Origin: a virus
Reading direction: 5' to 3' (one strand)
Length of the DNA: 37,842 nucleotides
Virus record (IMG/VR): IMGVR_UViG_3300031857_000558
Coordinates: 1-37,842 of that record
In this document: in pieces, positions 1 to 37,842 of the stretch
Layout: the number at the start of each line of letters is the position of its first letter
How positions within the stretch are numbered: the first letter of the stretch is position 1
Made by a program: the position numbers and the translations under genes
Notes under the pieces: model-generated
Told to the model about the DNA's origin: nothing
Seen by the model: only the letters and a program-made list of their open reading frames with translations
Database searches by the model: none

Positions 1-372
1 ATTGCTAACTTAACTGCAGGTACTCAAGCACGGAATTCTGATACACCTGCAGTAAATATAGTTAAGTACATGATTACAGGTGAACTTGCTTCAAAGGTTA
101 GTATCATCCGTAACAGTAAAATTGTTATTGTGGTTGCTCCAGAAAATGCTCCATACATGGAATCTAATGCTTGGGGTATTCCAATCACCAATGACAATAC
201 TTCTGATATTGTTATCACTAATGGTGCTGCCAAAGACGTTTCTGGTTTCTTAGTTCTACGTAAAGTTGCTGGTTGGGATACTAAAGTTGAGAATGCTACT
301 TACGGTGCTTATGATGATCCAACACGTGTTGGTGCTAGCACTACTGCCAGCGGTTCACCAGATAAGGTCTAA
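1..372 (+). CDS. C-terminal part of an unrecognised protein, probably virion-related (5' truncated)
   Basis: The reading frame is open from the first base of the window, so the start lies upstream and only the last 123 residues are visible. I do not recognise the family. The segment is rich in beta-branched residues (IVIVV, DIVIT) and ends in a low-complexity Ser/Thr/Gly/Ala tail, as in many beta-rich phage structural proteins. It ends 2 bases before the prohead protease gene. In T4 the genes upstream of the protease encode the portal and small prohead core proteins, but this segment resembles none of them closely enough for me to name it. A structural role is inferred from position only. Confidence 0.7.
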   Translation: MANLTAGTQARNSDTPAVNIVKYMITGELASKVSIIRNSKIVIVVAPENAPYMESNAWGIPITNDNTSDIVITNGAAKDVSGFLVLRKVAGWDTKVENATYGAYDDPTRVGASTTASGSPDKV

Positions 373-374
373 CT

Positions 375-1028
375 ATGAAACTTATTAAAGAAGTAGTAGA
401 ATCTACAAAACTTGTTGTCGAGGAAAAACTCGGCAAAGGTAAAACATATTTTATTGAAGGTGTATTCCTTCAGTCTGAATTACAAAACCGTAATGGACGT
501 ATGTATCCAGAGTCTATTATGGATAAAGAAGTTGGTCGTTACTTAAAAGAGTACGTAAAACAAAATCGTGCATATGGCGAACTTGGTCACCCAGATTCTC
601 CATCAATCAACCTTGATCGTGTTTCACACTTGATCGTTGATCTTCGTAAAGAAGGTACGAACTATATTGGTAAGGCAAAAATTTTAGATACTCCAATGGG
701 ACAAATCGCCAAAGGTCTTTTAGATGGTGGCGCAAATCTTGGAGTTTCTAGCCGTGCACTTGGTTCTCTCAAAATGAATAATGAGGGTATTAATGTCGTT
801 CAGGACGATTTCATGCTGTCTACTGCAGCTGATATTGTAGCCGACCCTTCCGCTCCCGATGCTTTTGTCCGTGGTATCATGGAAAGCAAAGAGTGGACAT
901 TTGTTGATGGAAAGTTCGTGGAAAAAAATATTGAGGAAGTTAGATCTTTTATTAAGAAAACTTCTTCCCGTAGTTTGGAGGAAGCAAAAATAATTGCTTT
1001 CCAACATTTCTTGAGTAAAATCAAATAA
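375..1028 (+). CDS. 21: Prohead core protease (T4 gp21-like, peptidase family S80)
   Basis: This is the maturation protease that is packaged in the prohead core and cleaves scaffold, capsid and itself after assembly. The 217-residue protein carries the family landmarks: the N-terminal segment QNRNGRMYP (about 37-45), the catalytic histidine in GELGHP (His72), the catalytic serine in GVSSRA (Ser125 or Ser126) and a downstream acidic cluster. Its length matches T4 gp21 (about 210 residues). It is followed by scaffold and major capsid genes in the canonical T4 order. The ATG is 2 bases after the previous stop with only a weak Shine-Dalgarno sequence, so translation is probably coupled to the upstream gene. 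Confidence 0.95.
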   Translation: MKLIKEVVESTKLVVEEKLGKGKTYFIEGVFLQSELQNRNGRMYPESIMDKEVGRYLKEYVKQNRAYGELGHPDSPSINLDRVSHLIVDLRKEGTNYIGKAKILDTPMGQIAKGLLDGGANLGVSSRALGSLKMNNEGINVVQDDFMLSTAADIVADPSAPDAFVRGIMESKEWTFVDGKFVEKNIEEVRSFIKKTSSRSLEEAKIIAFQHFLSKIK

Positions 1029-1038
1029 ATAATAAATA
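1024..1038 (+). promoter_or_regulatory. Candidate late-type promoter element (two overlapping AATAAATA boxes)
   Basis: Two overlapping AATAAATA octamers (1024-1031 and 1031-1038) each differ at one base from the T4 late promoter box TATAAATA, which is read by gp55-RNA polymerase. They lie 32 bases before the scaffold start, leaving room for a ribosome binding site. The boxes overlap the stop codon of the protease gene, and AT-rich stop contexts often give such matches by chance, so this is a weak call. Confidence 0.3.
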
Positions 1039-1069
1039 ATATAGAACTTATCCAGTTAGGAGAAAACAG

Positions 1070-2071
1070 ATGTCAATTGAACAAAAAATCGCTGAAATGC
1101 TTGCGCAATCAAAATTAAATGAGGGCGTAACCTTAGCAGGTAAAGAGGGTGGTATGGATCCAGGAACGCATGGCGCACAAGCTGGCGACAAAGCTGGTAA
1201 TCCAGGTAGCACACCAACTAGCGCTAAACCAGAAGCTGCAGCTCAAAATCCAGACAATGCTAAAAACAATGTCGAAGATGAAAAAGAAGCAGAAGCTGCA
1301 CCAGAAGGTAAAGCAAATCCAAAAAATGGAGATCAAACTCCAATCACTAACGCTAGTGTAAAAGAAGATATCGACGCACTTATGAATGGTGAAGAACTCT
1401 CTGAAGAGTTCCGTGCTAAGGCAACTACCATTTATGAAGCTGCTGTCATGACACGTGTTAACGCTGAAGTTGCACGTATCGAAGAAGAATTTAACACTAA
1501 GTTGCTAGAAGCAACAGAGCAAGTTAAAGAGGGTCTAGTTGAACAAGTTGATGGATACCTCGACTACGTAGTCGAGCAGTGGATTGCACAGAATGAAATT
1601 GCCCTTGAGCATGGTATGAAGTCTGAGATTCTCGAAGGTTTTGTATCTGGTCTAAAAGGATTATTCGAAGAACATTATATCGACATTCCAGAAGAGAAGT
1701 TTGATGTATTGGGTTCTTTAGAAGAACAAGTCGAACAACTCGAAGCTAAGCTAAACGAACAAGTTGCTGCTAATGTTGAACTAAACAAAACTGTTGGTTC
1801 AATGAAGCGTTCTGAAGTCGTTGCTGAAGCTGCTGAAGGTCTAACTGATACTGAAGTTGAGAAGTTTACTGGTTTGGCTGAAGAATTGTCGTACGAAGAT
1901 GAACAATCTTTTAAGACAAAAGTACAAACTATCCGTGAAAATTACTTCACTACTAAAGCACAAGCAGATGTTAAGTCTGTGGTAACAGATACTCCAGTTG
2001 ACACATTGGTTGAAGAGAAGAAACTCAATCCAGCCATGAATGCATACGTGAGCATGCTGAACCGTAAATAA
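1070..2071 (+). CDS. 22: Prohead core scaffolding protein (T4 gp22-like)
   Basis: This protein forms the internal core around which the capsid shell assembles, and it is later degraded by the prohead protease. The 333-residue protein is strongly acidic. It has a low-complexity Gly/Ala/Lys/Glu segment at about residues 20-95, followed by long heptad-rich helices (for example around 215-245, rich in LEEQVEQLEAKL-type repeats) expected of a coiled-coil scaffold. It is longer than T4 gp22 (about 270 residues), mainly because of the N-terminal low-complexity stretch. An AGGAG Shine-Dalgarno sequence lies just before the ATG. Position between protease and capsid genes gives most of the confidence, because scaffold sequences diverge fast. 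Confidence 0.9.
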   Translation: MSIEQKIAEMLAQSKLNEGVTLAGKEGGMDPGTHGAQAGDKAGNPGSTPTSAKPEAAAQNPDNAKNNVEDEKEAEAAPEGKANPKNGDQTPITNASVKEDIDALMNGEELSEEFRAKATTIYEAAVMTRVNAEVARIEEEFNTKLLEATEQVKEGLVEQVDGYLDYVVEQWIAQNEIALEHGMKSEILEGFVSGLKGLFEEHYIDIPEEKFDVLGSLEEQVEQLEAKLNEQVAANVELNKTVGSMKRSEVVAEAAEGLTDTEVEKFTGLAEELSYEDEQSFKTKVQTIRENYFTTKAQADVKSVVTDTPVDTLVEEKKLNPAMNAYVSMLNRK

Positions 2072-2097
2072 TTTAATCCACCTTAAAGGAAAATAAA

Positions 2098-3396
2098 ATG
2101 ACAATTCGTCAAGATTTAGTTAAAAAGTGGGCACCGATCCTCGAACACGAAGGTTCCGCTCCAATCAAAGATCAGTATCGTAAAGAAGTTACTGCTGTTC
2201 TATTAGAAAACCAAGAACGTGAAATCCGTCGTGGCCACGAAGCCATGGGCGAATTGAACGAAGCTGCACCAGCTAACGCTGTTGGTTCTTACGGTGACAC
2301 TGGCGGTTTCGCTAAGTTTGATCCAGTATTGATCAGCTTGGTTCGTCGTGCAATGCCACAACTTATTGCTTATGATGTTGCTGGCGTTCAGCCAATGACA
2401 CAGCCAACTGGCTTGATCTTCGCAATGAAGTCACGTTACACTTCACAAGGCGGTACAGAAGCATTGTTCAACGAAGCTGATACAGACTTCGCTGGTACAG
2501 GCACTCATGCTGGTTCTAACCCAGTTACTGGTTCACCAACTACTGGTACTGGCTTGGCTACTTCTGATGCAGAACGTCTTGGCCAAGGTGGTCAGGGTGA
2601 TGGTTCTTTCGGTCAAATGGCTTTCTCTATCGAAAAGCGTTCAGTTACTGCAAAGACTCGTGCTTTGAAGGCTGAATACTCTATCGAACTTGCACAAGAC
2701 ATGAAGTCTGTGCATGGTTTGGATGCTGAAGGCGAACTAAGCAACATTCTCTCTACTGAGATTCTTGCTGAAATCAATCGTGAAGTTATCCGTACAATCT
2801 ATCGTTCAGCTAAAGTTGGTGCCCAAGTTGGTACTACTACTGCTGGTACTTTCGACTTGGACGTTGACTCCAATGGTCGTTGGTCTGTTGAAAAATTCAA
2901 AGGTCTAATGTTCCAAGTTGAACGTGAAGCCAATGCTATCGCTCAGCAAACTCGTCGTGGTCGTGGTAACTTCATCATCTGTTCTTCAGATGTTGCAAGT
3001 GCCTTGGCAATGGCTGGTGTTCTTGACTACGCTCCTGCGTTGGCAAACAACCTGAATGTTGATGAGTCTAGCACTACTTTTGCTGGTGTATTGAATGGTA
3101 AGTACAAAGTTTATGTTGATCCATATTCTGCTAACCAATCTGCTACCCAGTTCATGACTATCGGTTACAAAGGTACTTCTGCTTTTGACGCTGGCTTGTT
3201 CTACTGCCCATACGTGCCTCTACAAATGGTTCGTGCTGTTGATCCTAACAGCTTCCAACCAAAAATTGGCTTCAAGACACGTTACGGTCTAGTTGCTAAC
3301 CCATTCGTTTCACTGGATAATTCTAGTGCTGATGGCGATATCGACTCTAACGTAAACTACTACTACCGCAAGGTTGCCGTTACTAACTTGATGTAA
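2098..3396 (+). CDS. 23: Major capsid protein (T4 gp23-like)
   Basis: This is the hexamer-forming HK97-fold protein of the head. The 432-residue product begins with the T4-type N-terminal region (kkWAPILEhe) and a 55-residue propeptide. The sequence Leu-Asn-Glu followed by Ala-Ala at residues 53-57 fits the L/I-x-E cleavage rule of the T4 prohead protease, so the mature protein probably begins at Ala56. Downstream it carries the family segments RRAMPQLIAYDVAGVQPM and, near the C-terminus, KIGFKTRYGLVANPF. The gene starts 26 bases after the scaffold gene with an AAAGGA ribosome site and is followed by a strong terminator. It is shorter than T4 gp23 (521 residues), which is common outside the enterobacterial T4 group. 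Confidence 0.97.
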   Translation: MTIRQDLVKKWAPILEHEGSAPIKDQYRKEVTAVLLENQEREIRRGHEAMGELNEAAPANAVGSYGDTGGFAKFDPVLISLVRRAMPQLIAYDVAGVQPMTQPTGLIFAMKSRYTSQGGTEALFNEADTDFAGTGTHAGSNPVTGSPTTGTGLATSDAERLGQGGQGDGSFGQMAFSIEKRSVTAKTRALKAEYSIELAQDMKSVHGLDAEGELSNILSTEILAEINREVIRTIYRSAKVGAQVGTTTAGTFDLDVDSNGRWSVEKFKGLMFQVEREANAIAQQTRRGRGNFIICSSDVASALAMAGVLDYAPALANNLNVDESSTTFAGVLNGKYKVYVDPYSANQSATQFMTIGYKGTSAFDAGLFYCPYVPLQMVRAVDPNSFQPKIGFKTRYGLVANPFVSLDNSSADGDIDSNVNYYYRKVAVTNLM

Positions 3397-3402
3397 TCAA
3401 GT

Positions 3403-3422
3403 GTCGGCTGATTTAAGCCGAC
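3403..3422 (+). other. Stem-loop after the capsid gene
   Basis: A perfect 7 bp stem (GTCGGCT with AGCCGAC) encloses the 6-base loop GATTTA, starting 6 bases after the capsid stop. It has no U-tract. It probably protects the 3' end of the abundant capsid mRNA or works with the terminator that follows. Confidence 0.55.
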
Positions 3423-3442
3423 GATAAGATCGGTATTTTAGA

Positions 3443-3470
3443 GGGAGGTCTTTCGAGATCTCCCTTTTTT
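3443..3470 (+). terminator. Rho-independent terminator of the head operon (UUCG loop)
   Basis: A 9 bp stem (GGGAGGTCT with AGATCTCCC, one G-U pair) encloses a TTCG tetraloop and is followed directly by six T residues. It separates the head genes from the tail-tube-family gene. Confidence 0.9.
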
Positions 3471-3489
3471 CATAAGGATAAATAGATAC

Positions 3490-4026
3490 ATGGCTACTAC
3501 ACTTACATGTCCGATTCCAAGTAACATTAACCCCTTGTCTCCAAATGGGTTCTTGTTTACAATCCAGCAACTACCTGAGATGAACTTCTTTTGTCAGCAA
3601 GTTAATCTTCCAGGAATTACATTAGGCTCACCTGAATTTAGTACTCCATTTTCAGTACAGCCAATTCCAGGTGAAACTCTCACTTATGATCAATTAACTA
3701 TTCAATTCCTTGTTGACCAAAACATGGACAACTATCGTGCAATCTATAATTGGATTATTGCGTTAGGCTTTCCATTAGGATATGAACAGTATACAAGTTT
3801 CTTTAATGCGCAAGAATCACTTGTAATTTCTGACTTAGCAAAAAACTACTCAGAAGGATCATTAATTATTCTTGGTGCAAATAACACTCCAGTTAGAACG
3901 ATTACGTTTACTGATATGTTTCCAATTGCATTAGATTCGTTAACATTTGCATCAACAAACAACGATGTTCAATACCTAGTTGGTAATGCAACTTTCCGCT
4001 ACGGATATTATAGATTTATATCGTAA
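3490..4026 (+). CDS. 19: Tail tube protein family (T4 gp19-like)
   Basis: This 178-residue protein has the layout of the T4 gp19 tail-tube family (T4 gp19 is 163 residues). An N-terminal beta segment reads FLFTIQQLPEMNFFCQQVNLPG, a pattern shared by gp19 and the related tube-initiator proteins. A central region around YDQLTIQFLVDQNMDNY follows, and the C-terminal strand ends in NATFRYGYYRF. Tube proteins stack as hexameric rings through which DNA passes. The gene sits alone between the capsid terminator and the uvsY promoter, unlike T4, where 18 and 19 precede the portal gene. It could therefore be the true tube protein or a relative such as the gp54-type initiator. A modest AAGGA ribosome site precedes the ATG. 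Confidence 0.8.
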   Translation: MATTLTCPIPSNINPLSPNGFLFTIQQLPEMNFFCQQVNLPGITLGSPEFSTPFSVQPIPGETLTYDQLTIQFLVDQNMDNYRAIYNWIIALGFPLGYEQYTSFFNAQESLVISDLAKNYSEGSLIILGANNTPVRTITFTDMFPIALDSLTFASTNNDVQYLVGNATFRYGYYRFIS

Positions 4027-4033
4027 GTCAAAT

Positions 4034-4062
4034 TTGATTTTTTTGCGAAAGTGTAGTATAAT
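4034..4062 (+). promoter_or_regulatory. Sigma70-type promoter for uvsY-uvsW, with a dyad centred on the -10
   Basis: TTGATT (4034-4039), a 17 bp spacer and a perfect TATAAT (4057-4062) lie 24 bases before the uvsY start. The -10 is enclosed in the inverted repeat GTGTAG-N8-CTACAC (4051-4070), which could be an operator or a hairpin at the 5' end of the transcript. Confidence 0.85.
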
Positions 4063-4086
4063 TTCTACACATCATTGAGGATTATT

Positions 4087-4524
4087 ATGAACTTAGAAGA
4101 CTTGCAAACAATGTGGGATGAAGACTGTGGGATAGATGATAACTATCTCGGAGAGCATGCCACCAAAACTCCCAAACTCCACGCAAAGTATGTACGTCAT
4201 TTAGTACAGGCTAAACTCAAACTGACTAAAGTGCAGTCAGATTATAACCTATTGCGTAAAGCAAAGTTTCGTTACTATCGTGGTGAGATGTCACGTGATG
4301 AATTAACAGACTTGGGTTGGAGTCAATGGCAAGGTGTCAAGCCACTTAAGAATGAGATGGATGAATTTCTTACTGGTGACGATGATCTAAATACATTGAG
4401 GGTCAAAGTTGATTACCTTGAGACCATGATTTATTTCCTTGAGTCTGTTCTATCGCAAATCAAAGCCAGAGACTGGCAATTGAAGACTGCTGTAGAATGG
4501 AAGAAATTTTTAGCAGGAATGTAG
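4087..4524 (+). CDS. uvsY: Recombination mediator protein UvsY
   Basis: UvsY loads the UvsX recombinase onto single-stranded DNA coated with gp32. The 145-residue product starts MNLEDLQ, like T4 UvsY (MRLEDLQ, 137 residues). It keeps the family's helical layout, with a central Lys-rich region around KAKFRYYRG (T4 has KARLDYYSG) and a C-terminal segment SQIKARDWQLK resembling T4 AIKSRGFAIK. The chosen ATG has a GAGG ribosome site 6 bases upstream. An in-frame TTG at 4075 lies before that site and is unlikely. The gene leads a uvsY-uvsW pair as in T4 and has its own strong promoter. Confidence 0.92.
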   Translation: MNLEDLQTMWDEDCGIDDNYLGEHATKTPKLHAKYVRHLVQAKLKLTKVQSDYNLLRKAKFRYYRGEMSRDELTDLGWSQWQGVKPLKNEMDEFLTGDDDLNTLRVKVDYLETMIYFLESVLSQIKARDWQLKTAVEWKKFLAGM

Positions 4525-6008
4525 TGAGCACAGTTACAATAGAAAAACTAGATGAAGTCTATGTTAGAGTTTTCTCTGATCCGTCAATTGAACAAGAACT
4601 AGCAGAGTTCTTCACCTATGAATATCCAGGCGCAAGATTTACTCCCCAATACCGAGCAAGGTTATGGGACGGTAAAGTGCGCCTGTATGACCAAGTAAGA
4701 AAGACACTTTACGTAGGTCTTATTGAATACGTTGAACAGTTCTGTGAACGCAACGATTATTTACTTACTTGGAAAACTGACTTTAATAATTCAAATGGCA
4801 TTACTCATGAAGACGTTGAGAAATTTGCCAAATGGTTAGAACCACATGGACGTGGTAAACCTATTGAAATCCGTGACTATCAAGTCGAAGCAGTAAAGAC
4901 TGCTCTTGATAAAGAACGCACCCTACTTCTTTCTCCCACTGCATCTGGCAAGTCGTTTATCATTTACACGACACTACGCTGGCACTTAGAACACAAACGC
5001 AAAGCAATCATTATTGTACCAACTACATCTTTAGTTGAACAGTTGTATACTGACTTTGAAGATTACTCTAGTGTAAATGGCTGGAACGTGGACAAACACT
5101 GTCAGAAGTTGTACAGTGGCTTTACCAAAGACATTACAAAGAACGTATTGATTACAACATGGCAATCAGTATACCTGCAACCTAAATCTTGGTTTGCTCA
5201 GTTCGATGTAATCTTTGGAGATGAAGCGCATCAGTTCAAAGCAAAGTCCTTAACTACTGTTATGGAAAAGATGGACAAGATTCGCTATCGTATTGGTACT
5301 ACTGGAACGCTAGATAATAAGAAGGTTCATCGTTTGGTTCTTGAGGGTATTTTTGGACCGATGCATCGTGTTACAACTACAAAGCAGTTGATGGAAACCC
5401 AAAAGCTGGCGCAGTTAAACATTACTTGCATTGTGTTAAAGTATGAAGAAGAACTACGCAAAGCAAGAAAGAATAATACTTACCAAGATGAGATGGACTT
5501 TATAGTTGGGCACTATCCACGCAATAAGTTTATTCGCAATCTTGCAGTAAAGAGTTCAGGTAACACTTTGGTTCTTTTTCAGTATGTTGAAAAACATGGA
5601 AAGATTTTACATGATATGATTAAAGACAAAGTACATGAAGATAGAAAAATCTTCTTTGTGTATGGTGGTACAGAAACAACTGACCGAGAAGCTATCCGTC
5701 ATATTACAGAGGGTGAAGAAGATGCTATCATTATTGCTAGCTTTGGAACATTCTCAACAGGAATTAACATACCTTCTATCGAAAACATTATTTTTGCATC
5801 ACCATCAAAGTCAAAAATTAGAAACCTACAAAGTATTGGTAGGGGATTGAGATTGAAAGATGGTAAAACACATTGCAATCTTTATGATCTTGCTGACGAT
5901 CTTCATTGGAAGTCTTGGAAGAATCACACACTCAATCATGCAGCAGAACGATATAAAACGTATGCTGAAGAACAGTTTGATTTAAAACTAGTGGAAGTAA
6001 ATATATGA
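4524..6008 (+). CDS. uvsW: UvsW RNA-DNA and DNA helicase (SF2)
   Basis: UvsW unwinds R-loops and branched DNA, shutting off origin-dependent replication in favour of recombination-dependent replication. Motifs seen are the N-terminal substrate-binding domain (FTYEYPGARF, then RARLWDGKVRLYD), Walker A SPTASGKS near residue 137, DEAH near residue 233 and a C-terminal helicase motif VI region QSIGRGLRLK. I prefer the GTG at 4524, which overlaps the uvsY stop. It follows an AGGA sequence and gives an N-terminus that aligns well with T4 UvsW. The in-frame ATG at 4497 would add nine residues inside uvsY. The product is 494 residues from the GTG (T4 UvsW is about 500). Confidence 0.95.
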   Translation: MSTVTIEKLDEVYVRVFSDPSIEQELAEFFTYEYPGARFTPQYRARLWDGKVRLYDQVRKTLYVGLIEYVEQFCERNDYLLTWKTDFNNSNGITHEDVEKFAKWLEPHGRGKPIEIRDYQVEAVKTALDKERTLLLSPTASGKSFIIYTTLRWHLEHKRKAIIIVPTTSLVEQLYTDFEDYSSVNGWNVDKHCQKLYSGFTKDITKNVLITTWQSVYLQPKSWFAQFDVIFGDEAHQFKAKSLTTVMEKMDKIRYRIGTTGTLDNKKVHRLVLEGIFGPMHRVTTTKQLMETQKLAQLNITCIVLKYEEELRKARKNNTYQDEMDFIVGHYPRNKFIRNLAVKSSGNTLVLFQYVEKHGKILHDMIKDKVHEDRKIFFVYGGTETTDREAIRHITEGEEDAIIIASFGTFSTGINIPSIENIIFASPSKSKIRNLQSIGRGLRLKDGKTHCNLYDLADDLHWKSWKNHTLNHAAERYKTYAEEQFDLKLVEVNI

Positions 6009-6481
6009 TTGATTACGTTTTTATTAAACTTACAACTGGTGAGCAGTTGATGGCAATGTTAGAGGCAGAAGACACATCGCATGTTGCAATTTCTCACCCA
6101 ATGGTAATACGTCTTACGCCTGTAGACGTTGGTGATGGAAGAATGCATGAGAACGTAACTGCCACCCCATTTTGTAAATTCTCAGAAGGGGATGATTTTA
6201 TTCTTCCAAAGACTAGCATCATGTTTATTAAACAACTGAGTAGCACTATCGTCAATCATTACAAGTTAGTTGTTGAGCAATATGAACATGCTACGCTTCG
6301 CACCAATCATGCACAAGAGAAAAGAAAAGTCTCTTGGGCTGGGGAGGAAGAGGAGATGACTGTTGAAGAAATTCGCAAACGTATTGACATGCTTGAGTCT
6401 ATCTTTGCTGGAGACAGGACACAAGAAGCAGAGGAAGAAGCCGAAAAGAACTTCATCGAAGGAAACGATACACTACACTAA
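6005..6481 (+). CDS. Small beta-barrel (Sm-like) protein with acidic helical tail, function unknown
   Basis: The start overlaps the uvsW stop by four bases, so the two are translationally coupled. The first 90 of 158 residues form a beta pattern (VFIKLTTGEQLMAMLEAED..VAISHPMVIRL) resembling the small SH3/Sm-like barrels that many T4-like phages encode near replication genes. The last 50 residues are highly charged and helical (WAGEEEEM...EEEAEKN). A shorter relative is encoded at 20737-21024, with the same K-L-x2-G-x2-L opening and x-x-P-x-x-I turn. An RNA or protein adaptor role is possible but unproven. Confidence 0.8.
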   Translation: MIDYVFIKLTTGEQLMAMLEAEDTSHVAISHPMVIRLTPVDVGDGRMHENVTATPFCKFSEGDDFILPKTSIMFIKQLSSTIVNHYKLVVEQYEHATLRTNHAQEKRKVSWAGEEEEMTVEEIRKRIDMLESIFAGDRTQEAEEEAEKNFIEGNDTLH

Positions 6482-6508
6482 GTAGTCATCATCAACCCTA
6501 ACACAGTT

Positions 6509-6537
6509 AGTATACACCTTCGTCAAATAAAAGACAA
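6509..6537 (-). promoter_or_regulatory. Minus-strand sigma70-type promoter, head to head with the gp55 promoter
   Basis: Read on the minus strand, this is TTGTCT, a 17 bp spacer and TATACT, nearly identical to the plus-strand promoter at 6574 (same TTGTCTTTTAT start and same GGTGTATACT end). Transcription would start near 6502 and run leftward, antisense to the Sm-like gene and uvsW. No minus-strand gene follows, so the product would be antisense RNA. Confidence 0.6.
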
Positions 6538-6573
6538 ATCTATTTTATTCTGCAAATTGCATGTAAGATAAAT

Positions 6574-6602
6574 TTGTCTTTTATCACATTATGGTGTATA
6601 CT
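6574..6602 (+). promoter_or_regulatory. Sigma70-type promoter for gene 55
   Basis: TTGTCT (6574-6579), a 17 bp spacer and TATACT (6597-6602), 37 bases before the gp55 start. Together with the minus-strand copy at 6509-6537 it forms a symmetric inverted repeat (6511-6518/6593-6600 and 6527-6539/6572-6584). Confidence 0.75.
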
Positions 6603-6639
6603 TATCCCATAGCCTCGAAAAACAAGAGGAAAGATATTA

Positions 6640-7203
6640 ATGGCACACTACGTAAACAACGCTGACTTTTTAGCAGCAATCAAAGAATATAAAAAACAAG
6701 TTCTTGATGCTGAAGCAGCAGGGTTGGAAAAACCGCAGGTAAGTAACTACATCGGGGAATGCATTTTAAAAATTGCTAATCACCTTTCGTATAAACCCAA
6801 CTTCATCAACTACTCATACAAAGACGATATGATCCTTGATGGTATTGAGAATTGCATTCAGTACATTGATAATTTTGATCCTGATAAGTCTAGCAATCCC
6901 TTTGCTTACTTCACACAGATTATTTTTTATGCCTTCCTACGACGTATTGCCAAAGAAAAGAAACAATCCTACATTAAGAACAGACTTATCAAGGAAATGC
7001 CTTTTGAAGCATTTGAACTGCAAGAACAAGACGAAGATGGAACATTCCACAACGCATACTTAGATTATATGCAGTTTAACCAAAGTGATCTCGATGATTA
7101 CATGGATAAGAAAACAGCTGCAAAAAAGAAAAAGAACACTAGTTCTCTTGATGAATTTATAGGTGACCCAGATGAGCCAATCAGTCCGACAACTACTCCG
7201 TGA
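6640..7203 (+). CDS. 55: RNA polymerase sigma factor for late transcription (T4 gp55-like)
   Basis: This is a divergent sigma70-family protein that directs host RNA polymerase to phage late promoters, with the sliding clamp gp45 as activator. The 187-residue product (T4 gp55 is 185) opens AHYVNNADFLAAIKEYKKQ, matching T4's YVNNKELLQAIIDWK. It keeps the sigma region 2 core DMILDGIENCIQYIDNFDPDKSSNPFAYFTQI, broken here into recognisable blocks DGIEN, NFD and NPFAYFTQ. The C-terminal region is acidic and then Pro/Thr-rich. An AGAGGAAAG ribosome site precedes the ATG. Its 3' end overlaps the next gene by 32 bases. Confidence 0.95.
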   Translation: MAHYVNNADFLAAIKEYKKQVLDAEAAGLEKPQVSNYIGECILKIANHLSYKPNFINYSYKDDMILDGIENCIQYIDNFDPDKSSNPFAYFTQIIFYAFLRRIAKEKKQSYIKNRLIKEMPFEAFELQEQDEDGTFHNAYLDYMQFNQSDLDDYMDKKTAAKKKKNTSSLDEFIGDPDEPISPTTTP

Positions 7204-8377
7204 ACTATCAGAAGGTGGATCTGTTACTGATGCCGCAATTCGGTATCGCCCTTCTAGTCGTGCAAGACGTAAACAATTAGGACGTACTAAAAAACTTCTA
7301 AGAAAGCATCGTTGGGATGCTTCAGACAATCAATTTTTCCTGAACAAAATTATGAAAGACAATGAGATGAGCGAAAAGATTTTCCTTGGTGTATCTGATT
7401 TCGATGATTTAATTACATCTGAAGTTTTACAGCGTCGCATTGATGCTGGTGTAACAACACTCCAACGTGAAACAACTGTGCTTGCCAATCGCAGTACATG
7501 GAAAGAGTGGGCAGAAAAACACTTCAAAGGAATGATGTTCGTTCAATCATCTTCTTCTGATGGTTTCTTAATTGAAGAAGATACAAACAACTTCGTTAAG
7601 TATGATGTAAATAGCAACTCAACTACTGTTCGTGCTTTTGGTGATGAAGACTTTATTGAAAGCATTATTGCAGAAGTTGAATCTAGTTTCTCTATTGTAA
7701 CTTCTTACATTGAGTGGGTTTACGGTAGCGATGGCAACTCTGTTAATGTTCCGCTGAATCGTGAACGTCTTCCTGTTGCAGAAATGTATCCTTTCCTCAA
7801 TGGTGAATCTCTGGAAGACTACTACGATCGTTACATGAATTCAAACGCAAACATTCTTCTACTGATCGGACCTCCAGGAACTGGTAAGACTACTTTCATT
7901 CGTGGATTGCTTGCACATCGTAATGCATCAGCCATTGTTACATACGATGCTGGTATTCTTGAGAAGGATGGTTTCTTTGCTCGCTTTATTGAAGACGATG
8001 CAAGCATTATGGTTCTTGAAGATAGCGATGCATTCTTGAAGTCTCGCAGCGATGGCAATACAATGATGCATCGTTTCTTGAACGTGGGTGATGGTCTTGT
8101 TACCACTAAAGGTAAGAAGATGATTTTCTCTACCAATCTTCCAAGCATTCGTGACATTGACTCTGCATTGGTTCGTCCAGGACGTTGTTTCGATATCGTT
8201 ACCTTTGCACCACTTGAAGTTCCTGAAGCACAAGCATTGGCTGACGCATTAGAAGTAAAACTTCCTGCTCGCCCACGTGGCAAAGAAACTGATAAGTACA
8301 GCATTGCTGAAGTGTTTAATGTTCAATCCGAAAACACTACAAAATCTCAAACAACTAGAAAGGTTGGGTTCATTTGA
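7172..8377 (+). CDS. AAA ATPase (BCS1-like core), role unknown
   Basis: The 401-residue protein has a basic N-terminus (RRKQLGRTKKLLRKHRW), a middle domain of unknown type and a C-terminal AAA core. That core has Walker A GPPGTGKT near residue 232, Walker B-like MVLEDSDAF, sensor 1 FSTNLPS, and RPGRCFDIV, the second-region arginine signature of BCS1-type AAA proteins. Walker B reads LEDSD, not the common LDEID. The ATG at 7172 follows an AGGTG ribosome site, and the in-frame GTG at 7163 lies within that site. The gene is embedded between gp55 and gp47 with overlapping ends, so it is co-expressed with recombination genes. Its substrate cannot be told from sequence. Confidence 0.85.
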   Translation: MSQSVRQLLRELSEGGSVTDAAIRYRPSSRARRKQLGRTKKLLRKHRWDASDNQFFLNKIMKDNEMSEKIFLGVSDFDDLITSEVLQRRIDAGVTTLQRETTVLANRSTWKEWAEKHFKGMMFVQSSSSDGFLIEEDTNNFVKYDVNSNSTTVRAFGDEDFIESIIAEVESSFSIVTSYIEWVYGSDGNSVNVPLNRERLPVAEMYPFLNGESLEDYYDRYMNSNANILLLIGPPGTGKTTFIRGLLAHRNASAIVTYDAGILEKDGFFARFIEDDASIMVLEDSDAFLKSRSDGNTMMHRFLNVGDGLVTTKGKKMIFSTNLPSIRDIDSALVRPGRCFDIVTFAPLEVPEAQALADALEVKLPARPRGKETDKYSIAEVFNVQSENTTKSQTTRKVGFI

Positions 8378-9429
8378 AATTAGCAATTATTACTGACCAA
8401 CACTTTGGTGCAAGAAATGATAGTATTGCCTTTTTAGATTTCTATGAAAAATTTTATGAAAATACTTTCTTTCCTACTATTGATTCTGCTGGCATTACTA
8501 CCGTACTTGTTCTTGGCGACACATTTGATCGACGCAAGTATGTAAACTTCTATGCTCTTCAGCGAGCCAAAGAAATGTTTTTCAGTAAGCTGGCTGAACG
8601 TAACATTAGTGTTCATATGCTGGCTGGCAATCATGATACTTACTTTAAGAATACCAATGATGTAAACTCTCCTGATTTACTTCTGCGTGAATATACAAAC
8701 ATCAACGTAATTGATCACCCAACTACAATTACTGTTGATGATACTGCAATCTGTATGATGCCTTGGATTTGTCCTGAGAACTATCAAGATTCAATTGATA
8801 CTCTCAAAGATACCCAAGCTGAAATCTGTATGGGGCATTTTGAAATTGCTGGGTTCTCAATGTACAGAGGAATGGAAAGTCATGAAGGGTTATCTAAAGA
8901 TCTTTTTAATAAGTTTGATCTCGTTTTCTCTGGGCATTATCACCATCGTTCAGATGACGGACACATCTATTATCTGGGAAACCCCTACGAACTCACATGG
9001 CAAGACTATAATGATCCCCGAGGATTTCACCTGTTTGATTTATCAACCAGAAAACTCGAATTCATCGGAAACCCTTATACTATGTTTGCACGAGTCGAAT
9101 ATGATGACAAAGAAGTTGAACCAGTTGAAATCGACAGCTTGGATCTAAAAGACAAATATGTCAAGTTGATTGTTGTAAATAAAACTGACTATTATAAATT
9201 TGACAAGTTCATTCAGAAGTTGTATAATAAGGGTTGCTCCGACATTAAGATTGTAGAAGATATGTCGGAGTTTCAAGAAGGTGAGATTGGTGAAGAAATC
9301 AATCTTGAAGATACAGTTTCTGTTCTCTCGCATTTTATTGATTCAGTTGAGACTGATGTTGATAAAGAACAAATTAAGACTTTCATGAAGAGTCTTTATA
9401 CTGAGGCAGTTAATATTGAGGTTGTTTAA
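8374..9429 (+). CDS. 47: Recombination endonuclease subunit gp47 (Mre11/SbcD-like)
   Basis: This is the nuclease half of the phage Mre11-Rad50 complex, which resects double-strand ends for recombination-dependent replication. The calcineurin-like phosphoesterase motifs are all visible: TDQHFG (Asp8, His10), GDTFDRR (Asp49), GNHD (85-88), GHFEIAG and GHYHHR. The length of 351 residues matches T4 gp47 (339). The start is a TTG overlapping the stop of the preceding gene as TTGA. No in-frame ATG occurs before the first catalytic motifs, so the TTG is required. It ends in a TAATG overlap with gp46. Confidence 0.96.
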   Translation: MKLAIITDQHFGARNDSIAFLDFYEKFYENTFFPTIDSAGITTVLVLGDTFDRRKYVNFYALQRAKEMFFSKLAERNISVHMLAGNHDTYFKNTNDVNSPDLLLREYTNINVIDHPTTITVDDTAICMMPWICPENYQDSIDTLKDTQAEICMGHFEIAGFSMYRGMESHEGLSKDLFNKFDLVFSGHYHHRSDDGHIYYLGNPYELTWQDYNDPRGFHLFDLSTRKLEFIGNPYTMFARVEYDDKEVEPVEIDSLDLKDKYVKLIVVNKTDYYKFDKFIQKLYNKGCSDIKIVEDMSEFQEGEIGEEINLEDTVSVLSHFIDSVETDVDKEQIKTFMKSLYTEAVNIEVV

Positions 9430-11147
9430 TGATTCTATTTAAGAGTGTGTCATGGAAGAACTTTCTCTCCACTGGCAATTCTGCTAACAAGATTTTACTG
9501 GACAAGTCACCAACTACTCTTATCATTGGTAAGAATGGCGAGGGTAAGTCCACTATTTTAGATGCTCTCTGCTTCGCCTTATTCGGCAAGCCTTTCCGCA
9601 ACATCAATAAAGCGCAATTGGTAAATTCTATCAATGGCAAGAACTGTATTGTTGAGATTGAATTCTCAATCAATGGTAAAGAGTATCGTGTTCTTCGTGG
9701 AATCAAACCAAATGTTTTTGAGATTTACGTCAATGATGACTTGATGAATCAAGATGCAGCAGCACGTGATTATCAAAAGGTTCTTGAGCAACAAATTTTA
9801 AAGCTGAACTATAAGACATTCACTCAGGTGGTTATCTTAGGTTCAGCTTCCTTTGTACCATTCATGCAGTTGTCTACTGCTATGCGTCGTGAAGTTATTG
9901 AAGACATTCTTGACATTCGCATCTTCTCTACTATGAATCAGTTATTGAAAGAAAAAGCCAATGATACAAAAGCTGAGATCTCCAGAATTGAATCAGAGAT
10001 TACGACAGCAAAGACTAAAGTCGATGGACAATCACTACTCATTAAAACTCTTACTGATGCCAAGTCAGATTCTATTAAATCGTTACTATCTAAAGTCGAA
10101 AATAATAACGAACAAATACTCACTTGCGAAGGTGTTGTGGCATCGTTGGTTGCTGAGATTACCACACTTAAATCACGAACTGCGGAAAAGAGCAGGATTG
10201 ATAGTGATCTTGAAACAGCGAAGGAATGGAAAACTAAACTTACTTCCAAAGTCGATGATTGGTCGTCACACACAGAGTTCTTTGCTGAGAATGAAGTTTG
10301 CCCATCTTGCTCGCAAGGAATTCCCCATGATCATAAAGCCACGATTGTCTCAGAGTTGCAAGGTAAGATTGAACTTGAAACAAAACGTCTCGATGATTTG
10401 AATACTGTTTTAACTAGATTGAATGGTGAGTTAGCTGCGATCAATAACTTAGTCAATCAAATCACTGATAAGAACATTGAACTCTCTACACAAAATAGTA
10501 CAATCACTGTTCTTAATCGACAGAACTCTGAACTGCAAGCTGAGATTGAAGCGCACAAAACTGATACGACTAATGTTGATGAAGAAAAACGTAAGCTGAA
10601 AGAGTTGGCAACTGAGGCACTTGATAAGATTAAGCTGAAGACTTCTTTGCTAGACAAACGCAATCTTGAAGAAGTCGCTGCAATTCTATTGAAAGATTCT
10701 GGTATCAAAACAGCCATCATTCGTGAGTATCTTCCAGTGATGAATAAGTTAATCAACAAATACCTTCAAGCAATGGATGCTTACATCCACTTTGAACTTG
10801 ATGAGAACTTCAACGAATCTGTCAAGTCTCGTTTCCGTGATGATTTTACTTACGCTAGTTTCTCTGAAGGTGAAAAGATGCGTATTGACTTGGCAATCTT
10901 ATTCACTTGGCGTCAAGTGGCAAAGATGAAAAACTCAGTTAACACCAACTTGTTATTGCTTGATGAGATCTTTGATTCTTCTCTTGATACCGCAGGCACT
11001 GATTACTTCTTGAACCTGATGAATACGTTTGGTGAAAATACAAACATCTTCGTTATCTCTCACAAAGGCGATCAGCTGTTCGAAAAGTTCCGTAGCGTAG
11101 TCAAGTTTGAGAAACGCAACGATTTCAGCGTTATTGCAACTCCATAA
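9429..11147 (+). CDS. 46: Recombination endonuclease subunit gp46 (Rad50/SbcC-like ATPase)
   Basis: This is the SMC-like ATPase partner of gp47. The 572-residue protein (T4 gp46 is 560) shows Walker A GKNGEGKS (34-41), two long coiled-coil arms, a zinc-hook CPSC near residue 290, the ABC signature SEGEKMRIDLA near 478 and Walker B LLLLDEIFDSSLD near 508. The ATG overlaps the gp47 stop, giving tight translational coupling and balanced subunit amounts. The gene is followed by a weak hairpin and a new promoter. Confidence 0.96.
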   Translation: MILFKSVSWKNFLSTGNSANKILLDKSPTTLIIGKNGEGKSTILDALCFALFGKPFRNINKAQLVNSINGKNCIVEIEFSINGKEYRVLRGIKPNVFEIYVNDDLMNQDAAARDYQKVLEQQILKLNYKTFTQVVILGSASFVPFMQLSTAMRREVIEDILDIRIFSTMNQLLKEKANDTKAEISRIESEITTAKTKVDGQSLLIKTLTDAKSDSIKSLLSKVENNNEQILTCEGVVASLVAEITTLKSRTAEKSRIDSDLETAKEWKTKLTSKVDDWSSHTEFFAENEVCPSCSQGIPHDHKATIVSELQGKIELETKRLDDLNTVLTRLNGELAAINNLVNQITDKNIELSTQNSTITVLNRQNSELQAEIEAHKTDTTNVDEEKRKLKELATEALDKIKLKTSLLDKRNLEEVAAILLKDSGIKTAIIREYLPVMNKLINKYLQAMDAYIHFELDENFNESVKSRFRDDFTYASFSEGEKMRIDLAILFTWRQVAKMKNSVNTNLLLLDEIFDSSLDTAGTDYFLNLMNTFGENTNIFVISHKGDQLFEKFRSVVKFEKRNDFSVIATP

Positions 11148-11151
11148 ATAA

Positions 11152-11168
11152 CCCTACACCCAGTAGGG
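11152..11168 (+). other. Stem-loop CCCTAC-N5-GTAGGG
   Basis: A 6 bp perfect stem with a 5-base loop, 4 bases after the gp46 stop. There is no U-tract. The same stem sequence recurs as a true terminator at 21179-21202. Confidence 0.5.
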
Positions 11169-11172
11169 GCAT

Positions 11173-11185
11173 GTAAGTTGTTGAT
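11173..11185 (+). repeat. 13-mer GTAAGTTGTTGAT, copy 1
   Basis: Exact 13-base repeat. It also occurs at 13635-13647 on the same strand and inverted at 21135-21147. Each copy lies 30-70 bases upstream of an early-type promoter. Confidence 0.7.
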
Positions 11186-11217
11186 TCTACAGGGGAAAAT
11201 TCTCTTGTTGTCTTTTA

Positions 11218-11246
11218 TTCCGTTTTGATGTATACTTCTAGTATTG
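11218..11246 (+). promoter_or_regulatory. Sigma70-type promoter for the small gene and CobT-like gene
   Basis: TTGTCT (11218-11223), a 17 bp spacer and TATACT (11241-11246), with the TTTTATTC extension seen at other promoters here. The transcript would begin near the conserved leader TATTGATTAGGAGAAAA, which is also found after the 13699 promoter. Confidence 0.75.
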
Positions 11247-11262
11247 ATTAGGAGAAAACATT

Positions 11263-11454
11263 ATGTGGAACGACTTTACAGACTTTGACCTTGCTACCCT
11301 TGCTGGTAGCTATGGATTGCAAGACTACCTAAGATTCAATGATAAATTGCAACTTTCCAACAGGGAAGAAGTTGAGTGCATGATCACTGAATACGAATAC
11401 AATCTTGCATTTGGCGACCCTGTTGACTTTAATTCAGAAGTCGAGTATACTTAA
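11263..11454 (+). CDS. Small acidic protein, unknown
   Basis: A 63-residue acidic protein rich in aromatic residues (MWNDFTDFDL...). I recognise no family. It has a strong AGGAG ribosome site in the shared leader and is the first gene after its promoter, followed 21 bases later by the CobT-like gene. Its expression signals make it credible despite its size. Confidence 0.7.
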   Translation: MWNDFTDFDLATLAGSYGLQDYLRFNDKLQLSNREEVECMITEYEYNLAFGDPVDFNSEVEYT

Positions 11455-11475
11455 TCTATTGAACAGGAATAAATT

Positions 11476-13638
11476 ATGACAAATACCTCATCTGAACTTG
11501 GTGCAAAGCTACTTGCAAACGAAGACATCTCTGTTATTCGTGCACGTGTTTCAACTGCATCATTCGATATTAAGAATCGTGTGCTTACACTTCCGCAATG
11601 GAAGGATCTTACTGTTACCGTAGAAGGTATGCTTATTGGTCATGAAGTTGGTCACGCACTTTATACCACTGACGACTATCTTGAACCACTCAAAGATAAT
11701 TACAAACTCAAAGGTTACTTGAACATTCTTGAGGATGTACGCATCGAGAAATTGATGAAGCGTAAGTATCCAGGTATCCGTAAGACAATGAATGTCGGCT
11801 ACAAAGAACTCAACGACAAAGACTTCTTTGGTGTTAAGAAAGTTCAAGATTTTAACACACTGAATTTGATTGACCGAATCAATCTTTATTTCAAAGCTGG
11901 ATTCCAGTGCGGAGTTAAATTTGATTCAGAAGAAAAACAATTCGTAGTTCGTGCTGAACGCACTGAAACTATTGAAGAAGTTGTAGCATTGGGTCAAGAA
12001 ATTTACGATTACTCTCTTGAGAAAGCAATTGAACGTAAGAAAAGATCGCATGAAACTAATCCTATAGATCTTGAAGATCTAGAAGATGATGTAGAAACCG
12101 ATGATGAAGATGAAGATAACTTTGACGATGATACATTTGATTCTTCTGAATATGACGAAGAAGGTGAGTTGATTGAAGATGACGATGGTGATATTCGTCA
12201 ATGGCAAGCTGGTCGCAGCCAACCAAGTAAAACAGTAGATGAAAAGATCGAAGAAGAAGCTGAGGCAGAAATCGAAGCTAAAACTGATCGTGTATTCGAA
12301 GAAAAGCTAAAAGAACTTGCTGATGAAGGCACAGAATATCGCTACTGGAAACTCGATGAACGTGACCCGATTGTTAATCCAGTTGTAGGTTACAAAACTA
12401 TTCTCGAAGAAACTGTAGGTGTTGAAGAGTATATTACTGCATCTAATAGAAAAGACATTGACAAATTCAAAGTTGATTCAAATCGTGTAGTCAACTATCT
12501 GATCAAAGAATTCGAGATGCGTAAGTCTGCCTCCATGTACAAACGTGCGCAGACTTCAAAGATTGGTTCTTTGGATATGAAGAAAATTTGGGGCTACCAG
12601 TTGAATGATGACTTGTTCAAACGTGTAACTGTTGTTCAGAAAGGTAAGAATCATGGTATGATCTTCTTGTTGGACTGGTCTGGTTCTATGGATGGCGTGA
12701 TTGACGACACAGTCAAGCAAGTTATAAACTTGGCTATGTTCTGTCAACGTGCTCAGATTCCTTACCAAGTATTTGCATTTACTACGCAATACAACTTGTT
12801 CAAAGGTGAGTATGATCATGGCAAACTGGCTGCAAAGAAACAAGAGTTTTACTCATCAGAAGGTTTGTTGGGTAATGCTGTGAATGGTGACTTTGCATTG
12901 CTTGAGTTCTTCTCTCACAAAATGTCGAATGTTGAATTTAATTTAATGGTTCGTCGTTTATTCACTGCTAGATATTTGAACTACTGTGATGGATACTCAA
13001 TGGGTGGCACTCCACTGAATGAAGCATTGTCTTATATGGTTGACTATCTTCCAAAGTTTATGCGTTCCCATGGCGTAGAGAAAATGTCTTTGATTACATT
13101 GACTGATGGTGAAGGTGGTTCTCTTGTTACTTCAAGTGGTCGTTATTTGGATAACGATCGGTTTGACGTGCTTGATGGTCAATATAAGAAAATTAAGATT
13201 AAGAACTTTTTGAAAGATCCTAAAACTAAAAAAGATTATTTGATAGATCGTAGCGGCACTACTCAAACTGAAGCAATTCTTCGTTTGATCAAAGATCGTT
13301 ATGATGTGAACAGCGTGGGCTTCTTTGTCTGCCGCAATGGTCGTCGTGAATTGTCTGCTGCAGTTCATAACAATCTTGCTGGTTTTACTGGAAACACTGA
13401 CATCATGGTTGAAGATATGCGTAAAGAATTCAGAGAAAATGGTTTTGCGTCTATCAAGAACACTGGTCGTGATGACTTGTTTGTTGTACCGCAGAACAAA
13501 CTTACTTTTGAAGACGCTGATATCGTGGTTGAAGAAAAGCAAAGTGCACGCCAGATTGCTCGAATGTTCACCAAACAAATGAGCGGACAGCGTACGAGTC
13601 GAGTGCTTCTGAATCAGTTTATAGGCTACGTTGCGTAA
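11476..13638 (+). CDS. CobT-like protein: HExxH metallopeptidase-like plus VWA domain
   Basis: The 720-residue protein begins with a zinc-peptidase-like domain (GHEVGH, His56-Glu57...His60, with a later ILEDVRIEKLMK helix). A very acidic linker follows at about 195-245, then a charged helical segment, then a von Willebrand A domain with MIDAS motif DWSGSM near 400, a Thr in GGTPL and DGEGG. This layout matches the phage proteins annotated as CobT-like or as peptidases in T4-like marine phages. True CobT is a subunit of aerobic cobaltochelatase. Here it pairs with a CobS/MoxR-like ATPase (14016-15155), the classic MoxR-VWA partnership for remodelling a target protein or inserting metal. No cobalamin pathway gene is nearby, so cobalt chelation should not be assumed. 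Confidence 0.88.
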   Translation: MTNTSSELGAKLLANEDISVIRARVSTASFDIKNRVLTLPQWKDLTVTVEGMLIGHEVGHALYTTDDYLEPLKDNYKLKGYLNILEDVRIEKLMKRKYPGIRKTMNVGYKELNDKDFFGVKKVQDFNTLNLIDRINLYFKAGFQCGVKFDSEEKQFVVRAERTETIEEVVALGQEIYDYSLEKAIERKKRSHETNPIDLEDLEDDVETDDEDEDNFDDDTFDSSEYDEEGELIEDDDGDIRQWQAGRSQPSKTVDEKIEEEAEAEIEAKTDRVFEEKLKELADEGTEYRYWKLDERDPIVNPVVGYKTILEETVGVEEYITASNRKDIDKFKVDSNRVVNYLIKEFEMRKSASMYKRAQTSKIGSLDMKKIWGYQLNDDLFKRVTVVQKGKNHGMIFLLDWSGSMDGVIDDTVKQVINLAMFCQRAQIPYQVFAFTTQYNLFKGEYDHGKLAAKKQEFYSSEGLLGNAVNGDFALLEFFSHKMSNVEFNLMVRRLFTARYLNYCDGYSMGGTPLNEALSYMVDYLPKFMRSHGVEKMSLITLTDGEGGSLVTSSGRYLDNDRFDVLDGQYKKIKIKNFLKDPKTKKDYLIDRSGTTQTEAILRLIKDRYDVNSVGFFVCRNGRRELSAAVHNNLAGFTGNTDIMVEDMRKEFRENGFASIKNTGRDDLFVVPQNKLTFEDADIVVEEKQSARQIARMFTKQMSGQRTSRVLLNQFIGYVA

Positions 13639-13647
13639 GTTGTTGAT
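13635..13647 (+). repeat. 13-mer GTAAGTTGTTGAT, copy 2
   Basis: Exact copy of the 13-mer at 11173-11185. It overlaps the stop codon of the CobT-like gene and precedes the promoter at 13699. Confidence 0.7.
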
Positions 13648-13648
13648 C

Positions 13649-13673
13649 TAGAAAGGGAAATAATCCCCTTCTA
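13649..13673 (+). other. Imperfect stem-loop downstream of the CobT-like gene
   Basis: TAGAAAGGG pairs with CCCCTTCTA through eight base pairs with one A-C mismatch and a 7-base loop. The following bases are not a clean U-tract, so it may be an attenuating or mRNA-stabilising hairpin more than a full terminator. Confidence 0.45.
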
Positions 13674-13698
13674 TCTGTAGGGTTATTATACGAGGGTG

Positions 13699-13727
13699 TT
13701 TACTTTAATTCGCACCTGATGTATAAT
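13699..13727 (+). promoter_or_regulatory. Sigma70-type early promoter (TTTAATTC type)
   Basis: TTTACT (13699-13704), a 17 bp spacer beginning TTAATTC, then TATAAT (13722-13727). The leader repeats TATTGATTAGGAGAAAA from the 11218 promoter. Confidence 0.88.
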
Positions 13728-13751
13728 AACTCTATTGATTAGGAGAAAATG

Positions 13752-13958
13752 ATGACAAAACTTACTTATTCTGATATAGCTGCTGAACTGCGTGATACAT
13801 CCCACGTATCAATGCAAACTAAAGGTAGCTATTCTTATGCCACTGGATTGTATGAATCAATTCTTGCATCCTTGGTCGTTGATCTTCCAAAGCACAAACA
13901 AATGGAAGTGATTCGTGGTTTGCAAAGCGCACGTGAGCGCATGCAAAAAGATGCTTGA
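13752..13958 (+). CDS. Small protein, unknown
   Basis: A 68-residue, probably helical protein (MTKLTYSDIAAELRDT... to ARERMQKDA) with no recognised family. Tandem ATGs lie at 13749 and 13752; the second has the better 6-base spacing from AGGAG. It is the only gene between its own promoter and the next one. Its stop codon lies inside the -35 box of the following promoter. Confidence 0.72.
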   Translation: MTKLTYSDIAAELRDTSHVSMQTKGSYSYATGLYESILASLVVDLPKHKQMEVIRGLQSARERMQKDA

Positions 13959-13983
13959 CTTTTATTGAGTCTTGCAGTATAAT
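13955..13983 (+). promoter_or_regulatory. Sigma70-type promoter for the CobS-like gene
   Basis: TTGACT (13955-13960), a 17 bp spacer and TATAAT (13978-13983). The -35 box contains the stop codon of the preceding gene. Confidence 0.85.
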
Positions 13984-14015
13984 AGTTTTTATGATGATTT
14001 ATTATGGAGAATGTG

Positions 14016-15155
14016 ATGAGTAATGATGCCTTTCGTTCGCAGTTTGAAGCAAAACTGTTTGAGATGTTCCCTGACGTGCAAACGACAGGAACTATTAAAA
14101 ATTCTGAGCTGCTAGATACAATGCGTGCACTTGGAACAAAAACCTCACCCAAATGGTTGATGGCTAATCGAGTGGGACGTGGTTTGTATTCAATCCAAGG
14201 ATCCAAGTCTAATGTTGTTACGAAAGAAGAAGTGATGCAATCCTTCACAGTTGATTATACGAACACTGAGTCCTTGATTCCCAAGAAAGACTCAAACTTT
14301 GTTCCATTCGGTAACTACACTGACCTAGAGAACATTATCAAATCGGGTATTTTCTATCCAGCCTACATCAGTGGACCAACTGGGAACGGCAAATCCACAA
14401 TGGTGGAACAAATCTGTGCCAAGCACAAGAAACCACTCATTCGTGTTAACCTCAACATGATGACTGACGAAGAACAACTCATCGGTTCCAAAACTCTAGA
14501 GAATGGTAACGTCCAGATTGTCGAAGGACCAGTGCTTATCGCCATGCGCAATGGTACTTCTTTGTTGCTTGATGAGATTGACGCTGGCTCCGCAAATACT
14601 TTGCTTTGCTTACAACCAATTCTTGAAGGTAAGCCATACTACTTCAAACTCAAGAACGAGATGATTGTTCCGAAAGAAGGTTTCAATGTCTTTGCCACTG
14701 CGAATACCAAGGGTAAGGGTAGTGACGATGGTCGTTACATTGGTACGAACGTCTTGAACGAAGCATTCTTGGAAAGATTCGCTGTTACCTTTGAACAGGA
14801 ATATCCAACTGCTAAAGTTGAAGTTAAAATTATCAAGAATCTCATGGAAACATATTCGTGTGTCAACGAAGTGTTTGCAGAGACCCTCGTGAAGTGGGCT
14901 GAAGCAATTCGTCGCACTTTCGATGATGGTGGCGTTGATGAAACTATTACGACTCGTCGTATGATTCACATCGTTCGTGCGTATGCAATCTTCAAGAATG
15001 AGAAGAAAGCTGTTGAACTTTGCTGCAATCGTTTTGATTCTGCAACTAAGATGGCATTCATCGACTTGTACGAGAAGGTTGCAAATCCAGAACCAGAAGC
15101 ACCTTCCCAACCAGAAGTTGCAACTGTTGATCCTACACAAGAAATCCCGTTTTAA
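14016..15155 (+). CDS. CobS/MoxR-like AAA+ ATPase
   Basis: The 379-residue protein has an N-terminal domain of about 65 residues ending in PKWLMANRVGRGLYSI and then an AAA+ core. The core has Walker A GPTGNGKS near residue 121, Walker B LLLDEIDAG near 185 and sensor region FATANT. This is the CobS/MoxR clade, the ATPase partner of VWA proteins such as the CobT-like product two genes upstream. I chose the ATG at 14016, which follows GGAGA; the in-frame ATG at 14004 overlaps that site. The N-terminal domain recurs as a separate protein in the next gene, suggesting that both recognise the same partner or ligand. Confidence 0.9.
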   Translation: MSNDAFRSQFEAKLFEMFPDVQTTGTIKNSELLDTMRALGTKTSPKWLMANRVGRGLYSIQGSKSNVVTKEEVMQSFTVDYTNTESLIPKKDSNFVPFGNYTDLENIIKSGIFYPAYISGPTGNGKSTMVEQICAKHKKPLIRVNLNMMTDEEQLIGSKTLENGNVQIVEGPVLIAMRNGTSLLLDEIDAGSANTLLCLQPILEGKPYYFKLKNEMIVPKEGFNVFATANTKGKGSDDGRYIGTNVLNEAFLERFAVTFEQEYPTAKVEVKIIKNLMETYSCVNEVFAETLVKWAEAIRRTFDDGGVDETITTRRMIHIVRAYAIFKNEKKAVELCCNRFDSATKMAFIDLYEKVANPEPEAPSQPEVATVDPTQEIPF

Positions 15156-15162
15156 ATAAATG

Positions 15163-15191
15163 TTGACTTTAATTCGATCTTGTGGTATAAT
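15163..15191 (+). promoter_or_regulatory. Sigma70-type early promoter (TTTAATTC type)
   Basis: TTGACT (15163-15168), spacer of 17 bp beginning TTAATTCGATC, then TATAAT (15186-15191). It is almost identical to the promoter at 21965. Confidence 0.9.
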
Positions 15192-15223
15192 TGTTACTTG
15201 AAACTTGAAAAAGGAAATTTGTT

Positions 15224-15694
15224 ATGTTGAAATTTAATGCTCTGTCTAATTCGCAAAAGAAATGTGTTGTTGCTCTAATCGAGCACTCACCTGCTCTTAA
15301 GAAAACTGGTCGTATCACTTTGAAAGAAGTGGTTGCGATTACTCAAGATCTTGCCTCACAGCGTGATGCTGGTGGTGTGAAGATTGGGTATCCAAACTGG
15401 TTGTTTAAGAGCAACAAAGTAGAGAAAGGTATTTACCAATTACCTTTGCCTACCGAACATGACCTTAGCGACTACGCTAAGTCATCTGTAAAACCTGCAA
15501 AGGTTAACAAAGTTGCTAAAGCACTCGCTAAAGTTAAAGCAGTGAAAGTAGCTACAACCAAGAAATCTATTGCTTCTGATGAAGAAGTTGTTTCTGGTTC
15601 ACGTCTTGCACGGATTGTCGAAGAATCTTCATACGTTGACGAAGACGTTGAAGACTTCAATCAGATTCTCCGTGACAACGGCATCGAAGTTTAA
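15224..15694 (+). CDS. Protein with the CobS N-terminal-type domain and a Lys/Ala-rich tail
   Basis: The 156-residue product has a first domain (residues 1-70, ending YPNWLFKSNKVEKGIYQLP) that resembles the N-terminus of the CobS-like ATPase: a TGxI segment, then P-x-W-L-x3-N-x-V-x2-G-x-Y. A Lys/Ala/Val-rich linker and a short acidic C-terminus follow. The gene has its own promoter, a good AAAGGAAA ribosome site and a strong terminator, so it is a single-gene transcription unit. Function is unknown; it may bind the same partner as the CobS-like protein, or nucleic acid through its basic linker. Confidence 0.85.
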   Translation: MLKFNALSNSQKKCVVALIEHSPALKKTGRITLKEVVAITQDLASQRDAGGVKIGYPNWLFKSNKVEKGIYQLPLPTEHDLSDYAKSSVKPAKVNKVAKALAKVKAVKVATTKKSIASDEEVVSGSRLARIVEESSYVDEDVEDFNQILRDNGIEV

Positions 15695-15703
15695 GTTCTC
15701 GCA

Positions 15704-15743
15704 GATGGGTAGGGGTTTGCCATCTCCCCTCCCATCTTTTTTT
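15704..15743 (+). terminator. Rho-independent terminator
   Basis: Stem of 11 bp (GATGGG plus AGGGG against CCCCT plus CCCATC, with one bulged T), a 10-base loop, then seven T residues. Confidence 0.92.
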
Positions 15744-15774
15744 AATGATGGTGTTATTATGGAGATATTATTTA

Positions 15775-16047
15775 ATGTCCAAGCAAGCAAAACTATTGAA
15801 TTACCTAAGCACTGGTGCTGAAGTAACTGCCAAGCAGATCGCTGGATCCTTTGGTTTGAAGAATCCTCACGATGCAATTTTCCAATTGCGCAATCAAGGT
15901 CACTGTGTATACGGTAACCGAGCAACTCTGTCCGATGGTACAGTTACAACTAAGTACCGTATCGGTAAGCCATCACGCAAGATGGTTCAGCTGGCTAACC
16001 AAGTATTTGGTGCGCAAGCATTCACACAAGCATTCACACGTAGTTAA
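15775..16047 (+). CDS. Winged-helix DNA-binding-like protein
   Basis: A 90-residue protein. Residues 1-60 (KLLNYLSTGAEVTAKQIAG followed by LKNPHDAIFQLRNQGHCVYG) fit a winged helix-turn-helix: a recognition helix followed by a two-stranded wing ending in TKYRIG. Such small phage proteins often regulate transcription. I start at 15775 because a GGAG site precedes it in the leader TTATTATGGAGATATTAT, a leader that recurs before gene 44. The in-frame 15745 start has no ribosome site. No promoter is obvious right upstream, so transcription may read through the terminator. Confidence 0.8.
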   Translation: MSKQAKLLNYLSTGAEVTAKQIAGSFGLKNPHDAIFQLRNQGHCVYGNRATLSDGTVTTKYRIGKPSRKMVQLANQVFGAQAFTQAFTRS

Positions 16048-16059
16048 TCAGTGAATTGT

Positions 16060-16087
16060 GTAAGGGTATTCGAGAGAGTACTCTTAC
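16060..16087 (+). other. Stem-loop before the diphosphohydrolase-like gene
   Basis: GTAAGGGTA pairs with TACTCTTAC (9 bp, one G-U) around a 10-base loop, 11 bases before the GGAGG of the next gene. It could be a weak terminator or a leader structure affecting translation. Confidence 0.5.
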
Positions 16088-16107
16088 TCGATTTTGTTGG
16101 AGGAAAG

Positions 16108-16446
16108 ATGGCTACGAAAAAAGATGAAGTAAAAGCCAGTCAAGAAGCTACGACTGGTGGTAGAAAATTTGATGGTGGTAAACTTCAATATAGTTTACTG
16201 CCACCACTTGCATTAAAAGCAACTGTTGAGATTTTAACATTTGGTGCGGAGAAATACGAACCAGATAATTGGAAACATGTTCCTGACTCAAAACGTAGAT
16301 ACTTTGACGCAATGCAAAGGCATCTTTGGGCATGGAAAGAGGGAGAGCAAAACGATCCTGAAACTGGTAAGAACCACTTGGCTCATGCAATGTGTTGCCT
16401 AATGTTCTTATATGAGCATGATGTAAAGTATTCTGTTGAAAAATAA
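16108..16446 (+). CDS. dATP/dGTP diphosphohydrolase-like protein (DUF5664/MazZ-type)
   Basis: The 112-residue product carries the signature of the family once called DUF5664 and now annotated as dATP/dGTP diphosphohydrolase: GGRKFDGGKLQYSLLPP, then EILTFGAEKYEPDNWK, then HLWAWKEGEQNDPETGKNHLAH, and a final helix CCLMFLYE. Members remove dATP or dGTP from the pool; one relative, MazZ, supplies the 2-aminoadenine pathway of Z-genome phages. No PurZ is visible here, so a Z genome cannot be claimed, and general purine pool control is equally likely. The ATG has a near-perfect GGAGG site. The longer GTG-initiated frame from 16051 runs through the upstream hairpin and is less likely. Confidence 0.82.
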   Translation: MATKKDEVKASQEATTGGRKFDGGKLQYSLLPPLALKATVEILTFGAEKYEPDNWKHVPDSKRRYFDAMQRHLWAWKEGEQNDPETGKNHLAHAMCCLMFLYEHDVKYSVEK

Positions 16447-16448
16447 AT

Positions 16449-16477
16449 TTGACAAATACACTGTTTTTGGGTATAAT
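16449..16477 (+). promoter_or_regulatory. Consensus sigma70 promoter for gene 45
   Basis: TTGACA (16449-16454), 17 bp, TATAAT (16472-16477): a full consensus match. The -10 lies in the palindrome GTATAAT-GT-ATTATAC (16471-16486). Confidence 0.93.
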
Positions 16478-16519
16478 GTATTATACATATTATTATGTTA
16501 ATTGAAAAAGGAAATCAAT

Positions 16520-17176
16520 ATGAAATTAAGTAAAGAAACCGTAAACCTGTTTAAGAATTTTGCTGGCATTAACAGCAATATGCTTTTGAAATCAGGCAAC
16601 GAAATTTCTACCATCAGTGCTCAGAAGAATGTTATGTCTGATACTATTGTTAGCGAGCAGTTCCCACTTGACTTTGGAATTTATGACCTCAATGAGTTCT
16701 TGGGTGCATTGTCATTGTTCAACGATCCAGACTTAGAGTTTGCTGAGAAGTTTGTAACAATCAAAGAGAATGGTAGTAGCATTAAGTATTTCGCAGCAGA
16801 TGCTTCAGTGTTGACTGTTCCCTCACGCAAGATTACATTTCCAGAAGCTGAGATTGAATTTACGTTGACATCAACTATGTTGAATATGATCCATCGCACT
16901 GCATCTGTTCTGCGTGCCACTGACTTGCAGATTATCGGTGATGGTAGTAAGATCGTTGTGGCAGTTGGTGATAAAAAGAACGTCACAGGTAACAGCTATA
17001 ATGCGCATGTTGGCTCTACCGATAAAACCTTCCAAGCCAACTTGAAGGTAGAGAATCTTAAGATGCTTCCAGGAGATTACATCGTTAGTATCTCTAGCAA
17101 GAAAATCTCTCGCTTCAAAGCCTCCACTAGCGAATTGGTTTATTACGTAGCAGTTGAAGCTGACTCGACATTCTAA
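16520..17176 (+). CDS. 45: DNA polymerase sliding clamp (T4 gp45-like)
   Basis: This trimeric ring tethers gp43 to DNA and also activates gp55-dependent late transcription. The 218-residue product opens MKLSKETVNLFKNFAGINS, almost identical to T4 (MKLSKDTTALLKNFATINS). It keeps the interior block DFGIYDLNEFLGALSLFND and ends VAVEADSTF, like T4's VALEADSTHDF. The ATG at 16520 matches the T4 N-terminus; an in-frame TTG at 16502 would add six residues. Translation uses an AAAAGGAAA site. It has its own consensus promoter and is separated from gene 44 by a terminator-promoter element. Confidence 0.97.
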   Translation: MKLSKETVNLFKNFAGINSNMLLKSGNEISTISAQKNVMSDTIVSEQFPLDFGIYDLNEFLGALSLFNDPDLEFAEKFVTIKENGSSIKYFAADASVLTVPSRKITFPEAEIEFTLTSTMLNMIHRTASVLRATDLQIIGDGSKIVVAVGDKKNVTGNSYNAHVGSTDKTFQANLKVENLKMLPGDYIVSISSKKISRFKASTSELVYYVAVEADSTF

Positions 17177-17177
17177 T

Positions 17178-17206
17178 TTGACTTACGTGAACAACAGGGG
17201 TATAAT
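17178..17206 (+). promoter_or_regulatory. Sigma70-type promoter for the clamp-loader operon, embedded in a terminator
   Basis: TTGACT (17178-17183), 17 bp, TATAAT (17201-17206), 33 bases before the gene 44 start. The -10 hexamer forms the loop and the top base pairs of the terminator hairpin at 17193-17224. Confidence 0.88.
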
Positions 17207-17224
17207 TACCCCTGTTTCTTTTTT
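17193..17224 (+). terminator. Rho-independent terminator after gene 45, overlapping a promoter
   Basis: A perfect 10 bp stem (AACAGGGGTA with TACCCCTGTT) with loop TAAT, running into a T-rich tail with one C (17215-17224). Transcripts from gene 45 should stop or be attenuated here, while the embedded promoter restarts transcription for gene 44. Confidence 0.88.
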
Positions 17225-17238
17225 ATTATGGAGATATT

Positions 17239-18186
17239 ATGGAAGTTCGTGATGAAATGTTTTTGTGGGTTGAGAAGTATCGTCCACAGAAGATTGATGA
17301 TTGTGTATTGCCAGAGGCACTGAAGAAAACATTCAAGGAATATATTAGCAAGGGAGAGTTGCCTAACTTTCTTCTTTGTGGCACAGCTGGTACTGGTAAG
17401 ACTACTGTAGCCAAAGCACTGTGTAACGAGATCGGTGCTGAGTATATGTTCATTAACGGATCTGAAGAATCTGGTATTGACGTATTGCGCACTAAGATCA
17501 AATCATTTGCATCATCAGTTTCATTGACTGATGCAAAGAAAGTCGTTATCCTAGACGAAGCTGACTATCTGAATCCCAACTCTACTCAACCAGCGTTGCG
17601 TGCATTCATTGAAGAGTTCAGTAACAACTGTCGTTTCATTCTTACATGTAACTTTAAGAATCGCATCATTGAACCACTTCACAGTCGTTGCGCTGTGATT
17701 GAATTCAAGATTGATAACACAGAGAAGAAGAACATGCTTGAAGGTTTCTTCAAACGCACTAGGCAAATTCTCACACAAGAAAACATTGAGTTCGATCCTC
17801 AGGTCGTGGCTGAAATGTTGACTAAATACTTTCCAGACTTCCGTCGTATTCTTAATGAACTTCAAAGGTATTCTGTATCTGGTAAGATTGACACTGGCAT
17901 TCTTGTCAATGTTAGTGAAGAATCTTACAAGAGTCTTATCAAGTTCATGAAGGAAAAAGACTTTACTGAAGTTCGTAAGTGGGTTGGTAAAAACTCTGAT
18001 ACCGATTCTGTATCTTTATTTCGTCAGTTGTATGACTCTGCATTTACTATTATGGAACCAGTAAGCGTACCTCAACTTATTCTTATTCTAGCTGAATATC
18101 AATATAAGGCAGCATTCGTTGCTGACCACGAATTGAATAACATGGCAGCTATGACTGAGATTATGGCAAATTGTAAGTTCAAATAA
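17239..18186 (+). CDS. 44: Clamp loader large subunit (T4 gp44-like AAA+ ATPase)
   Basis: gp44 is the ATPase of the gp44/gp62 complex, which opens gp45 and places it on primer-template junctions. The 315-residue product (T4 gp44 is 319) shows the start region LWVEKYRPQKIDDCVLPE, Walker A GTAGTGKT (48-55), Walker B DEAD-type LDEADYL near 106 and the SRC motif with its arginine finger (LHSRCAVIEF). The ATG overlaps the leader TTATTATGGAGATATTATG, a plausible RegA target because RegA in T4 represses gene 44 at its start region. The gene ends in an overlap with the next start. Confidence 0.97.
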   Translation: MEVRDEMFLWVEKYRPQKIDDCVLPEALKKTFKEYISKGELPNFLLCGTAGTGKTTVAKALCNEIGAEYMFINGSEESGIDVLRTKIKSFASSVSLTDAKKVVILDEADYLNPNSTQPALRAFIEEFSNNCRFILTCNFKNRIIEPLHSRCAVIEFKIDNTEKKNMLEGFFKRTRQILTQENIEFDPQVVAEMLTKYFPDFRRILNELQRYSVSGKIDTGILVNVSEESYKSLIKFMKEKDFTEVRKWVGKNSDTDSVSLFRQLYDSAFTIMEPVSVPQLILILAEYQYKAAFVADHELNNMAAMTEIMANCKFK

Positions 18187-18518
18187 TGATTGATCTCTTA
18201 GCTATCATATTTGGTCAGCTAATTGTTTTGGGTATTGGATTCCATCTTGGTTGGAATGCTCGTGAGAGACATGCTAAAGAAGTTTTAAAATCTTTTGTTG
18301 AAGAGATTGAAGAAGATACTAAAAATGATGAAACTGAAATCAAAATAACAATTGATAAACATAATGATTGTTACTATGTTTATAGAATGGAAGACCAGAC
18401 TTTTATGGCACAAGGTAAAACCCGCAACGAACTAGAACATAGCCTTATGAAGCTATTTCCAGGAAAGAAGTTTGCTTGTACTCATGACAATCTGGTCGAA
18501 GTGGGGTTTGCCGAATGA
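18186..18518 (+). CDS. Single-pass membrane protein, unknown
   Basis: The 110-residue protein has a hydrophobic N-terminal segment at residues 3-22 (LLAIIFGQLIVLGIGFHLGW), which looks like a signal anchor. Then comes an acidic stretch and a small alpha/beta domain (YYVYRMEDQTFMAQGKTRNELEHSL) that vaguely recalls HicB-type folds. It is wedged between the two clamp-loader subunits with overlaps at both ends, so it is made in step with them. T4 has no gene at this position. A role linking replication to the membrane is only a guess. Confidence 0.78.
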   Translation: MIDLLAIIFGQLIVLGIGFHLGWNARERHAKEVLKSFVEEIEEDTKNDETEIKITIDKHNDCYYVYRMEDQTFMAQGKTRNELEHSLMKLFPGKKFACTHDNLVEVGFAE

Positions 18519-18892
18519 ATCCATTTGACGTACTCAACTCCATCAACTACACTAAAGAGAATCTTTTTGAAGACCCACAGTCTTTCAAAGAGTATTCTGC
18601 CTTTATGGTAAATCGTGGTCTATCATATTTTCCAGATACGATTCTCTATGCCAATGAGATGAATCGTTATTCTTCCATCCCCAACGATTGGCAATTTTTC
18701 TATTTCCTAAATACTATACCTAAGAAGAAGCGTTTCAGTAAATGGTCTAAAAAAGACAAAGATACTAAAACACTTCAATTGGTTAAAGAGTATTACGGAT
18801 ATTCTAACGAGAGAGCAAGGGAAGCACTAAGCATCTTGTCGGAAAATCAATTGATAACTATTGAAGAAAAATTACAAAAAGGTGGAAGATAA
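18515..18892 (+). CDS. 62: Clamp loader small subunit (T4 gp62-like)
   Basis: The 125-residue product matches T4 gp62 in its most conserved block: YSAFMVNRGLSYFPDTI here and YSKFMVENALSQFPECM in T4. A second block has FLNTIPKKKRFSKWSK (T4 has LMAAVPRGKRYGKWAK). It is shorter than T4 gp62 (187 residues), as in cyanophage homologues, lacking part of the N- and C-terminal regions. It overlaps the preceding gene by four bases and the regA start by one base (TAATG), preserving the T4 order 44-62-regA. Confidence 0.93.
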   Translation: MNPFDVLNSINYTKENLFEDPQSFKEYSAFMVNRGLSYFPDTILYANEMNRYSSIPNDWQFFYFLNTIPKKKRFSKWSKKDKDTKTLQLVKEYYGYSNERAREALSILSENQLITIEEKLQKGGR

Positions 18893-19311
18893 TGACTGTT
18901 GAAATGATTTACTACGACTGGACTCCAGAGTCCATGCTTGAAGTGACGCTACCAGAACCAGATAATTTTCTAAAGGTTCGAGAGACTCTTACACGCATCG
19001 GCATTGCATCCCGTAAAGAAAACAAATTATACCAGTCTTGCCATATTTTACATAAGCAAGGCAGGTACTTTATCGTACACTTCAAAGAACTATTTGCTTT
19101 GGACGGTAAAGAATCGAATATCACTTCTGGTGATATTGAGCGCAGAAATGCAATTACTTCTCTCTTGGCTGACTGGGAACTACTTAAAATCGTAGCAGTT
19201 GTTAAGGCAGAACCAAAGGCATCTCTGTCTCAAATTAAGGTGGTCTCTTTCAAAGAAAAAGATCAGTGGGAACTTGTTCCGAAATATAATATTGGGAAGA
19301 AAATAAAATGA
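18892..19311 (+). CDS. regA: RegA translational repressor of early genes
   Basis: RegA binds mRNA near start codons of many early genes and blocks ribosomes. The 139-residue product (T4 RegA is 122) is clearly homologous. LEVTLPEPDNFLKVRETLTRIGIAS corresponds to T4's ITLKKPEDFLKVKETLTRMGIAN (split here by small changes), LYQSCHILHKQGRYFIVHFKEL is nearly identical, and the end reads WELVPKYNIGKK. An extra 13 residues precede the T4 start, so initiation inside is possible, but the TAATG coupling with gp62 supports 18892. RegA may target the repeated leaders upstream of genes here. Confidence 0.96.
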   Translation: MTVEMIYYDWTPESMLEVTLPEPDNFLKVRETLTRIGIASRKENKLYQSCHILHKQGRYFIVHFKELFALDGKESNITSGDIERRNAITSLLADWELLKIVAVVKAEPKASLSQIKVVSFKEKDQWELVPKYNIGKKIK

Positions 19312-19490
19312 GCACTATTAAAATTGAATTGACCTTGGAAGAAGCAAACATGGTTCTTCGTGTATTGGGTAAACATCCATTCGAGGAAGTTGTTTCCTTA
19401 ATTGGTAAAATTAAAGAGCAGGGTGATCCTCAAGCTGCAGCGATTGCTGCTGCGGCATCTTCTGCTGCTGCTGAACTTCCAGCAGCATAA
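19308..19490 (+). CDS. Small conserved phage protein with Ala-rich tail
   Basis: The 60-residue product starts in an ATGA overlap with the regA stop. Residues 1-40 contain an amphipathic pattern (LEEANMVLRVLGKHPFEEVVSLIGKI) that I associate with a small hypothetical family common in T4-like and other large phages. The last 20 residues are almost all alanine, serine and proline. Function is unknown. Confidence 0.8.
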   Translation: MSTIKIELTLEEANMVLRVLGKHPFEEVVSLIGKIKEQGDPQAAAIAAAASSAAAELPAA

Positions 19491-19495
19491 ATAAT

Positions 19496-19660
19496 AAAAC
19501 CCACCTTAGGGCACGTTAGTCGCTACGGTAACAGGCGTCCGTGTAATTACACCTCCGACACGAAAGTTCGGACCAGTATAAGGTAAGCTGGATTTTAATA
19601 CGGCTCTCTTCATTTTGCCTTCGGGGATTTGCTTGAGAGTTTTTCTAACTCGCTTAATAG
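19496..19660 (+). other. 180-base gene-free leader with several stem-loops (candidate structured RNA)
   Basis: This untranslated stretch before gene 19671 can form several hairpins: one over 19514-19533 (GTTA with TAAC and an inner stem), GTGT-AATT-ACAC, and TCCGA-C-AC-GAAA-GT-TCGGA with a GNRA tetraloop and one bulge. An outer pairing ACCTTA with TAAGGT could close the set. CTCTC and GAGAG later pair ahead of a T-run. I cannot match it to a known riboswitch or tRNA. The same DNA also carries a 35-codon minus-strand frame, so protein coding is an alternative. Confidence 0.35.
19506..19613 (-). CDS. Possible 35-residue minus-strand protein
   Basis: On the minus strand an ATG preceded by GAAGG at normal spacing opens a 35-residue frame with protein-like composition (…SSLPYTGPNFRVGGVIT… and VTVATNVP). 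It occupies almost exactly the gap between two plus-strand genes, as if it were why the gap exists. It has no visible minus-strand promoter and would be the only minus-strand gene in the window. It may instead be the remnant of a structural-type gene or chance. Confidence 0.25.
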   Translation of the reverse strand: MKRAVLKSSLPYTGPNFRVGGVITRTPVTVATNVP

Positions 19661-19670
19661 GAGCAAAACA

Positions 19671-19895
19671 ATGTTGAATAACATTAACACAGCAATCGAC
19701 ACTTTCCAAGGTGTCAAAACTAAATTCGTTGAGACATACGTCAAAAACGAAGAACTCAAAAAACCCCTCAATGCTTTTATTGCTGCACAGTCTTCCTTTG
19801 CGAAAACTGTAGCTAAATCGTATAATGACTTCTTCACTGCCTTAGGTGTGTCCGCATACACCTTTGATGCGAAGAAAGCATTCACGAAACAATAA
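19671..19895 (+). CDS. Small helical protein, weakly phasin-like
   Basis: The 74-residue product has a strong AGGAG site and a long leader. It is an amphipathic helix protein; the block LNAFIAAQSSFAKTVAKSYNDFF recalls the helical core of phasins, which coat polyhydroxyalkanoate granules. The resemblance may only reflect helix composition. It is followed 10 bases later by the Hsp20 gene, so the pair is probably co-transcribed. Confidence 0.75.
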   Translation: MLNNINTAIDTFQGVKTKFVETYVKNEELKKPLNAFIAAQSSFAKTVAKSYNDFFTALGVSAYTFDAKKAFTKQ

Positions 19896-19905
19896 GGAGA
19901 TCATT

Positions 19906-20412
19906 ATGGGAAATACTTTTATCCCCACTTTCTGGGGCACTAAAGACTTGGACAAATTCTTTGTAGGTTTTGATGAACAGTTTGCTCATCTGCAAAAACT
20001 TCATGATGATGTAACAAAGAACATCCCTAACTATCCTCCATACAACATTCGTAAGAATGGTGAGAACTCATACACAATCGAGATCGCTGTTGCTGGTTTC
20101 GCTGAGACTGAGATCGACATTGAAATTGATGGTGGAAAGTTAATTGTCAAAGGTAATGTTGATGCAGCTACTGATGCACTAGAAGACAACTTCTTGTTCA
20201 AAGGTATTGCCACTCGTGCGTTTACTCGTGCGTTTGCTATTGATGATCATATTGAAGTTAAAGATGCTGAGTTGTTTAATGGTATGCTTAAGATTGCTCT
20301 AGAACGTCTAGTTCCAGAACAAATGAAGCCAAAGAAAGTGCCAGTTAAAACTCGTGGTAAGAAACAACTACTACGTGAGGACTCATATGATGAAGCTGCT
20401 GAACGACTTTAA
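19906..20412 (+). CDS. Small heat shock protein Hsp20 (IbpA-like)
   Basis: This ATP-independent holdase prevents aggregation; Hsp20 genes are frequent in T4-like phages of aquatic hosts. The 168-residue product has the alpha-crystallin layout of IbpA: YPPYNIRKNGENSYTIEIAVAGF, then GGKLIVKG, then a variant strand GIATRAFTRAFAIDDHIEVKDAEL, FNGMLKIAL, and a C-terminal tail with a basic patch (KKVPVKTRGKKQ). The C-terminal I-x-I/V anchor is represented only loosely by KKVPV. It starts after an AAGGAGA site and probably shares a transcript with the preceding small gene. Confidence 0.95.
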   Translation: MGNTFIPTFWGTKDLDKFFVGFDEQFAHLQKLHDDVTKNIPNYPPYNIRKNGENSYTIEIAVAGFAETEIDIEIDGGKLIVKGNVDAATDALEDNFLFKGIATRAFTRAFAIDDHIEVKDAELFNGMLKIALERLVPEQMKPKKVPVKTRGKKQLLREDSYDEAAERL

Positions 20413-20482
20413 AAACTTTGTGTATGGTATTCGTGATGGTATTCATGAATTTAAACTCTTTAAAAGAGGTAAGGTGAAGTGA
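20387..20482 (+). CDS. Tiny basic protein overlapping the hsp20 3' end
   Basis: A 31-residue frame, MMKLLNDFKNFVYGIRDGI to the stop at 20482, is preceded by GAGG at 6-base spacing and overlaps the end of hsp20 by 26 bases. It is basic and amphipathic. Expression signals and the tight fit before the following hairpin support it; no homologue is known to me. Confidence 0.5.
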   Translation: MMKLLNDFKNFVYGIRDGIHEFKLFKRGKVK

Positions 20483-20498
20483 TCTAATCATACAAAAT

Positions 20499-20518
20499 AG
20501 GGAGACTTCGGTCTCCCT
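20499..20518 (+). other. Very stable stem-loop with C(UUCG)G tetraloop
   Basis: AGGGAGAC and GTCTCCCT form a perfect 8 bp stem around TTCG. The outer bases ATACAA and TTGTAT can extend it. No U-tract follows on the plus strand. Such CUUCGG hairpins are known in T4 intercistronic regions, where they stabilise mRNA or end transcripts. Confidence 0.8.
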
Positions 20519-20594
20519 AAATACTTGTATGATGAACGCAAAAGTCTCACCGAATCTTATATCCTTTATCACCATCCGCAGAGGGAACTGGGTG

Positions 20595-20747
20595 ATGAAG
20601 ATATCTGTATTCAAACGCAACTATGTAATGATTATCGCTCAACATTATTTTGAGACTGACCAATTTTTTGTTAAACAATTTACACATCATGATGAGGCAG
20701 TGAACTTCATTGATATGTTAGCCCTAAAGGATGATTATGAAAGTTAA
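20595..20747 (+). CDS. Small protein, unknown
   Basis: A 50-residue product (MKISVFKRNYVMIIAQHYF... DDYES), possibly a small alpha/beta fold with an acidic end. I chose the ATG at 20595 downstream of GAGGG and GGGTG; the frame is open from 20529 but that ATG has no ribosome site. It overlaps the next gene by 11 bases. Confidence 0.6.
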   Translation: MKISVFKRNYVMIIAQHYFETDQFFVKQFTHHDEAVNFIDMLALKDDYES

Positions 20748-21024
20748 AGTATTTAAACTTCTCGATGGCACTGAGCTAATCGCAGAACAAGTTCAGGTGT
20801 TTGATCAGTTCTTTGAACTCAAGTCACCAGCTGCAATCGTATTGCAACAATCTGAGCGTGGAGTTGGTGTTGCGTTGGCACCATACATGCCATACGTAGA
20901 AGGTAACTACAAAGTAATGCGAACAGCCATCGCATGTGAGGGTGAACCCAACCTTCAAATGCAGAACGAATACAGCCGAATCTTTGGCTCAGGTATTCAG
21001 ATAGTCTCAGCTGGAGCAATCTAA
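20737..21024 (+). CDS. Small Sm-like beta-barrel protein, relative of the product at 6005
   Basis: The 95-residue product opens MKVKVFKLLDGTELIAEQV and continues FFELKSPAAIVL, the same pattern as the N-terminal domain at 6005-6481 (KLTTGEQLMAML...VAISHPMVIRL). Both look like five-stranded barrels of the Sm/SH3 type. The chosen ATG follows AAAGG by six bases; the in-frame ATG at 20731 overlaps that site. It ends just before a cluster of terminators. RNA binding is conceivable by fold analogy only. Confidence 0.8.
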   Translation: MKVKVFKLLDGTELIAEQVQVFDQFFELKSPAAIVLQQSERGVGVALAPYMPYVEGNYKVMRTAIACEGEPNLQMQNEYSRIFGSGIQIVSAGAI

Positions 21025-21026
21025 CC

Positions 21027-21052
21027 CCTCTAGCACGTCCTAGAGGCTTTTT
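21027..21052 (+). terminator. Rho-independent terminator
   Basis: CCTCTAG and CTAGAGG form a 7 bp stem with loop CACGTC, followed by C and five T residues, three bases after the preceding stop codon. Confidence 0.88.
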
Positions 21053-21059
21053 AAAGACC

Positions 21060-21114
21060 CGATTAGGGGTTTACCCACCCTAATCGTCCTAGAGGCTCCT
21101 AAGCCCTCTCTAGG
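21060..21114 (+). repeat. Two further tandem stem-loops
   Basis: CGATTAGGG and CCCTAATCG (21060-21068/21078-21086) form a perfect 9 bp stem. Then CCTAGA-GGCT pairs with AGCC-(CTC)-TCTAGG (21088-21114) around loop CCTA. The second shares its CCTAGAGG core with the terminator just upstream. Neither has a U-tract. Confidence 0.65.
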
Positions 21115-21134
21115 CTCTGAAAAATCCCTTATAA

Positions 21135-21147
21135 ATCAACAACTTAC
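21135..21147 (-). repeat. 13-mer GTAAGTTGTTGAT, inverted copy
   Basis: Exact reverse complement of the 13-mer found at 11173 and 13635, again upstream of an early-type promoter (21214). Confidence 0.7.
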
Positions 21148-21148
21148 C

Positions 21149-21175
21149 AAAAGTAACCCTAAAGACTTACTTTTT
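21149..21175 (+). terminator. Terminator-like stem-loop, A/T-rich
   Basis: AAAAGTAA and TTACTTTT form an 8 bp stem with a 10-base loop; the 3' arm runs into a fifth T. It is weak because only two pairs are G-C. Confidence 0.45.
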
Positions 21176-21178
21176 AAT

Positions 21179-21202
21179 AACCCTACCGAGAGTAGGGTTT
21201 TT
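21179..21202 (+). terminator. Rho-independent terminator before the early promoter
   Basis: AACCCTAC and GTAGGGTT form an 8 bp stem with loop CGAGA, followed by further T residues. The CCCTAC-N5-GTAGGG core is shared with the hairpin at 11152. Confidence 0.8.
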
Positions 21203-21213
21203 ACATTTTGGTG

Positions 21214-21242
21214 TTTACTTTAATTCAGATCTGATGTATAAT
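21214..21242 (+). promoter_or_regulatory. Sigma70-type early promoter (TTTAATTC type)
   Basis: TTTACT (21214-21219), 17 bp beginning TTAATTC, TATAAT (21237-21242); very close to the promoter at 13699, including CTGATGTATAATA. Confidence 0.88.
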
Positions 21243-21272
21243 AGTCTTATGATGAAAAGAAAGGGAACTGAA

Positions 21273-21473
21273 ATGGGATTCGAAAAGACTGTGTTGGTTG
21301 AAGTTGCTAAGGTTTTGAAAGAAGATCGCAAAGCATCGTTTACGAATGGTACTTTGTTTGTTGAATGTTCTATCGCTGATGCGATAAAAATTGAAACTGC
21401 TTTATTGAAAATTGTGAATTGTGGTGTTATGCTCTCCCGTGTTGGTGAAGAAACTGCCTACGATTTTGTTTAA
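21273..21473 (+). CDS. Small protein, unknown
   Basis: A 66-residue product, MGFEKTVLVEVAKVLKEDRK to the end ETAYDFV, with an alternating alpha/beta look. The ATG at 21273 has AAGGGA at 6-base spacing; an in-frame ATG at 21249 lies upstream of that site. It is the first gene of a three-gene early unit. I recognise no family. Confidence 0.7.
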   Translation: MGFEKTVLVEVAKVLKEDRKASFTNGTLFVECSIADAIKIETALLKIVNCGVMLSRVGEETAYDFV

Positions 21474-21491
21474 CTTGAAGAGGAATATATT

Positions 21492-21749
21492 ATGAAACAG
21501 TTGAATGCCTACGTCGCTAAAATGAATCAGTGGAACGCTATCTTCAAAGGTGAGCAGTTCGAAATCCAAACTGCAAAGGGTCGCCAGCGTCTTGCTGATC
21601 GCATCGATTCTGACCTCAGTCCTGAAAACCTTACTTGCGATGGTGAACTTCCACGCAATCTCGTGCAAGCAAAGTATCGTGAATTGACTACTGTTGCTCG
21701 CCAACTCAAACAGTTGGATCCCTCAGTGAAATTTTATGAATTTGAATAA
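21492..21749 (+). CDS. Small protein, unknown
   Basis: An 85-residue, mostly helical product (KQLNAYVAKMNQWNAIFKGEQ..., ending DPSVKFYEFE) with a GAGGAA ribosome site. It lies 18 bases after the previous gene and in the same transcript. No family recognised. Confidence 0.75.
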   Translation: MKQLNAYVAKMNQWNAIFKGEQFEIQTAKGRQRLADRIDSDLSPENLTCDGELPRNLVQAKYRELTTVARQLKQLDPSVKFYEFE

Positions 21750-21759
21750 GGAATATATC

Positions 21760-21960
21760 ATGAATGTTATTTACAAAGCAAAGTCTGAACTCCGTGTTGA
21801 AACTTCCGAGGCATTGCAACAATTCCTCGCCAGTGGTGGACAAATCCAATTGGTAAAGTCCCGCAAAGCACCTAAACAATTGATGCGTGGGAAAGTTACA
21901 AAGTCTGGCTCGACTGGTACTTCTGGCTTTGCTGTCGGATACCCTACAAAAAGTCTGTAA
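21760..21960 (+). CDS. Small basic protein, unknown
   Basis: A 66-residue basic product. The N-terminal half is helical (SELRVETSEALQQFLASGGQIQ) and the second half is Lys/Arg/Gly/Ser-rich (KSRKAPKQLMRGKVTKSGS). The combination could bind nucleic acid. ATG at 21760 follows AAGGAA. The same frame is open from 21736 inside the previous gene but lacks a ribosome site. Confidence 0.72.
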   Translation: MNVIYKAKSELRVETSEALQQFLASGGQIQLVKSRKAPKQLMRGKVTKSGSTGTSGFAVGYPTKSL

Positions 21961-21964
21961 GCTG

Positions 21965-21993
21965 TTGACTTTAATTCGATCCTGCGGTATAAT
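21965..21993 (+). promoter_or_regulatory. Sigma70-type early promoter (TTTAATTC type)
   Basis: TTGACT (21965-21970), 17 bp beginning TTAATTCGATC, TATAAT (21988-21993). It is nearly the same sequence as the promoter at 15163, starting 4 bases after a stop codon. Confidence 0.9.
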
Positions 21994-22017
21994 AGTTATA
22001 TTATGATGGAGAATGTG

Positions 22018-22392
22018 ATGAACGAATTCAAATCTTGGGAAGAAATGTCTGACTTGGAACAAGCCCAGTGCCAGTTCTGGGATATGTATAAAGATGCATA
22101 TGGTGTTCGTCCTCGTGGCATTGACACCAGTGCTTGGACTCTTGATGATTTTACATCTGAGTTTGTGATCCTTGGTCAAGCTATTGATCGTGAAGAAGCC
22201 CAACGTAAGATCGATGAGTCTGAAGCATGTGTTCGGTTTGAAGCGCAGATTGCCTCATTGATTTCTTGTGGTGCTCGTGATCGTCAAGCTGCAATGTTTT
22301 GGATTCATGAAGCTGAAGGCACGAATGGTGATGACGACTACTTGGCTTGGACATTGGGCTTGCCTTACCAGTACTTCAGGAAAGTAGCATGA
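22018..22392 (+). CDS. Conserved phage hypothetical protein
   Basis: A 124-residue acidic protein. The block FWDMYKDAYGVRPRGID near residues 20-36 belongs to a hypothetical family common in large phages. The C-terminal half is helical, with YLAWTLGLPYQYF. It starts at the second ATG of the leader ATGGAGAATGTGATGA, the same leader as the CobS-like gene at 14004-14019. No function is known to me. Confidence 0.8.
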   Translation: MNEFKSWEEMSDLEQAQCQFWDMYKDAYGVRPRGIDTSAWTLDDFTSEFVILGQAIDREEAQRKIDESEACVRFEAQIASLISCGARDRQAAMFWIHEAEGTNGDDDYLAWTLGLPYQYFRKVA

Positions 22393-22571
22393 GAGTCTTT
22401 CAAGAGACTACCAAAGATTGGGCAGTCAAATGTCCCAATCACATCTATCTTCTGACCGATGACAAATCAAAAATGGTTGCGTTTTATAATGTTAACACAA
22501 AGAAGGTGACGAAGTTTTCTAAGCCAATTAGATTCGATACACGTTACCGCACGTTTAAGGAATTGAAATGA
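22389..22571 (+). CDS. Small conserved protein, unknown
   Basis: A 60-residue basic beta-rich product (MRVFQETTKDWAVKCPNHIY ... FDTRYRTFKELK) starting in an ATGA overlap with the previous stop and overlapping the ligase start by four bases. Its coupling to the ligase suggests replication-time expression. Confidence 0.75.
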   Translation: MRVFQETTKDWAVKCPNHIYLLTDDKSKMVAFYNVNTKKVTKFSKPIRFDTRYRTFKELK

Positions 22572-23863
22572 ATATAAATGTTTTCCTCGAGAGCCTTGCT
22601 GCCAATAGTTCCCGCAATTTCAAAATCGAGCAACTAACCGCAAACAGCGATAACGAAACCTTGCGTGAAGTTGTGCGCTTGGCTCTCGATCCTTTCACTC
22701 AATTCTACCAGCGTAAGATCCCAAAGTATACTCGTGGCTCCACAGAGAACACAGTGACATTGGAAGAAGGTATTGATTCACTGTTCGATCTATCGCAACG
22801 TATCGTCACTGGCAATGCCGCCATTGAACACCTAACTAATGTTCTCACTAATCTTTCTGACGATGACGCTAAGGTCATTGAACGTATCATAGCAAAGGAT
22901 CTAAAATGTGGCGTCCAAGTATCAACTGCAAACAGCGTATGGAGTGGCTTGATCAAAGAGTATCCCGTGATGTTGTGCAGCCAGTTCGACGTAAAGCTGG
23001 TGAACAAAGTCCAGTTCCCCGCACTGGTGCAAACCAAAATGGATGGAATGCGATTCAATGCGATCGTAAAAGATGGTAAGGTAGAATTTCGTAGCCGAAA
23101 TGGTAAAGAGATTCAATTGCTTGGAAATTTAGAAAAAGAATTTGCCGCAATCGCAGGCATAGTTGATTGTGTGTTTGATGGAGAACTTCTTGTAAAAGAA
23201 GATGGAGTAATTCTTGATCGTCAAACAGGCAATGGTATTCTCAACAAAGCCAACAAGGGAACAATTTCTGCAACAGAAGCATCTAAAGTTCATGCTACTG
23301 TTTGGGATGTAATTCCTTATGCGTATTTTATTGATGGACTTTGTCCAGTTCCATATGGCAAACGATGGGAATCATTGCGTACAATATATGAACAGAATCA
23401 ATCTGGTCGCATTAGTCTAGTTGACTCATGGGAAATTGATGACTTGGAAAAGGCACAAATTCTTTTTGAGTATCTGCTGTCAACTGGTCAAGAAGGTATC
23501 ATTCTAAAAGATAAGAATGGTGCATGGGAAGACAAACGTGCAAAGCATCAGATCAAATTCAAAGGTGAGATGGAATGCGATCTTAAAATTGTTGGAATTG
23601 AAGAAGGTAACGGCAAATATGCAGGTATGCTTGGTGCAATTCTTTGCGAATCTGCAGATGGAGTTGTGCAGGTTCGTGTTGGTTCTGGATTCAATGATGA
23701 ACATCGCAAGAATCTTGGTGAAGAAATACTTGACAAAATCGTTGCTGTGAAGTATAATATGAGAATAAAGAATAAGTTGGGAGAAGAAAGTTTGTTCTTG
23801 CCCATCTTTGTTGAAATTCGTAATGATAAAGAAACTGCAGATAACAGTGAGGATATAAAATGA
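22568..23863 (+). CDS. 30: ATP-dependent DNA ligase (T4 gp30-like)
   Basis: This enzyme seals nicks in replicating and recombining DNA. The 431-residue product has the ligase nucleotidyl-transferase motif I KMDGMR with adenylated Lys157, motif III-type FDGELL, motif IV EGIILK and motif V region HQIKFKGEMECDLKIVG. An N-terminal helical domain (1-150) resembles that of T4 ligase, and a C-terminal OB-fold follows. It is somewhat shorter than T4 ligase (487). It is translationally coupled on both sides. Confidence 0.95.
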   Translation: MNINVFLESLAANSSRNFKIEQLTANSDNETLREVVRLALDPFTQFYQRKIPKYTRGSTENTVTLEEGIDSLFDLSQRIVTGNAAIEHLTNVLTNLSDDDAKVIERIIAKDLKCGVQVSTANSVWSGLIKEYPVMLCSQFDVKLVNKVQFPALVQTKMDGMRFNAIVKDGKVEFRSRNGKEIQLLGNLEKEFAAIAGIVDCVFDGELLVKEDGVILDRQTGNGILNKANKGTISATEASKVHATVWDVIPYAYFIDGLCPVPYGKRWESLRTIYEQNQSGRISLVDSWEIDDLEKAQILFEYLLSTGQEGIILKDKNGAWEDKRAKHQIKFKGEMECDLKIVGIEEGNGKYAGMLGAILCESADGVVQVRVGSGFNDEHRKNLGEEILDKIVAVKYNMRIKNKLGEESLFLPIFVEIRNDKETADNSEDIK

Positions 23864-24231
23864 AAGTAGCAATCAATCGTTGTTTTGGTGGATTCGGTAT
23901 CTCAAATGAAGCATTTGAGAAGTTACTTGATCGTAAAGGTATTGCATTCGAAAAAGTACCAGCAAAATTCGCATTTCGTGGAGACGACTCTGACTATTAC
24001 AAAGCAGGTAGTCCACATAGTGATGCAACACACATTGGCTCATATGAGTTTTATGACCAGCGAAACGATCCTGATTTAATTGCAGTGATTGAAGAGATGG
24101 GTGATGCAGCAAATAGTTGGGCAGCAGATATTGTCATCGTTGAAATTCCTGATGATGTTGAATGGCACATTCATGAGTATGATGGAATGGAACATGTGGC
24201 AGAAAACCACAGAACTTGGTATGGAGATTAA
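23860..24231 (+). CDS. Conserved phage hypothetical protein (KVAINRCFGGF family)
   Basis: The 123-residue product opens MKVAINRCFGGFGISNEAFE and contains WAADIVIVEIPDDVEWHIHEYDGMEHVAE, the signature of a hypothetical protein found in very many phages. It overlaps the ligase stop by four bases. No biochemical role is established to my knowledge. Confidence 0.85.
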   Translation: MKVAINRCFGGFGISNEAFEKLLDRKGIAFEKVPAKFAFRGDDSDYYKAGSPHSDATHIGSYEFYDQRNDPDLIAVIEEMGDAANSWAADIVIVEIPDDVEWHIHEYDGMEHVAENHRTWYGD

Positions 24232-24234
24232 TTG

Positions 24235-24468
24235 ATGATTCTGGAAACAATGGTAAGACCTAAAAGGTATTTTAATGTTGTTGATAGAAAAGACATTAAT
24301 GCCGCAAAAGACTTTTTTGCCAACCATAGATGGACTGGTGGATGTCCATTCATTCTAGAATATCCATATCTCACAGTGCCTGATATGTTACGTGATAAAC
24401 TCATACACAAAGCACTTGGTATAAAATACGATCGTCGTCATCACTGGAATTATAAACATGGAAAATGA
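24235..24468 (+). CDS. Small protein, unknown
   Basis: A 77-residue basic product (PKRYFNVVDRKDINAAKDFF ... HHWNYKHGK). A GGAG site lies 8 bases upstream of the ATG. It overlaps the next gene by 11 bases. No family recognised. Confidence 0.7.
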   Translation: MILETMVRPKRYFNVVDRKDINAAKDFFANHRWTGGCPFILEYPYLTVPDMLRDKLIHKALGIKYDRRHHWNYKHGK

Positions 24469-24868
24469 AACAGAATATGATGCCTTTGTGCATCGAATGG
24501 AAACTGAATATCCTAAGATGTTTTCTGAACCATATGGTGGCTTTGCCATCAGTGAAGGATGGTGGGTAATCATTGAACGTCTTTGCGCTAACATCCAACA
24601 TCACTTAGACTGGAAGAACAAAGAAACCGAAGTTGTTCCACAAGTAGTTGTCCGTCAAATTAAAGAAAAGTTTGGTGGACTACGTTTCTACTATGATGGT
24701 GGAGATGATGAGATTAGCGGCATGGTGCGCATGGCAGAATCATGGGCAGGTATTAGTTGCGAGACTTGTGGTGAACGTGGCAACCGCAGAGATGGTGGGT
24801 GGATTCGTACTCTATGTGATAAACACGAAACACTTTATCAAGTTTCTAAAGGAAATTATAATGTCTGA
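24458..24868 (+). CDS. Conserved phage protein with Cys-rich zinc-binding-like end
   Basis: The 136-residue product belongs to a widespread hypothetical phage family with the core KEKFGGLRFYYDGGDDEI, followed by MVRMAESWAG and a C-terminal C-x2-C ... C pattern (ISCETCGERGNRR...LCDKH) that could bind zinc. The N-terminal half is helical with acidic ends. It starts within the previous gene and overlaps the next by 8 bases. Function unknown. Confidence 0.8.
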   Translation: MENETEYDAFVHRMETEYPKMFSEPYGGFAISEGWWVIIERLCANIQHHLDWKNKETEVVPQVVVRQIKEKFGGLRFYYDGGDDEISGMVRMAESWAGISCETCGERGNRRDGGWIRTLCDKHETLYQVSKGNYNV

Positions 24869-25196
24869 ATATATCCCAGACAAGTGGTTGATGGTGAAAA
24901 TATCCAGTGATAAGTTTCCCTGCGTATATAAAATATTCGCCACTTGGTATGGAGGTTGGGCAGGTTCAGATTCTTGGAAACTAAACAGTGGAGTTACGAA
25001 GGTAACTCTGAATGAAAATGTATATTCATTCGAGGGTAGTTCTGGTTCAGTATACCAATGCCATAAAGACACATATGGTTCTAACATGTATGGCTCTTCT
25101 GTGCTTAATAACATGATTGACACTGCCACAAAGAATGGGATTTCGATAGAGATCCTACCCGAAGAAACTAATTTTATGGAGTTGAATTATGAGTAA
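24861..25196 (+). CDS. Beta-rich protein, unknown
   Basis: A 111-residue product rich in Trp, Tyr, Gly and Ser (SEYIPDKWLMVKISS..., ATWYGGWAGSDSWKLNSG). The first 60 residues look like a small beta barrel, a pattern seen in several phage hypothetical proteins that I cannot name. The ATG at 24861 follows AAAGGAAA. It overlaps its neighbours on both sides. Confidence 0.72.
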   Translation: MSEYIPDKWLMVKISSDKFPCVYKIFATWYGGWAGSDSWKLNSGVTKVTLNENVYSFEGSSGSVYQCHKDTYGSNMYGSSVLNNMIDTATKNGISIEILPEETNFMELNYE

Positions 25197-25500
25197 GTTT
25201 GTATTGGTTGAAACAATTTCTCAATTTCGTGAGCGATATGTAATTGAAGTTCCTGACACGCATAATGATGGTGAGTATCCATGCAGTGCTATTCAGTGGG
25301 CAGAAGATACTGTTACTTGTGAAGATATGAAAGAGTTTTCTCAAAAGTGGCTTGGTGAAGTAATTACTAGTTCACGTGAAATTCCTCAAGAAGAAATTCT
25401 TAAAATCTGTGACGTAGATAATGATTATTGTAAGTCATGGGATGACGCTAAGAAACTGGAAGTCTTTGTAACTGAACATGGATATAAAAGGGACTATTAA
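25189..25500 (+). CDS. Acidic protein, unknown
   Basis: A 103-residue acidic product opening MSKFVLVETISQFRERYVIE, which looks like a beta strand pair followed by an Ala/Glu helix (SAIQWAEDTVTCEDM), a layout seen in some small phage proteins of unknown role. It is directly followed by dexA, with a one-base overlap (TAATG). Confidence 0.75.
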   Translation: MSKFVLVETISQFRERYVIEVPDTHNDGEYPCSAIQWAEDTVTCEDMKEFSQKWLGEVITSSREIPQEEILKICDVDNDYCKSWDDAKKLEVFVTEHGYKRDY

Positions 25501-26072
25501 TGTTTATCTTTGACATAGAGACACTAGGTGTTGAGTCCAATGCTGTCGTTTTATCGGCAGCATTAATCCATTTTGAGCCATCTGAAAAACCTACCTATCA
25601 GAATCTGCTAGATAATGCTTGCTTTGTTAAATTCAATGCCAAAGATCAGATTGAAAGACTGAAGCGTACAATAGATCTTGGTACATTGGAGTGGTGGAAG
25701 AATCAACATTCTTATACACGAACTGTTTCATTTGATGTGAGTAGTGATGATTTAACTCCTGAAGAAGGAATCACCAGATTGCATAATTACATGAACCAGT
25801 TTAAAAATCCAGCCCATCAAACTATGTGGGCACGAGGTTCTCTAGATCAGATGGCAATTGATTCACTTGCCAAGAAACTTGACATGCATTCTATCACAGA
25901 CTATAATATGTGGAGAGATGTACGAACTGCAGTTGATATGCTTTACGGAACATCCAATGGATATACTGACGTGGTGCATCCTGATTTCAAACGCCATGAA
26001 GTAATTAAACATCACCCAGTGCATGATTGTGCTCTGGATGCGATGCAACTAATGTATGGAAAACAAGTTTAA
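25500..26072 (+). CDS. dexA: 3'-5' exonuclease DexA-like (DEDDh family)
   Basis: The 190-residue product has all acidic residues of a DnaQ-type exonuclease: FDIETLG (Asp5, Glu7), Asp116 in RGSLDQM, and HDCALD (His175, Asp180). It shares with T4 DexA the block LEWWKNQ and the RDVRTAV and HDCALDAM segments. T4 DexA is 227 residues, a single-strand exonuclease active early in infection. Its overlap with the polymerase start suggests joint expression with gp43. Confidence 0.92.
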   Translation: MFIFDIETLGVESNAVVLSAALIHFEPSEKPTYQNLLDNACFVKFNAKDQIERLKRTIDLGTLEWWKNQHSYTRTVSFDVSSDDLTPEEGITRLHNYMNQFKNPAHQTMWARGSLDQMAIDSLAKKLDMHSITDYNMWRDVRTAVDMLYGTSNGYTDVVHPDFKRHEVIKHHPVHDCALDAMQLMYGKQV

Positions 26073-28561
26073 TGCAATTTTACACAAATGTCTTCCCTTA
26101 CGGCAATCGTATGCTTGTCCGTGGGTACGAAAACGGAAAGCCATTCTCACACAAACTTGATTACTATCCAACTCTTTATGTCAACTCCAAGAAAGAAGAT
26201 AGCGAGTGGCGTACATTGGATGGTGCCATTGTTGATGAGATGAAACCTGGACTGATTAAAGACACACGTGAGTTTGTTAAGCGTTACGAAGAAGTGCAGG
26301 GTTTTGACATTTATGGTAATACCAATTATGTGTGTCAATACATCAGTGACAATTATGATTATGATGTTCGCTTTGATATGGAACAGATTAAAGTCTACAC
26401 AATTGACATTGAGACTGCCACTGAGTATGGTTTCCCAGATATCAAAGCTGCCAATGAAGAAGTTCTATTGATCACTGTCAAGGATCTGGCTTCCAAACAA
26501 ATCGTGACATTCGGCTCACGTGCGTTCGTTCACAATCGTGATAATGTAGTATACAAACACTGCAACAACGAACAACATCTTCTTAAAGAGTTCATGATCT
26601 GGTGGCAAGGCAACTACCCTGATATCATTACTGGTTGGAACACTGACTTCTTTGACATGCCATATTTGGTGCGACGCATTCAACGAGAGTTGGGTGATAC
26701 ATTTGCCAACAAGATGAGTCCTTGGGGAGTTATCAATGAGCGCAAGACATTCATTAAAGGCAATGAAGAAATCCACTATGACATTCATGGTATTAGTCAG
26801 CTAGATTATCTACAACTCTACAAGAAGTTTACTTACTCGAAGCAAGAGTCATATCGTCTCGACTACATTGCTGAGCAAGAGTTGGGTGATAAGAAGAAAG
26901 AGAATCCAGGAGAATCTTTCAAAGACTTCTACACGAATCACTGGCAGGAGTTTGTTGAGTATAACATTCAAGACGTTGAACTTGTCGACCGCATGGAAGA
27001 TAAGATGCGTCTTATTGAGTTGTGTTTGACCATGGCGTATAATGCTAAGATCAATTATGAAGATGTATTCTCACAAGTACGTATGTGGGATGCCATCATT
27101 TATAATCACCTGCGTGAGCGTAAGATTGTGATTCCAGCAAAGGGATTCTCTTCTAAGGCAGAGCAGTTTGAAGGTGCGTATGTTAAAGATCCAATCATTG
27201 GTCAGCACAAGTGGCTTGCCTCGTTTGATTTAAACTCTCTGTATCCTCACTTGATCATGCAGTATAACATCAGTCCAGAAACATTGACTTCTGAAAAGAT
27301 TCCATGCAATGTCGAGAAACTTTTGACACAAGAAGTTGATACTAGCTATGCGCATCGTCGTGACTTATCGATGACTGCAAATGGTTGGTGTTATCGTAAA
27401 GATGTCAAAGGATTCATGCCTGAGCTAATGGAAAAGATGTACAAGGATCGTTCCAAGTTTAAGAAACAAATGCTTGCCATTGAACAAGAGTATCAGAATG
27501 ATAAAACTAAAGTCAATTTGCTGAAAGAAATTAGCCGTTTGAATAACCTTCAGATGGCTATGAAGATTGCATTGAACTCTGCCTATGGTGCCATGGGTAA
27601 TCAGTATTTCCGATACTTCGATATCCGTATGGCTGAAGGTATTACAACTTCTGGTCAGTTGTCCATTCGTTGGATGGCTAACAAGTTGAATGTCTTTATG
27701 AACAAGACGCTAAAGACTACTGATGTTGATTATGTTGTTGCCATTGATACTGACTCAATTTATCTTACACTTGAGGTATTGATTGAACGTGTTTGCGTGG
27801 GTAAAACTACCGAACAGAAAATCAAGACTATGGATAAGATTTGCGAGGAAGTTCTGCAGCCATTCATTGATACAGGTTATCAAGAGTTGGCAAAGTACAT
27901 GAATGCTTATTCGCAAAAGATGGTCATGAAGCGAGAAGTTCTAGCCGACAAAGCCATCTGGACTGCCAAGAAGCGATACATTCTTAATGTGCACAACTCA
28001 GAGGGTGTTCAGTTTGCCAAACCTAAGTTGAAGGTTATGGGTCTTGAGATGGTTAAGTCATCGACACCAGCAGTCATTCGTAGCAAGCTGAAAGAATTCA
28101 TCATGGTTATCCTTGAAGGTAGTCAAGAGAATTTACATAAGTTTGTTGGAGAGTTTCGTAAAGAGTTTAATCAATTACCTGTTGAAGAGATTGCATTCCC
28201 ACGTGGTGTTAATGGTATGAACACTTACAAAGGTTCACCAATCTATACTAAGGGTACACCGATTCATGTTCGTGGTTCTCTATTGTTCAACCACCACTGC
28301 AAGCGTTTGGGTCTTGAGAAGAAGTATCAAGCAATCAAAGATGGTGACAAGATCAAGTTCGTGTATGTCAAGAAGCCTAATCCATTCCAAGAAGATGTGA
28401 TTGCATTTCCTCAAGAACTGCCTAAAGAATTCGGCATACATAGTTATGTAGATTACGATTTACAGTTCGAGAAAGTTTTCCTCGATGCGCTTCAAACAGT
28501 TATTGAACCGCTGGGTTGGAAGACTGAAGAACAAAGTTCACTGGAGGATTTCTTTGGATAA
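26072..28561 (+). CDS. 43: DNA polymerase, family B (T4 gp43-like)
   Basis: The replicative polymerase with proofreading. The 829-residue product (T4 gp43 is 898) has exonuclease motifs IDIETATEYG near 111, WNTDFFDMPYL and YNIQDVELV. Its polymerase motifs are DLNSLYPHLI near 387 (motif A), KIALNSAYGAMGNQ near 500 (motif B) and DTDS near 558 (motif C). I start at the ATG overlapping the dexA stop; the longer frame from 26027 begins inside dexA. No intron or split is present, although gene 43 is split in some T4-like phages. Confidence 0.97.
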   Translation: MQFYTNVFPYGNRMLVRGYENGKPFSHKLDYYPTLYVNSKKEDSEWRTLDGAIVDEMKPGLIKDTREFVKRYEEVQGFDIYGNTNYVCQYISDNYDYDVRFDMEQIKVYTIDIETATEYGFPDIKAANEEVLLITVKDLASKQIVTFGSRAFVHNRDNVVYKHCNNEQHLLKEFMIWWQGNYPDIITGWNTDFFDMPYLVRRIQRELGDTFANKMSPWGVINERKTFIKGNEEIHYDIHGISQLDYLQLYKKFTYSKQESYRLDYIAEQELGDKKKENPGESFKDFYTNHWQEFVEYNIQDVELVDRMEDKMRLIELCLTMAYNAKINYEDVFSQVRMWDAIIYNHLRERKIVIPAKGFSSKAEQFEGAYVKDPIIGQHKWLASFDLNSLYPHLIMQYNISPETLTSEKIPCNVEKLLTQEVDTSYAHRRDLSMTANGWCYRKDVKGFMPELMEKMYKDRSKFKKQMLAIEQEYQNDKTKVNLLKEISRLNNLQMAMKIALNSAYGAMGNQYFRYFDIRMAEGITTSGQLSIRWMANKLNVFMNKTLKTTDVDYVVAIDTDSIYLTLEVLIERVCVGKTTEQKIKTMDKICEEVLQPFIDTGYQELAKYMNAYSQKMVMKREVLADKAIWTAKKRYILNVHNSEGVQFAKPKLKVMGLEMVKSSTPAVIRSKLKEFIMVILEGSQENLHKFVGEFRKEFNQLPVEEIAFPRGVNGMNTYKGSPIYTKGTPIHVRGSLLFNHHCKRLGLEKKYQAIKDGDKIKFVYVKKPNPFQEDVIAFPQELPKEFGIHSYVDYDLQFEKVFLDALQTVIEPLGWKTEEQSSLEDFFG

Positions 28562-29102
28562 TATTAAAGTGCTAGAGACAGGCATAGATGTCTCAAAAGT
28601 TCTTGAGCAACTTAAAAAGCATCCAAGCGATTGGGGTGCTCAAAAGGATATAGAAGGTACTGGCGATCTAGTAACAGACATGGGGTTTCCGAAAATAGAA
28701 GCTGGTGTCTTGCAATTGGTTATTGGTGCAGTGCAGAAAGAAACTGACTATGTTGGAGATAGTGAGTTCTGTGTTCCAACACCTGCAATAAAACACCACA
28801 CTGCAGTATTTGCTATACTAAGAAAATACTTTAACGATGTAAGTCGTTGTGCATTCCTCTCACTTCCAGTTGGTGGAACAGTCGGCAAACATATTGATAT
28901 CGGAACCTACTATCAATCCAGAGATCGTTACCATCTATCCATTCAAGGAAGATATAGATACTTTGTAGGTGATGAGTATTATGACGTTGAACCTGGAACT
29001 TTGTTTTGGTTCAACAATAAACTTCCACATGGTACAGAAAACCTTGCAGATGAAGTAAGAATTACATTTGTGTTTGATGTAAAGAACCCAAAATATAGTT
29101 GA
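28554..29102 (+). CDS. 2OG-Fe(II) oxygenase, aspartyl/asparaginyl beta-hydroxylase-like
   Basis: The 182-residue product has the iron and cosubstrate signature His113-x-Asp115 (GKHIDIGTYY), His159 in LPHGTEN and Arg169 in EVRITFVF, with the family block DRYHLSIQGRYRYFVGDE and VEPGTLFWF between them. This is the Asp/Asn beta-hydroxylase (PF05118) pattern. Phage members hydroxylate unknown protein or peptide targets. The best start is the TTG at 28554, six bases after a perfect GGAGG, inside the polymerase 3' end. It precedes a promoter and the halogenase gene, so the two may act on related substrates. Confidence 0.88.
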   Translation: MDNIKVLETGIDVSKVLEQLKKHPSDWGAQKDIEGTGDLVTDMGFPKIEAGVLQLVIGAVQKETDYVGDSEFCVPTPAIKHHTAVFAILRKYFNDVSRCAFLSLPVGGTVGKHIDIGTYYQSRDRYHLSIQGRYRYFVGDEYYDVEPGTLFWFNNKLPHGTENLADEVRITFVFDVKNPKYS

Positions 29103-29127
29103 CTTGTAATGAGAACTAATGTATAAT
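29099..29127 (+). promoter_or_regulatory. Sigma70-type promoter for the halogenase-uvsX unit
   Basis: TTGACT (29099-29104), 17 bp, TATAAT (29122-29127), 27 bases before the halogenase ATG. The -35 contains the stop codon of the oxygenase gene. Confidence 0.87.
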
Positions 29128-29153
29128 ATAAACATAATTAGGCGAAAGAATAG

Positions 29154-30530
29154 ATGAAAGTTAATAACATTTGTATCTTTGGTGCAGGATCTGCTGGTTG
29201 GATAACTGCACTTTCTATAAAGTCGCATTTACCAGAGGTGAATGTAACTTTACTATCTTCCAATAAAGTTCCTACTATTGGAGTTGGAGAAAGCACACAA
29301 TTAGATCTTGTTGAATTACTCCATGGTGCTGGTATTAATGTTAATGATTTCATTCAACAAACTGATGCTACATTAAAACATGGAATTTATTACAAGAATT
29401 GGAATACCAAAGATTCAGAATATTGGCATGCATTTACAAATTTGACTGAAACTGGATATTATACACGTGCTCATTTGTATCATAAGTTTCATAATATGCA
29501 ACCAGAAGCATATCCTCTGAAAGATTATTATTCAAATGTTCATCCAAGTTATACGCAATGCGTAACTCATAATAGAAGTTCTTCTGACATGCCATTTGCT
29601 TTGCATGTCGATGCTTCTAAAATGGCAGAGTACTTGAGAAACTTCTTGACCCCACATATAACCATTATTGATTTTGACGAGTTTTCAGTTAATAAATCAT
29701 CAAACAAGATAGACTCTATTGATGTTGATGGTAACATCGTAACTGCAGATTTATATGTGGATTGTTCTGGATTCAATAGAGTTCTTGCTTCTCATATTGA
29801 TGGTTTTATTGAGGATAATTATGATTCTAATGTTAACTCTGCTATTTTCGGTAGGGTTAATTATGGTTCAGTTATTAGAAATCCGTATACACTAGCTGAT
29901 GCTCAGGATTGTGGATGGATTTGGAAAGCACCACTACAAAGTAAAGTTGGTAGTGGATATGTGTTCAACGATAATTTCTGTGATGTTGAAACTGCTAAAG
30001 AACACTTCATTAAATATTGGGGTGGTTCAGTAAGAGAAGAAACAGTTCGCTCTGTTAAGTTCTCATCTAGTTCGTTGAAGAATCCTTGGGTTTCTAATGT
30101 GGTATGTAATGGTCTTTCAGCTGGGTTTGTAGAGCCATTAGAAGCCACTGGTATTTCTTGGTTTATACAAGGAGCTAAATCATTATGTAGAATTCTAAAG
30201 AATCGCTACTATGATGAAGATACGCAGATGAAACATAATTCTTTAATGCGTATGTACGTTGAGGATGTGCAAGATTTTGTTGATGTTCATTATTCTCTTT
30301 CACAAAGAAGAGATACTGAATTCTGGAGATACCAGACAAGCAGACCTAGAAGCGATAGGCTTATGGCAAGACTAGAGTTATATTCAAACCAAATGCCAAC
30401 TAAGAGTAACAGAGAAGGTTATAACTGGGCATTTAATGATGTTTCTTGGTTAGATATTCTAACAGGATATGGGTTTAAGATGAATACCAATAATATCCCA
30501 GAAGATATTAAATATACTTTTTATAGATAA
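29154..30530 (+). CDS. Flavin-dependent (tryptophan-type) halogenase
   Basis: The 458-residue product shows the FAD motif GAGSAG (10-15), GVGEST (43-48), FAD-contact DCSGF near 203, the halogenase motif WIWKAP (Trp255, Trp257) and GSGYVF. Compared from memory with PrnA, the catalytic Lys79 aligns with Lys75 (TLKHGI) and Glu346 with Glu330 (VEPLEATGI), so both active-site residues are kept. These enzymes use FADH2, oxygen and halide to halogenate aromatic rings. A cyanophage homologue, VirX1, iodinates many substrates in vitro. It sits between polymerase and uvsX with its own promoter, next to a thioredoxin. The natural substrate is unknown. It is shorter than PrnA or RebH (about 530). Confidence 0.93.
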   Translation: MKVNNICIFGAGSAGWITALSIKSHLPEVNVTLLSSNKVPTIGVGESTQLDLVELLHGAGINVNDFIQQTDATLKHGIYYKNWNTKDSEYWHAFTNLTETGYYTRAHLYHKFHNMQPEAYPLKDYYSNVHPSYTQCVTHNRSSSDMPFALHVDASKMAEYLRNFLTPHITIIDFDEFSVNKSSNKIDSIDVDGNIVTADLYVDCSGFNRVLASHIDGFIEDNYDSNVNSAIFGRVNYGSVIRNPYTLADAQDCGWIWKAPLQSKVGSGYVFNDNFCDVETAKEHFIKYWGGSVREETVRSVKFSSSSLKNPWVSNVVCNGLSAGFVEPLEATGISWFIQGAKSLCRILKNRYYDEDTQMKHNSLMRMYVEDVQDFVDVHYSLSQRRDTEFWRYQTSRPRSDRLMARLELYSNQMPTKSNREGYNWAFNDVSWLDILTGYGFKMNTNNIPEDIKYTFYR

Positions 30531-30536
30531 GGAAAT

Positions 30537-30788
30537 ATGAAACTATTAAAATTTTACGCATCTTGGTGCGGACCATGCAAGGGTTTGTCTATGGTTATCA
30601 ATGGAGCCAAAGATAAAATTAACATTCCTATTGAAGAAATTGACATTGATCAAAACATGGATGCTGTTAAGAAATATAATATCCGTGGTGTGCCAGTATT
30701 GATTTTAGCTGATGATTCTGGAAATGAAATTGATCGCATGACTGGAATGACTGATGAGAAAAAATTACTTGAATTTATTGGAGATTAA
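30537..30788 (+). CDS. Thioredoxin-like protein
   Basis: The 83-residue product has the redox motif WCGPC (Cys11, Cys14) and the cis-proline block GVPVL (Pro53). It is shorter than E. coli thioredoxin (about 108) and close to minimal phage thioredoxins and glutaredoxins. It starts 6 bases after the halogenase stop with an AAGGAAA site. It may serve phage ribonucleotide reductase or the neighbouring redox enzymes. Confidence 0.93.
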   Translation: MKLLKFYASWCGPCKGLSMVINGAKDKINIPIEEIDIDQNMDAVKKYNIRGVPVLILADDSGNEIDRMTGMTDEKKLLEFIGD

Positions 30789-31859
30789 ATGAGTGTACTA
30801 GAAAAACTACGTAAGAATTCTACAATCAAGGACACATCTGTCCTTTCTAATTCTAAGTTCTTCCAAAAGAAGGACATGATTCAAACTTCCATTCCTGTCA
30901 TTAACGTGGCATTGTCTGGTCGCTTGGATGGTGGTTTGACTCCAGGACTCACGATGTGGGCTGGTCCATCAAAACACTTTAAGACTGCATTCAGTCTATT
31001 GATGGCAAAGGCATATCTTGACAAATACGATGATGGTGTTGTATTGTTTTATGATTCTGAGTTTGGTACTCCTCAGTCTTATTTTGATTCTTTTGGAATT
31101 GACACCAAGCGTGTTATCCATACTCCCATTACTGATGTTGAGCAATTGAAGTTTGACATCATGCAACAGATCAATCAGATTGAACGTGGTGAACACGTAA
31201 TCATTCTAGTTGACTCTATTGGTAACTTGGCTTCTAAGAAAGAAGTTGAAGATGCCATGGATGGTAAGTCTGTTGCTGACATGAGTCGTGCCAAGCAGAT
31301 GAAGTCTTTGTGGCGTATGGTTACACCACACTTGACTATGAAAGACATTCCTTGTGTAGTTGTCAATCACACATACAAAGAGATTGGTTTGTATCCCAAA
31401 GATATCGTTGGTGGTGGTACTGGTTCATATTACTCTGCTGACAACATCTTTATTCTTGGTCGTCAACAAGAAAAAGAAGGTACTGAAGTTGTTGGTTATA
31501 ATTTTATTATCAACGTAGAGAAAAGTCGTTATGTTAAAGAAAAATCTAAAATACCTGTTAGCGTATCTTTTGATGGTGGTATTAGTCGTTGGTCTGGCTT
31601 ACTCGACATTGCACTTGAATCTGGCCATGTCATCAAACCTTCCAATGGTTGGTATCAAAAGGTAGATAAAGAAACTGGTGAGATGGAAGATAAGAAGTAT
31701 CGTATTAAAGATACTGATACAAAAGAGTTTTGGATGCCAATTCTCAAGCAACAATCTTTCATTGATTTTGTAAAAAGTAAATATCAAGTTTCTTCTGGCG
31801 ATATTCTTAAGGATGAGGATATTGCAGCTGAACTAGCGGAGATTGACACCGATGTTTAA
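30789..31859 (+). CDS. uvsX: RecA-like recombinase UvsX
   Basis: UvsX catalyses strand exchange in phage recombination-dependent replication. The 356-residue product (T4 UvsX is 391) has the T4-type Walker A GPSKHFKT (59-66), Walker B IILVDSIGN and an L2-like region VNHTYKEIGLYPKDIVGGGTGSYY (key residues). The last 40 residues are acidic, as in T4. It is preceded by thioredoxin and followed by a small gene and helicase gp41, keeping the T4 uvsX-41 neighbourhood. Confidence 0.97.
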   Translation: MSVLEKLRKNSTIKDTSVLSNSKFFQKKDMIQTSIPVINVALSGRLDGGLTPGLTMWAGPSKHFKTAFSLLMAKAYLDKYDDGVVLFYDSEFGTPQSYFDSFGIDTKRVIHTPITDVEQLKFDIMQQINQIERGEHVIILVDSIGNLASKKEVEDAMDGKSVADMSRAKQMKSLWRMVTPHLTMKDIPCVVVNHTYKEIGLYPKDIVGGGTGSYYSADNIFILGRQQEKEGTEVVGYNFIINVEKSRYVKEKSKIPVSVSFDGGISRWSGLLDIALESGHVIKPSNGWYQKVDKETGEMEDKKYRIKDTDTKEFWMPILKQQSFIDFVKSKYQVSSGDILKDEDIAAELAEIDTDV

Positions 31860-32181
31860 TTATGTTGTCGTAGAAAATAAGCATACAGGTTATGACGCAA
31901 TAAAGTTGCTTGATGAACCATTTTCAGGTATAATTATTTCTTACGGCAAGGTTGAGTTTGTAGAAGACGATGCCAATGATACTCTTAGATTAAAATTTGA
32001 GTATGAGATTCATGAGAAGGGTGGTAAAGATTTCACAGATCTAAAACCTTTTGAAAAGTATCTTGGTGATCTTCTTCAGCAACTTATCCATGAAGGTCTT
32101 GAAGAAAATAATTTAACATATACGGGTGGTATTGATAATGAGAATAGAACAGGCGATCTTATCGAACCTGATTCACAGTGA
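31852..32181 (+). CDS. Small conserved protein between uvsX and gene 41
   Basis: The 109-residue product (MFNYVVVENKHTGYDAIKLL...) is predicted alpha/beta with an acidic C-terminus. Phages of this group commonly carry a small gene between uvsX and 41; its function is unknown to me. The ATG at 31852 overlaps the uvsX 3' end by 8 bases. The 3' end overlaps gene 41 by 44 bases. Confidence 0.78.
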   Translation: MFNYVVVENKHTGYDAIKLLDEPFSGIIISYGKVEFVEDDANDTLRLKFEYEIHEKGGKDFTDLKPFEKYLGDLLQQLIHEGLEENNLTYTGGIDNENRTGDLIEPDSQ

Positions 32182-33538
32182 AGAGTATTGCCGCAAGGTA
32201 GTTCCACACTTGAAGAGAGATTACTTTGGTGATCGTAAAGAGGCAGCAATAGTCTCATTGCTGATTAAGTTCTTTGAAGATTATAACAAGCCAGCTTCAC
32301 CTGAGGTCATTCAGATTGAAATTGGTAATCTAAAAGGATTTACTGATAAAGAAATTCCTGAGATGCAGGAACTGGTCAAGTTATTTGACAAAGCAGAACC
32401 AAACCAAGAATGGCTAATCGGTCAAACAGAGAAGTTCTGTAAAGATCGTGCAGTCTATAATGCAATTTTAAATTCAATTAAAATTATTGATGGACGTGAC
32501 AAAACTCTACAACAAGACGCCATTCCTTCTATCCTTTCTGATGCTCTTTCCGTATGTTTTGATAACCATGTTGGTCATGATTACATTGAAGATTCTTCTT
32601 CTCGTTATGATTATTATCACAGAGTTGAAGAGAAAGTTCCATTCGATTTGGACATGTTTAACAAAATCACCAAAGGTGGTTTGTCAAAGAAAACTCTAAA
32701 CATCTGTCTGGCTGGTACTGGTGTTGGTAAGTCTTTGTTTATGTGTCACGTTGCAGCTGGCGCACTGTCTGCTGGTCGCAATGTTCTTTACATTACTATG
32801 GAAATGGCGGAAGAACGTATCGCTGAACGTATCGATGCGAACTTGTTGAATCTTACTATGGATGAATTGAAAGTTGTTGATCGTGACATCTATGAAAGTC
32901 GCATCGATAAGATTGCCAAGAAAACTCAAGGACACTTGATTGTCAAAGAGTATCCAACGGCATCTGCCCATGCAGGTCACTTTCGTGCCTTGCTTGAAGA
33001 GTTGAAACTAAAACGTGAGTTCAAACCTGATATTGTTATGATTGACTATCTAAACATTTGTTCTAGCCAACGAATGAAGCAAGGTGGTTCGATTAACTCT
33101 TATACATATATTAAGGCAATTGCTGAAGAACTCCGTGGTCTTGCAGTTGAATATAATGTTCCCATTGTATCAGCCACGCAAACTACTCGATCTGGATTTA
33201 CAAATTCAGATCCAGGTCTTGAAGATACTTCTGAATCTTTTGGTTTACCAGCCACTGCCGACTTTATGTTTGCGTTGGTTAGTAATGAAGAACTAGAGCA
33301 GTTGAATCAAATTATTGTAAAGCAACTTAAGAATCGCTATAATGATCCAAATTACTACAAGCGTTTTATCATTGGAGTTGATCGAGCAAAGATGAAACTA
33401 TATGACGTAGAGATTTCTGCGCAAGCTGGTTTGTCTGATGCTGGTCATATGAAAGATGATGACAAACCAATGTTTGATAAATCAGACTTTGGCAAACGTA
33501 TACATAGTAGTGAAGGTTTTAGTGGATTTAAGTTCTAA
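32138..33538 (+). CDS. 41: Replicative DNA helicase (T4 gp41, DnaB-like)
   Basis: This is the hexameric 5'-3' helicase of the phage replisome and part of the primosome. The 466-residue product (T4 gp41 is 475) has an N-terminal domain, then a RecA-like core with Walker A GTGVGKS near 195, the DnaB block LYITMEMAEERIAERIDAN, Walker B IVMIDYLNIC, and a glutamine-containing ATQTTRSG. The ATG at 32138 lies downstream of a GGGTGG site; an in-frame GTG at 32126 is less likely. It is followed by AAGGAGA for the next gene. Confidence 0.97.
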   Translation: MRIEQAILSNLIHSEEYCRKVVPHLKRDYFGDRKEAAIVSLLIKFFEDYNKPASPEVIQIEIGNLKGFTDKEIPEMQELVKLFDKAEPNQEWLIGQTEKFCKDRAVYNAILNSIKIIDGRDKTLQQDAIPSILSDALSVCFDNHVGHDYIEDSSSRYDYYHRVEEKVPFDLDMFNKITKGGLSKKTLNICLAGTGVGKSLFMCHVAAGALSAGRNVLYITMEMAEERIAERIDANLLNLTMDELKVVDRDIYESRIDKIAKKTQGHLIVKEYPTASAHAGHFRALLEELKLKREFKPDIVMIDYLNICSSQRMKQGGSINSYTYIKAIAEELRGLAVEYNVPIVSATQTTRSGFTNSDPGLEDTSESFGLPATADFMFALVSNEELEQLNQIIVKQLKNRYNDPNYYKRFIIGVDRAKMKLYDVEISAQAGLSDAGHMKDDDKPMFDKSDFGKRIHSSEGFSGFKF

Positions 33539-33548
33539 GGAGAATAAA

Positions 33549-34850
33549 ATGGTAAAAGTTATTGTAGCAGATAGAAAACATGATTGTCAACACCTGCTTG
33601 GTCAGTTCGTTGATGAGAGTCACTATGACTTGTTGGTTGAAGAAGATTGTGACATTTATATGCCACTTCCTCCAGGTGCAGAGGAAACATATGGCGAAGA
33701 ACGTATCGTTTTTAAATTTCGCAAGAACTACTTCAGTAAAGAACAGCAAGACCAAGCATATGCTGGTTTACGGGAAGCTGCAATTGAAACGCAGAATCGT
33801 GGACTTGCAGCTGGACCACGTGGTGAAAAGCTAGGTAATCGTGAGTGGGTTACCGAGTATGAGTACGACATCGTTGATTACTTCTTGAAGCCATCTGAGA
33901 ATCTTTTTGGTGAAGATCCAATTGAAGAGATTCGCAAGAAGTATGCTGGTAAGAAACCAGAGATCTCTAATCGTGCACGTGTATGGTCTATTGATCGTGT
34001 GAAGAAAGAGAAGTTCAATTTCGAAGAATGGATTGAGCATGCTCGTAAACTATCACAAGATGATGCAAAGAAAGAAGCTGTTCACGTTGCTGAAGATCTA
34101 ATCTGCGCAACTACATACGCCAACTCAGTCAACTCTGGTATTGCTGGATGGTTTGATCGTTACCCACGTATTCCTTATGGTCGTGCGACAGCTTACACTG
34201 CCAAGAATCCAGAGAAGTTTGCCATGGCTTTCCCATTCCTACAGCAACTTGCTCAAGGATTTAAGGATCTTCTTCCATGGCGTTACAACAATCAGATGGA
34301 AGCTGCCAAGAAATTAGATCAATCATTCTTAGTTCCTGGAACTCCATTCACAACAGTGACTGTGAATAAAACATTCCGCACTGCTGCTCACTGTGATGCT
34401 GGTGATTTCACTGAAGGTTTGTCTAACCTGTTGACACTGTCTAATGATGGTAAGTATTCAGGTGGTTATTTGATTGCACCTGAGTATCGTGTTGCAGTTA
34501 ATGTACGTCCAGGAGACTTGCTACTGATTAACAATCACGAAGTTATGCATGGCAATACACCTATCGTTTGCGAAGAAGGATCTGAGCGTATCTCATTGGT
34601 AGTTTACTTCCGTGAGAAAATGCTTGAGTTGGGTAGCAAAGAGTATGAAGACTGTCGTTTTAACTTTGTTGAATCACGCAGACTAAACAAAGAGCATCCA
34701 GAGTGGCGTCATCTTTGGAATGGTGTATCAGCATCTATGTGGACATCTGATGAGTGGTATGAATACTGCGAAAGCAAACTGGGTCGTGAAACCTTATTGA
34801 AGTATCATCCAGAAGCTGAGAAAGCATCTTCACTTGAAGGATTCTTCTGA
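33549..34850 (+). CDS. TET/JBP-like 2OG-Fe(II) dioxygenase
   Basis: The 433-residue product has a C-terminal double-stranded beta-helix core. TTVTVNKTFRTAAHCDAGDF supplies His281 and Asp283, GKYSGGYLIAP is the middle strand, VRPGDLLLI follows, then His334 in EVMHGNTP and Arg347 in ERISLVVYF. The VN-x3-RTA-x-H-x-D-x-GDF pattern is what I know from trypanosome JBP1 and phage TET/JBP relatives, which oxidise thymine or 5-methylcytosine methyl groups in DNA. The N-terminal 250 residues are of unknown fold. The gene ends in a TGATG overlap with a glutamine amidotransferase. A protein hydroxylase of another 2OG subfamily is the main alternative. Confidence 0.82.
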   Translation: MVKVIVADRKHDCQHLLGQFVDESHYDLLVEEDCDIYMPLPPGAEETYGEERIVFKFRKNYFSKEQQDQAYAGLREAAIETQNRGLAAGPRGEKLGNREWVTEYEYDIVDYFLKPSENLFGEDPIEEIRKKYAGKKPEISNRARVWSIDRVKKEKFNFEEWIEHARKLSQDDAKKEAVHVAEDLICATTYANSVNSGIAGWFDRYPRIPYGRATAYTAKNPEKFAMAFPFLQQLAQGFKDLLPWRYNNQMEAAKKLDQSFLVPGTPFTTVTVNKTFRTAAHCDAGDFTEGLSNLLTLSNDGKYSGGYLIAPEYRVAVNVRPGDLLLINNHEVMHGNTPIVCEEGSERISLVVYFREKMLELGSKEYEDCRFNFVESRRLNKEHPEWRHLWNGVSASMWTSDEWYEYCESKLGRETLLKYHPEAEKASSLEGFF

Positions 34851-35545
34851 TGTGTAGCGTAATTGGTGCTGTAATCCAATCACCAACTAAGGATGATTTT
34901 GAAACCCTGCGTAGAGTTTTCCATGAGTCTAAGATTCGTGGTATGCATGCTACTGGGATTTCTATTGTTCTAAACAATAAAATTGTTACATTTAAAGAAT
35001 CAGTTCCTGCAGACAAGTTTAATCATTTGGACAATTTAGAAGAGATGGTCAATGAGGATGGTAATCTTTACCTCATTGGTCATTGCAGATATAGCACCAG
35101 TGACTTGGAATATAATCAACCAATGGCAGATGATACTAAAAGCATTGTTCACAATGGTGTCATCTCTCAAGAGTCTCCAGAGAAATGGAAAGACTTGTAT
35201 GGTTATGACTGCATGACTAAAAACGATAGCGAGTTAGTTCTTCACTCTAAAGATCCATTGAGAGAATATTCTAACATGTCAATGGGTGTATGTGAACTTT
35301 CGCTTGATAAGAAAGTTCGTTTCTATCGTAATGGCAAGCGTCCGATTTATTTTACTTTATTTAATAATGGATGTATAATTACTTCTACTAAAGACATTGC
35401 CAAACGTGCAGGTCTTGATATGCCAGTTGAAGTTCCTATGAATATGTACATGACAGTTGATGGTTACTTATCAATGAACATGGAAAGAGTTGATATTATT
35501 AATAAAGATTTGCAGGGGATAGAATATGAAACAGTACGCATCTGA
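34850..35545 (+). CDS. Class-II (Ntn) glutamine amidotransferase
   Basis: The 231-residue product begins MCSVIGA, so Cys2 becomes the N-terminal nucleophile after Met removal. It carries the family's GHCRYSTS and VHNGVIS strands and a later NDSELVL block. These domains release ammonia from glutamine for a partner synthetase. There is no synthetase domain fused here, but the next gene is an amidoligase, the natural acceptor. Translation is coupled to both neighbours (TGATG at the start and a 20-base overlap at the end). Confidence 0.93.
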   Translation: MCSVIGAVIQSPTKDDFETLRRVFHESKIRGMHATGISIVLNNKIVTFKESVPADKFNHLDNLEEMVNEDGNLYLIGHCRYSTSDLEYNQPMADDTKSIVHNGVISQESPEKWKDLYGYDCMTKNDSELVLHSKDPLREYSNMSMGVCELSLDKKVRFYRNGKRPIYFTLFNNGCIITSTKDIAKRAGLDMPVEVPMNMYMTVDGYLSMNMERVDIINKDLQGIEYETVRI

Positions 35546-36404
35546 TAAGTTTACATGGGGTTATGAGATTGAATGGGGTGATGTAGATCGTCGTTTGACT
35601 CCACCTGAACATCTTGGTAAATGGGAATTTGCTGAAACTGATATTGTAAACATTCATGAACCATTCAAGTATGTTGCTTGCGATCCCATGGGTACTGAAC
35701 CTTATATGGGTGGAGAGATTAACACCAAGCCGACTGCTACTTGGAAAGAGCAAGTAGATCGTGTGATGGAACTACATCAGTTCTTTGTTGATAATGGCAA
35801 TCAACCTTCTGCTTCTTGCGTCAATCATGGTCACCTTCATGTGTTTGTTCCAGGACTTAAAGATGATGTAGCTTCGTTAAAGAAGTTGGTTGCTTATATC
35901 AAAGCCAATCAAGCAGACACCATTGAGTCATGTTATGGTTTCTACGAGACTGGACAGATGAAAGGTTCCAAGGGTGCTAAGATGTATCTCAAGTATGATG
36001 GTGGTCGTGAGATGCCAGAATACATGTGTGACAATATCATCAATCTAGCAACAGACTTTGAACACTTTATCAAGTTGCATGCTGCTGGTAAAGATGGTGT
36101 ATCAATGGGTCGTCCATTCCGCTACGCAATCAATACTTACTGTATGAAACACACAGGTACAATCGAGTTCCGCTGTTTCCGTTCATCAACTAAACGTGAC
36201 GAGATTGAAGCGCAGTTTCGTTTTGCAGAGAAGTTTATTGATGCTGCGCTAAACGATGGACCAAGTGTTAAAGAAATTCTTGCTGCAGATACCTACAAGT
36301 TCCCACCATTCGTTTGGGATCTTAATGAGTACATTGGATGGATCAATACAAAGTGGGATAAAGAGCGTGGCAACAAACAACGTGAATACCTTGCAGTTGC
36401 GTAA
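35526..36404 (+). CDS. Amidoligase (COOH-NH2 ligase, glutamine-synthetase fold)
   Basis: The 292-residue product matches the amidoligase enzyme family (PF12224 type): FTWGYEIEWGD with Glu14 and Glu16 for metal binding, GGEINTKP, the NHGHLHVFVPG strand (family form GLHVHV) and EFRCF. The reaction is ATP-dependent amide formation between a carboxylate and ammonia or an amine. It has an AGGGGA ribosome site. Its pairing with a glutamine amidotransferase and an acetyltransferase matches gene neighbourhoods that comparative genomics has predicted to build unusual peptides or conjugates. The substrate is unknown. Confidence 0.9.
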   Translation: MKQYASDKFTWGYEIEWGDVDRRLTPPEHLGKWEFAETDIVNIHEPFKYVACDPMGTEPYMGGEINTKPTATWKEQVDRVMELHQFFVDNGNQPSASCVNHGHLHVFVPGLKDDVASLKKLVAYIKANQADTIESCYGFYETGQMKGSKGAKMYLKYDGGREMPEYMCDNIINLATDFEHFIKLHAAGKDGVSMGRPFRYAINTYCMKHTGTIEFRCFRSSTKRDEIEAQFRFAEKFIDAALNDGPSVKEILAADTYKFPPFVWDLNEYIGWINTKWDKERGNKQREYLAVA

Positions 36405-36936
36405 ATGTTCCAGAGATGAATTTGTCGCAGCAATCACTGACGACAAAGCCGATGGTTTTGCCAAGACATTCAAAGCCAAAGCAGATATGCAAGAGCAGTG
36501 GGATGAATGTTATGGCGCATTTAATGACGATGGCGAATTGATGGGTGCAATTATTACTACTCTTGGAAAAACTAATCCAAGAGTGGCAAACCTACAACTT
36601 CTTCATACGTTCAACAAGCATCGTCGTAAAGGTGTTGCCAAAGAATTAACCTTAACTTCGTTTCAACTAGTCAGACTTGCTGGTGCAGTTTACTTTAGAG
36701 TTTCTGCAGAACCAGAAGCTGTTGCATTTTATGAAAGCATTGGGTTCAAGTTCTGGGGTAAACAAAAGAGTGGGTGTAGCCTGAGTATGTTTAAAGTTGC
36801 AGGCGATACTATTCCAGAAGGTATTTACGATGATAAAGATCCAGTCTTACATAAAGCACTTTATAGTGGTCGGAAGGGAAGCCTAGCCTTGTCCTACATC
36901 GTGCAAGAAAGTGTTGACTTAAATTCATTTCTGTAG
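36382..36936 (+). CDS. GNAT-family N-acetyltransferase
   Basis: The 184-residue product (from GTG) has the acetyl-CoA loop RRKGVAKEL in motif A, preceded by the strand RVANLQLLHTF, and the motif B region AVAFYESIGFKFWG typical of GNAT enzymes. The frame has no ATG near its start. I prefer the GTG at 36382, which lies 20 bases before the amidoligase stop; TTG codons at 36391 and 36397 are alternatives. The strong amidotransferase-amidoligase-GNAT linkage suggests it acylates the same product. Confidence 0.88.
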   Translation: MNTLQLRKCSRDEFVAAITDDKADGFAKTFKAKADMQEQWDECYGAFNDDGELMGAIITTLGKTNPRVANLQLLHTFNKHRRKGVAKELTLTSFQLVRLAGAVYFRVSAEPEAVAFYESIGFKFWGKQKSGCSLSMFKVAGDTIPEGIYDDKDPVLHKALYSGRKGSLALSYIVQESVDLNSFL

Positions 36937-36942
36937 TATAAT
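36914..36942 (+). promoter_or_regulatory. Sigma70-type early promoter (TTAAATTC type)
   Basis: TTGACT (36914-36919), 17 bp beginning TAAATTC, TATAAT (36937-36942). The -35 and spacer lie inside the end of the GNAT gene. Confidence 0.88.
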
Positions 36943-36971
36943 AGTATTATCGAAACTTGATCTTTTATATT

Positions 36972-37550
36972 ATGGCTTCCAATCATACCAAGGCATCTGC
37001 TATCACTGAACGTATTGCAGCTGAATACTTTTGGGAACAAGGTTATAAAACCAAATACTCTGGAATGAGTAAAAAAGTTTTTCTTCAAATGACTGAAGAT
37101 GGAGATTTATCTTTATCAAATGTTTTGGAAAATTTTATCACTCATATCAATCCAAAGAAAAAAAGATCCAACGAAACTGGCATGGATTTTACTGACAAGA
37201 GTGATGCTAAGTATATGTCAACTCGGATCAAAGTTGTCAAAACTAATCACACTAAAAAAGACGGCACAGTCTCGCATTATCAAACTAGAATGCTAAATTG
37301 CTGTCTGTCGGGTAAGTCACTACGCAATAAAGTTGGAACACTGCGAATAGCAATCACTGTTTATAATCCAGAAGATGACAAATGTAGCAGAGTTTTACTC
37401 GTACGTATTCCTTACCCTCAGTGGAATGATCTTACAGATAAAGGTGGTAATTTGAACTTCGAGTTCAATCTTGATGGCACTATGAAAGATAATCATTTTA
37501 AAAAATATGGTAGCTATGTATGTGATGATGTCACAGAATTTTGTAAATAA
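36972..37550 (+). CDS. Unknown protein, possibly nuclease-like
   Basis: The 192-residue product is basic. A helical N-terminus (AITERIAAEYFWEQGYKTKY) leads to the segment GMDFTDKSDAKYMSTRIKVV, where D-x5-D-A-K resembles the PD-(D/E)xK nuclease site, although the spacing is tight and I am not sure. The second half is beta-rich with TLRIAITVYN and RVLLVRIPYP. The ATG at 36972 is 30 bases after the -10, with a poor ribosome site. It overlaps the next gene by one base (TAATG), so it belongs functionally with that modification-type gene. Confidence 0.75.
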   Translation: MASNHTKASAITERIAAEYFWEQGYKTKYSGMSKKVFLQMTEDGDLSLSNVLENFITHINPKKKRSNETGMDFTDKSDAKYMSTRIKVVKTNHTKKDGTVSHYQTRMLNCCLSGKSLRNKVGTLRIAITVYNPEDDKCSRVLLVRIPYPQWNDLTDKGGNLNFEFNLDGTMKDNHFKKYGSYVCDDVTEFCK

Positions 37551-37842
37551 TGGATTATAGATCAAACGAAAATAGACGTGAAGCGTTCATTCGCTGGTAC
37601 GCATGGTCAATGAAATATGATGACTGTGATCCAGCGGTATGGGCTACGAACTATCTAAACAAACGATATGAACACAATGATGAACAGCGTTTATGGTTAG
37701 CTTGGCTTTACGGCAGCACCTACTACCTTCCAACTTCTTGGGTTCTCATGAATGAATTCCCAGACTTTGAGTTGGCAACAGTAGATCGTATTACCCAATG
37801 GAACACTGCCAACTACAAACGACTTCGTTATCAAACTGATAC
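37550..37842 (+). CDS. Start of a protein like alpha-glutamyl/putrescinyl-thymine pyrophosphorylase (amino acid:DNA transferase); 3' truncated
   Basis: The window ends inside this frame after 97 residues. The visible part reads RREAFIRWYAWSMKYDDCDP, then ANDEQ-type NDEQRLWLAWLYGSTYYLPT, then MNEFPDFELATVDRITQWN and YKRLRYQTD. This pattern recalls the phage family predicted as aGPT-Pplase or amino acid:DNA transferase, which in hypermodified phages attaches amino acids or polyamines to pyrophosphorylated 5-hydroxymethyl-pyrimidines in DNA. The match is from memory. The start overlaps the previous stop (TAATG). Confidence 0.75.
   Translation, partial: MDYRSNENRREAFIRWYAWSMKYDDCDPAVWATNYLNKRYEHNDEQRLWLAWLYGSTYYLPTSWVLMNEFPDFELATVDRITQWNTANYKRLRYQTD

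Follow-up and report, generated by a model that had tools for sequence, protein, structure and literature searches.

A conserved divergent promoter pair beside the late sigma factor gene 55 of T4-like phages and its putative antisense transcript

Gene 55 region and its inverted repeat

The stretch of DNA analysed here (the window) is a 37.8-kb virus record of 37,842 nt. Its genes uvsY, uvsW, Sm-like gene, gene 55 and a nuclease pair of the 46/47 type follow each other in an order similar to the one in Kyanoviridae. Capsid and tail genes and the uvsY-uvsW-Sm-like genes lie to the left of a promoter pair in front of gene 55, and genes 55, 47 and 46 together with replication genes lie to its right (Table 1). 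The pair is located where the late cluster meets the replication cluster, and its leftward member points into the Sm-like gene, uvsW and uvsY. As had been noted in a preliminary description of this DNA, no minus-strand gene lies near the leftward promoter on its downstream side. Cultured relatives have none there either, nor did inspection by eye reveal a conserved leftward reading frame for a small protein.

Table 1. Features around the gene 55 promoter region of the window
Feature	Position	Strand	Description
uvsW helicase gene	4497..6008	+	Pfam UvsW_N, ResIII; PHROG DNA helicase
Sm-like protein gene	6005..6481	+	First gene to which a leftward transcript would be antisense
Start region of putative leftward transcript, conserved	6489..6508	-	Predicted +1 6502; TGTTAGGGTTGAT; from conservation profile
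Leftward sigma70-type promoter	6509..6537	-	-35 TTGTCT (6537-6532), 17-nt spacer, -10 TATACT (6514-6509)
AT-rich middle between -35 boxes	6538..6573	.	36 bp; carries TGCAAATTGCA at 6551-6561
Gene 55 rightward promoter	6574..6602	+	-35 TTGTCT, 17-nt spacer, -10 TATACT; predicted +1 6609
Gene 55, late sigma factor	6640..7203	+	PHROG 234, E 2e-61

It had been proposed that the 6005 gene and uvsW are both late-acting genes as in T4. The first assignment was not borne out: the profile of the 6005-gene family matches PDB 3BY7 (E 5e-14), which makes the product an Sm-like protein, and the homologues that the window protein finds at E<0.01 come from Synechococcus phages only. PF16243 is matched by 17 of the 32 members of the family, the window protein alone being under the Pfam cut-off. 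As to uvsW, late-type NATAAATA motifs are present upstream at 1024, 1031 and 3477, but a sigma70-like promoter is found at 4034, before uvsY, and therefore uvsW need not be purely late and may be expressed earlier. In the Sm-like gene, synonymous sites are more conserved than expected over the final ~10 codons (1.43 observed/expected); inside the gene no synonymous or codon constraint that would be a sign of base pairing was detected. The T-x-H C-terminal tail of the Sm-like protein (6440-6481) is common to phages of the window's clade, Pelagibacter phages and Methylophilales phages, with a C-terminal half that is otherwise divergent where the tail is kept; the cyanophage versions are without the tail.

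The longest inverted repeat of the whole window has arms of 39 nt (6509-6547 and 6564-6602) that are 79% complementary. Each arm contains the 29-mer TTGTCTTTTAT-N8-GGTGTATACT with 0 mismatches, at 6509-6537 (-) and 6574-6602 (+), and a third copy with 1 mismatch occurs at 11208 (+), while chance would give 0.00 matches even with 3 mismatches allowed. The shared start and end motifs, the 17-bp spacers, the 8-base gaps and the predicted start sites at 6502 (-) and 6609 (+) are thus as first described. The term "head-to-head" used for the pair has to be replaced: since the -35 boxes lie inside and the -10 boxes outside, the two promoters are divergent (back to back). In the window they are 23/29 identical to each other, and the hairpin that the repeat could form is predicted to be very stable (z -9.5).

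Conservation and spacing of the two promoters

The preliminary description did not cover how well the pair is conserved, how the leftward promoter is phased around the helix with that of gene 55, or where the pair lies between late and early genes. We examined the interval from the upstream gene to gene 55 in 80 IMG/VR relatives found by gp55 and in 240 further relatives found through the gp55 of cyanophages, Pelagibacter phages and Methylophilales phages; for sigma70 scoring the relatives were reduced to 136 non-redundant lineages. Both promoters are intact in 34/34 non-redundant lineages of the window's clade, whose alignment keeps a TT(G/T) -35, an xAxxxT -10 and a spacer of always 17 nt on each strand. 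The best minus-strand sigma70 score has a mean of 11.9 over the 136 lineages, close to that of the gene 55 promoter (11.7) and compared to 5.3 in adjacent coding DNA of equal length. The leftward promoter is also present in cyanophages, Pelagibacter phages and Methylophilales-type phages: in these three groups beyond the window's clade, 97/102 lineages score >=10 (27/27 cyanophage-type, 38/39 Pelagibacter-type and 32/36 Melnitz-type). The window's own clade scores lower, with a leftward median of 8.0 against the E. coli consensus. In 50 kb each of S-SM1, HTVC008M and Syn9 the leftward site is the top minus-strand sigma70 site, and P-HM2 carries TTGACA-17-TACACT at the same location. The leftward starts are predicted near NC_015282:119317 in S-SM1, KC465899:80260 in HTVC008M, NC_008296:123698 in Syn9 and NC_015284:120709 in P-HM2. 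With conserved hexamers within the 16-18 nt separation of such promoters and a spacer of variable sequence, the leftward element is of the sigma70 type, and as far as sequence can tell it has every hallmark of a working promoter. It is conserved family-wide, and any RNA started from it would, as proposed earlier, run antisense to both uvsW and the 6005 gene.

The mirror symmetry is much less conserved than the promoters themselves. The identity between paired promoters has a lineage median of 59%, near-perfect symmetry is restricted to the window phage and its nearest relative, and the hairpin is weaker to absent across five relatives. Because symmetry and hairpin are so poorly kept, we regard the repeat as a by-product of two promoters of the same class. 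The possibility that it serves as an operator or RNA hairpin, with the leftward promoter match incidental, is very remote and was rejected: the stable fold in the window and the TGCA pairs near the dyad (14/34 lineages) would suit it, but both promoters are conserved and symmetry and fold are not, and cyanophage promoters overlap without this repeat.

The -35 variants of the two promoters covary, with 3/5000 shuffles scoring as high when kinship is not corrected for. Across relatives the distance from one -35 hexamer to the other takes values about a helical turn apart, with clusters at 14, 24-25, 35-36 and 45 bases. At 10.5 bp the mean phase is 3.3 in the Pelagibacter group, 3.8 in the window and Melnitz groups alike and 4.1 in cyanophages, a common phase for all four that puts the two promoters at a constant angle to each other around the DNA. 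Taking unique values per group without cyanophages, the phasing reaches R 0.58 (p about 8e-7), compared to R 0.10 and 0.11 for the control distances (promoter to flanking gene), which were computed with the same code. On the gp55 tree a minimum of 43 changes of spacing class is required. In 31 phylogenetically independent pairs the differences in spacing fall near whole turns (V-test u 3.71, or 4.14 without cyanophages), and the same test on the control distances gives u -0.71 and -0.95. Cyanophage spacings fit a 9-bp period better than 10.5, and their promoters mostly overlap (-35 spacing -16 to +2), so that the two cannot both be occupied at once. The phasing was found during the analysis and not predicted beforehand, and it is to be taken as exploratory. 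Whole-turn spacing is a clean and testable sign of two divergent promoters working as one unit, and the two promoters here are probably one coupled unit. In the groups inspected the middle between the -35 boxes is rich in A and T and contains A/T tracts, a composition that shared alpha-CTD (UP) sites would fit. Mid-way between the promoters (6551-6561 in the window) a TGCA-N-TGCA dyad is found in 14/34 lineages compared to 0.06 expected by shuffling, kinship not corrected; it is a possible regulator site.

Start region of the predicted leftward transcript and its reuse elsewhere

The first ~20 nt of the predicted leftward transcript are the most conserved non-coding part of the region, and in the conservation profile a block AAC-nn-TGTnAGGGTT follows directly after the leftward promoter. 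In a pattern scan of viral contigs this start block was immediately upstream of gene 55 in 87/120; most of the other occurrences bear the same promoter, and several head ordinary genes. Complete cyanophage genomes contain the promoter and start block as a module 2 or 3 times, once leftward at gene 55, the other copies preceding CP12, SSM1_093 or Syn9 gp88. A profile of the module built with the window left out scores 56.2 at the leftward site and 8.5 at the next best site in the window. Because the module heads ordinary genes elsewhere, the leftward element is a member of a recurring promoter module that has no gene behind it here, and the match of both promoter and start region to the gene-heading module suggests that it probably makes an antisense RNA.

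Two further observations concern this region. The form TTGACA-N17-TATAATAAC-nn-TGTnAGGGTT stands before ordinary genes, CP12 among them, in L439, L376, L386 and L365 and in S-SM1 at 14.3 and 49.0 kb. A Pelagibacter-phage group (L084, L170-L249) has a small palindrome a short way downstream of the leftward -10, with the TGT of the predicted +1 at its centre; its arms covary between lineages (mean stem 3.79 vs 2.77, 0/1000 shuffles), and half of it would fall outside the leftward RNA.

Possible functions of the leftward promoter

We consider it fairly probable that the locus is a coupled divergent sigma70 pair at the late/replication border which, early in infection, gives gene 55 mRNA rightward and a non-coding antisense RNA leftward. 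Host RNA polymerase would start at ~6609 on the gene 55 mRNA and at ~6502 on a transcript running through the 3' end of the late cluster, both promoters presumably firing early. The leftward RNA, or the act of transcription itself, may hold down the Sm-like gene and, given a long enough transcript, uvsW as the next target; both would be relieved when the gp55-polymerase takes over. A delay of UvsW, as first suggested, is a plausible role of the leftward promoter. The sigma70-like promoter before uvsY, which suggests that uvsW may be transcribed early as well, and the lower leftward scores in the window's clade count against this picture. Coupling would probably come about through two polymerases on one helix face that share the AT-rich middle (UP-element/alpha-CTD), or through a regulator bound there. 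No leftward terminator is conserved, as terminator-like sites number 6 in the 136 lineages and are scattered; RNAalifold predicts no pairs for the leftward RNA in the window's clade, and the RNA has no Rfam match. Since conserved terminator, structure and codon constraint are all missing, no sequence feature points to an action of the RNA itself, and the RNA, if acting, may work by transcriptional interference or simple base pairing. More tentatively, and with the balance tipping against it, the phased pair could be an ancient switch of the T4-like superfamily, in which same-face polymerases with shared upstream sites start the mRNA of the late sigma factor together with an antisense RNA, the latter keeping the last genes of the late cluster (Sm-like gene, uvsW and uvsY) silent until late transcription sets in.

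The strongest competing explanation, although we think it rather unlikely, is that the leftward promoter acts in cis on gene 55 by competition, polymerase loading or supercoiling and so times the late switch, the antisense RNA being a by-product. Helical phasing couples both sites, the overlapping promoters of cyanophages cannot be occupied simultaneously, and the antisense target is unconstrained beyond its last codons, all of which fit action in cis. However, the two promoters lie anywhere from overlapping to >50 bp apart, which excludes simple competition as the function common to all, and the leftward promoter keeps a full start region that mere occupancy would not need.

A clearly less probable alternative is a short leftward transcript that acts in trans as a small RNA, perhaps together with the Sm-like protein encoded next to it. 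The strong conservation of its first ~20 nt, the extra synonymous conservation in the last ~10 Sm-like codons and the Sm-like neighbour itself are in its favour, but such an RNA would be without terminator, conserved structure or Rfam match. The idea of a dedicated small RNA marked by a particular 5' tag was rejected, as protein-coding transcripts elsewhere begin with this start block too. Transcripts from promoters are used at T4 origins and removed by UvsW, and the AT-rich promoter region adjoins uvsW; nevertheless, that the leftward transcript primes DNA replication at a promoter-type origin, as at T4 oriF/oriG, is hardly to be believed, since the GC skew does not turn at the cluster border either of the window or of HTVC008M, and a replication origin was rejected on this ground.

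The antisense transcript from a coupled pair, which we favor, has partial parallels. CfrI is described as an antisense RNA of the T4-like cyanophage S-PM2 that was proposed to regulate the genes it covers (Millard 2010, cited through PMC2984593 and PMC5931967). An antisense RNA with a proposed effect on the genes opposite it is what the two would have in common; CfrI covers psbA and a homing endonuclease gene, whereas the putative transcript here would cover uvsW and the Sm-like gene, has its predicted start next to the promoter of gene 55 and comes from an element that the whole family conserves. For T4 gene 32, transcription in both sense and antisense direction is reported (Belin 1987, as cited in PMC3014915); this is another gene, and we know of no conserved divergent pair with gene 55. 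Antisense reads have been counted in infection RNA-seq of P-HM2 (PMC5082946). Bacterial bidirectional promoters are described as transcribing divergently from pseudo-symmetrical sites at which binding of one polymerase excludes the other (PMC12825309, PMC10268837). Divergent transcription, here predicted, and an inverted-repeat-like promoter region are common to both, but the window has two complete promoters with 36 bp between the -35 boxes; overlap with mutual exclusion is not seen there, overlap being found only in most cyanophages. In the literature searched, outside of which lie the Syn9 transcriptome (10.1038/ismej.2015.210) and the original CfrI paper, no description of an antisense promoter at the side of gene 55 was found, and the conserved promoter points to a regulatory device for which we found no description.

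A large family of phages from oceans and fresh water has retained the leftward promoter. If the reading is true, the antisense promoter that phages infecting cyanobacteria, SAR11 and methylotrophs carry at one and the same position would give these viruses, which rank with the most abundant of the sea, a common early-to-late control point. Sigma70-type early promoters of T4-like cyanophages are read by the host polymerase (PMC2984593). The leftward element is of the same type and belongs to a recurring module with a leader, but here the module is without a gene behind it and is aimed into the late cluster. The window also carries promoters of a second class, TTGACTTTAATTC-N8-GTATAAT, at 13697, 13953, 15161, 21212, 21963 and 36912 (+); this class is distinct from the TTGTCTTTTAT-N8-GGTGTATACT class of 6509, 6574 and 11208 and is perhaps of a different time class.

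Follow-up and report, generated by a model that had tools for sequence, protein, structure and literature searches.

The last 4.3 kb of the T4-like phage contig IMGVR_UViG_3300031857_000558 (a virus known from metagenomic DNA alone; the window analysed is the whole stretch of 37,842 nucleotides) raise the question of whether their genes modify DNA and, if they do, which base would be altered and what would be attached to it. When the open reading frames were rechecked in the sequence, the six genes that had been predicted there were found in the positions and order claimed:

33549..34850, plus strand: TET/JBP 2-oxoglutarate/Fe(II) dioxygenase, 433 aa (PF12851, AlphaFold model, conserved residues)
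34850..35545, plus strand: class-II glutamine amidotransferase (GAT), a stand-alone domain, 231 aa (PF13522, conserved residues)
35526..36404, plus strand: predicted amidoligase of the glutamine-synthetase/carboxylate-amine ligase fold, 292 aa (weak PF12224, predicted structure, motifs)
about 36367..36936, plus strand: GNAT acetyltransferase-like protein (PF13673; start inferred)
36972..37550, plus strand: insert gene, 192 aa, with its own sigma-70-like promoter site at 36914-36942
37550..37842, plus strand: ADDT (amino acid:DNA transferase, aGPT-Pplase clade 2), N-terminal 97 aa, truncated by the contig end (phrog_3271)

The TET and GAT genes overlap by 1 nt and the GAT and amidoligase genes by 20 nt, the putative GTG start of the GNAT gene lies within the amidoligase gene, and a 35-nt gap separates the GNAT gene from the insert gene, which in turn overlaps ADDT by 1 nt. 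The cassette adjoins replication genes (UvsX, helicase), and a megablast of phage genomes gave short matches to replication genes only.

In the profile search the dioxygenase matched Tet_JBP (PF12851, E 2e-26), and its H281, D283, H334 and R347, which are the TET metal and co-substrate residues (HxD...H...R active site), were invariant in the alignments. The best PDB matches of its AlphaFold model were TET2, CcTet, NgTET1 and CMD1, so that the structure search suggested in the original prediction places the protein among TET enzymes, as had been proposed. The last gene had been called aGPT-Pplase-like, and this also holds: the 97-aa part in the contig matched phrog_3271 (E 4e-17), and the full-length ADDT of relative L007 (4292-5311, 339 aa), 95% identical to the contig protein over the shared N-terminal part, matched Pfam PF18724 (E 4e-22, 79.5 bits against a curated cut-off of 26.2). 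The contig ends inside ADDT; near-identical contigs continue past 37842, complete that gene and then encode a P-loop kinase (Ploopntkinase3, PF18751; 37 and 43 bits in relatives, cut-off 27), which is seen in relatives only. An extension beyond the contig end had been recommended in search of a kinase, a thymidylate-synthase (TS) homologue or a methyltransferase; it yielded a kinase of the family that accompanies ADDT in another phage, but neither a methyltransferase nor a TS in the relatives searched, except for a TS in Cr30. In relatives a hydroxymethyl-forming enzyme, a kinase and ADDT are encoded together (TET, PF18751 and PF18724), and these form the core of thymidine hypermodification systems.

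Between TET and ADDT, the amidotransferase matched GATase_6 (PF13522, E 2e-8), and its Cys2, Arg80, Asn102-Gly103 and Asp126, each found in 97% or more of the 118 sequences aligned, match the N-terminal Cys nucleophile and the Arg, Asn-Gly and Asp of class-II enzymes. For the amidoligase the profile score was under the cut-off (Amidoligase_2, PF12224, E 0.006), and that of a distant homologue, L022, was above it (E 5e-5). A phmmer search of PDB sequences with the amidoligase, GAT and ADDT found nothing useful and, because it was uninformative, the identity of the amidoligase was decided by its predicted structure (mean pLDDT 90.9). The 50 PDB matches listed for this model were glutamine synthetases, glutamate-cysteine ligases, related bifunctional glutathione synthetases and YbdK-type ligases (Z 9.6-11.1); with Foldseek alone, no match reached E <0.001. 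The protein carries GxExE and HxH motifs, and its E14, E16, E64, H103 and H105, invariant in 36 sequences, would bind metal judging from the fold. On the model it is a GS-fold carboxylate-amine ligase, a call in which fold and motifs count for more than the sequence score, and a rescan with its alignment returned nearly the same close relatives again. The GNAT gene product matched Acetyltransf_10 (PF13673, E 1e-10).

The insert gene (36972-37550) was also considered as a pathway enzyme and rejected. Among the relatives compared, only three near ones carry a homologue (L007, L087 and L088), and elsewhere the slot is empty or holds GIY-YIG/ParB-like or HNH/ParB-like genes, which are unrelated to the insert gene and often homing-endonuclease-like. 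Because the content of the slot varies or is absent among relatives, this protein, originally counted as a member of the locus, probably stands outside the pathway.

The amidoligase was found in 73 distinct loci with the same setting, being either 57-97% identical to that of the contig or of a distant type (26-29%), and on these sequences the association of the genes exceeds chance. Where both flanks of the amidoligase were covered, TET, GAT, ADDT and the kinase were present in 15/15 loci and GNAT in 14/15. In L118-L120, L130, L142 and L194 TET is placed after ADDT, so that the order shifts and the gene set is kept. Estimates of dN/dS were 0.05-0.28, where dS was estimable.

The locus is very probably a DNA hypermodification system, and we regard as fairly probable the fuller account in which a T4-like phage thymidine-hypermodification cassette makes its hydroxymethyl handle inside DNA by means of TET/JBP. 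The reactions on DNA that we infer, together with the order of the last two of them, the product and the protective role, would be as follows. TET would oxidise thymine in phage DNA at its methyl group, giving 5-hydroxymethyluracil (5hmU), and the P-loop kinase encoded just past the contig end would add a phosphate to the hydroxymethyl group. ADDT would then attach an amino acid through its amino group, with loss of the phosphate, so that the carboxylate of the amino acid stays free. GAT would free ammonia from glutamine, and the amidoligase, with ATP, would turn the carboxylate into an amide; this exact amidation step is tentative, and we would put it slightly short of an even chance. Finally, GNAT would acylate an amine, and acetyltransferases are reportedly among the tailoring classes of phage thymidine hypermodification (Lee et al. 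2022). Base hypermodifications shield phage DNA from host nucleases, and the modified base would do so for this genome. Published restriction data for a cultured relative, phage DLP6 (PMC5349666), carry no weight here, their wording on resistance to digestion being ambiguous. The central idea of the original prediction, TET/JBP and aGPT-Pplase hypermodification with amidoligase, GATase and GNAT tailoring, is supported by the gene families, the conserved set and the kinase of relatives, and is probably to be trimmed of the insert gene and narrowed to thymine.

The amidation step has the strongest competitor. GAT could feed ammonia, as the nucleophile, to ADDT, giving 5-aminomethyluracil, whose amine would then be acylated by the amidoligase (with a carboxylic acid) or by GNAT (with an acetyl group). 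This is unlikely, although it accounts for a bond of GAT to ADDT closer than that to the amidoligase: fully covered GAT loci contained TET, ADDT and the kinase in 21/21 cases and the amidoligase in 17/21, so that none of the 21 was without ADDT and four were without the amidoligase, and the loci without the amidoligase retain GAT and a different GNAT. Among TET loci with >4.5 kb downstream, eight have GAT and no amidoligase, and since such relatives exist the partner of GAT may be another enzyme. However, class-II amidotransferases normally deliver ammonia to a synthetase that works with them, a part that the amidoligase could play, and GAT is absent from some ADDT cassettes (Cr30, L198, L219 and L221). 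Furthermore, the ADDT enzyme class is known to use amino acids or alkylamines (the Pfam name of PF18724; alkylamine transferases in PMC6449724).

In regards to the base, which had been left as a pyrimidine, our data point to thymine rather than cytosine as the likely one. A search of 20 TET-bearing records, mostly fragments but some of 126-168 kb, gave no PF00145 C5-methyltransferase, and a PF00303 thymidylate-synthase homologue, the classical source of 5hmU (TS-type dUMP hydroxymethylase), was absent from 12/13 records searched, Cr30 being the exception. ThyX, which makes ordinary dTMP, was present in all five of the long cassette-bearing records searched. Phage Montesquieu encodes a TS/pyrimidine hydroxymethylase with ADDT, a PLP enzyme and a Ploopntkinase3 kinase, and in Vibrio phage D506 an ADDT and kinase cassette likewise accompanies a TS-type enzyme; in phages such as these, the TS-type enzymes make hydroxymethyluracil. 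L198 has TET, a PLP enzyme (27% identical to that of Montesquieu), ADDT (39% identical) and a P-loop kinase, and TET appears to take the place of the TS-type hydroxymethylase. Given the lack of a C5-methyltransferase in these records, the single TS homologue and the position of TET in L198, thymine is probably the substrate. We hold it improbable that TET instead oxidises 5-methylcytosine (5mC), supplied by the host or by an unrecognised methyltransferase, to 5hmC for phosphorylation and conjugation. The solved relatives TET2, NgTET1 and CcTet do act on 5mC according to their PDB titles, the phage TETs of Burke et al. 2021 are said to do so as well, and a host methyltransferase could provide the 5mC. 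However, the TET-bearing records lack PF00145, and the related ADDT and kinase cassettes of Montesquieu and D506 pair with TS-type enzymes.

GAT, the amidoligase and GNAT might also form an independent module that acts on the cell wall or on small molecules, a role suggested for phiEco32 and Marvin, and just happens to lie beside TET, ADDT and the kinase. Pairs of amidotransferase and amidoligase do occur in LUZ24-like phages with TET and ADDT absent nearby, and cell-wall and secondary-metabolite roles have been cited for phage amidoligase and GATase (PMC10580990). This is very improbable: the genes sit between TET and ADDT here, the amidoligase and GAT co-occur with both in all fully covered loci, the set is retained under changed order, and amidoligase, GAT and GNAT are missing from glycosyltransferase-type TET loci, with the exceptions of L223 and L199. 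Hardly credible is RNA (e.g. tRNA) or a free metabolite as the target since, for all the versatility of 2OG dioxygenases and the known amidation and acylation of tRNA, the ADDT and TET-associated glycosyltransferase families are named for DNA or TET-linked modification and replication genes adjoin the cassette.

The thymidine pathway favoured here shares its 5hmU handle with M6, ViI and phiW-14 (Lee et al. 2018, 2022; Iyer et al. 2013), in which a 5hmdU DNA kinase is followed by amine or amino-acid transfer and tailoring (PMC6449724). In those phages, however, the handle is believed to arise on the nucleotide and to be incorporated as 5hmdUTP, whereas TET would make it within DNA, and the predicted route would start at ordinary thymine in finished DNA instead of a modified nucleotide pool. 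The five-gene system of Rhodococcus phage Tonitrus includes a ParB-like nuclease domain, a TET-like J-binding protein, aGPT-Pplase2 and a 5-hmU DNA kinase, and the combination of TET, aGPT-Pplase2 and the kinase has been classed as thymidine hypermodification (PMC11955845); that report mentions no amidotransferase, amidoligase or GNAT, and all three are encoded here. The original statement that the combination was not a described pathway is therefore too broad for the core, which is already known (PMC11955845), and stands for the remainder: in the literature searched we found neither amidotransferase/amidoligase tailoring described for M6/ViI/phiW-14-type systems nor amidotransferase, amidoligase and GNAT tailoring beside TET and ADDT, though Iyer 2009/2013, Burke 2021 and Lee 2022 may list such neighbourhoods. 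The predicted glutamine-dependent, amide-forming tailoring is the step that is new relative to that literature, and a glutamine-amidated thymidine, if true, would be a nucleoside not yet described.

An ATP-dependent amide bond on a DNA base has its nearest likeness in CmoA-CmoX-CmoY of Synechococcus phage S-B43, where an ATP-dependent ligase couples a carboxylated DNA base to glycine and one ligase cluster bears a glutamine-hydrolysing domain (PMC12783734). That system differs in beginning with carboxymethylcytosine from Cx-SAM, in its asparagine-synthetase-type, AMP-forming ligase, as against the GS fold here, and in having no TET or ADDT. The phiEco32/LUZ24-type clusters (e.g. Pseudomonas phage tf, L224) resemble the locus in Amidoligase_2 and a class-II glutamine amidotransferase. 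However, the phage tf cluster has a larger amidotransferase gene and ATP-grasp and AIG2-like partners, with TET, ADDT and the kinase not annotated within 12.6 kb; such clusters are recognised by nearby ATP-grasp and COOH-NH2 ligase type 2 genes, and the partners here are TET, GNAT, ADDT and the kinase.

In other contigs a glycosyltransferase follows the same TET family, either of the TET-associated type (PF20691, E 2e-19) or of the GT-B type (PF00534). In L030-L035 the PF20691 system occupies the same locus position, with the glycosyltransferase in place of the kinase, ADDT, GAT and amidoligase. We give roughly even odds that tailoring here ends in a glutamine-derived amide on a thymidine side chain, post-replicative and TET-initiated, as one of several cassette types (amidoligase, distant amidoligase with LMW phosphatase, GNAT-only, PLP, inositol or glycosyltransferase) swapped around a common TET gene. 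Swappable cassettes of this kind, in many viral metagenome contigs, would give products detectable by mass spectrometry, and the enzymes they encode are candidates for attaching novel groups to DNA. On the TET tree the cassette label switches at least eight times between ADDT and another type.

The 37.8-kb viral record has a T4-like gene content, with genes for the gp23 capsid protein, prohead protease, UvsW, gp44, gp45, RegA and a family B DNA polymerase, together with UvsX and a DnaB-type helicase as judged from the sequence and from matching phage annotations. All six genes that the original prediction had placed in the last 4.3 kb are present:

33549-34850, TET/JBP dioxygenase (TET), overlapping the next gene end to start
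34850-35545, class-II glutamine amidotransferase (GAT), overlapping the next gene end to start
35526-36404, amidoligase
from an apparent GTG start at 36367, inside the amidoligase gene, acetyltransferase-like protein (GNAT)
36972-37550, insert gene, preceded by a 35-nt gap
from 37550, amino acid:DNA transferase (ADDT), cut by the contig end

The dioxygenase matches Tet_JBP (PF12851, E 2e-26), and the best structural matches of its model (mean pLDDT 88) are TET2, CcTet, NgTET1 and CMD1, which bears out the TET/JBP-like assignment first made from the sequence; its iron and 2-oxoglutarate residues H281, D283, H334 and R347 are invariant. GAT retains the residues typical of active class-II glutaminases, with Cys2 as nucleophile plus Arg, Asn-Gly and Asp, each kept in 97% or more of the 118 sequences aligned. 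The window amidoligase is weak in Pfam (E 0.006, below the cut-off), a distant homologue in the same position scoring above it. At Z 9.6-11.1, the model of the window protein (pLDDT 90.9) matches structures of glutamine synthetases, glutamate-cysteine ligases and YbdK-type ligases; Foldseek alone gave this model no match with E < 0.001. The last protein, full-length in the related contig L007, is ADDT (PF18724, E 4e-22), called aGPT-Pplase clade 2 by other annotators, as had been suspected.

L007 and L086, related contigs with 79-99% identity to the window across shared cassette proteins (amidoligase 97%), carry on with the remaining ADDT, a small gene of no assigned family (c10) and a P-loop kinase matching Ploopntkinase3 (PF18751) above cut-off. 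A search past 37842 for a hydroxymethylpyrimidine kinase had been proposed, and this gene would supply the kinase that should act after hydroxymethylation and before an amino acid is transferred. In the amidoligase loci fully covered by 5 kb upstream and 7 kb downstream (15 among 73 distinct loci), TET, GAT, ADDT and kinase were found in 15/15 and GNAT in 14/15; GAT loci held TET, ADDT and kinase in 21/21 and amidoligase in 17/21, and ADDT loci TET and kinase in 14/14. The set is kept across amidoligase identities of 97% to 57%, and with the distant 26-29% type too, while gene order varies (in L118-L120, L130, L142 and L194, ADDT precedes TET). The cassette genes are under purifying selection (dN/dS 0.05-0.28 in comparisons with estimable dS). 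A LMW phosphotyrosine phosphatase homologue replaces GNAT in distant-amidoligase cassettes (L022:2974-3396, PF01451; L199:5768-6190; L223:11399-11821).

The slot between GNAT and ADDT (36937-37549) holds a 192-aa gene in the window; elsewhere it contains a GIY-YIG/ParB-like gene (L086), an HNH/ParB-like gene (L098, L121, L165; HNH/ParB assigned from sequence motifs) or nothing, and so seems to behave as a site for inserted genes. We rejected gene 36972-37550 as a pathway member, given its presence in three near relatives only and the unrelated or absent genes otherwise in the slot. It has a promoter-like site of its own, in a region whose count of such sites is not above that of shuffled sequence.

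The core of TET, aGPT-Pplase2 (ADDT) and kinase resembles that of phage Tonitrus, already termed a thymidine hypermodification system (PMC11955845), and phage amidoligase and GATase pairs are known, with assigned cell-wall or metabolite roles (PMC10580990). No paper linking the two was found in the literature searched, some key papers being outside that search. From gene content and active-site conservation, the most likely route would have TET convert T to 5hmU, the kinase phosphorylate it, ADDT transfer an amino acid, GAT and amidoligase carry out a glutamine-dependent amidation, and GNAT acylate an amine. Amide ligation on a base in DNA has a precedent in CmoY, which joins glycine to 5-carboxymethylcytosine; one cluster of related ligases bears a glutaminase domain (PMC12783734). 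The chief uncertainty concerns what GAT does: because it occurs without amidoligase in some relatives, which carry a different GNAT, it could instead deliver ammonia to the ADDT step.

Cytosine is a less likely alternative substrate, via host-made 5mC. As for the DNA methyltransferase to be looked for beyond the window, no PF00145 C5-cytosine methyltransferase was found in the 20 TET-bearing records searched, control genomes giving matches; these records include three long ones from metagenomes (168, 150 and 127 kb) as well as the genomes annotated for phages Cr30, DLP6, C48C1 and S-CBWM1. The thymidylate-synthase (TS) homologue suggested with it was found in Cr30 only, among 13 records searched. 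ThyX, whose product is ordinary dTMP, is in 5/5 long cassette-bearing records searched. For thymine, the comparison is with phage Montesquieu, where a TS/pyrimidine hydroxymethylase accompanies ADDT (annotated as clade 2), a PLP enzyme and a kinase of the Ploopntkinase3 family. Contig L198 combines TET with ADDT (39% identical), a homologue of the PLP enzyme (27%) and a P-loop kinase; by this analogy, TET appears to substitute for the TS-type hydroxymethylase as source of the 5-hydroxymethyluracil precursor. Such Montesquieu-like arrangements, with TET in the hydroxymethylase's place, lie at L198:10434-12544 and L219:11656-14586. In Vibrio phage D506, ADDT adjoins a 5-hmdU DNA kinase (HMUD2), and that region also encodes a TS homologue. 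An annotated inositol-1-phosphate synthase in Cr30 (L002:19293-20474) and a similar protein in L221 (L221:2665-3825) adjoin TET and ADDT, hinting at an inositol-derived adduct.

Other contigs keep a constant layout of helicase, the same TET, cassette and conserved downstream gene. Three substitutes for the GAT-to-kinase block occur there: a TET-associated glycosyltransferase (PF20691, E 2e-19), a GT-B glycosyltransferase accompanied by a cytidylyltransferase, and a glycosyltransferase-like protein without significant Pfam match. A quickly built tree of 116 TET proteins, whose long branches make details unsure, requires at least eight changes in possession of the ADDT cassette on well-supported branches. 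Since the TETs of L014/L015 (glycosyltransferase-like type) and L012 (full cassette) are all ~85% identical to the window TET, both kinds of cassette most likely build on one and the same hydroxymethyl group, placed by TET on a base in DNA. Contig L223 (7601-13351) combines an amidoligase/ADDT cassette with a TET-associated glycosyltransferase homologue, which hints at a base bearing both kinds of group.

Between the DNA polymerase and thioredoxin/UvsX genes, the window also encodes a full-length tryptophan halogenase (29154-30530; PF04820, E 1.5e-90), which looks like a recent acquisition, as no homologue was detected in ~160 related loci searched, the near-identical L086 included. It adjoins a PF05118 aspartyl/asparaginyl beta-hydroxylase-like protein (28485-29102, E 8e-7).

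Follow-up and report, generated by a model that had tools for sequence, protein, structure and literature searches.

Tailoring in known thymidine hypermodification relies on radical-SAM isomerases, PLP decarboxylases, flavin lyases, and acetyltransferases. We know of no role for a glutamine synthetase (GS)-type enzyme in the decoration of thymine in phage DNA. Phages M6, ViI, and phiW-14 incorporate 5-hmdUTP and build on 5-hydroxymethyluracil via a phosphorylated intermediate, using the 5-HMUDK kinase, a member of the amino acid:DNA transferase (ADDT) family, and tailoring enzymes. 5hmdU is acted on by a kinase before being modified further (PMC6449724). A second group, comprising Tonitrus (Rhodococcus), VioletZ (Mycobacterium), and Cr30 (Caulobacter), carries a core of TET, ADDT (aGPT-Pplase2), and kinase. 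The ParB-like, TET-like, aGPT-Pplase2, and 5-hmU kinase genes of Tonitrus have been proposed to form a hypermodification system (PMC11955845). Amidoligases are found in another setting: LUZ24-like phages contain genes for a glutamine amidotransferase (GAT), Amidoligase_2, COOH-NH2 ligase, ATP-grasp, and GGCT proteins that constitute a putative peptidoglycan module (PMC11945000, PMC3890496).

The stretch of DNA analyzed here (the window; 37,842 nucleotides) derives from a T4-like phage and ends in an operon that combines elements of these systems. Judging from sequence, this operon very probably directs a hypermodification of thymine that is initiated by TET, with a carboxylate-amine ligase (AL) acting as a tailoring enzyme rather than as a modifier of the cell wall or of proteins. 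The original prediction described GAT-II, AL, and GNAT as three overlapping genes at 34850–36936, joined to a TET/JBP-like oxygenase. Both points hold: Pfam matches and the fold of AL identify the products, the overlaps measure 20 bp (GAT/AL) and 14 bp (AL/GNAT, with the GNAT start set at TTG 36391, which agrees with relatives in the alignment), and the upstream oxygenase gene overlaps GAT by one base (TGATG). TET begins at ATG 33549, preceded by an AAGGAG ribosome site that overlaps the end of dnaB; genes for UvsX and the DnaB-like helicase lie upstream. The gene set is not a chance assembly, since homologous genes occur in 80 loci. Values of dN/dS range from 0.06 to 0.31 for TET, GAT, AL, and GNAT.

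Table 1. Genes at the 3' end of the window.
Feature	Coordinates	Strand	Details
TET/JBP 2-oxoglutarate/Fe(II) oxygenase	33549..34850	+	Tet_JBP PF12851 2.4e-26; predicted to convert thymine in DNA to 5-hydroxymethyluracil
Stand-alone class II glutamine amidotransferase (GAT-II, glutaminase) domain	34850..35545	+	231 aa; PF13522 1.8e-8
GS-fold carboxylate-amine ligase (AL), Amidoligase_2-like	35526..36404	+	292 aa; PF12224 0.0056
GNAT acyltransferase, subtype GNAT1	36391..36936	+	PF13673 1.4e-10; TTG start
192-aa protein in variable slot	36972..37550	+	without Pfam or PHROG match
ADDT (amino acid:DNA transferase), N-terminal 97 aa; gene cut by window end	37550..37842	+	phrog_3271 4.2e-17

Residues expected for catalysis are conserved in the first two enzymes. 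The HxD...H and R residues of TET (H283, D285, H336, and R349) are invariant in an alignment of 25 sequences; a TET/JBP protein with intact metal- and 2OG-binding residues, whose activity on thymine is predicted, would thus provide the source of 5-hmU. In GAT, C2, R80, N102, G103, and D126 are invariant among 27 aligned sequences (locus L032 omitted). These residues correspond to the N-terminal Cys nucleophile, the Arg, the Asn-Gly oxyanion hole, and the Asp of class II amidotransferases, and the GAT profile matches glutaminase domains of PurF.

AL scores 17.0 bits against PF12224, below the curated Pfam cut-off of 22, as do its relatives; we therefore classify it as amidoligase-like by fold, without Pfam membership. 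Its predicted structure (mean pLDDT 87.8) adopts the glutamine synthetase fold of COOH-NH2 ligases and matches GS, YbdK, glutamate-cysteine ligase, and PafA in the PDB (VIA Z ~10 over 170–226 residues). AL shares the fold of this superfamily, whereas sequence identity in the structural matches is just 9–15%. The transferase of thymidine hypermodification is represented by the 97 aa of ADDT inside the window, which are 97% identical to locus L001. Full-length relatives match PF18724 (L010, for example, at 7e-24), with scores above the cut-off in 15 of 16 records; the ADDT profile of the window phage's group retrieved no PDB match at E 0.1. In relatives, ADDT is adjoined by a P-loop kinase, and Ploopntkinase3 (PF18751) was found in 15 of 17 of their records. 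The window stops before this gene, so the kinase is assigned here from the relatives. Like M6, ViI, and phiW-14, the window operon would proceed through 5-hydroxymethyluracil and a phosphorylated intermediate, but it is predicted to generate 5-hmU within DNA through TET, to use a kinase that matches Ploopntkinase3, and to tailor the product with GAT-II, AL, and GNAT. It has TET and ADDT, and with the predicted kinase would have the whole three-enzyme core, in common with Tonitrus, VioletZ, and Cr30; neither AL nor GAT was found in the regions searched in Cr30 and VioletZ, and Tonitrus was compared through its published description.

IMG/VR contigs contain 218 AL-encoding stretches, which indicates that the AL module is widespread. 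Our primary survey covered 80 AL-selected environmental loci, all of them close relatives (AL identity 72–97%). GNAT accompanied AL in 80 of these loci, GAT in 77, TET in 72, ADDT in 67, and the kinase in 61; partners were missing for the most part at contig ends. The six genes stay clustered in ~80 environmental contigs despite shuffled order. TET, for example, is relocated behind the kinase in L036–L038 and lies between ADDT and the kinase in L048 and L060, in each case still inside the cluster. In the reverse survey, which started from ADDT, 49 loci extended far enough upstream to be counted; TET was present in 47 of these, GAT in 45, the kinase in 43, and AL in 16. Searches for related loci with the AL of Vibrio 2.275.O, the AL of phage Simon, or the Simon ADDT yielded no usable loci; the Cr30 ADDT recovered Cr30 itself and one fragment only, and a profile search of genome contigs with the AL alignment recovered one phage-like MAG contig. 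A Trp halogenase was set aside as a pathway member, having been matched in 0 of 80 loci.

AL is a swappable cassette: on the ADDT tree, its presence switches six or more times. The type of GNAT tracks the presence of AL: GNAT1 occurs in 57 of 60 operons with AL and in 0 of 32 without it, while GNAT2 occurs in all 32 operons that lack AL and a GNAT2-like protein in the 3 other operons with AL. GAT is nearly always kept, including in operons without AL; among 92 typed operons, 32 have GAT but no AL, and conversely the genome of Simon encodes AL without a detected GAT. The three genes, grouped in the original prediction as a triad, therefore do not act as one functional unit. On these observations we reject GAT as an obligate partner of AL; they also weaken the simple reading in which GAT feeds AL.

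Phage Simon places a homologous AL in a second hypermodification context. Its AL is distant (26% identity) and sits in a separate thymidine-hypermodification cluster that, like the window operon, includes ADDT. The Simon ADDT is recognized as such at 4.6e-15 and matches a solved amino acid:DNA transferase (1e-64) and the solved "Glycinyltransferase" 8z2m (8.7e-61). HMUDK_hel (1.3e-42) is also present. The cluster differs from the window operon in its route to 5-hmdU, which is TS-like (through a TS-like enzyme), and in a flavoprotein closely related to a solved "Flavin-dependent lyase" (7e-62); no TET or GNAT was detected in Simon, nor a GAT genome-wide. We rejected a flavin lyase as a component of window-type operons, where the best match (E 0.016) was not significant.

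Enzyme families and genomic context, from which all proposed steps are derived, suggest the following pathway. Ordinary dTMP produced by ThyX would introduce thymine into DNA, where TET/JBP would convert selected thymines to 5-hydroxymethyluracil. The P-loop kinase would then phosphorylate the hydroxymethyl group, and ADDT would displace the phosphate with an amine. This amine may be a free amino acid, as in characterized ADDT relatives, or, in a proposal of our own drawn from the pattern of gene occurrence, ammonia released by the GAT-II glutaminase. AL would next use ATP to create an amide linkage on the adduct. In the version that we favor, it would join a 5-aminomethyluracil-type amine with a small acid, either carboxylic or amino; alternatively, it would amidate the carboxylate of an amino acid installed by ADDT. 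GNAT1 would acylate the AL product; in operons without AL, GNAT2 would act on a shorter adduct. It is possible, if less likely than not, that the product is a thymine whose side chain is acylated or resembles a peptide (uracil-CH2-NH-CO-R, with further acetylation) and is built in place by the GS-fold ligase. ADDT in this group would then take ammonia channeled from GAT-II rather than an amino acid, and exchange of AL would alter the chemistry of the mark. The modification likely serves to shield phage DNA from host nucleases.

The same genes could support a different chemistry in which ADDT adds an amino acid and AL, with ammonia from GAT-II, turns its carboxylate into a carboxamide, in place of the decarboxylation seen in other hypermodification pathways. 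This is possible, if short of probable. ADDT relatives are glycinyl or amino acid transferases, the glutaminase residues of GAT-II are intact, and a search for the PF00282 family found no such decarboxylase in the operon-bearing records searched; against this, GAT is nearly as frequent in operons without AL, and Simon has AL with no GAT detected anywhere in its genome. TET proteins in other systems can oxidize their substrate to a carboxylate, the group that AL needs, and TET might over-oxidize thymine to 5-carboxyuracil for direct amidation by AL, parallel to ADDT. Such a route leaves ADDT and the kinase unexplained and does not fit Simon, where AL occurs without TET; we regard it as highly improbable.

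Identification of the base rests on wider gene content. Phage TET proteins that act on 5-methylcytosine are known, and a host methylase or an undetected phage methylase could provide this base here, leaving the remaining enzymes to act on 5-hydroxymethylcytosine. Yet no C5-cytosine methylase (PF00145) was found in the 11 records tested, which are partial genomes and include one of 168 kb, and ThyX is encoded in 9 of the 11 large records that carry the operon. The pathway with known ADDT-type and kinase genes, moreover, works on 5-hmdU (PMC6449724). We consequently reject cytosine, which we consider unlikely, and conclude that thymine is most likely the substrate, in part from the absence of a C5-methylase in these partial genomes. 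A TS-fold enzyme (dUMP hydroxymethylase) was likewise absent from the 11 records tested.

LUZ24-like phages (Bruynoghevirus) resemble the window phage in that genes for GAT-II and Amidoligase_2 lie close to those for replication, and amidoligase clusters of other phages have been proposed to make unusual peptides or to modify peptidoglycan or protein. Their sequenced representative, LUZ24, by contrast lacks TET and ADDT by the profiles used, and its amidoligase, of another subfamily and with a presumed cell-wall role, is barely alignable to the window AL (a 27-residue match only, E 0.013). A Pfam scan of ten neighboring window proteins showed no cell-wall family and none of the ATP-grasp, COOH-NH2_lig, and GGCT partners, so the operon lacks the composition of a LUZ24-type peptidoglycan module; ADDT and the kinase accompany the window-type cluster instead. 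On this comparison we reject a cell-wall role, and we consider it quite unlikely that the triad makes an unusual peptide or modifies peptidoglycan or a protein. The original prediction held that a cell-wall role would be favored if triads regularly lacked the oxygenase and adjoined peptidoglycan genes; in the AL family, the oxygenase is missing only rarely. Its suggestion of a modified base as the substrate is strongly supported, with ADDT and the P-loop kinase completing a predicted thymidine-hypermodification pathway. It missed the six-gene pathway because the window ends inside ADDT.

If thymine hypermodification is correct, a GS-fold ligase and GAT-II would extend the chemistry of DNA bases to the ATP-driven formation of amides and to nitrogen derived from glutamine. 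Bacterial viruses would have a new means of disguising their DNA, and a likely function could be assigned to one set of "orphan" phage amidoligases. Because AL with GNAT1 alternates with GNAT2, phages seem to vary the mark, which would be expected in an arms race with host nucleases. Variation extends to the slot before ADDT: the 192-aa protein is present in 3 of 80 loci, and many relatives encode a homing-endonuclease/ParB-like protein in its place.

The GAT-II, amidoligase (AL) and GNAT genes lie where the original prediction placed them. GAT and AL overlap by 20 bp and AL and GNAT by 14 bp, while the TET/JBP oxygenase (TET) and GAT genes have one base in common (TGATG). UvsX and a DnaB-like helicase are encoded 5′ of the four genes.

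Positions of the TET, GAT, AL and GNAT genes in the window
Gene	Position	Description
TET/JBP	33549-34850	upstream of GAT
GAT-II	34850-35545	class II glutamine amidotransferase
AL	35526-36404	amidoligase
GNAT	stop at 36936	

The window spans the entire 37,842-base virus contig, whose end falls within the next gene, an ORF at 37550. The truncated product is 97% identical to its counterpart in a related locus (L001), and full-length relatives match the amino acid:DNA transferase family (ADDT; 7e-24 in L010). The gene after ADDT in relatives encodes a P-loop kinase (Ploopntkinase3, 3.9e-11). Of 16 records, 15 contain an ADDT that scores above cut-off; for the kinase the figure is 15 of 17. Upstream of uvsX, the window also encodes a strongly matching tryptophan halogenase (PF04820, 1.5e-90; 29154-30530). 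A search of the 80 related loci found no match to it, and it thus looks like a lineage-specific cargo gene. A 168-kb relative carries a second 2OG-Fe(II) oxygenase (PF13640; L010 4325-4936) two genes upstream of uvsX.

AL scores 17 bits against Pfam, under the cut-off of 22. Its predicted model (pLDDT 87.8) matches glutamine synthetases, YbdK, glutamate-cysteine ligase and PafA with Z of about 9-10 across 170-226 residues. Across 27 sequences, GAT shows no variation at its glutaminase residues (C2, R80, N102-G103, D126), and TET shows none at its HxD...H and R residues across 25 sequences that include phages Cr30 and DLP6. Values of dN/dS for TET, GAT, AL and GNAT, each compared with up to three relatives, range from 0.06 to 0.31, indicating that all four are under purifying selection. 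The TET/JBP proteins of DLP6 (L084 12001-13347), Cr30 (L085 12001-13329) and other phage records carry the label "SNF2 DNA repair protein", apparently a misannotation.

The set TET-GAT-AL-GNAT-(variable gene)-ADDT-kinase was seen throughout the 80 loci, which were gathered with AL as the sole query. In L036-L038 TET follows the kinase, and in L048 and L060 it separates ADDT from the kinase, in each case remaining within the cluster; such relocation supports a shared pathway better than a frozen gene order would. TET is 54% identical to that of the window in L005 and 77% in L006 and L007, where AL identity is near 90%, which suggests that TET is swapped independently of its neighbors. A 3.6-kb contig with GAT-AL-GNAT (L104, RGSB01000076.1), assigned to an Actinomycetota MAG, is most likely a misbinned phage fragment. 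The variable slot is often filled, as in L001 (11426-12736), L048 (11690-12967) and comparable loci, by a 420-450 amino acid protein whose N-terminus resembles homing endonucleases and which has a weak ParB-like domain; the hypermodification set of phage Tonitrus likewise includes a ParB-like gene. The slot in the window (36972-37550) encodes a 192-amino acid protein of unassigned family that is common to only 3 of the 80 loci.

A reverse survey centered on ADDT, counting the 49 loci that have 4.5 kb or more of upstream DNA, found TET in 47, GAT in 45, the kinase in 43 and AL in just 16. A different GNAT, GNAT2, occupies the GAT-ADDT interval of loci lacking AL, and whole contigs of up to 154 kb have no AL. 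The ADDT tree of 92 operons requires at least six changes in AL presence, all six forced by well-supported branches. Among these related and hence non-independent operons, 57 of 60 with AL carry the window's GNAT type (GNAT1), the other three having a GNAT2-like gene, and all 32 without AL carry GNAT2. GNAT type therefore tracks AL, which suggests that the AL product could be the GNAT1 substrate.

The core of TET, ADDT and kinase is already known from Tonitrus (PMC11955845) and is also found in VioletZ and Cr30, and the general logic runs from 5hmdU through a kinase to further modification (PMC6449724). GAT-II/amidoligase/GNAT tailoring appears to be the novel element. LUZ24-like modules combine GAT with an amidoligase, but one that differs from that of the window (PMC3890496, PMC11945000), and LUZ24 itself has neither TET nor ADDT.

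ThyX is encoded by the 168-kb relative (2.8e-40) and by 9 of 11 large operon-bearing records. Neither a TS-fold enzyme nor a C5-cytosine methylase was found in 11 records, an absence that is only suggestive in fragments. Thymine would therefore be incorporated without modification, and TET would hydroxylate it in place, within DNA. The sequences show which genes are present, their folds and conserved residues, and how they are inherited together and exchanged; the chemical steps, all of them inferred, probably constitute a thymine-hypermodification pathway in which AL serves as a tailoring enzyme.

A distant AL (26%) occurs in the sequenced genome of phage Simon, beside ADDT (4.6e-15), HMUDK_hel (1.3e-42), a weak HMUDK_HMUD1 match, Nmad5, a TS-like enzyme and a flavoprotein. 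AL is thus found again in a thymidine-hypermodification cluster that was assembled independently. Among solved structures, the Simon ADDT closely matches an amino acid:DNA transferase (1e-64) and the "Glycinyltransferase" 8z2m, and the flavoprotein closely matches a "Flavin-dependent lyase" (7e-62). These structures presumably stem from Wen 2024, whose title, as cited in PMC11946847, links glycyl-thymine and 5-NmdU with such chemistry.

How AL acts within the pathway can be read in two main ways. AL might amidate the amino acid installed by ADDT, a possibility to which we give sizable but minority weight. Alternatively, a base amine would be formed first, and AL would then couple an acid onto it. 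GAT occurs without AL in the T4-like group, and AL occurs in Simon with no GAT detected in a scan of the whole genome. This uncoupling argues against GAT as a mere ammonia source for AL and leads us to prefer, tentatively and at less than even confidence, acid coupling to a pre-made amine. In Simon that amine would be generated by transfer of glycine and subsequent action of the flavin lyase; in the T4-like group, ADDT could form it with ammonia released by GAT.

Vibrio phage 2.275.O encodes a third distant AL (L082 7896-9008), which adjoins QueF, a queuosine-type gene, GTP cyclohydrolase I and a small GAT-II gene. The 7-deazaguanine genes QueF and GTP cyclohydrolase I may mark another base-modification setting and suggest that AL also has a role in deazaguanine DNA modification.

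What the first reader, a model, noticed from the sequence alone, without database searches (positions are those of the whole stretch)
37550..37842. Truncated aGPT-Pplase/amino acid:DNA transferase-like gene at the window edge
The segments NDEQRLWLAWLYGSTYYLPT, NEFPDFE and YKRLRYQTD resemble the family tied to alpha-putrescinyl or amino-acid thymine modifications. Its position beside the oxygenase operon is the strongest clue that the locus modifies DNA.
Basis: partly seen in the sequence, partly recalled or inferred. Interest (0 to 1): 0.75.

Follow-up and report, generated by a model that had tools for sequence, protein, structure and literature searches.

The report
Phage thymine-decorating enzyme, cut at edge
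The cut-off gene at the end of this bacterial-virus fragment is the start of an enzyme that attaches an amino acid to thymine in viral DNA; its neighbours suggest an unusual route in which an oxygenase first activates thymine inside finished DNA, and several of these DNA-decorating enzymes end in the same short tail as the virus's own DNA polymerase, as if all ride the replication machinery.

Summary
An ATG-started frame at 37550 runs off the 37,842-base contig. Full-length relatives (97% identical over the visible 97 residues, 339 aa) match Pfam PF18724 ADDT, 'Amino acid:DNA transferase', at E=2e-22. Their AlphaFold model matches the solved 5-phosphomethyl-dU glycinyltransferase PUGT (Z 18.7).

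The surroundings are more interesting. In about 80 relatives the order is helicase, TET/JBP oxygenase, glutamine amidotransferase, acetyltransferase, ADDT, P-loop kinase. No dUMP hydroxymethylase was found in 27 contigs (four of 160-171 kb) and no cytosine-C5 methyltransferase in the 17 tested; ThyX is present. Other ADDT phages have either a hydroxymethylase-like TS or TET/JBP, never both (Cr30's TS scores as true ThyA), with at least three switches on the ADDT tree. Best model: TET/JBP hydroxylates thymine in DNA, the kinase phosphorylates it, ADDT installs an amino acid.

TET, ADDT and the acetyltransferase also share the DNA polymerase's C-terminal clamp-type tail (86/86 ADDTs, 73/73 TETs; 0/72 kinases). 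Unrelated Vibrio phages show the same principle with a different tail.

The family is known. The TET-fed variant is untested biochemically as far as I know, and the shared tail appears new.

The parts
37550..37842 (+). 5' part (97 codons) of an amino acid:DNA transferase gene (PF18724 ADDT); about 242 further codons are expected beyond the contig end
   Evidence: 97% identical to L003:6001-7020 (339 aa) over all 97 residues; L003 protein = PF18724 E 2.3e-22; fold = PUGT 8z2m Z 18.7
33549..34850 (+). TET/JBP-type 2OG-Fe(II) oxygenase (longest ORF starts at 33456; start at 33549 chosen by alignment with relatives); C-terminus SSLEGFF
   Evidence: PF12851 2.4e-26; Fe ligands HxD...H and the 2OG Arg invariant in ten TETs; tail
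34850..35545 (+). class II glutamine amidotransferase domain protein, starting M-C as catalytic Cys2
   Evidence: PF13522 1.8e-8; Met-Cys N-terminus in most relatives; conserved between TET and ADDT
35526..36404 (+). amidoligase-like protein (weak), present in a subset of relatives
   Evidence: PF12224 E 0.0056, below the curated cut-off; synteny
36256..36936 (+). GNAT acetyltransferase (true start probably near 36361); C-terminus VDLNSFL. Other relatives carry a different GNAT-like protein with tail PSLEEFL in the same place
   Evidence: PF13673 1.4e-10; alternative GNAT PF00583 5e-4; tail
36957..37550 (+). unknown protein in a variable slot just before ADDT (present in 3 close relatives; replaced elsewhere by GIY/ParB-like, LMW phosphatase and other genes, or missing)
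26027..28561 (+). family B DNA polymerase (T4 gp43-like), C-terminus SSLEDFFG: reference for the shared tail
   Evidence: PHROG 262 E 0; 55% identical to cyanomyophage polymerases; tail
32126..33538 (+). gp41-like replicative helicase, constant upstream neighbour of the TET gene (not tailed)
   Evidence: phrog_19 4e-126; synteny

Best explanation
The gene encodes an amino acid:DNA transferase (ADDT) that works in a thymine-hypermodification operon of a T4-like (cyanomyophage-related) phage. Proposed route: (1) the phage makes normal dTMP with ThyX and replicates with T; (2) the TET/JBP oxygenase hydroxylates the 5-methyl of thymine in the DNA to 5-hydroxymethyluracil, instead of supplying hmdUTP to the polymerase; (3) the P-loop kinase just downstream phosphorylates the hydroxymethyl to 5-phosphomethyl-dU; (4) ADDT displaces the phosphate with the nitrogen of an amino acid (glycine in the solved homologue; the amino acid here is unknown); (5) the glutamine amidotransferase, the amidoligase-like protein and the GNAT finish the adduct by amidation and/or acylation. 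TET, ADDT and GNAT are probably recruited to the replication fork by the T4-type sliding-clamp-binding peptide at their C-termini, the same peptide that ends the DNA polymerase, so that T is modified soon after synthesis. Shown by sequence or model: family identities, gene order, lack of hydroxymethylase and of C5-methyltransferase in the contigs searched, TET/hydroxymethylase exchange, fold, shared tails. Inferred: chemistry, substrate base, order of steps, clamp binding.
For: ADDT identity. Fold: pLDDT 93 model, best match 5-PmdU glycinyltransferase PUGT Z 18.7 over 257 residues, next DNA glycosylases Z about 9. Motif ETxLCx[FW]K found in 121 of 132 relatives, also in M6 gp51. Operon order in 80 loci. 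TET/JBP in 15/17 and Ploopntkinase3 in 15/17 records. No TS/hydroxymethylase in 27 contigs, including four of 160-171 kb; no C5-MTase in 17; ThyX in 10/17. Exchange of entry enzyme: ADDT phages with hydroxymethylase-like TS (Vi01, M6, phiW-14, D506, 1.255.O, TSW001, VPALA) lack TET/JBP, while Cr30 (TS scoring 373 bits, as a true ThyA) and BrownCNA have TET/JBP; in 16 sampled ADDT neighbourhoods a kinase plus exactly one of TET or TS is present; at least 3 switches on the ADDT tree. Tail: ADDT 86/86, TET 73/73, GNAT-alt 57/59, polymerase 28/31 end L[ENDQ]xF; kinase 0/72, amidotransferase 0/76, helicase 0/60, unassigned ORFs 2/413. T4 gp43 and gp55 tails as control; those tails are interchangeable clamp-binding epitopes (PMC2988020).
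Against: No chemistry was measured. Active-site residues do not tell T from 5mC; from memory, the Asp three residues after the Fe-ligand Asp lies where NgTET1 has a residue contacting the cytosine amino group, so cytosine is not excluded. The only phage TETs with reported activity, as cited in PMC12730594, act on cytosine. The kinase, which must act on DNA in this model, lacks the tail. Only the first 97 residues of this copy are visible, without the ETxLCxFK motif or its own tail; downstream kinase and tail are read from relatives. The kinase family is not the one named hmdU DNA kinase in Vi01, D506 or VPALA (PF18747). ThyX and kinase cannot be seen in the window itself. The long contigs are not proven complete.
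Confidence: 0.72

Rival explanations
1. Cytosine route: the TET enzyme oxidises 5mC to 5hmC, which is then decorated by the kinase, ADDT or other enzymes, as in reported phage TET/C5-methyltransferase/glycosyltransferase pathways.
For: Phage TETs reported so far act with C5-methyltransferases on cytosine (summarised in PMC12730594). The conserved Asp after the Fe ligand is compatible with reading a cytosine amino group (residue role from memory). A TET-associated-glycosyltransferase-like gene (below cut-off) lies beside ADDT in Cr30.
Against: No PF00145 C5-methyltransferase in 17 clade records, nor in 13 named phages including Cr30, so no phage source of 5mC was found. The solved ADDT homologue is named for action on phosphomethyl-dU. 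TET swaps with dU-hydroxymethylase-like TS on the same ADDT tree.
Confidence: 0.15
2. The operon is a composite: ADDT, TET and kinase modify DNA, while the amidotransferase/amidoligase/GNAT genes serve another product (peptide or surface polymer) and merely lie between them.
For: Amidotransferase genes of this kind occur in many other phages, e.g. Pseudomonas phages. Amidoligase-like and GNAT genes are exchanged among relatives.
Against: The amidotransferase is kept between TET and ADDT in nearly all relatives, and a GNAT-like gene is nearly always in the same place. The GNATs carry the same tail as TET, ADDT and polymerase, which ties them to DNA.
Confidence: 0.2
3. The shared C-terminal tail is not a clamp-binding peptide but a chance or compositional feature, or a tag for something else (e.g. 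protease or compartment targeting).
For: A few other proteins end similarly (G001 7960-8691, 129553-130290). In TSW001 and VPALA the modification enzymes share a tail with each other but not with the polymerase. T4 alpha-GT binds the clamp without this tail.
Against: 86/86, 73/73 and 57/59 against almost none in other neighbour families. In 9 genomes the best hypermodification enzyme ranks 1st or 2nd among all ORFs against the polymerase tail in 6 (combined P about 8e-6, not corrected for relatedness). The T4 counterpart of the tail is an established clamp epitope (PMC2988020).
Confidence: 0.25

Closest known systems
5-phosphomethyl-dU glycinyltransferase PUGT (gp46, Pseudomonas phage PaMx11; PDB 8z2m/8z2n) and M6 gp51 (close match to PDB 25qc)
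   Same: Fold over 257 residues (Z 18.7), E-x3-C-x2-K motif, Pfam PF18724 for M6
   Different: Only about 12% identical; M6's hydroxymethyl comes from a TS-type enzyme, with a threonine-dehydratase-like PLP enzyme beside ADDT that the window clade lacks; different C-terminus
Salmonella phage Vi01/ViI gp247 and other Ackermannviridae ADDTs
   Same: PF18724 at 5e-60; 26-29% identity to the window clade for this group; a DNA kinase gene close by
   Different: hmdU expected at nucleotide level from a TS-type enzyme; kinase is HMUD2 (PF18747), not Ploopntkinase3; no TET/JBP
Caulobacter phage Cr30 (TET/JBP + ADDT + kinase, ThyA)
   Same: TET 49% and kinase 41% identical, ADDT of the same family; its only TS is a strong ThyA-type match
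   Different: No amidotransferase match in the phage search and a TET-associated-glycosyltransferase-like gene (below cut-off) beside ADDT; ADDT C-terminus unlike its polymerase
Mycobacterium phage BrownCNA (Coopervirus) gp2-gp3 and metagenomic relatives L173-L184
   Same: TET/JBP (gp2) next to ADDT (gp3) and a kinase, no TS
   Different: TET only 23% identical to the window's and below the Pfam cut-off; no amidotransferase match found
Kinetoplastid JBP1/2 (base J pathway)
   Same: Concept: hydroxylation of thymine in DNA, then decoration of the hydroxymethyl (PMC12730594)
   Different: Base J adds glucose; here a kinase and an amino acid transferase are present; closeness of the oxygenases not tested beyond PF12851

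Membership tests
ADDT / amino acid:DNA transferase (PF18724) | Profile match above curated cut-off | tested here: met
   79-85 bits vs 26.2 for three full-length relatives; the 97-aa window piece alone gives no match
ADDT / amino acid:DNA transferase (PF18724) | Same fold as a solved glycinyltransferase acting on 5-PmdU | tested here: met
   PUGT 8z2m Z 18.7, rmsd 3.7, 257 residues
ADDT / amino acid:DNA transferase (PF18724) | Conserved E-x3-C-x2-K motif | tested here: met
   ETxLCx[FW]K in 121 of 132 relatives, also in M6 gp51; not visible in this truncated copy
ADDT / amino acid:DNA transferase (PF18724) | Transfers an amino acid to phosphomethyl-dU in DNA | not testable with these tools
   needs enzyme assay
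Classical hmdU hypermodification pathway (ViI/M6/phiW-14 type) | Phage TS-family dUMP hydroxymethylase supplies hmdUTP | tested here: not met
   0 of 27 clade contigs, four of them 160-171 kb
Classical hmdU hypermodification pathway (ViI/M6/phiW-14 type) | Hydroxymethyl-specific DNA kinase | tested here: inconclusive
   A P-loop kinase (PF18751) lies downstream in 15/17 records but is not the HMUD2 family; activity unknown
Classical hmdU hypermodification pathway (ViI/M6/phiW-14 type) | PALP-type PLP tailoring enzyme as in M6 and ViI | tested here: not met
   PF00291 only in M6 and Vi01, none in 12 clade contigs
TET/JBP oxygenases | PF12851 above cut-off and HxD...H...R site | tested here: met
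   92 bits vs 34.9; residues invariant
TET/JBP oxygenases | Substrate T (JBP-like) or 5mC (TET-like) | not testable with these tools
   context favours T
T4-type sliding-clamp clients | C-terminal hydrophobic/acidic peptide like gp43/gp55/gp33 | tested here: met
   TET, ADDT, GNAT and polymerase tails, T4 control; shown on relatives for ADDT
T4-type sliding-clamp clients | Physical binding to the clamp | not testable with these tools
   needs a pull-down or complex structure

The most novel reading that the evidence does not exclude
Phage DNA-hypermodification enzymes are a class of replisome clients. In each phage lineage the base-tailoring enzymes (TET/JBP, ADDT, hmdU kinases, glycosyl- or acetyltransferases) carry the C-terminal peptide of that phage's own DNA polymerase (SLEDFF in the window clade, KTRKLW in Vibrio phages D506 and 1.255.O, DLSSLF in Cr30, a related L-rich tail in Vi01). 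They would thus be tethered to the sliding clamp and modify DNA as it is made. In the window clade this allows thymine hypermodification to start from ordinary T by in-DNA hydroxylation, without any modified nucleotide pool.
Probability: 0.55. Interest if true: 0.8.

Novelty: new variant of a known kind. Interest (0 to 1): 0.62.

Why it matters
If right, thymine hypermodification has two interchangeable entries: modified-nucleotide synthesis and oxidation of T already in DNA. It would give one of the few prokaryotic counterparts of the base J route, testable in a culturable, harmless phage (Caulobacter phage Cr30). The shared polymerase-type tail gives a simple sequence signature for finding unknown DNA-modifying enzymes in phage genomes, and a direct test of how modification keeps pace with replication.

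Tried and rejected
Pfam on the 97-aa piece alone: no match. phmmer and profile searches of the window-clade ADDT against PDB sequences: no relative; only fold comparison and the M6 sequence reached the solved enzymes. hhalign of the clade profile against a single M6 sequence: weak (prob 4%), so the M6 link rests on the shared Pfam family, fold and motif. A scan with the 1.255.O ADDT found nothing in viral contigs. Kinase against PDB: no useful hit. Considered and dropped: a broken or pseudogene reading of the truncation (contig edge); alpha-putrescinyl chemistry (no supporting gene seen); clamp binding by T4 alpha-GT through the same tail (it lacks it). TSW001 and VPALA do not fit the polymerase-tail rule, and DLP6 polymerase was not found, so it could not be tested. 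The key papers (Lee 2018, Lee 2022, Iyer 2013, Burke 2021) are not held or were seen only as citations; from memory Iyer 2013 predicted TET/JBP-generated hydroxymethylpyrimidines as starting points for further modification, so the concept of a TET-fed route is not claimed as new.

Full report
What is there. At the right edge of the window an ORF starts with ATG at 37550 and is open at 37840; its start overlaps the stop of the preceding ORF (TAATG), as in a translationally coupled operon. The source record is 37,842 bases long, so the gene is cut by the contig end. The 97 visible residues match 286 stretches in viral contigs, the best at 97% identity, 92 named phage records and PHROG 3271 (4e-17). 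One named hit, Glutamicibacter phage Montesquieu, is annotated alpha-glutamyl/putrescinyl thymine pyrophosphorylase clade 2.

Family. The full-length protein in L003 (339 aa) and two others match PF18724 ADDT, amino acid:DNA transferase, at 6e-22 to 7e-24, and no other family. By tblastn, 376 phage records match the full length, those listed at 25-29% identity, mostly Vi01-like phages, plus mycobacteriophages and Vibrio phages. A 28-sequence alignment gave an all-helical AlphaFold model with mean pLDDT 93. Its best structural match among solved structures is the 5-phosphomethyl-dU glycinyltransferase PUGT of phage PaMx11 (Z 18.7, 257 residues, 12% identity), followed at Z about 9 by AGOG-type DNA glycosylases. 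The motif ETxLCx[FW]K, invariant at E, C and K in the alignments, is also in M6 gp51, whose near-identical protein has a solved structure.

Neighbourhood. In the window the gene follows a TET/JBP oxygenase (PF12851 2e-26), a class II glutamine amidotransferase, an amidoligase-like protein, a GNAT and one unknown protein. In 80 relatives the order helicase, TET/JBP, amidotransferase, GNAT (of two kinds), a variable slot, ADDT, usually a small protein, P-loop kinase is kept as far as each contig reaches. The kinase matches PF18751 Ploopntkinase3. The same kinase type sits near ADDT in Montesquieu. The polymerase is 55% identical to those of cyanomyophages, so this is a T4-like phage.

Where does the hydroxyl come from? 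In characterised thymine hypermodification, 5hmdU is made as a nucleotide, incorporated, phosphorylated by a 5hmdU DNA kinase and then decorated (PMC6449724). No PF00303 protein was found in 27 contigs of this clade, including contigs of 168, 171, 165 and 162 kb, whereas ThyX is present in 10 of 17. No C5-methyltransferase was found in 17. Among other ADDT phages, Vi01, M6, phiW-14, D506, 1.255.O, TSW001 and VPALA have a divergent TS-like protein and no TET/JBP; Cr30 and BrownCNA have TET/JBP, and the only TS in these two, in Cr30, scores 373 bits, as a true ThyA would. None of these has a C5-methyltransferase. In 16 ADDT loci fetched from viral contigs, each has a kinase and exactly one of TET/JBP (13) or TS-type enzyme (3) nearby; Montesquieu adds a fourth TS case. 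On the ADDT tree the entry enzyme changes at least three times. These facts are best explained if TET/JBP and dUMP hydroxymethylase are alternative ways to make the same hydroxymethyl-U, i.e. if this TET hydroxylates thymine in DNA. That is inference: the active site is intact (HxD...H...R invariant) but does not by itself reveal the substrate base.

Later steps. A PALP-type PLP enzyme, present in M6 and Vi01, is absent from 12 clade contigs, so the adduct is probably finished differently, perhaps by amidation and acylation through the amidotransferase and GNAT. This is the least certain part.

The shared tail. The DNA polymerase of the window ends in SSLEDFFG, the TET in SSLEGFF, the GNAT in VDLNSFL, and ADDTs of relatives in GLE[MN]F(T/I). 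Over distinct proteins of 138 loci plus the window, a terminal L[ENDQ]xF(0-2) occurs in 86/86 ADDTs, 73/73 TETs, 57/59 alternative GNATs, 11/22 GNATs (most of the rest have close variants) and 28/31 polymerases, against 0/72 kinases, 0/76 amidotransferases, 0/60 helicases, 0/50 UvsX and 2/413 unassigned ORFs. In T4 the corresponding C-termini of gp43 and gp55 (SLDFLFG, SLDFLYE) are interchangeable sliding-clamp-binding epitopes (PMC2988020), and T4 alpha-glucosyltransferase binds the clamp (PMC13216743), although that paper finds clamp binding not to be the main determinant of glucosylation.

The tail rule extends beyond this clade. In Vibrio phage D506, 5 of 210 ORFs end in [KR]LW (0.03 expected): the DNA polymerase, ADDT, both hmdU-kinase-family proteins (PF18747, PF18723) and a 99-aa protein; 1.255.O shows the same four enzymes. 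In Cr30 the polymerase (DLSSLFD) is matched best by the TET-associated-glycosyltransferase-like protein (DLSKLF), and in C48C1 the TET ranks second. Vi01 shows a weaker match. TSW001 and VPALA are exceptions: their enzymes share KLW-type tails with each other but not with the polymerase. Over nine genomes the combined rank test gives about 8e-6, not corrected for relatedness. The rule was noticed during the work and then tested, so the first examples are not independent of the hypothesis.

Verdict. The gene is an ordinary member of a known family by itself. Its setting is a new variant: a TET-fed thymine hypermodification operon whose DNA-acting enzymes appear to be replisome-tagged. The main uncertainties are the substrate base, the amino acid added, the final product and actual clamp binding.

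Noticed in passing
L106, L107, L099, L108, L187, L097 (Vibrio D506, 1.255.O, VPALA, Aeromonas TSW001, Vi01, Cr30): Hypermodification enzymes end in the tail of their own DNA polymerase (D506, 1.255.O, Cr30, weakly Vi01) or share a tail among themselves (VPALA, TSW001).
   Followed up: yes
Vi01 30355-30567, D506 55591-55890, TSW001 108444-108665 and 26939-27592: Hypothetical proteins (70, 99, 73 and 217 aa) end in a polymerase-like tail; candidates for gp33-like or other clamp clients.
   Followed up: partly
window 29154-30530: A tryptophan-halogenase-like flavoprotein (PF04820 1.5e-90) next to an Asp-hydroxylase/cupin-like gene, rarely found at this place in relatives.
   Followed up: no
L047:7020-8450, L069:7020-8146: A radical SAM protein (PF04055 7e-13 in L047) inserted between ADDT and the kinase in a few relatives; may add a further tailoring step.
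   Followed up: partly
L013:4073-4684, L021:3319-3924: Extra small 2OG-Fe(II) oxygenases (PF13759, PF13640) inserted between TET and ADDT in some relatives.
   Followed up: partly
Cr30 59353-60681, DLP6 27179-28525, BrownCNA 785-1759: TET/JBP enzymes are misannotated as 'SNF2 DNA repair protein' and 'queuine tRNA-ribosyltransferase' in public phage records.
   Followed up: yes
G001 129553-130290 and 7960-8691; G002 31985-32944: Proteins outside the operon, of unassigned function, end in polymerase-like tails (PLDFFLG, GLESFF); the first type is conserved between both genomes.
   Followed up: no
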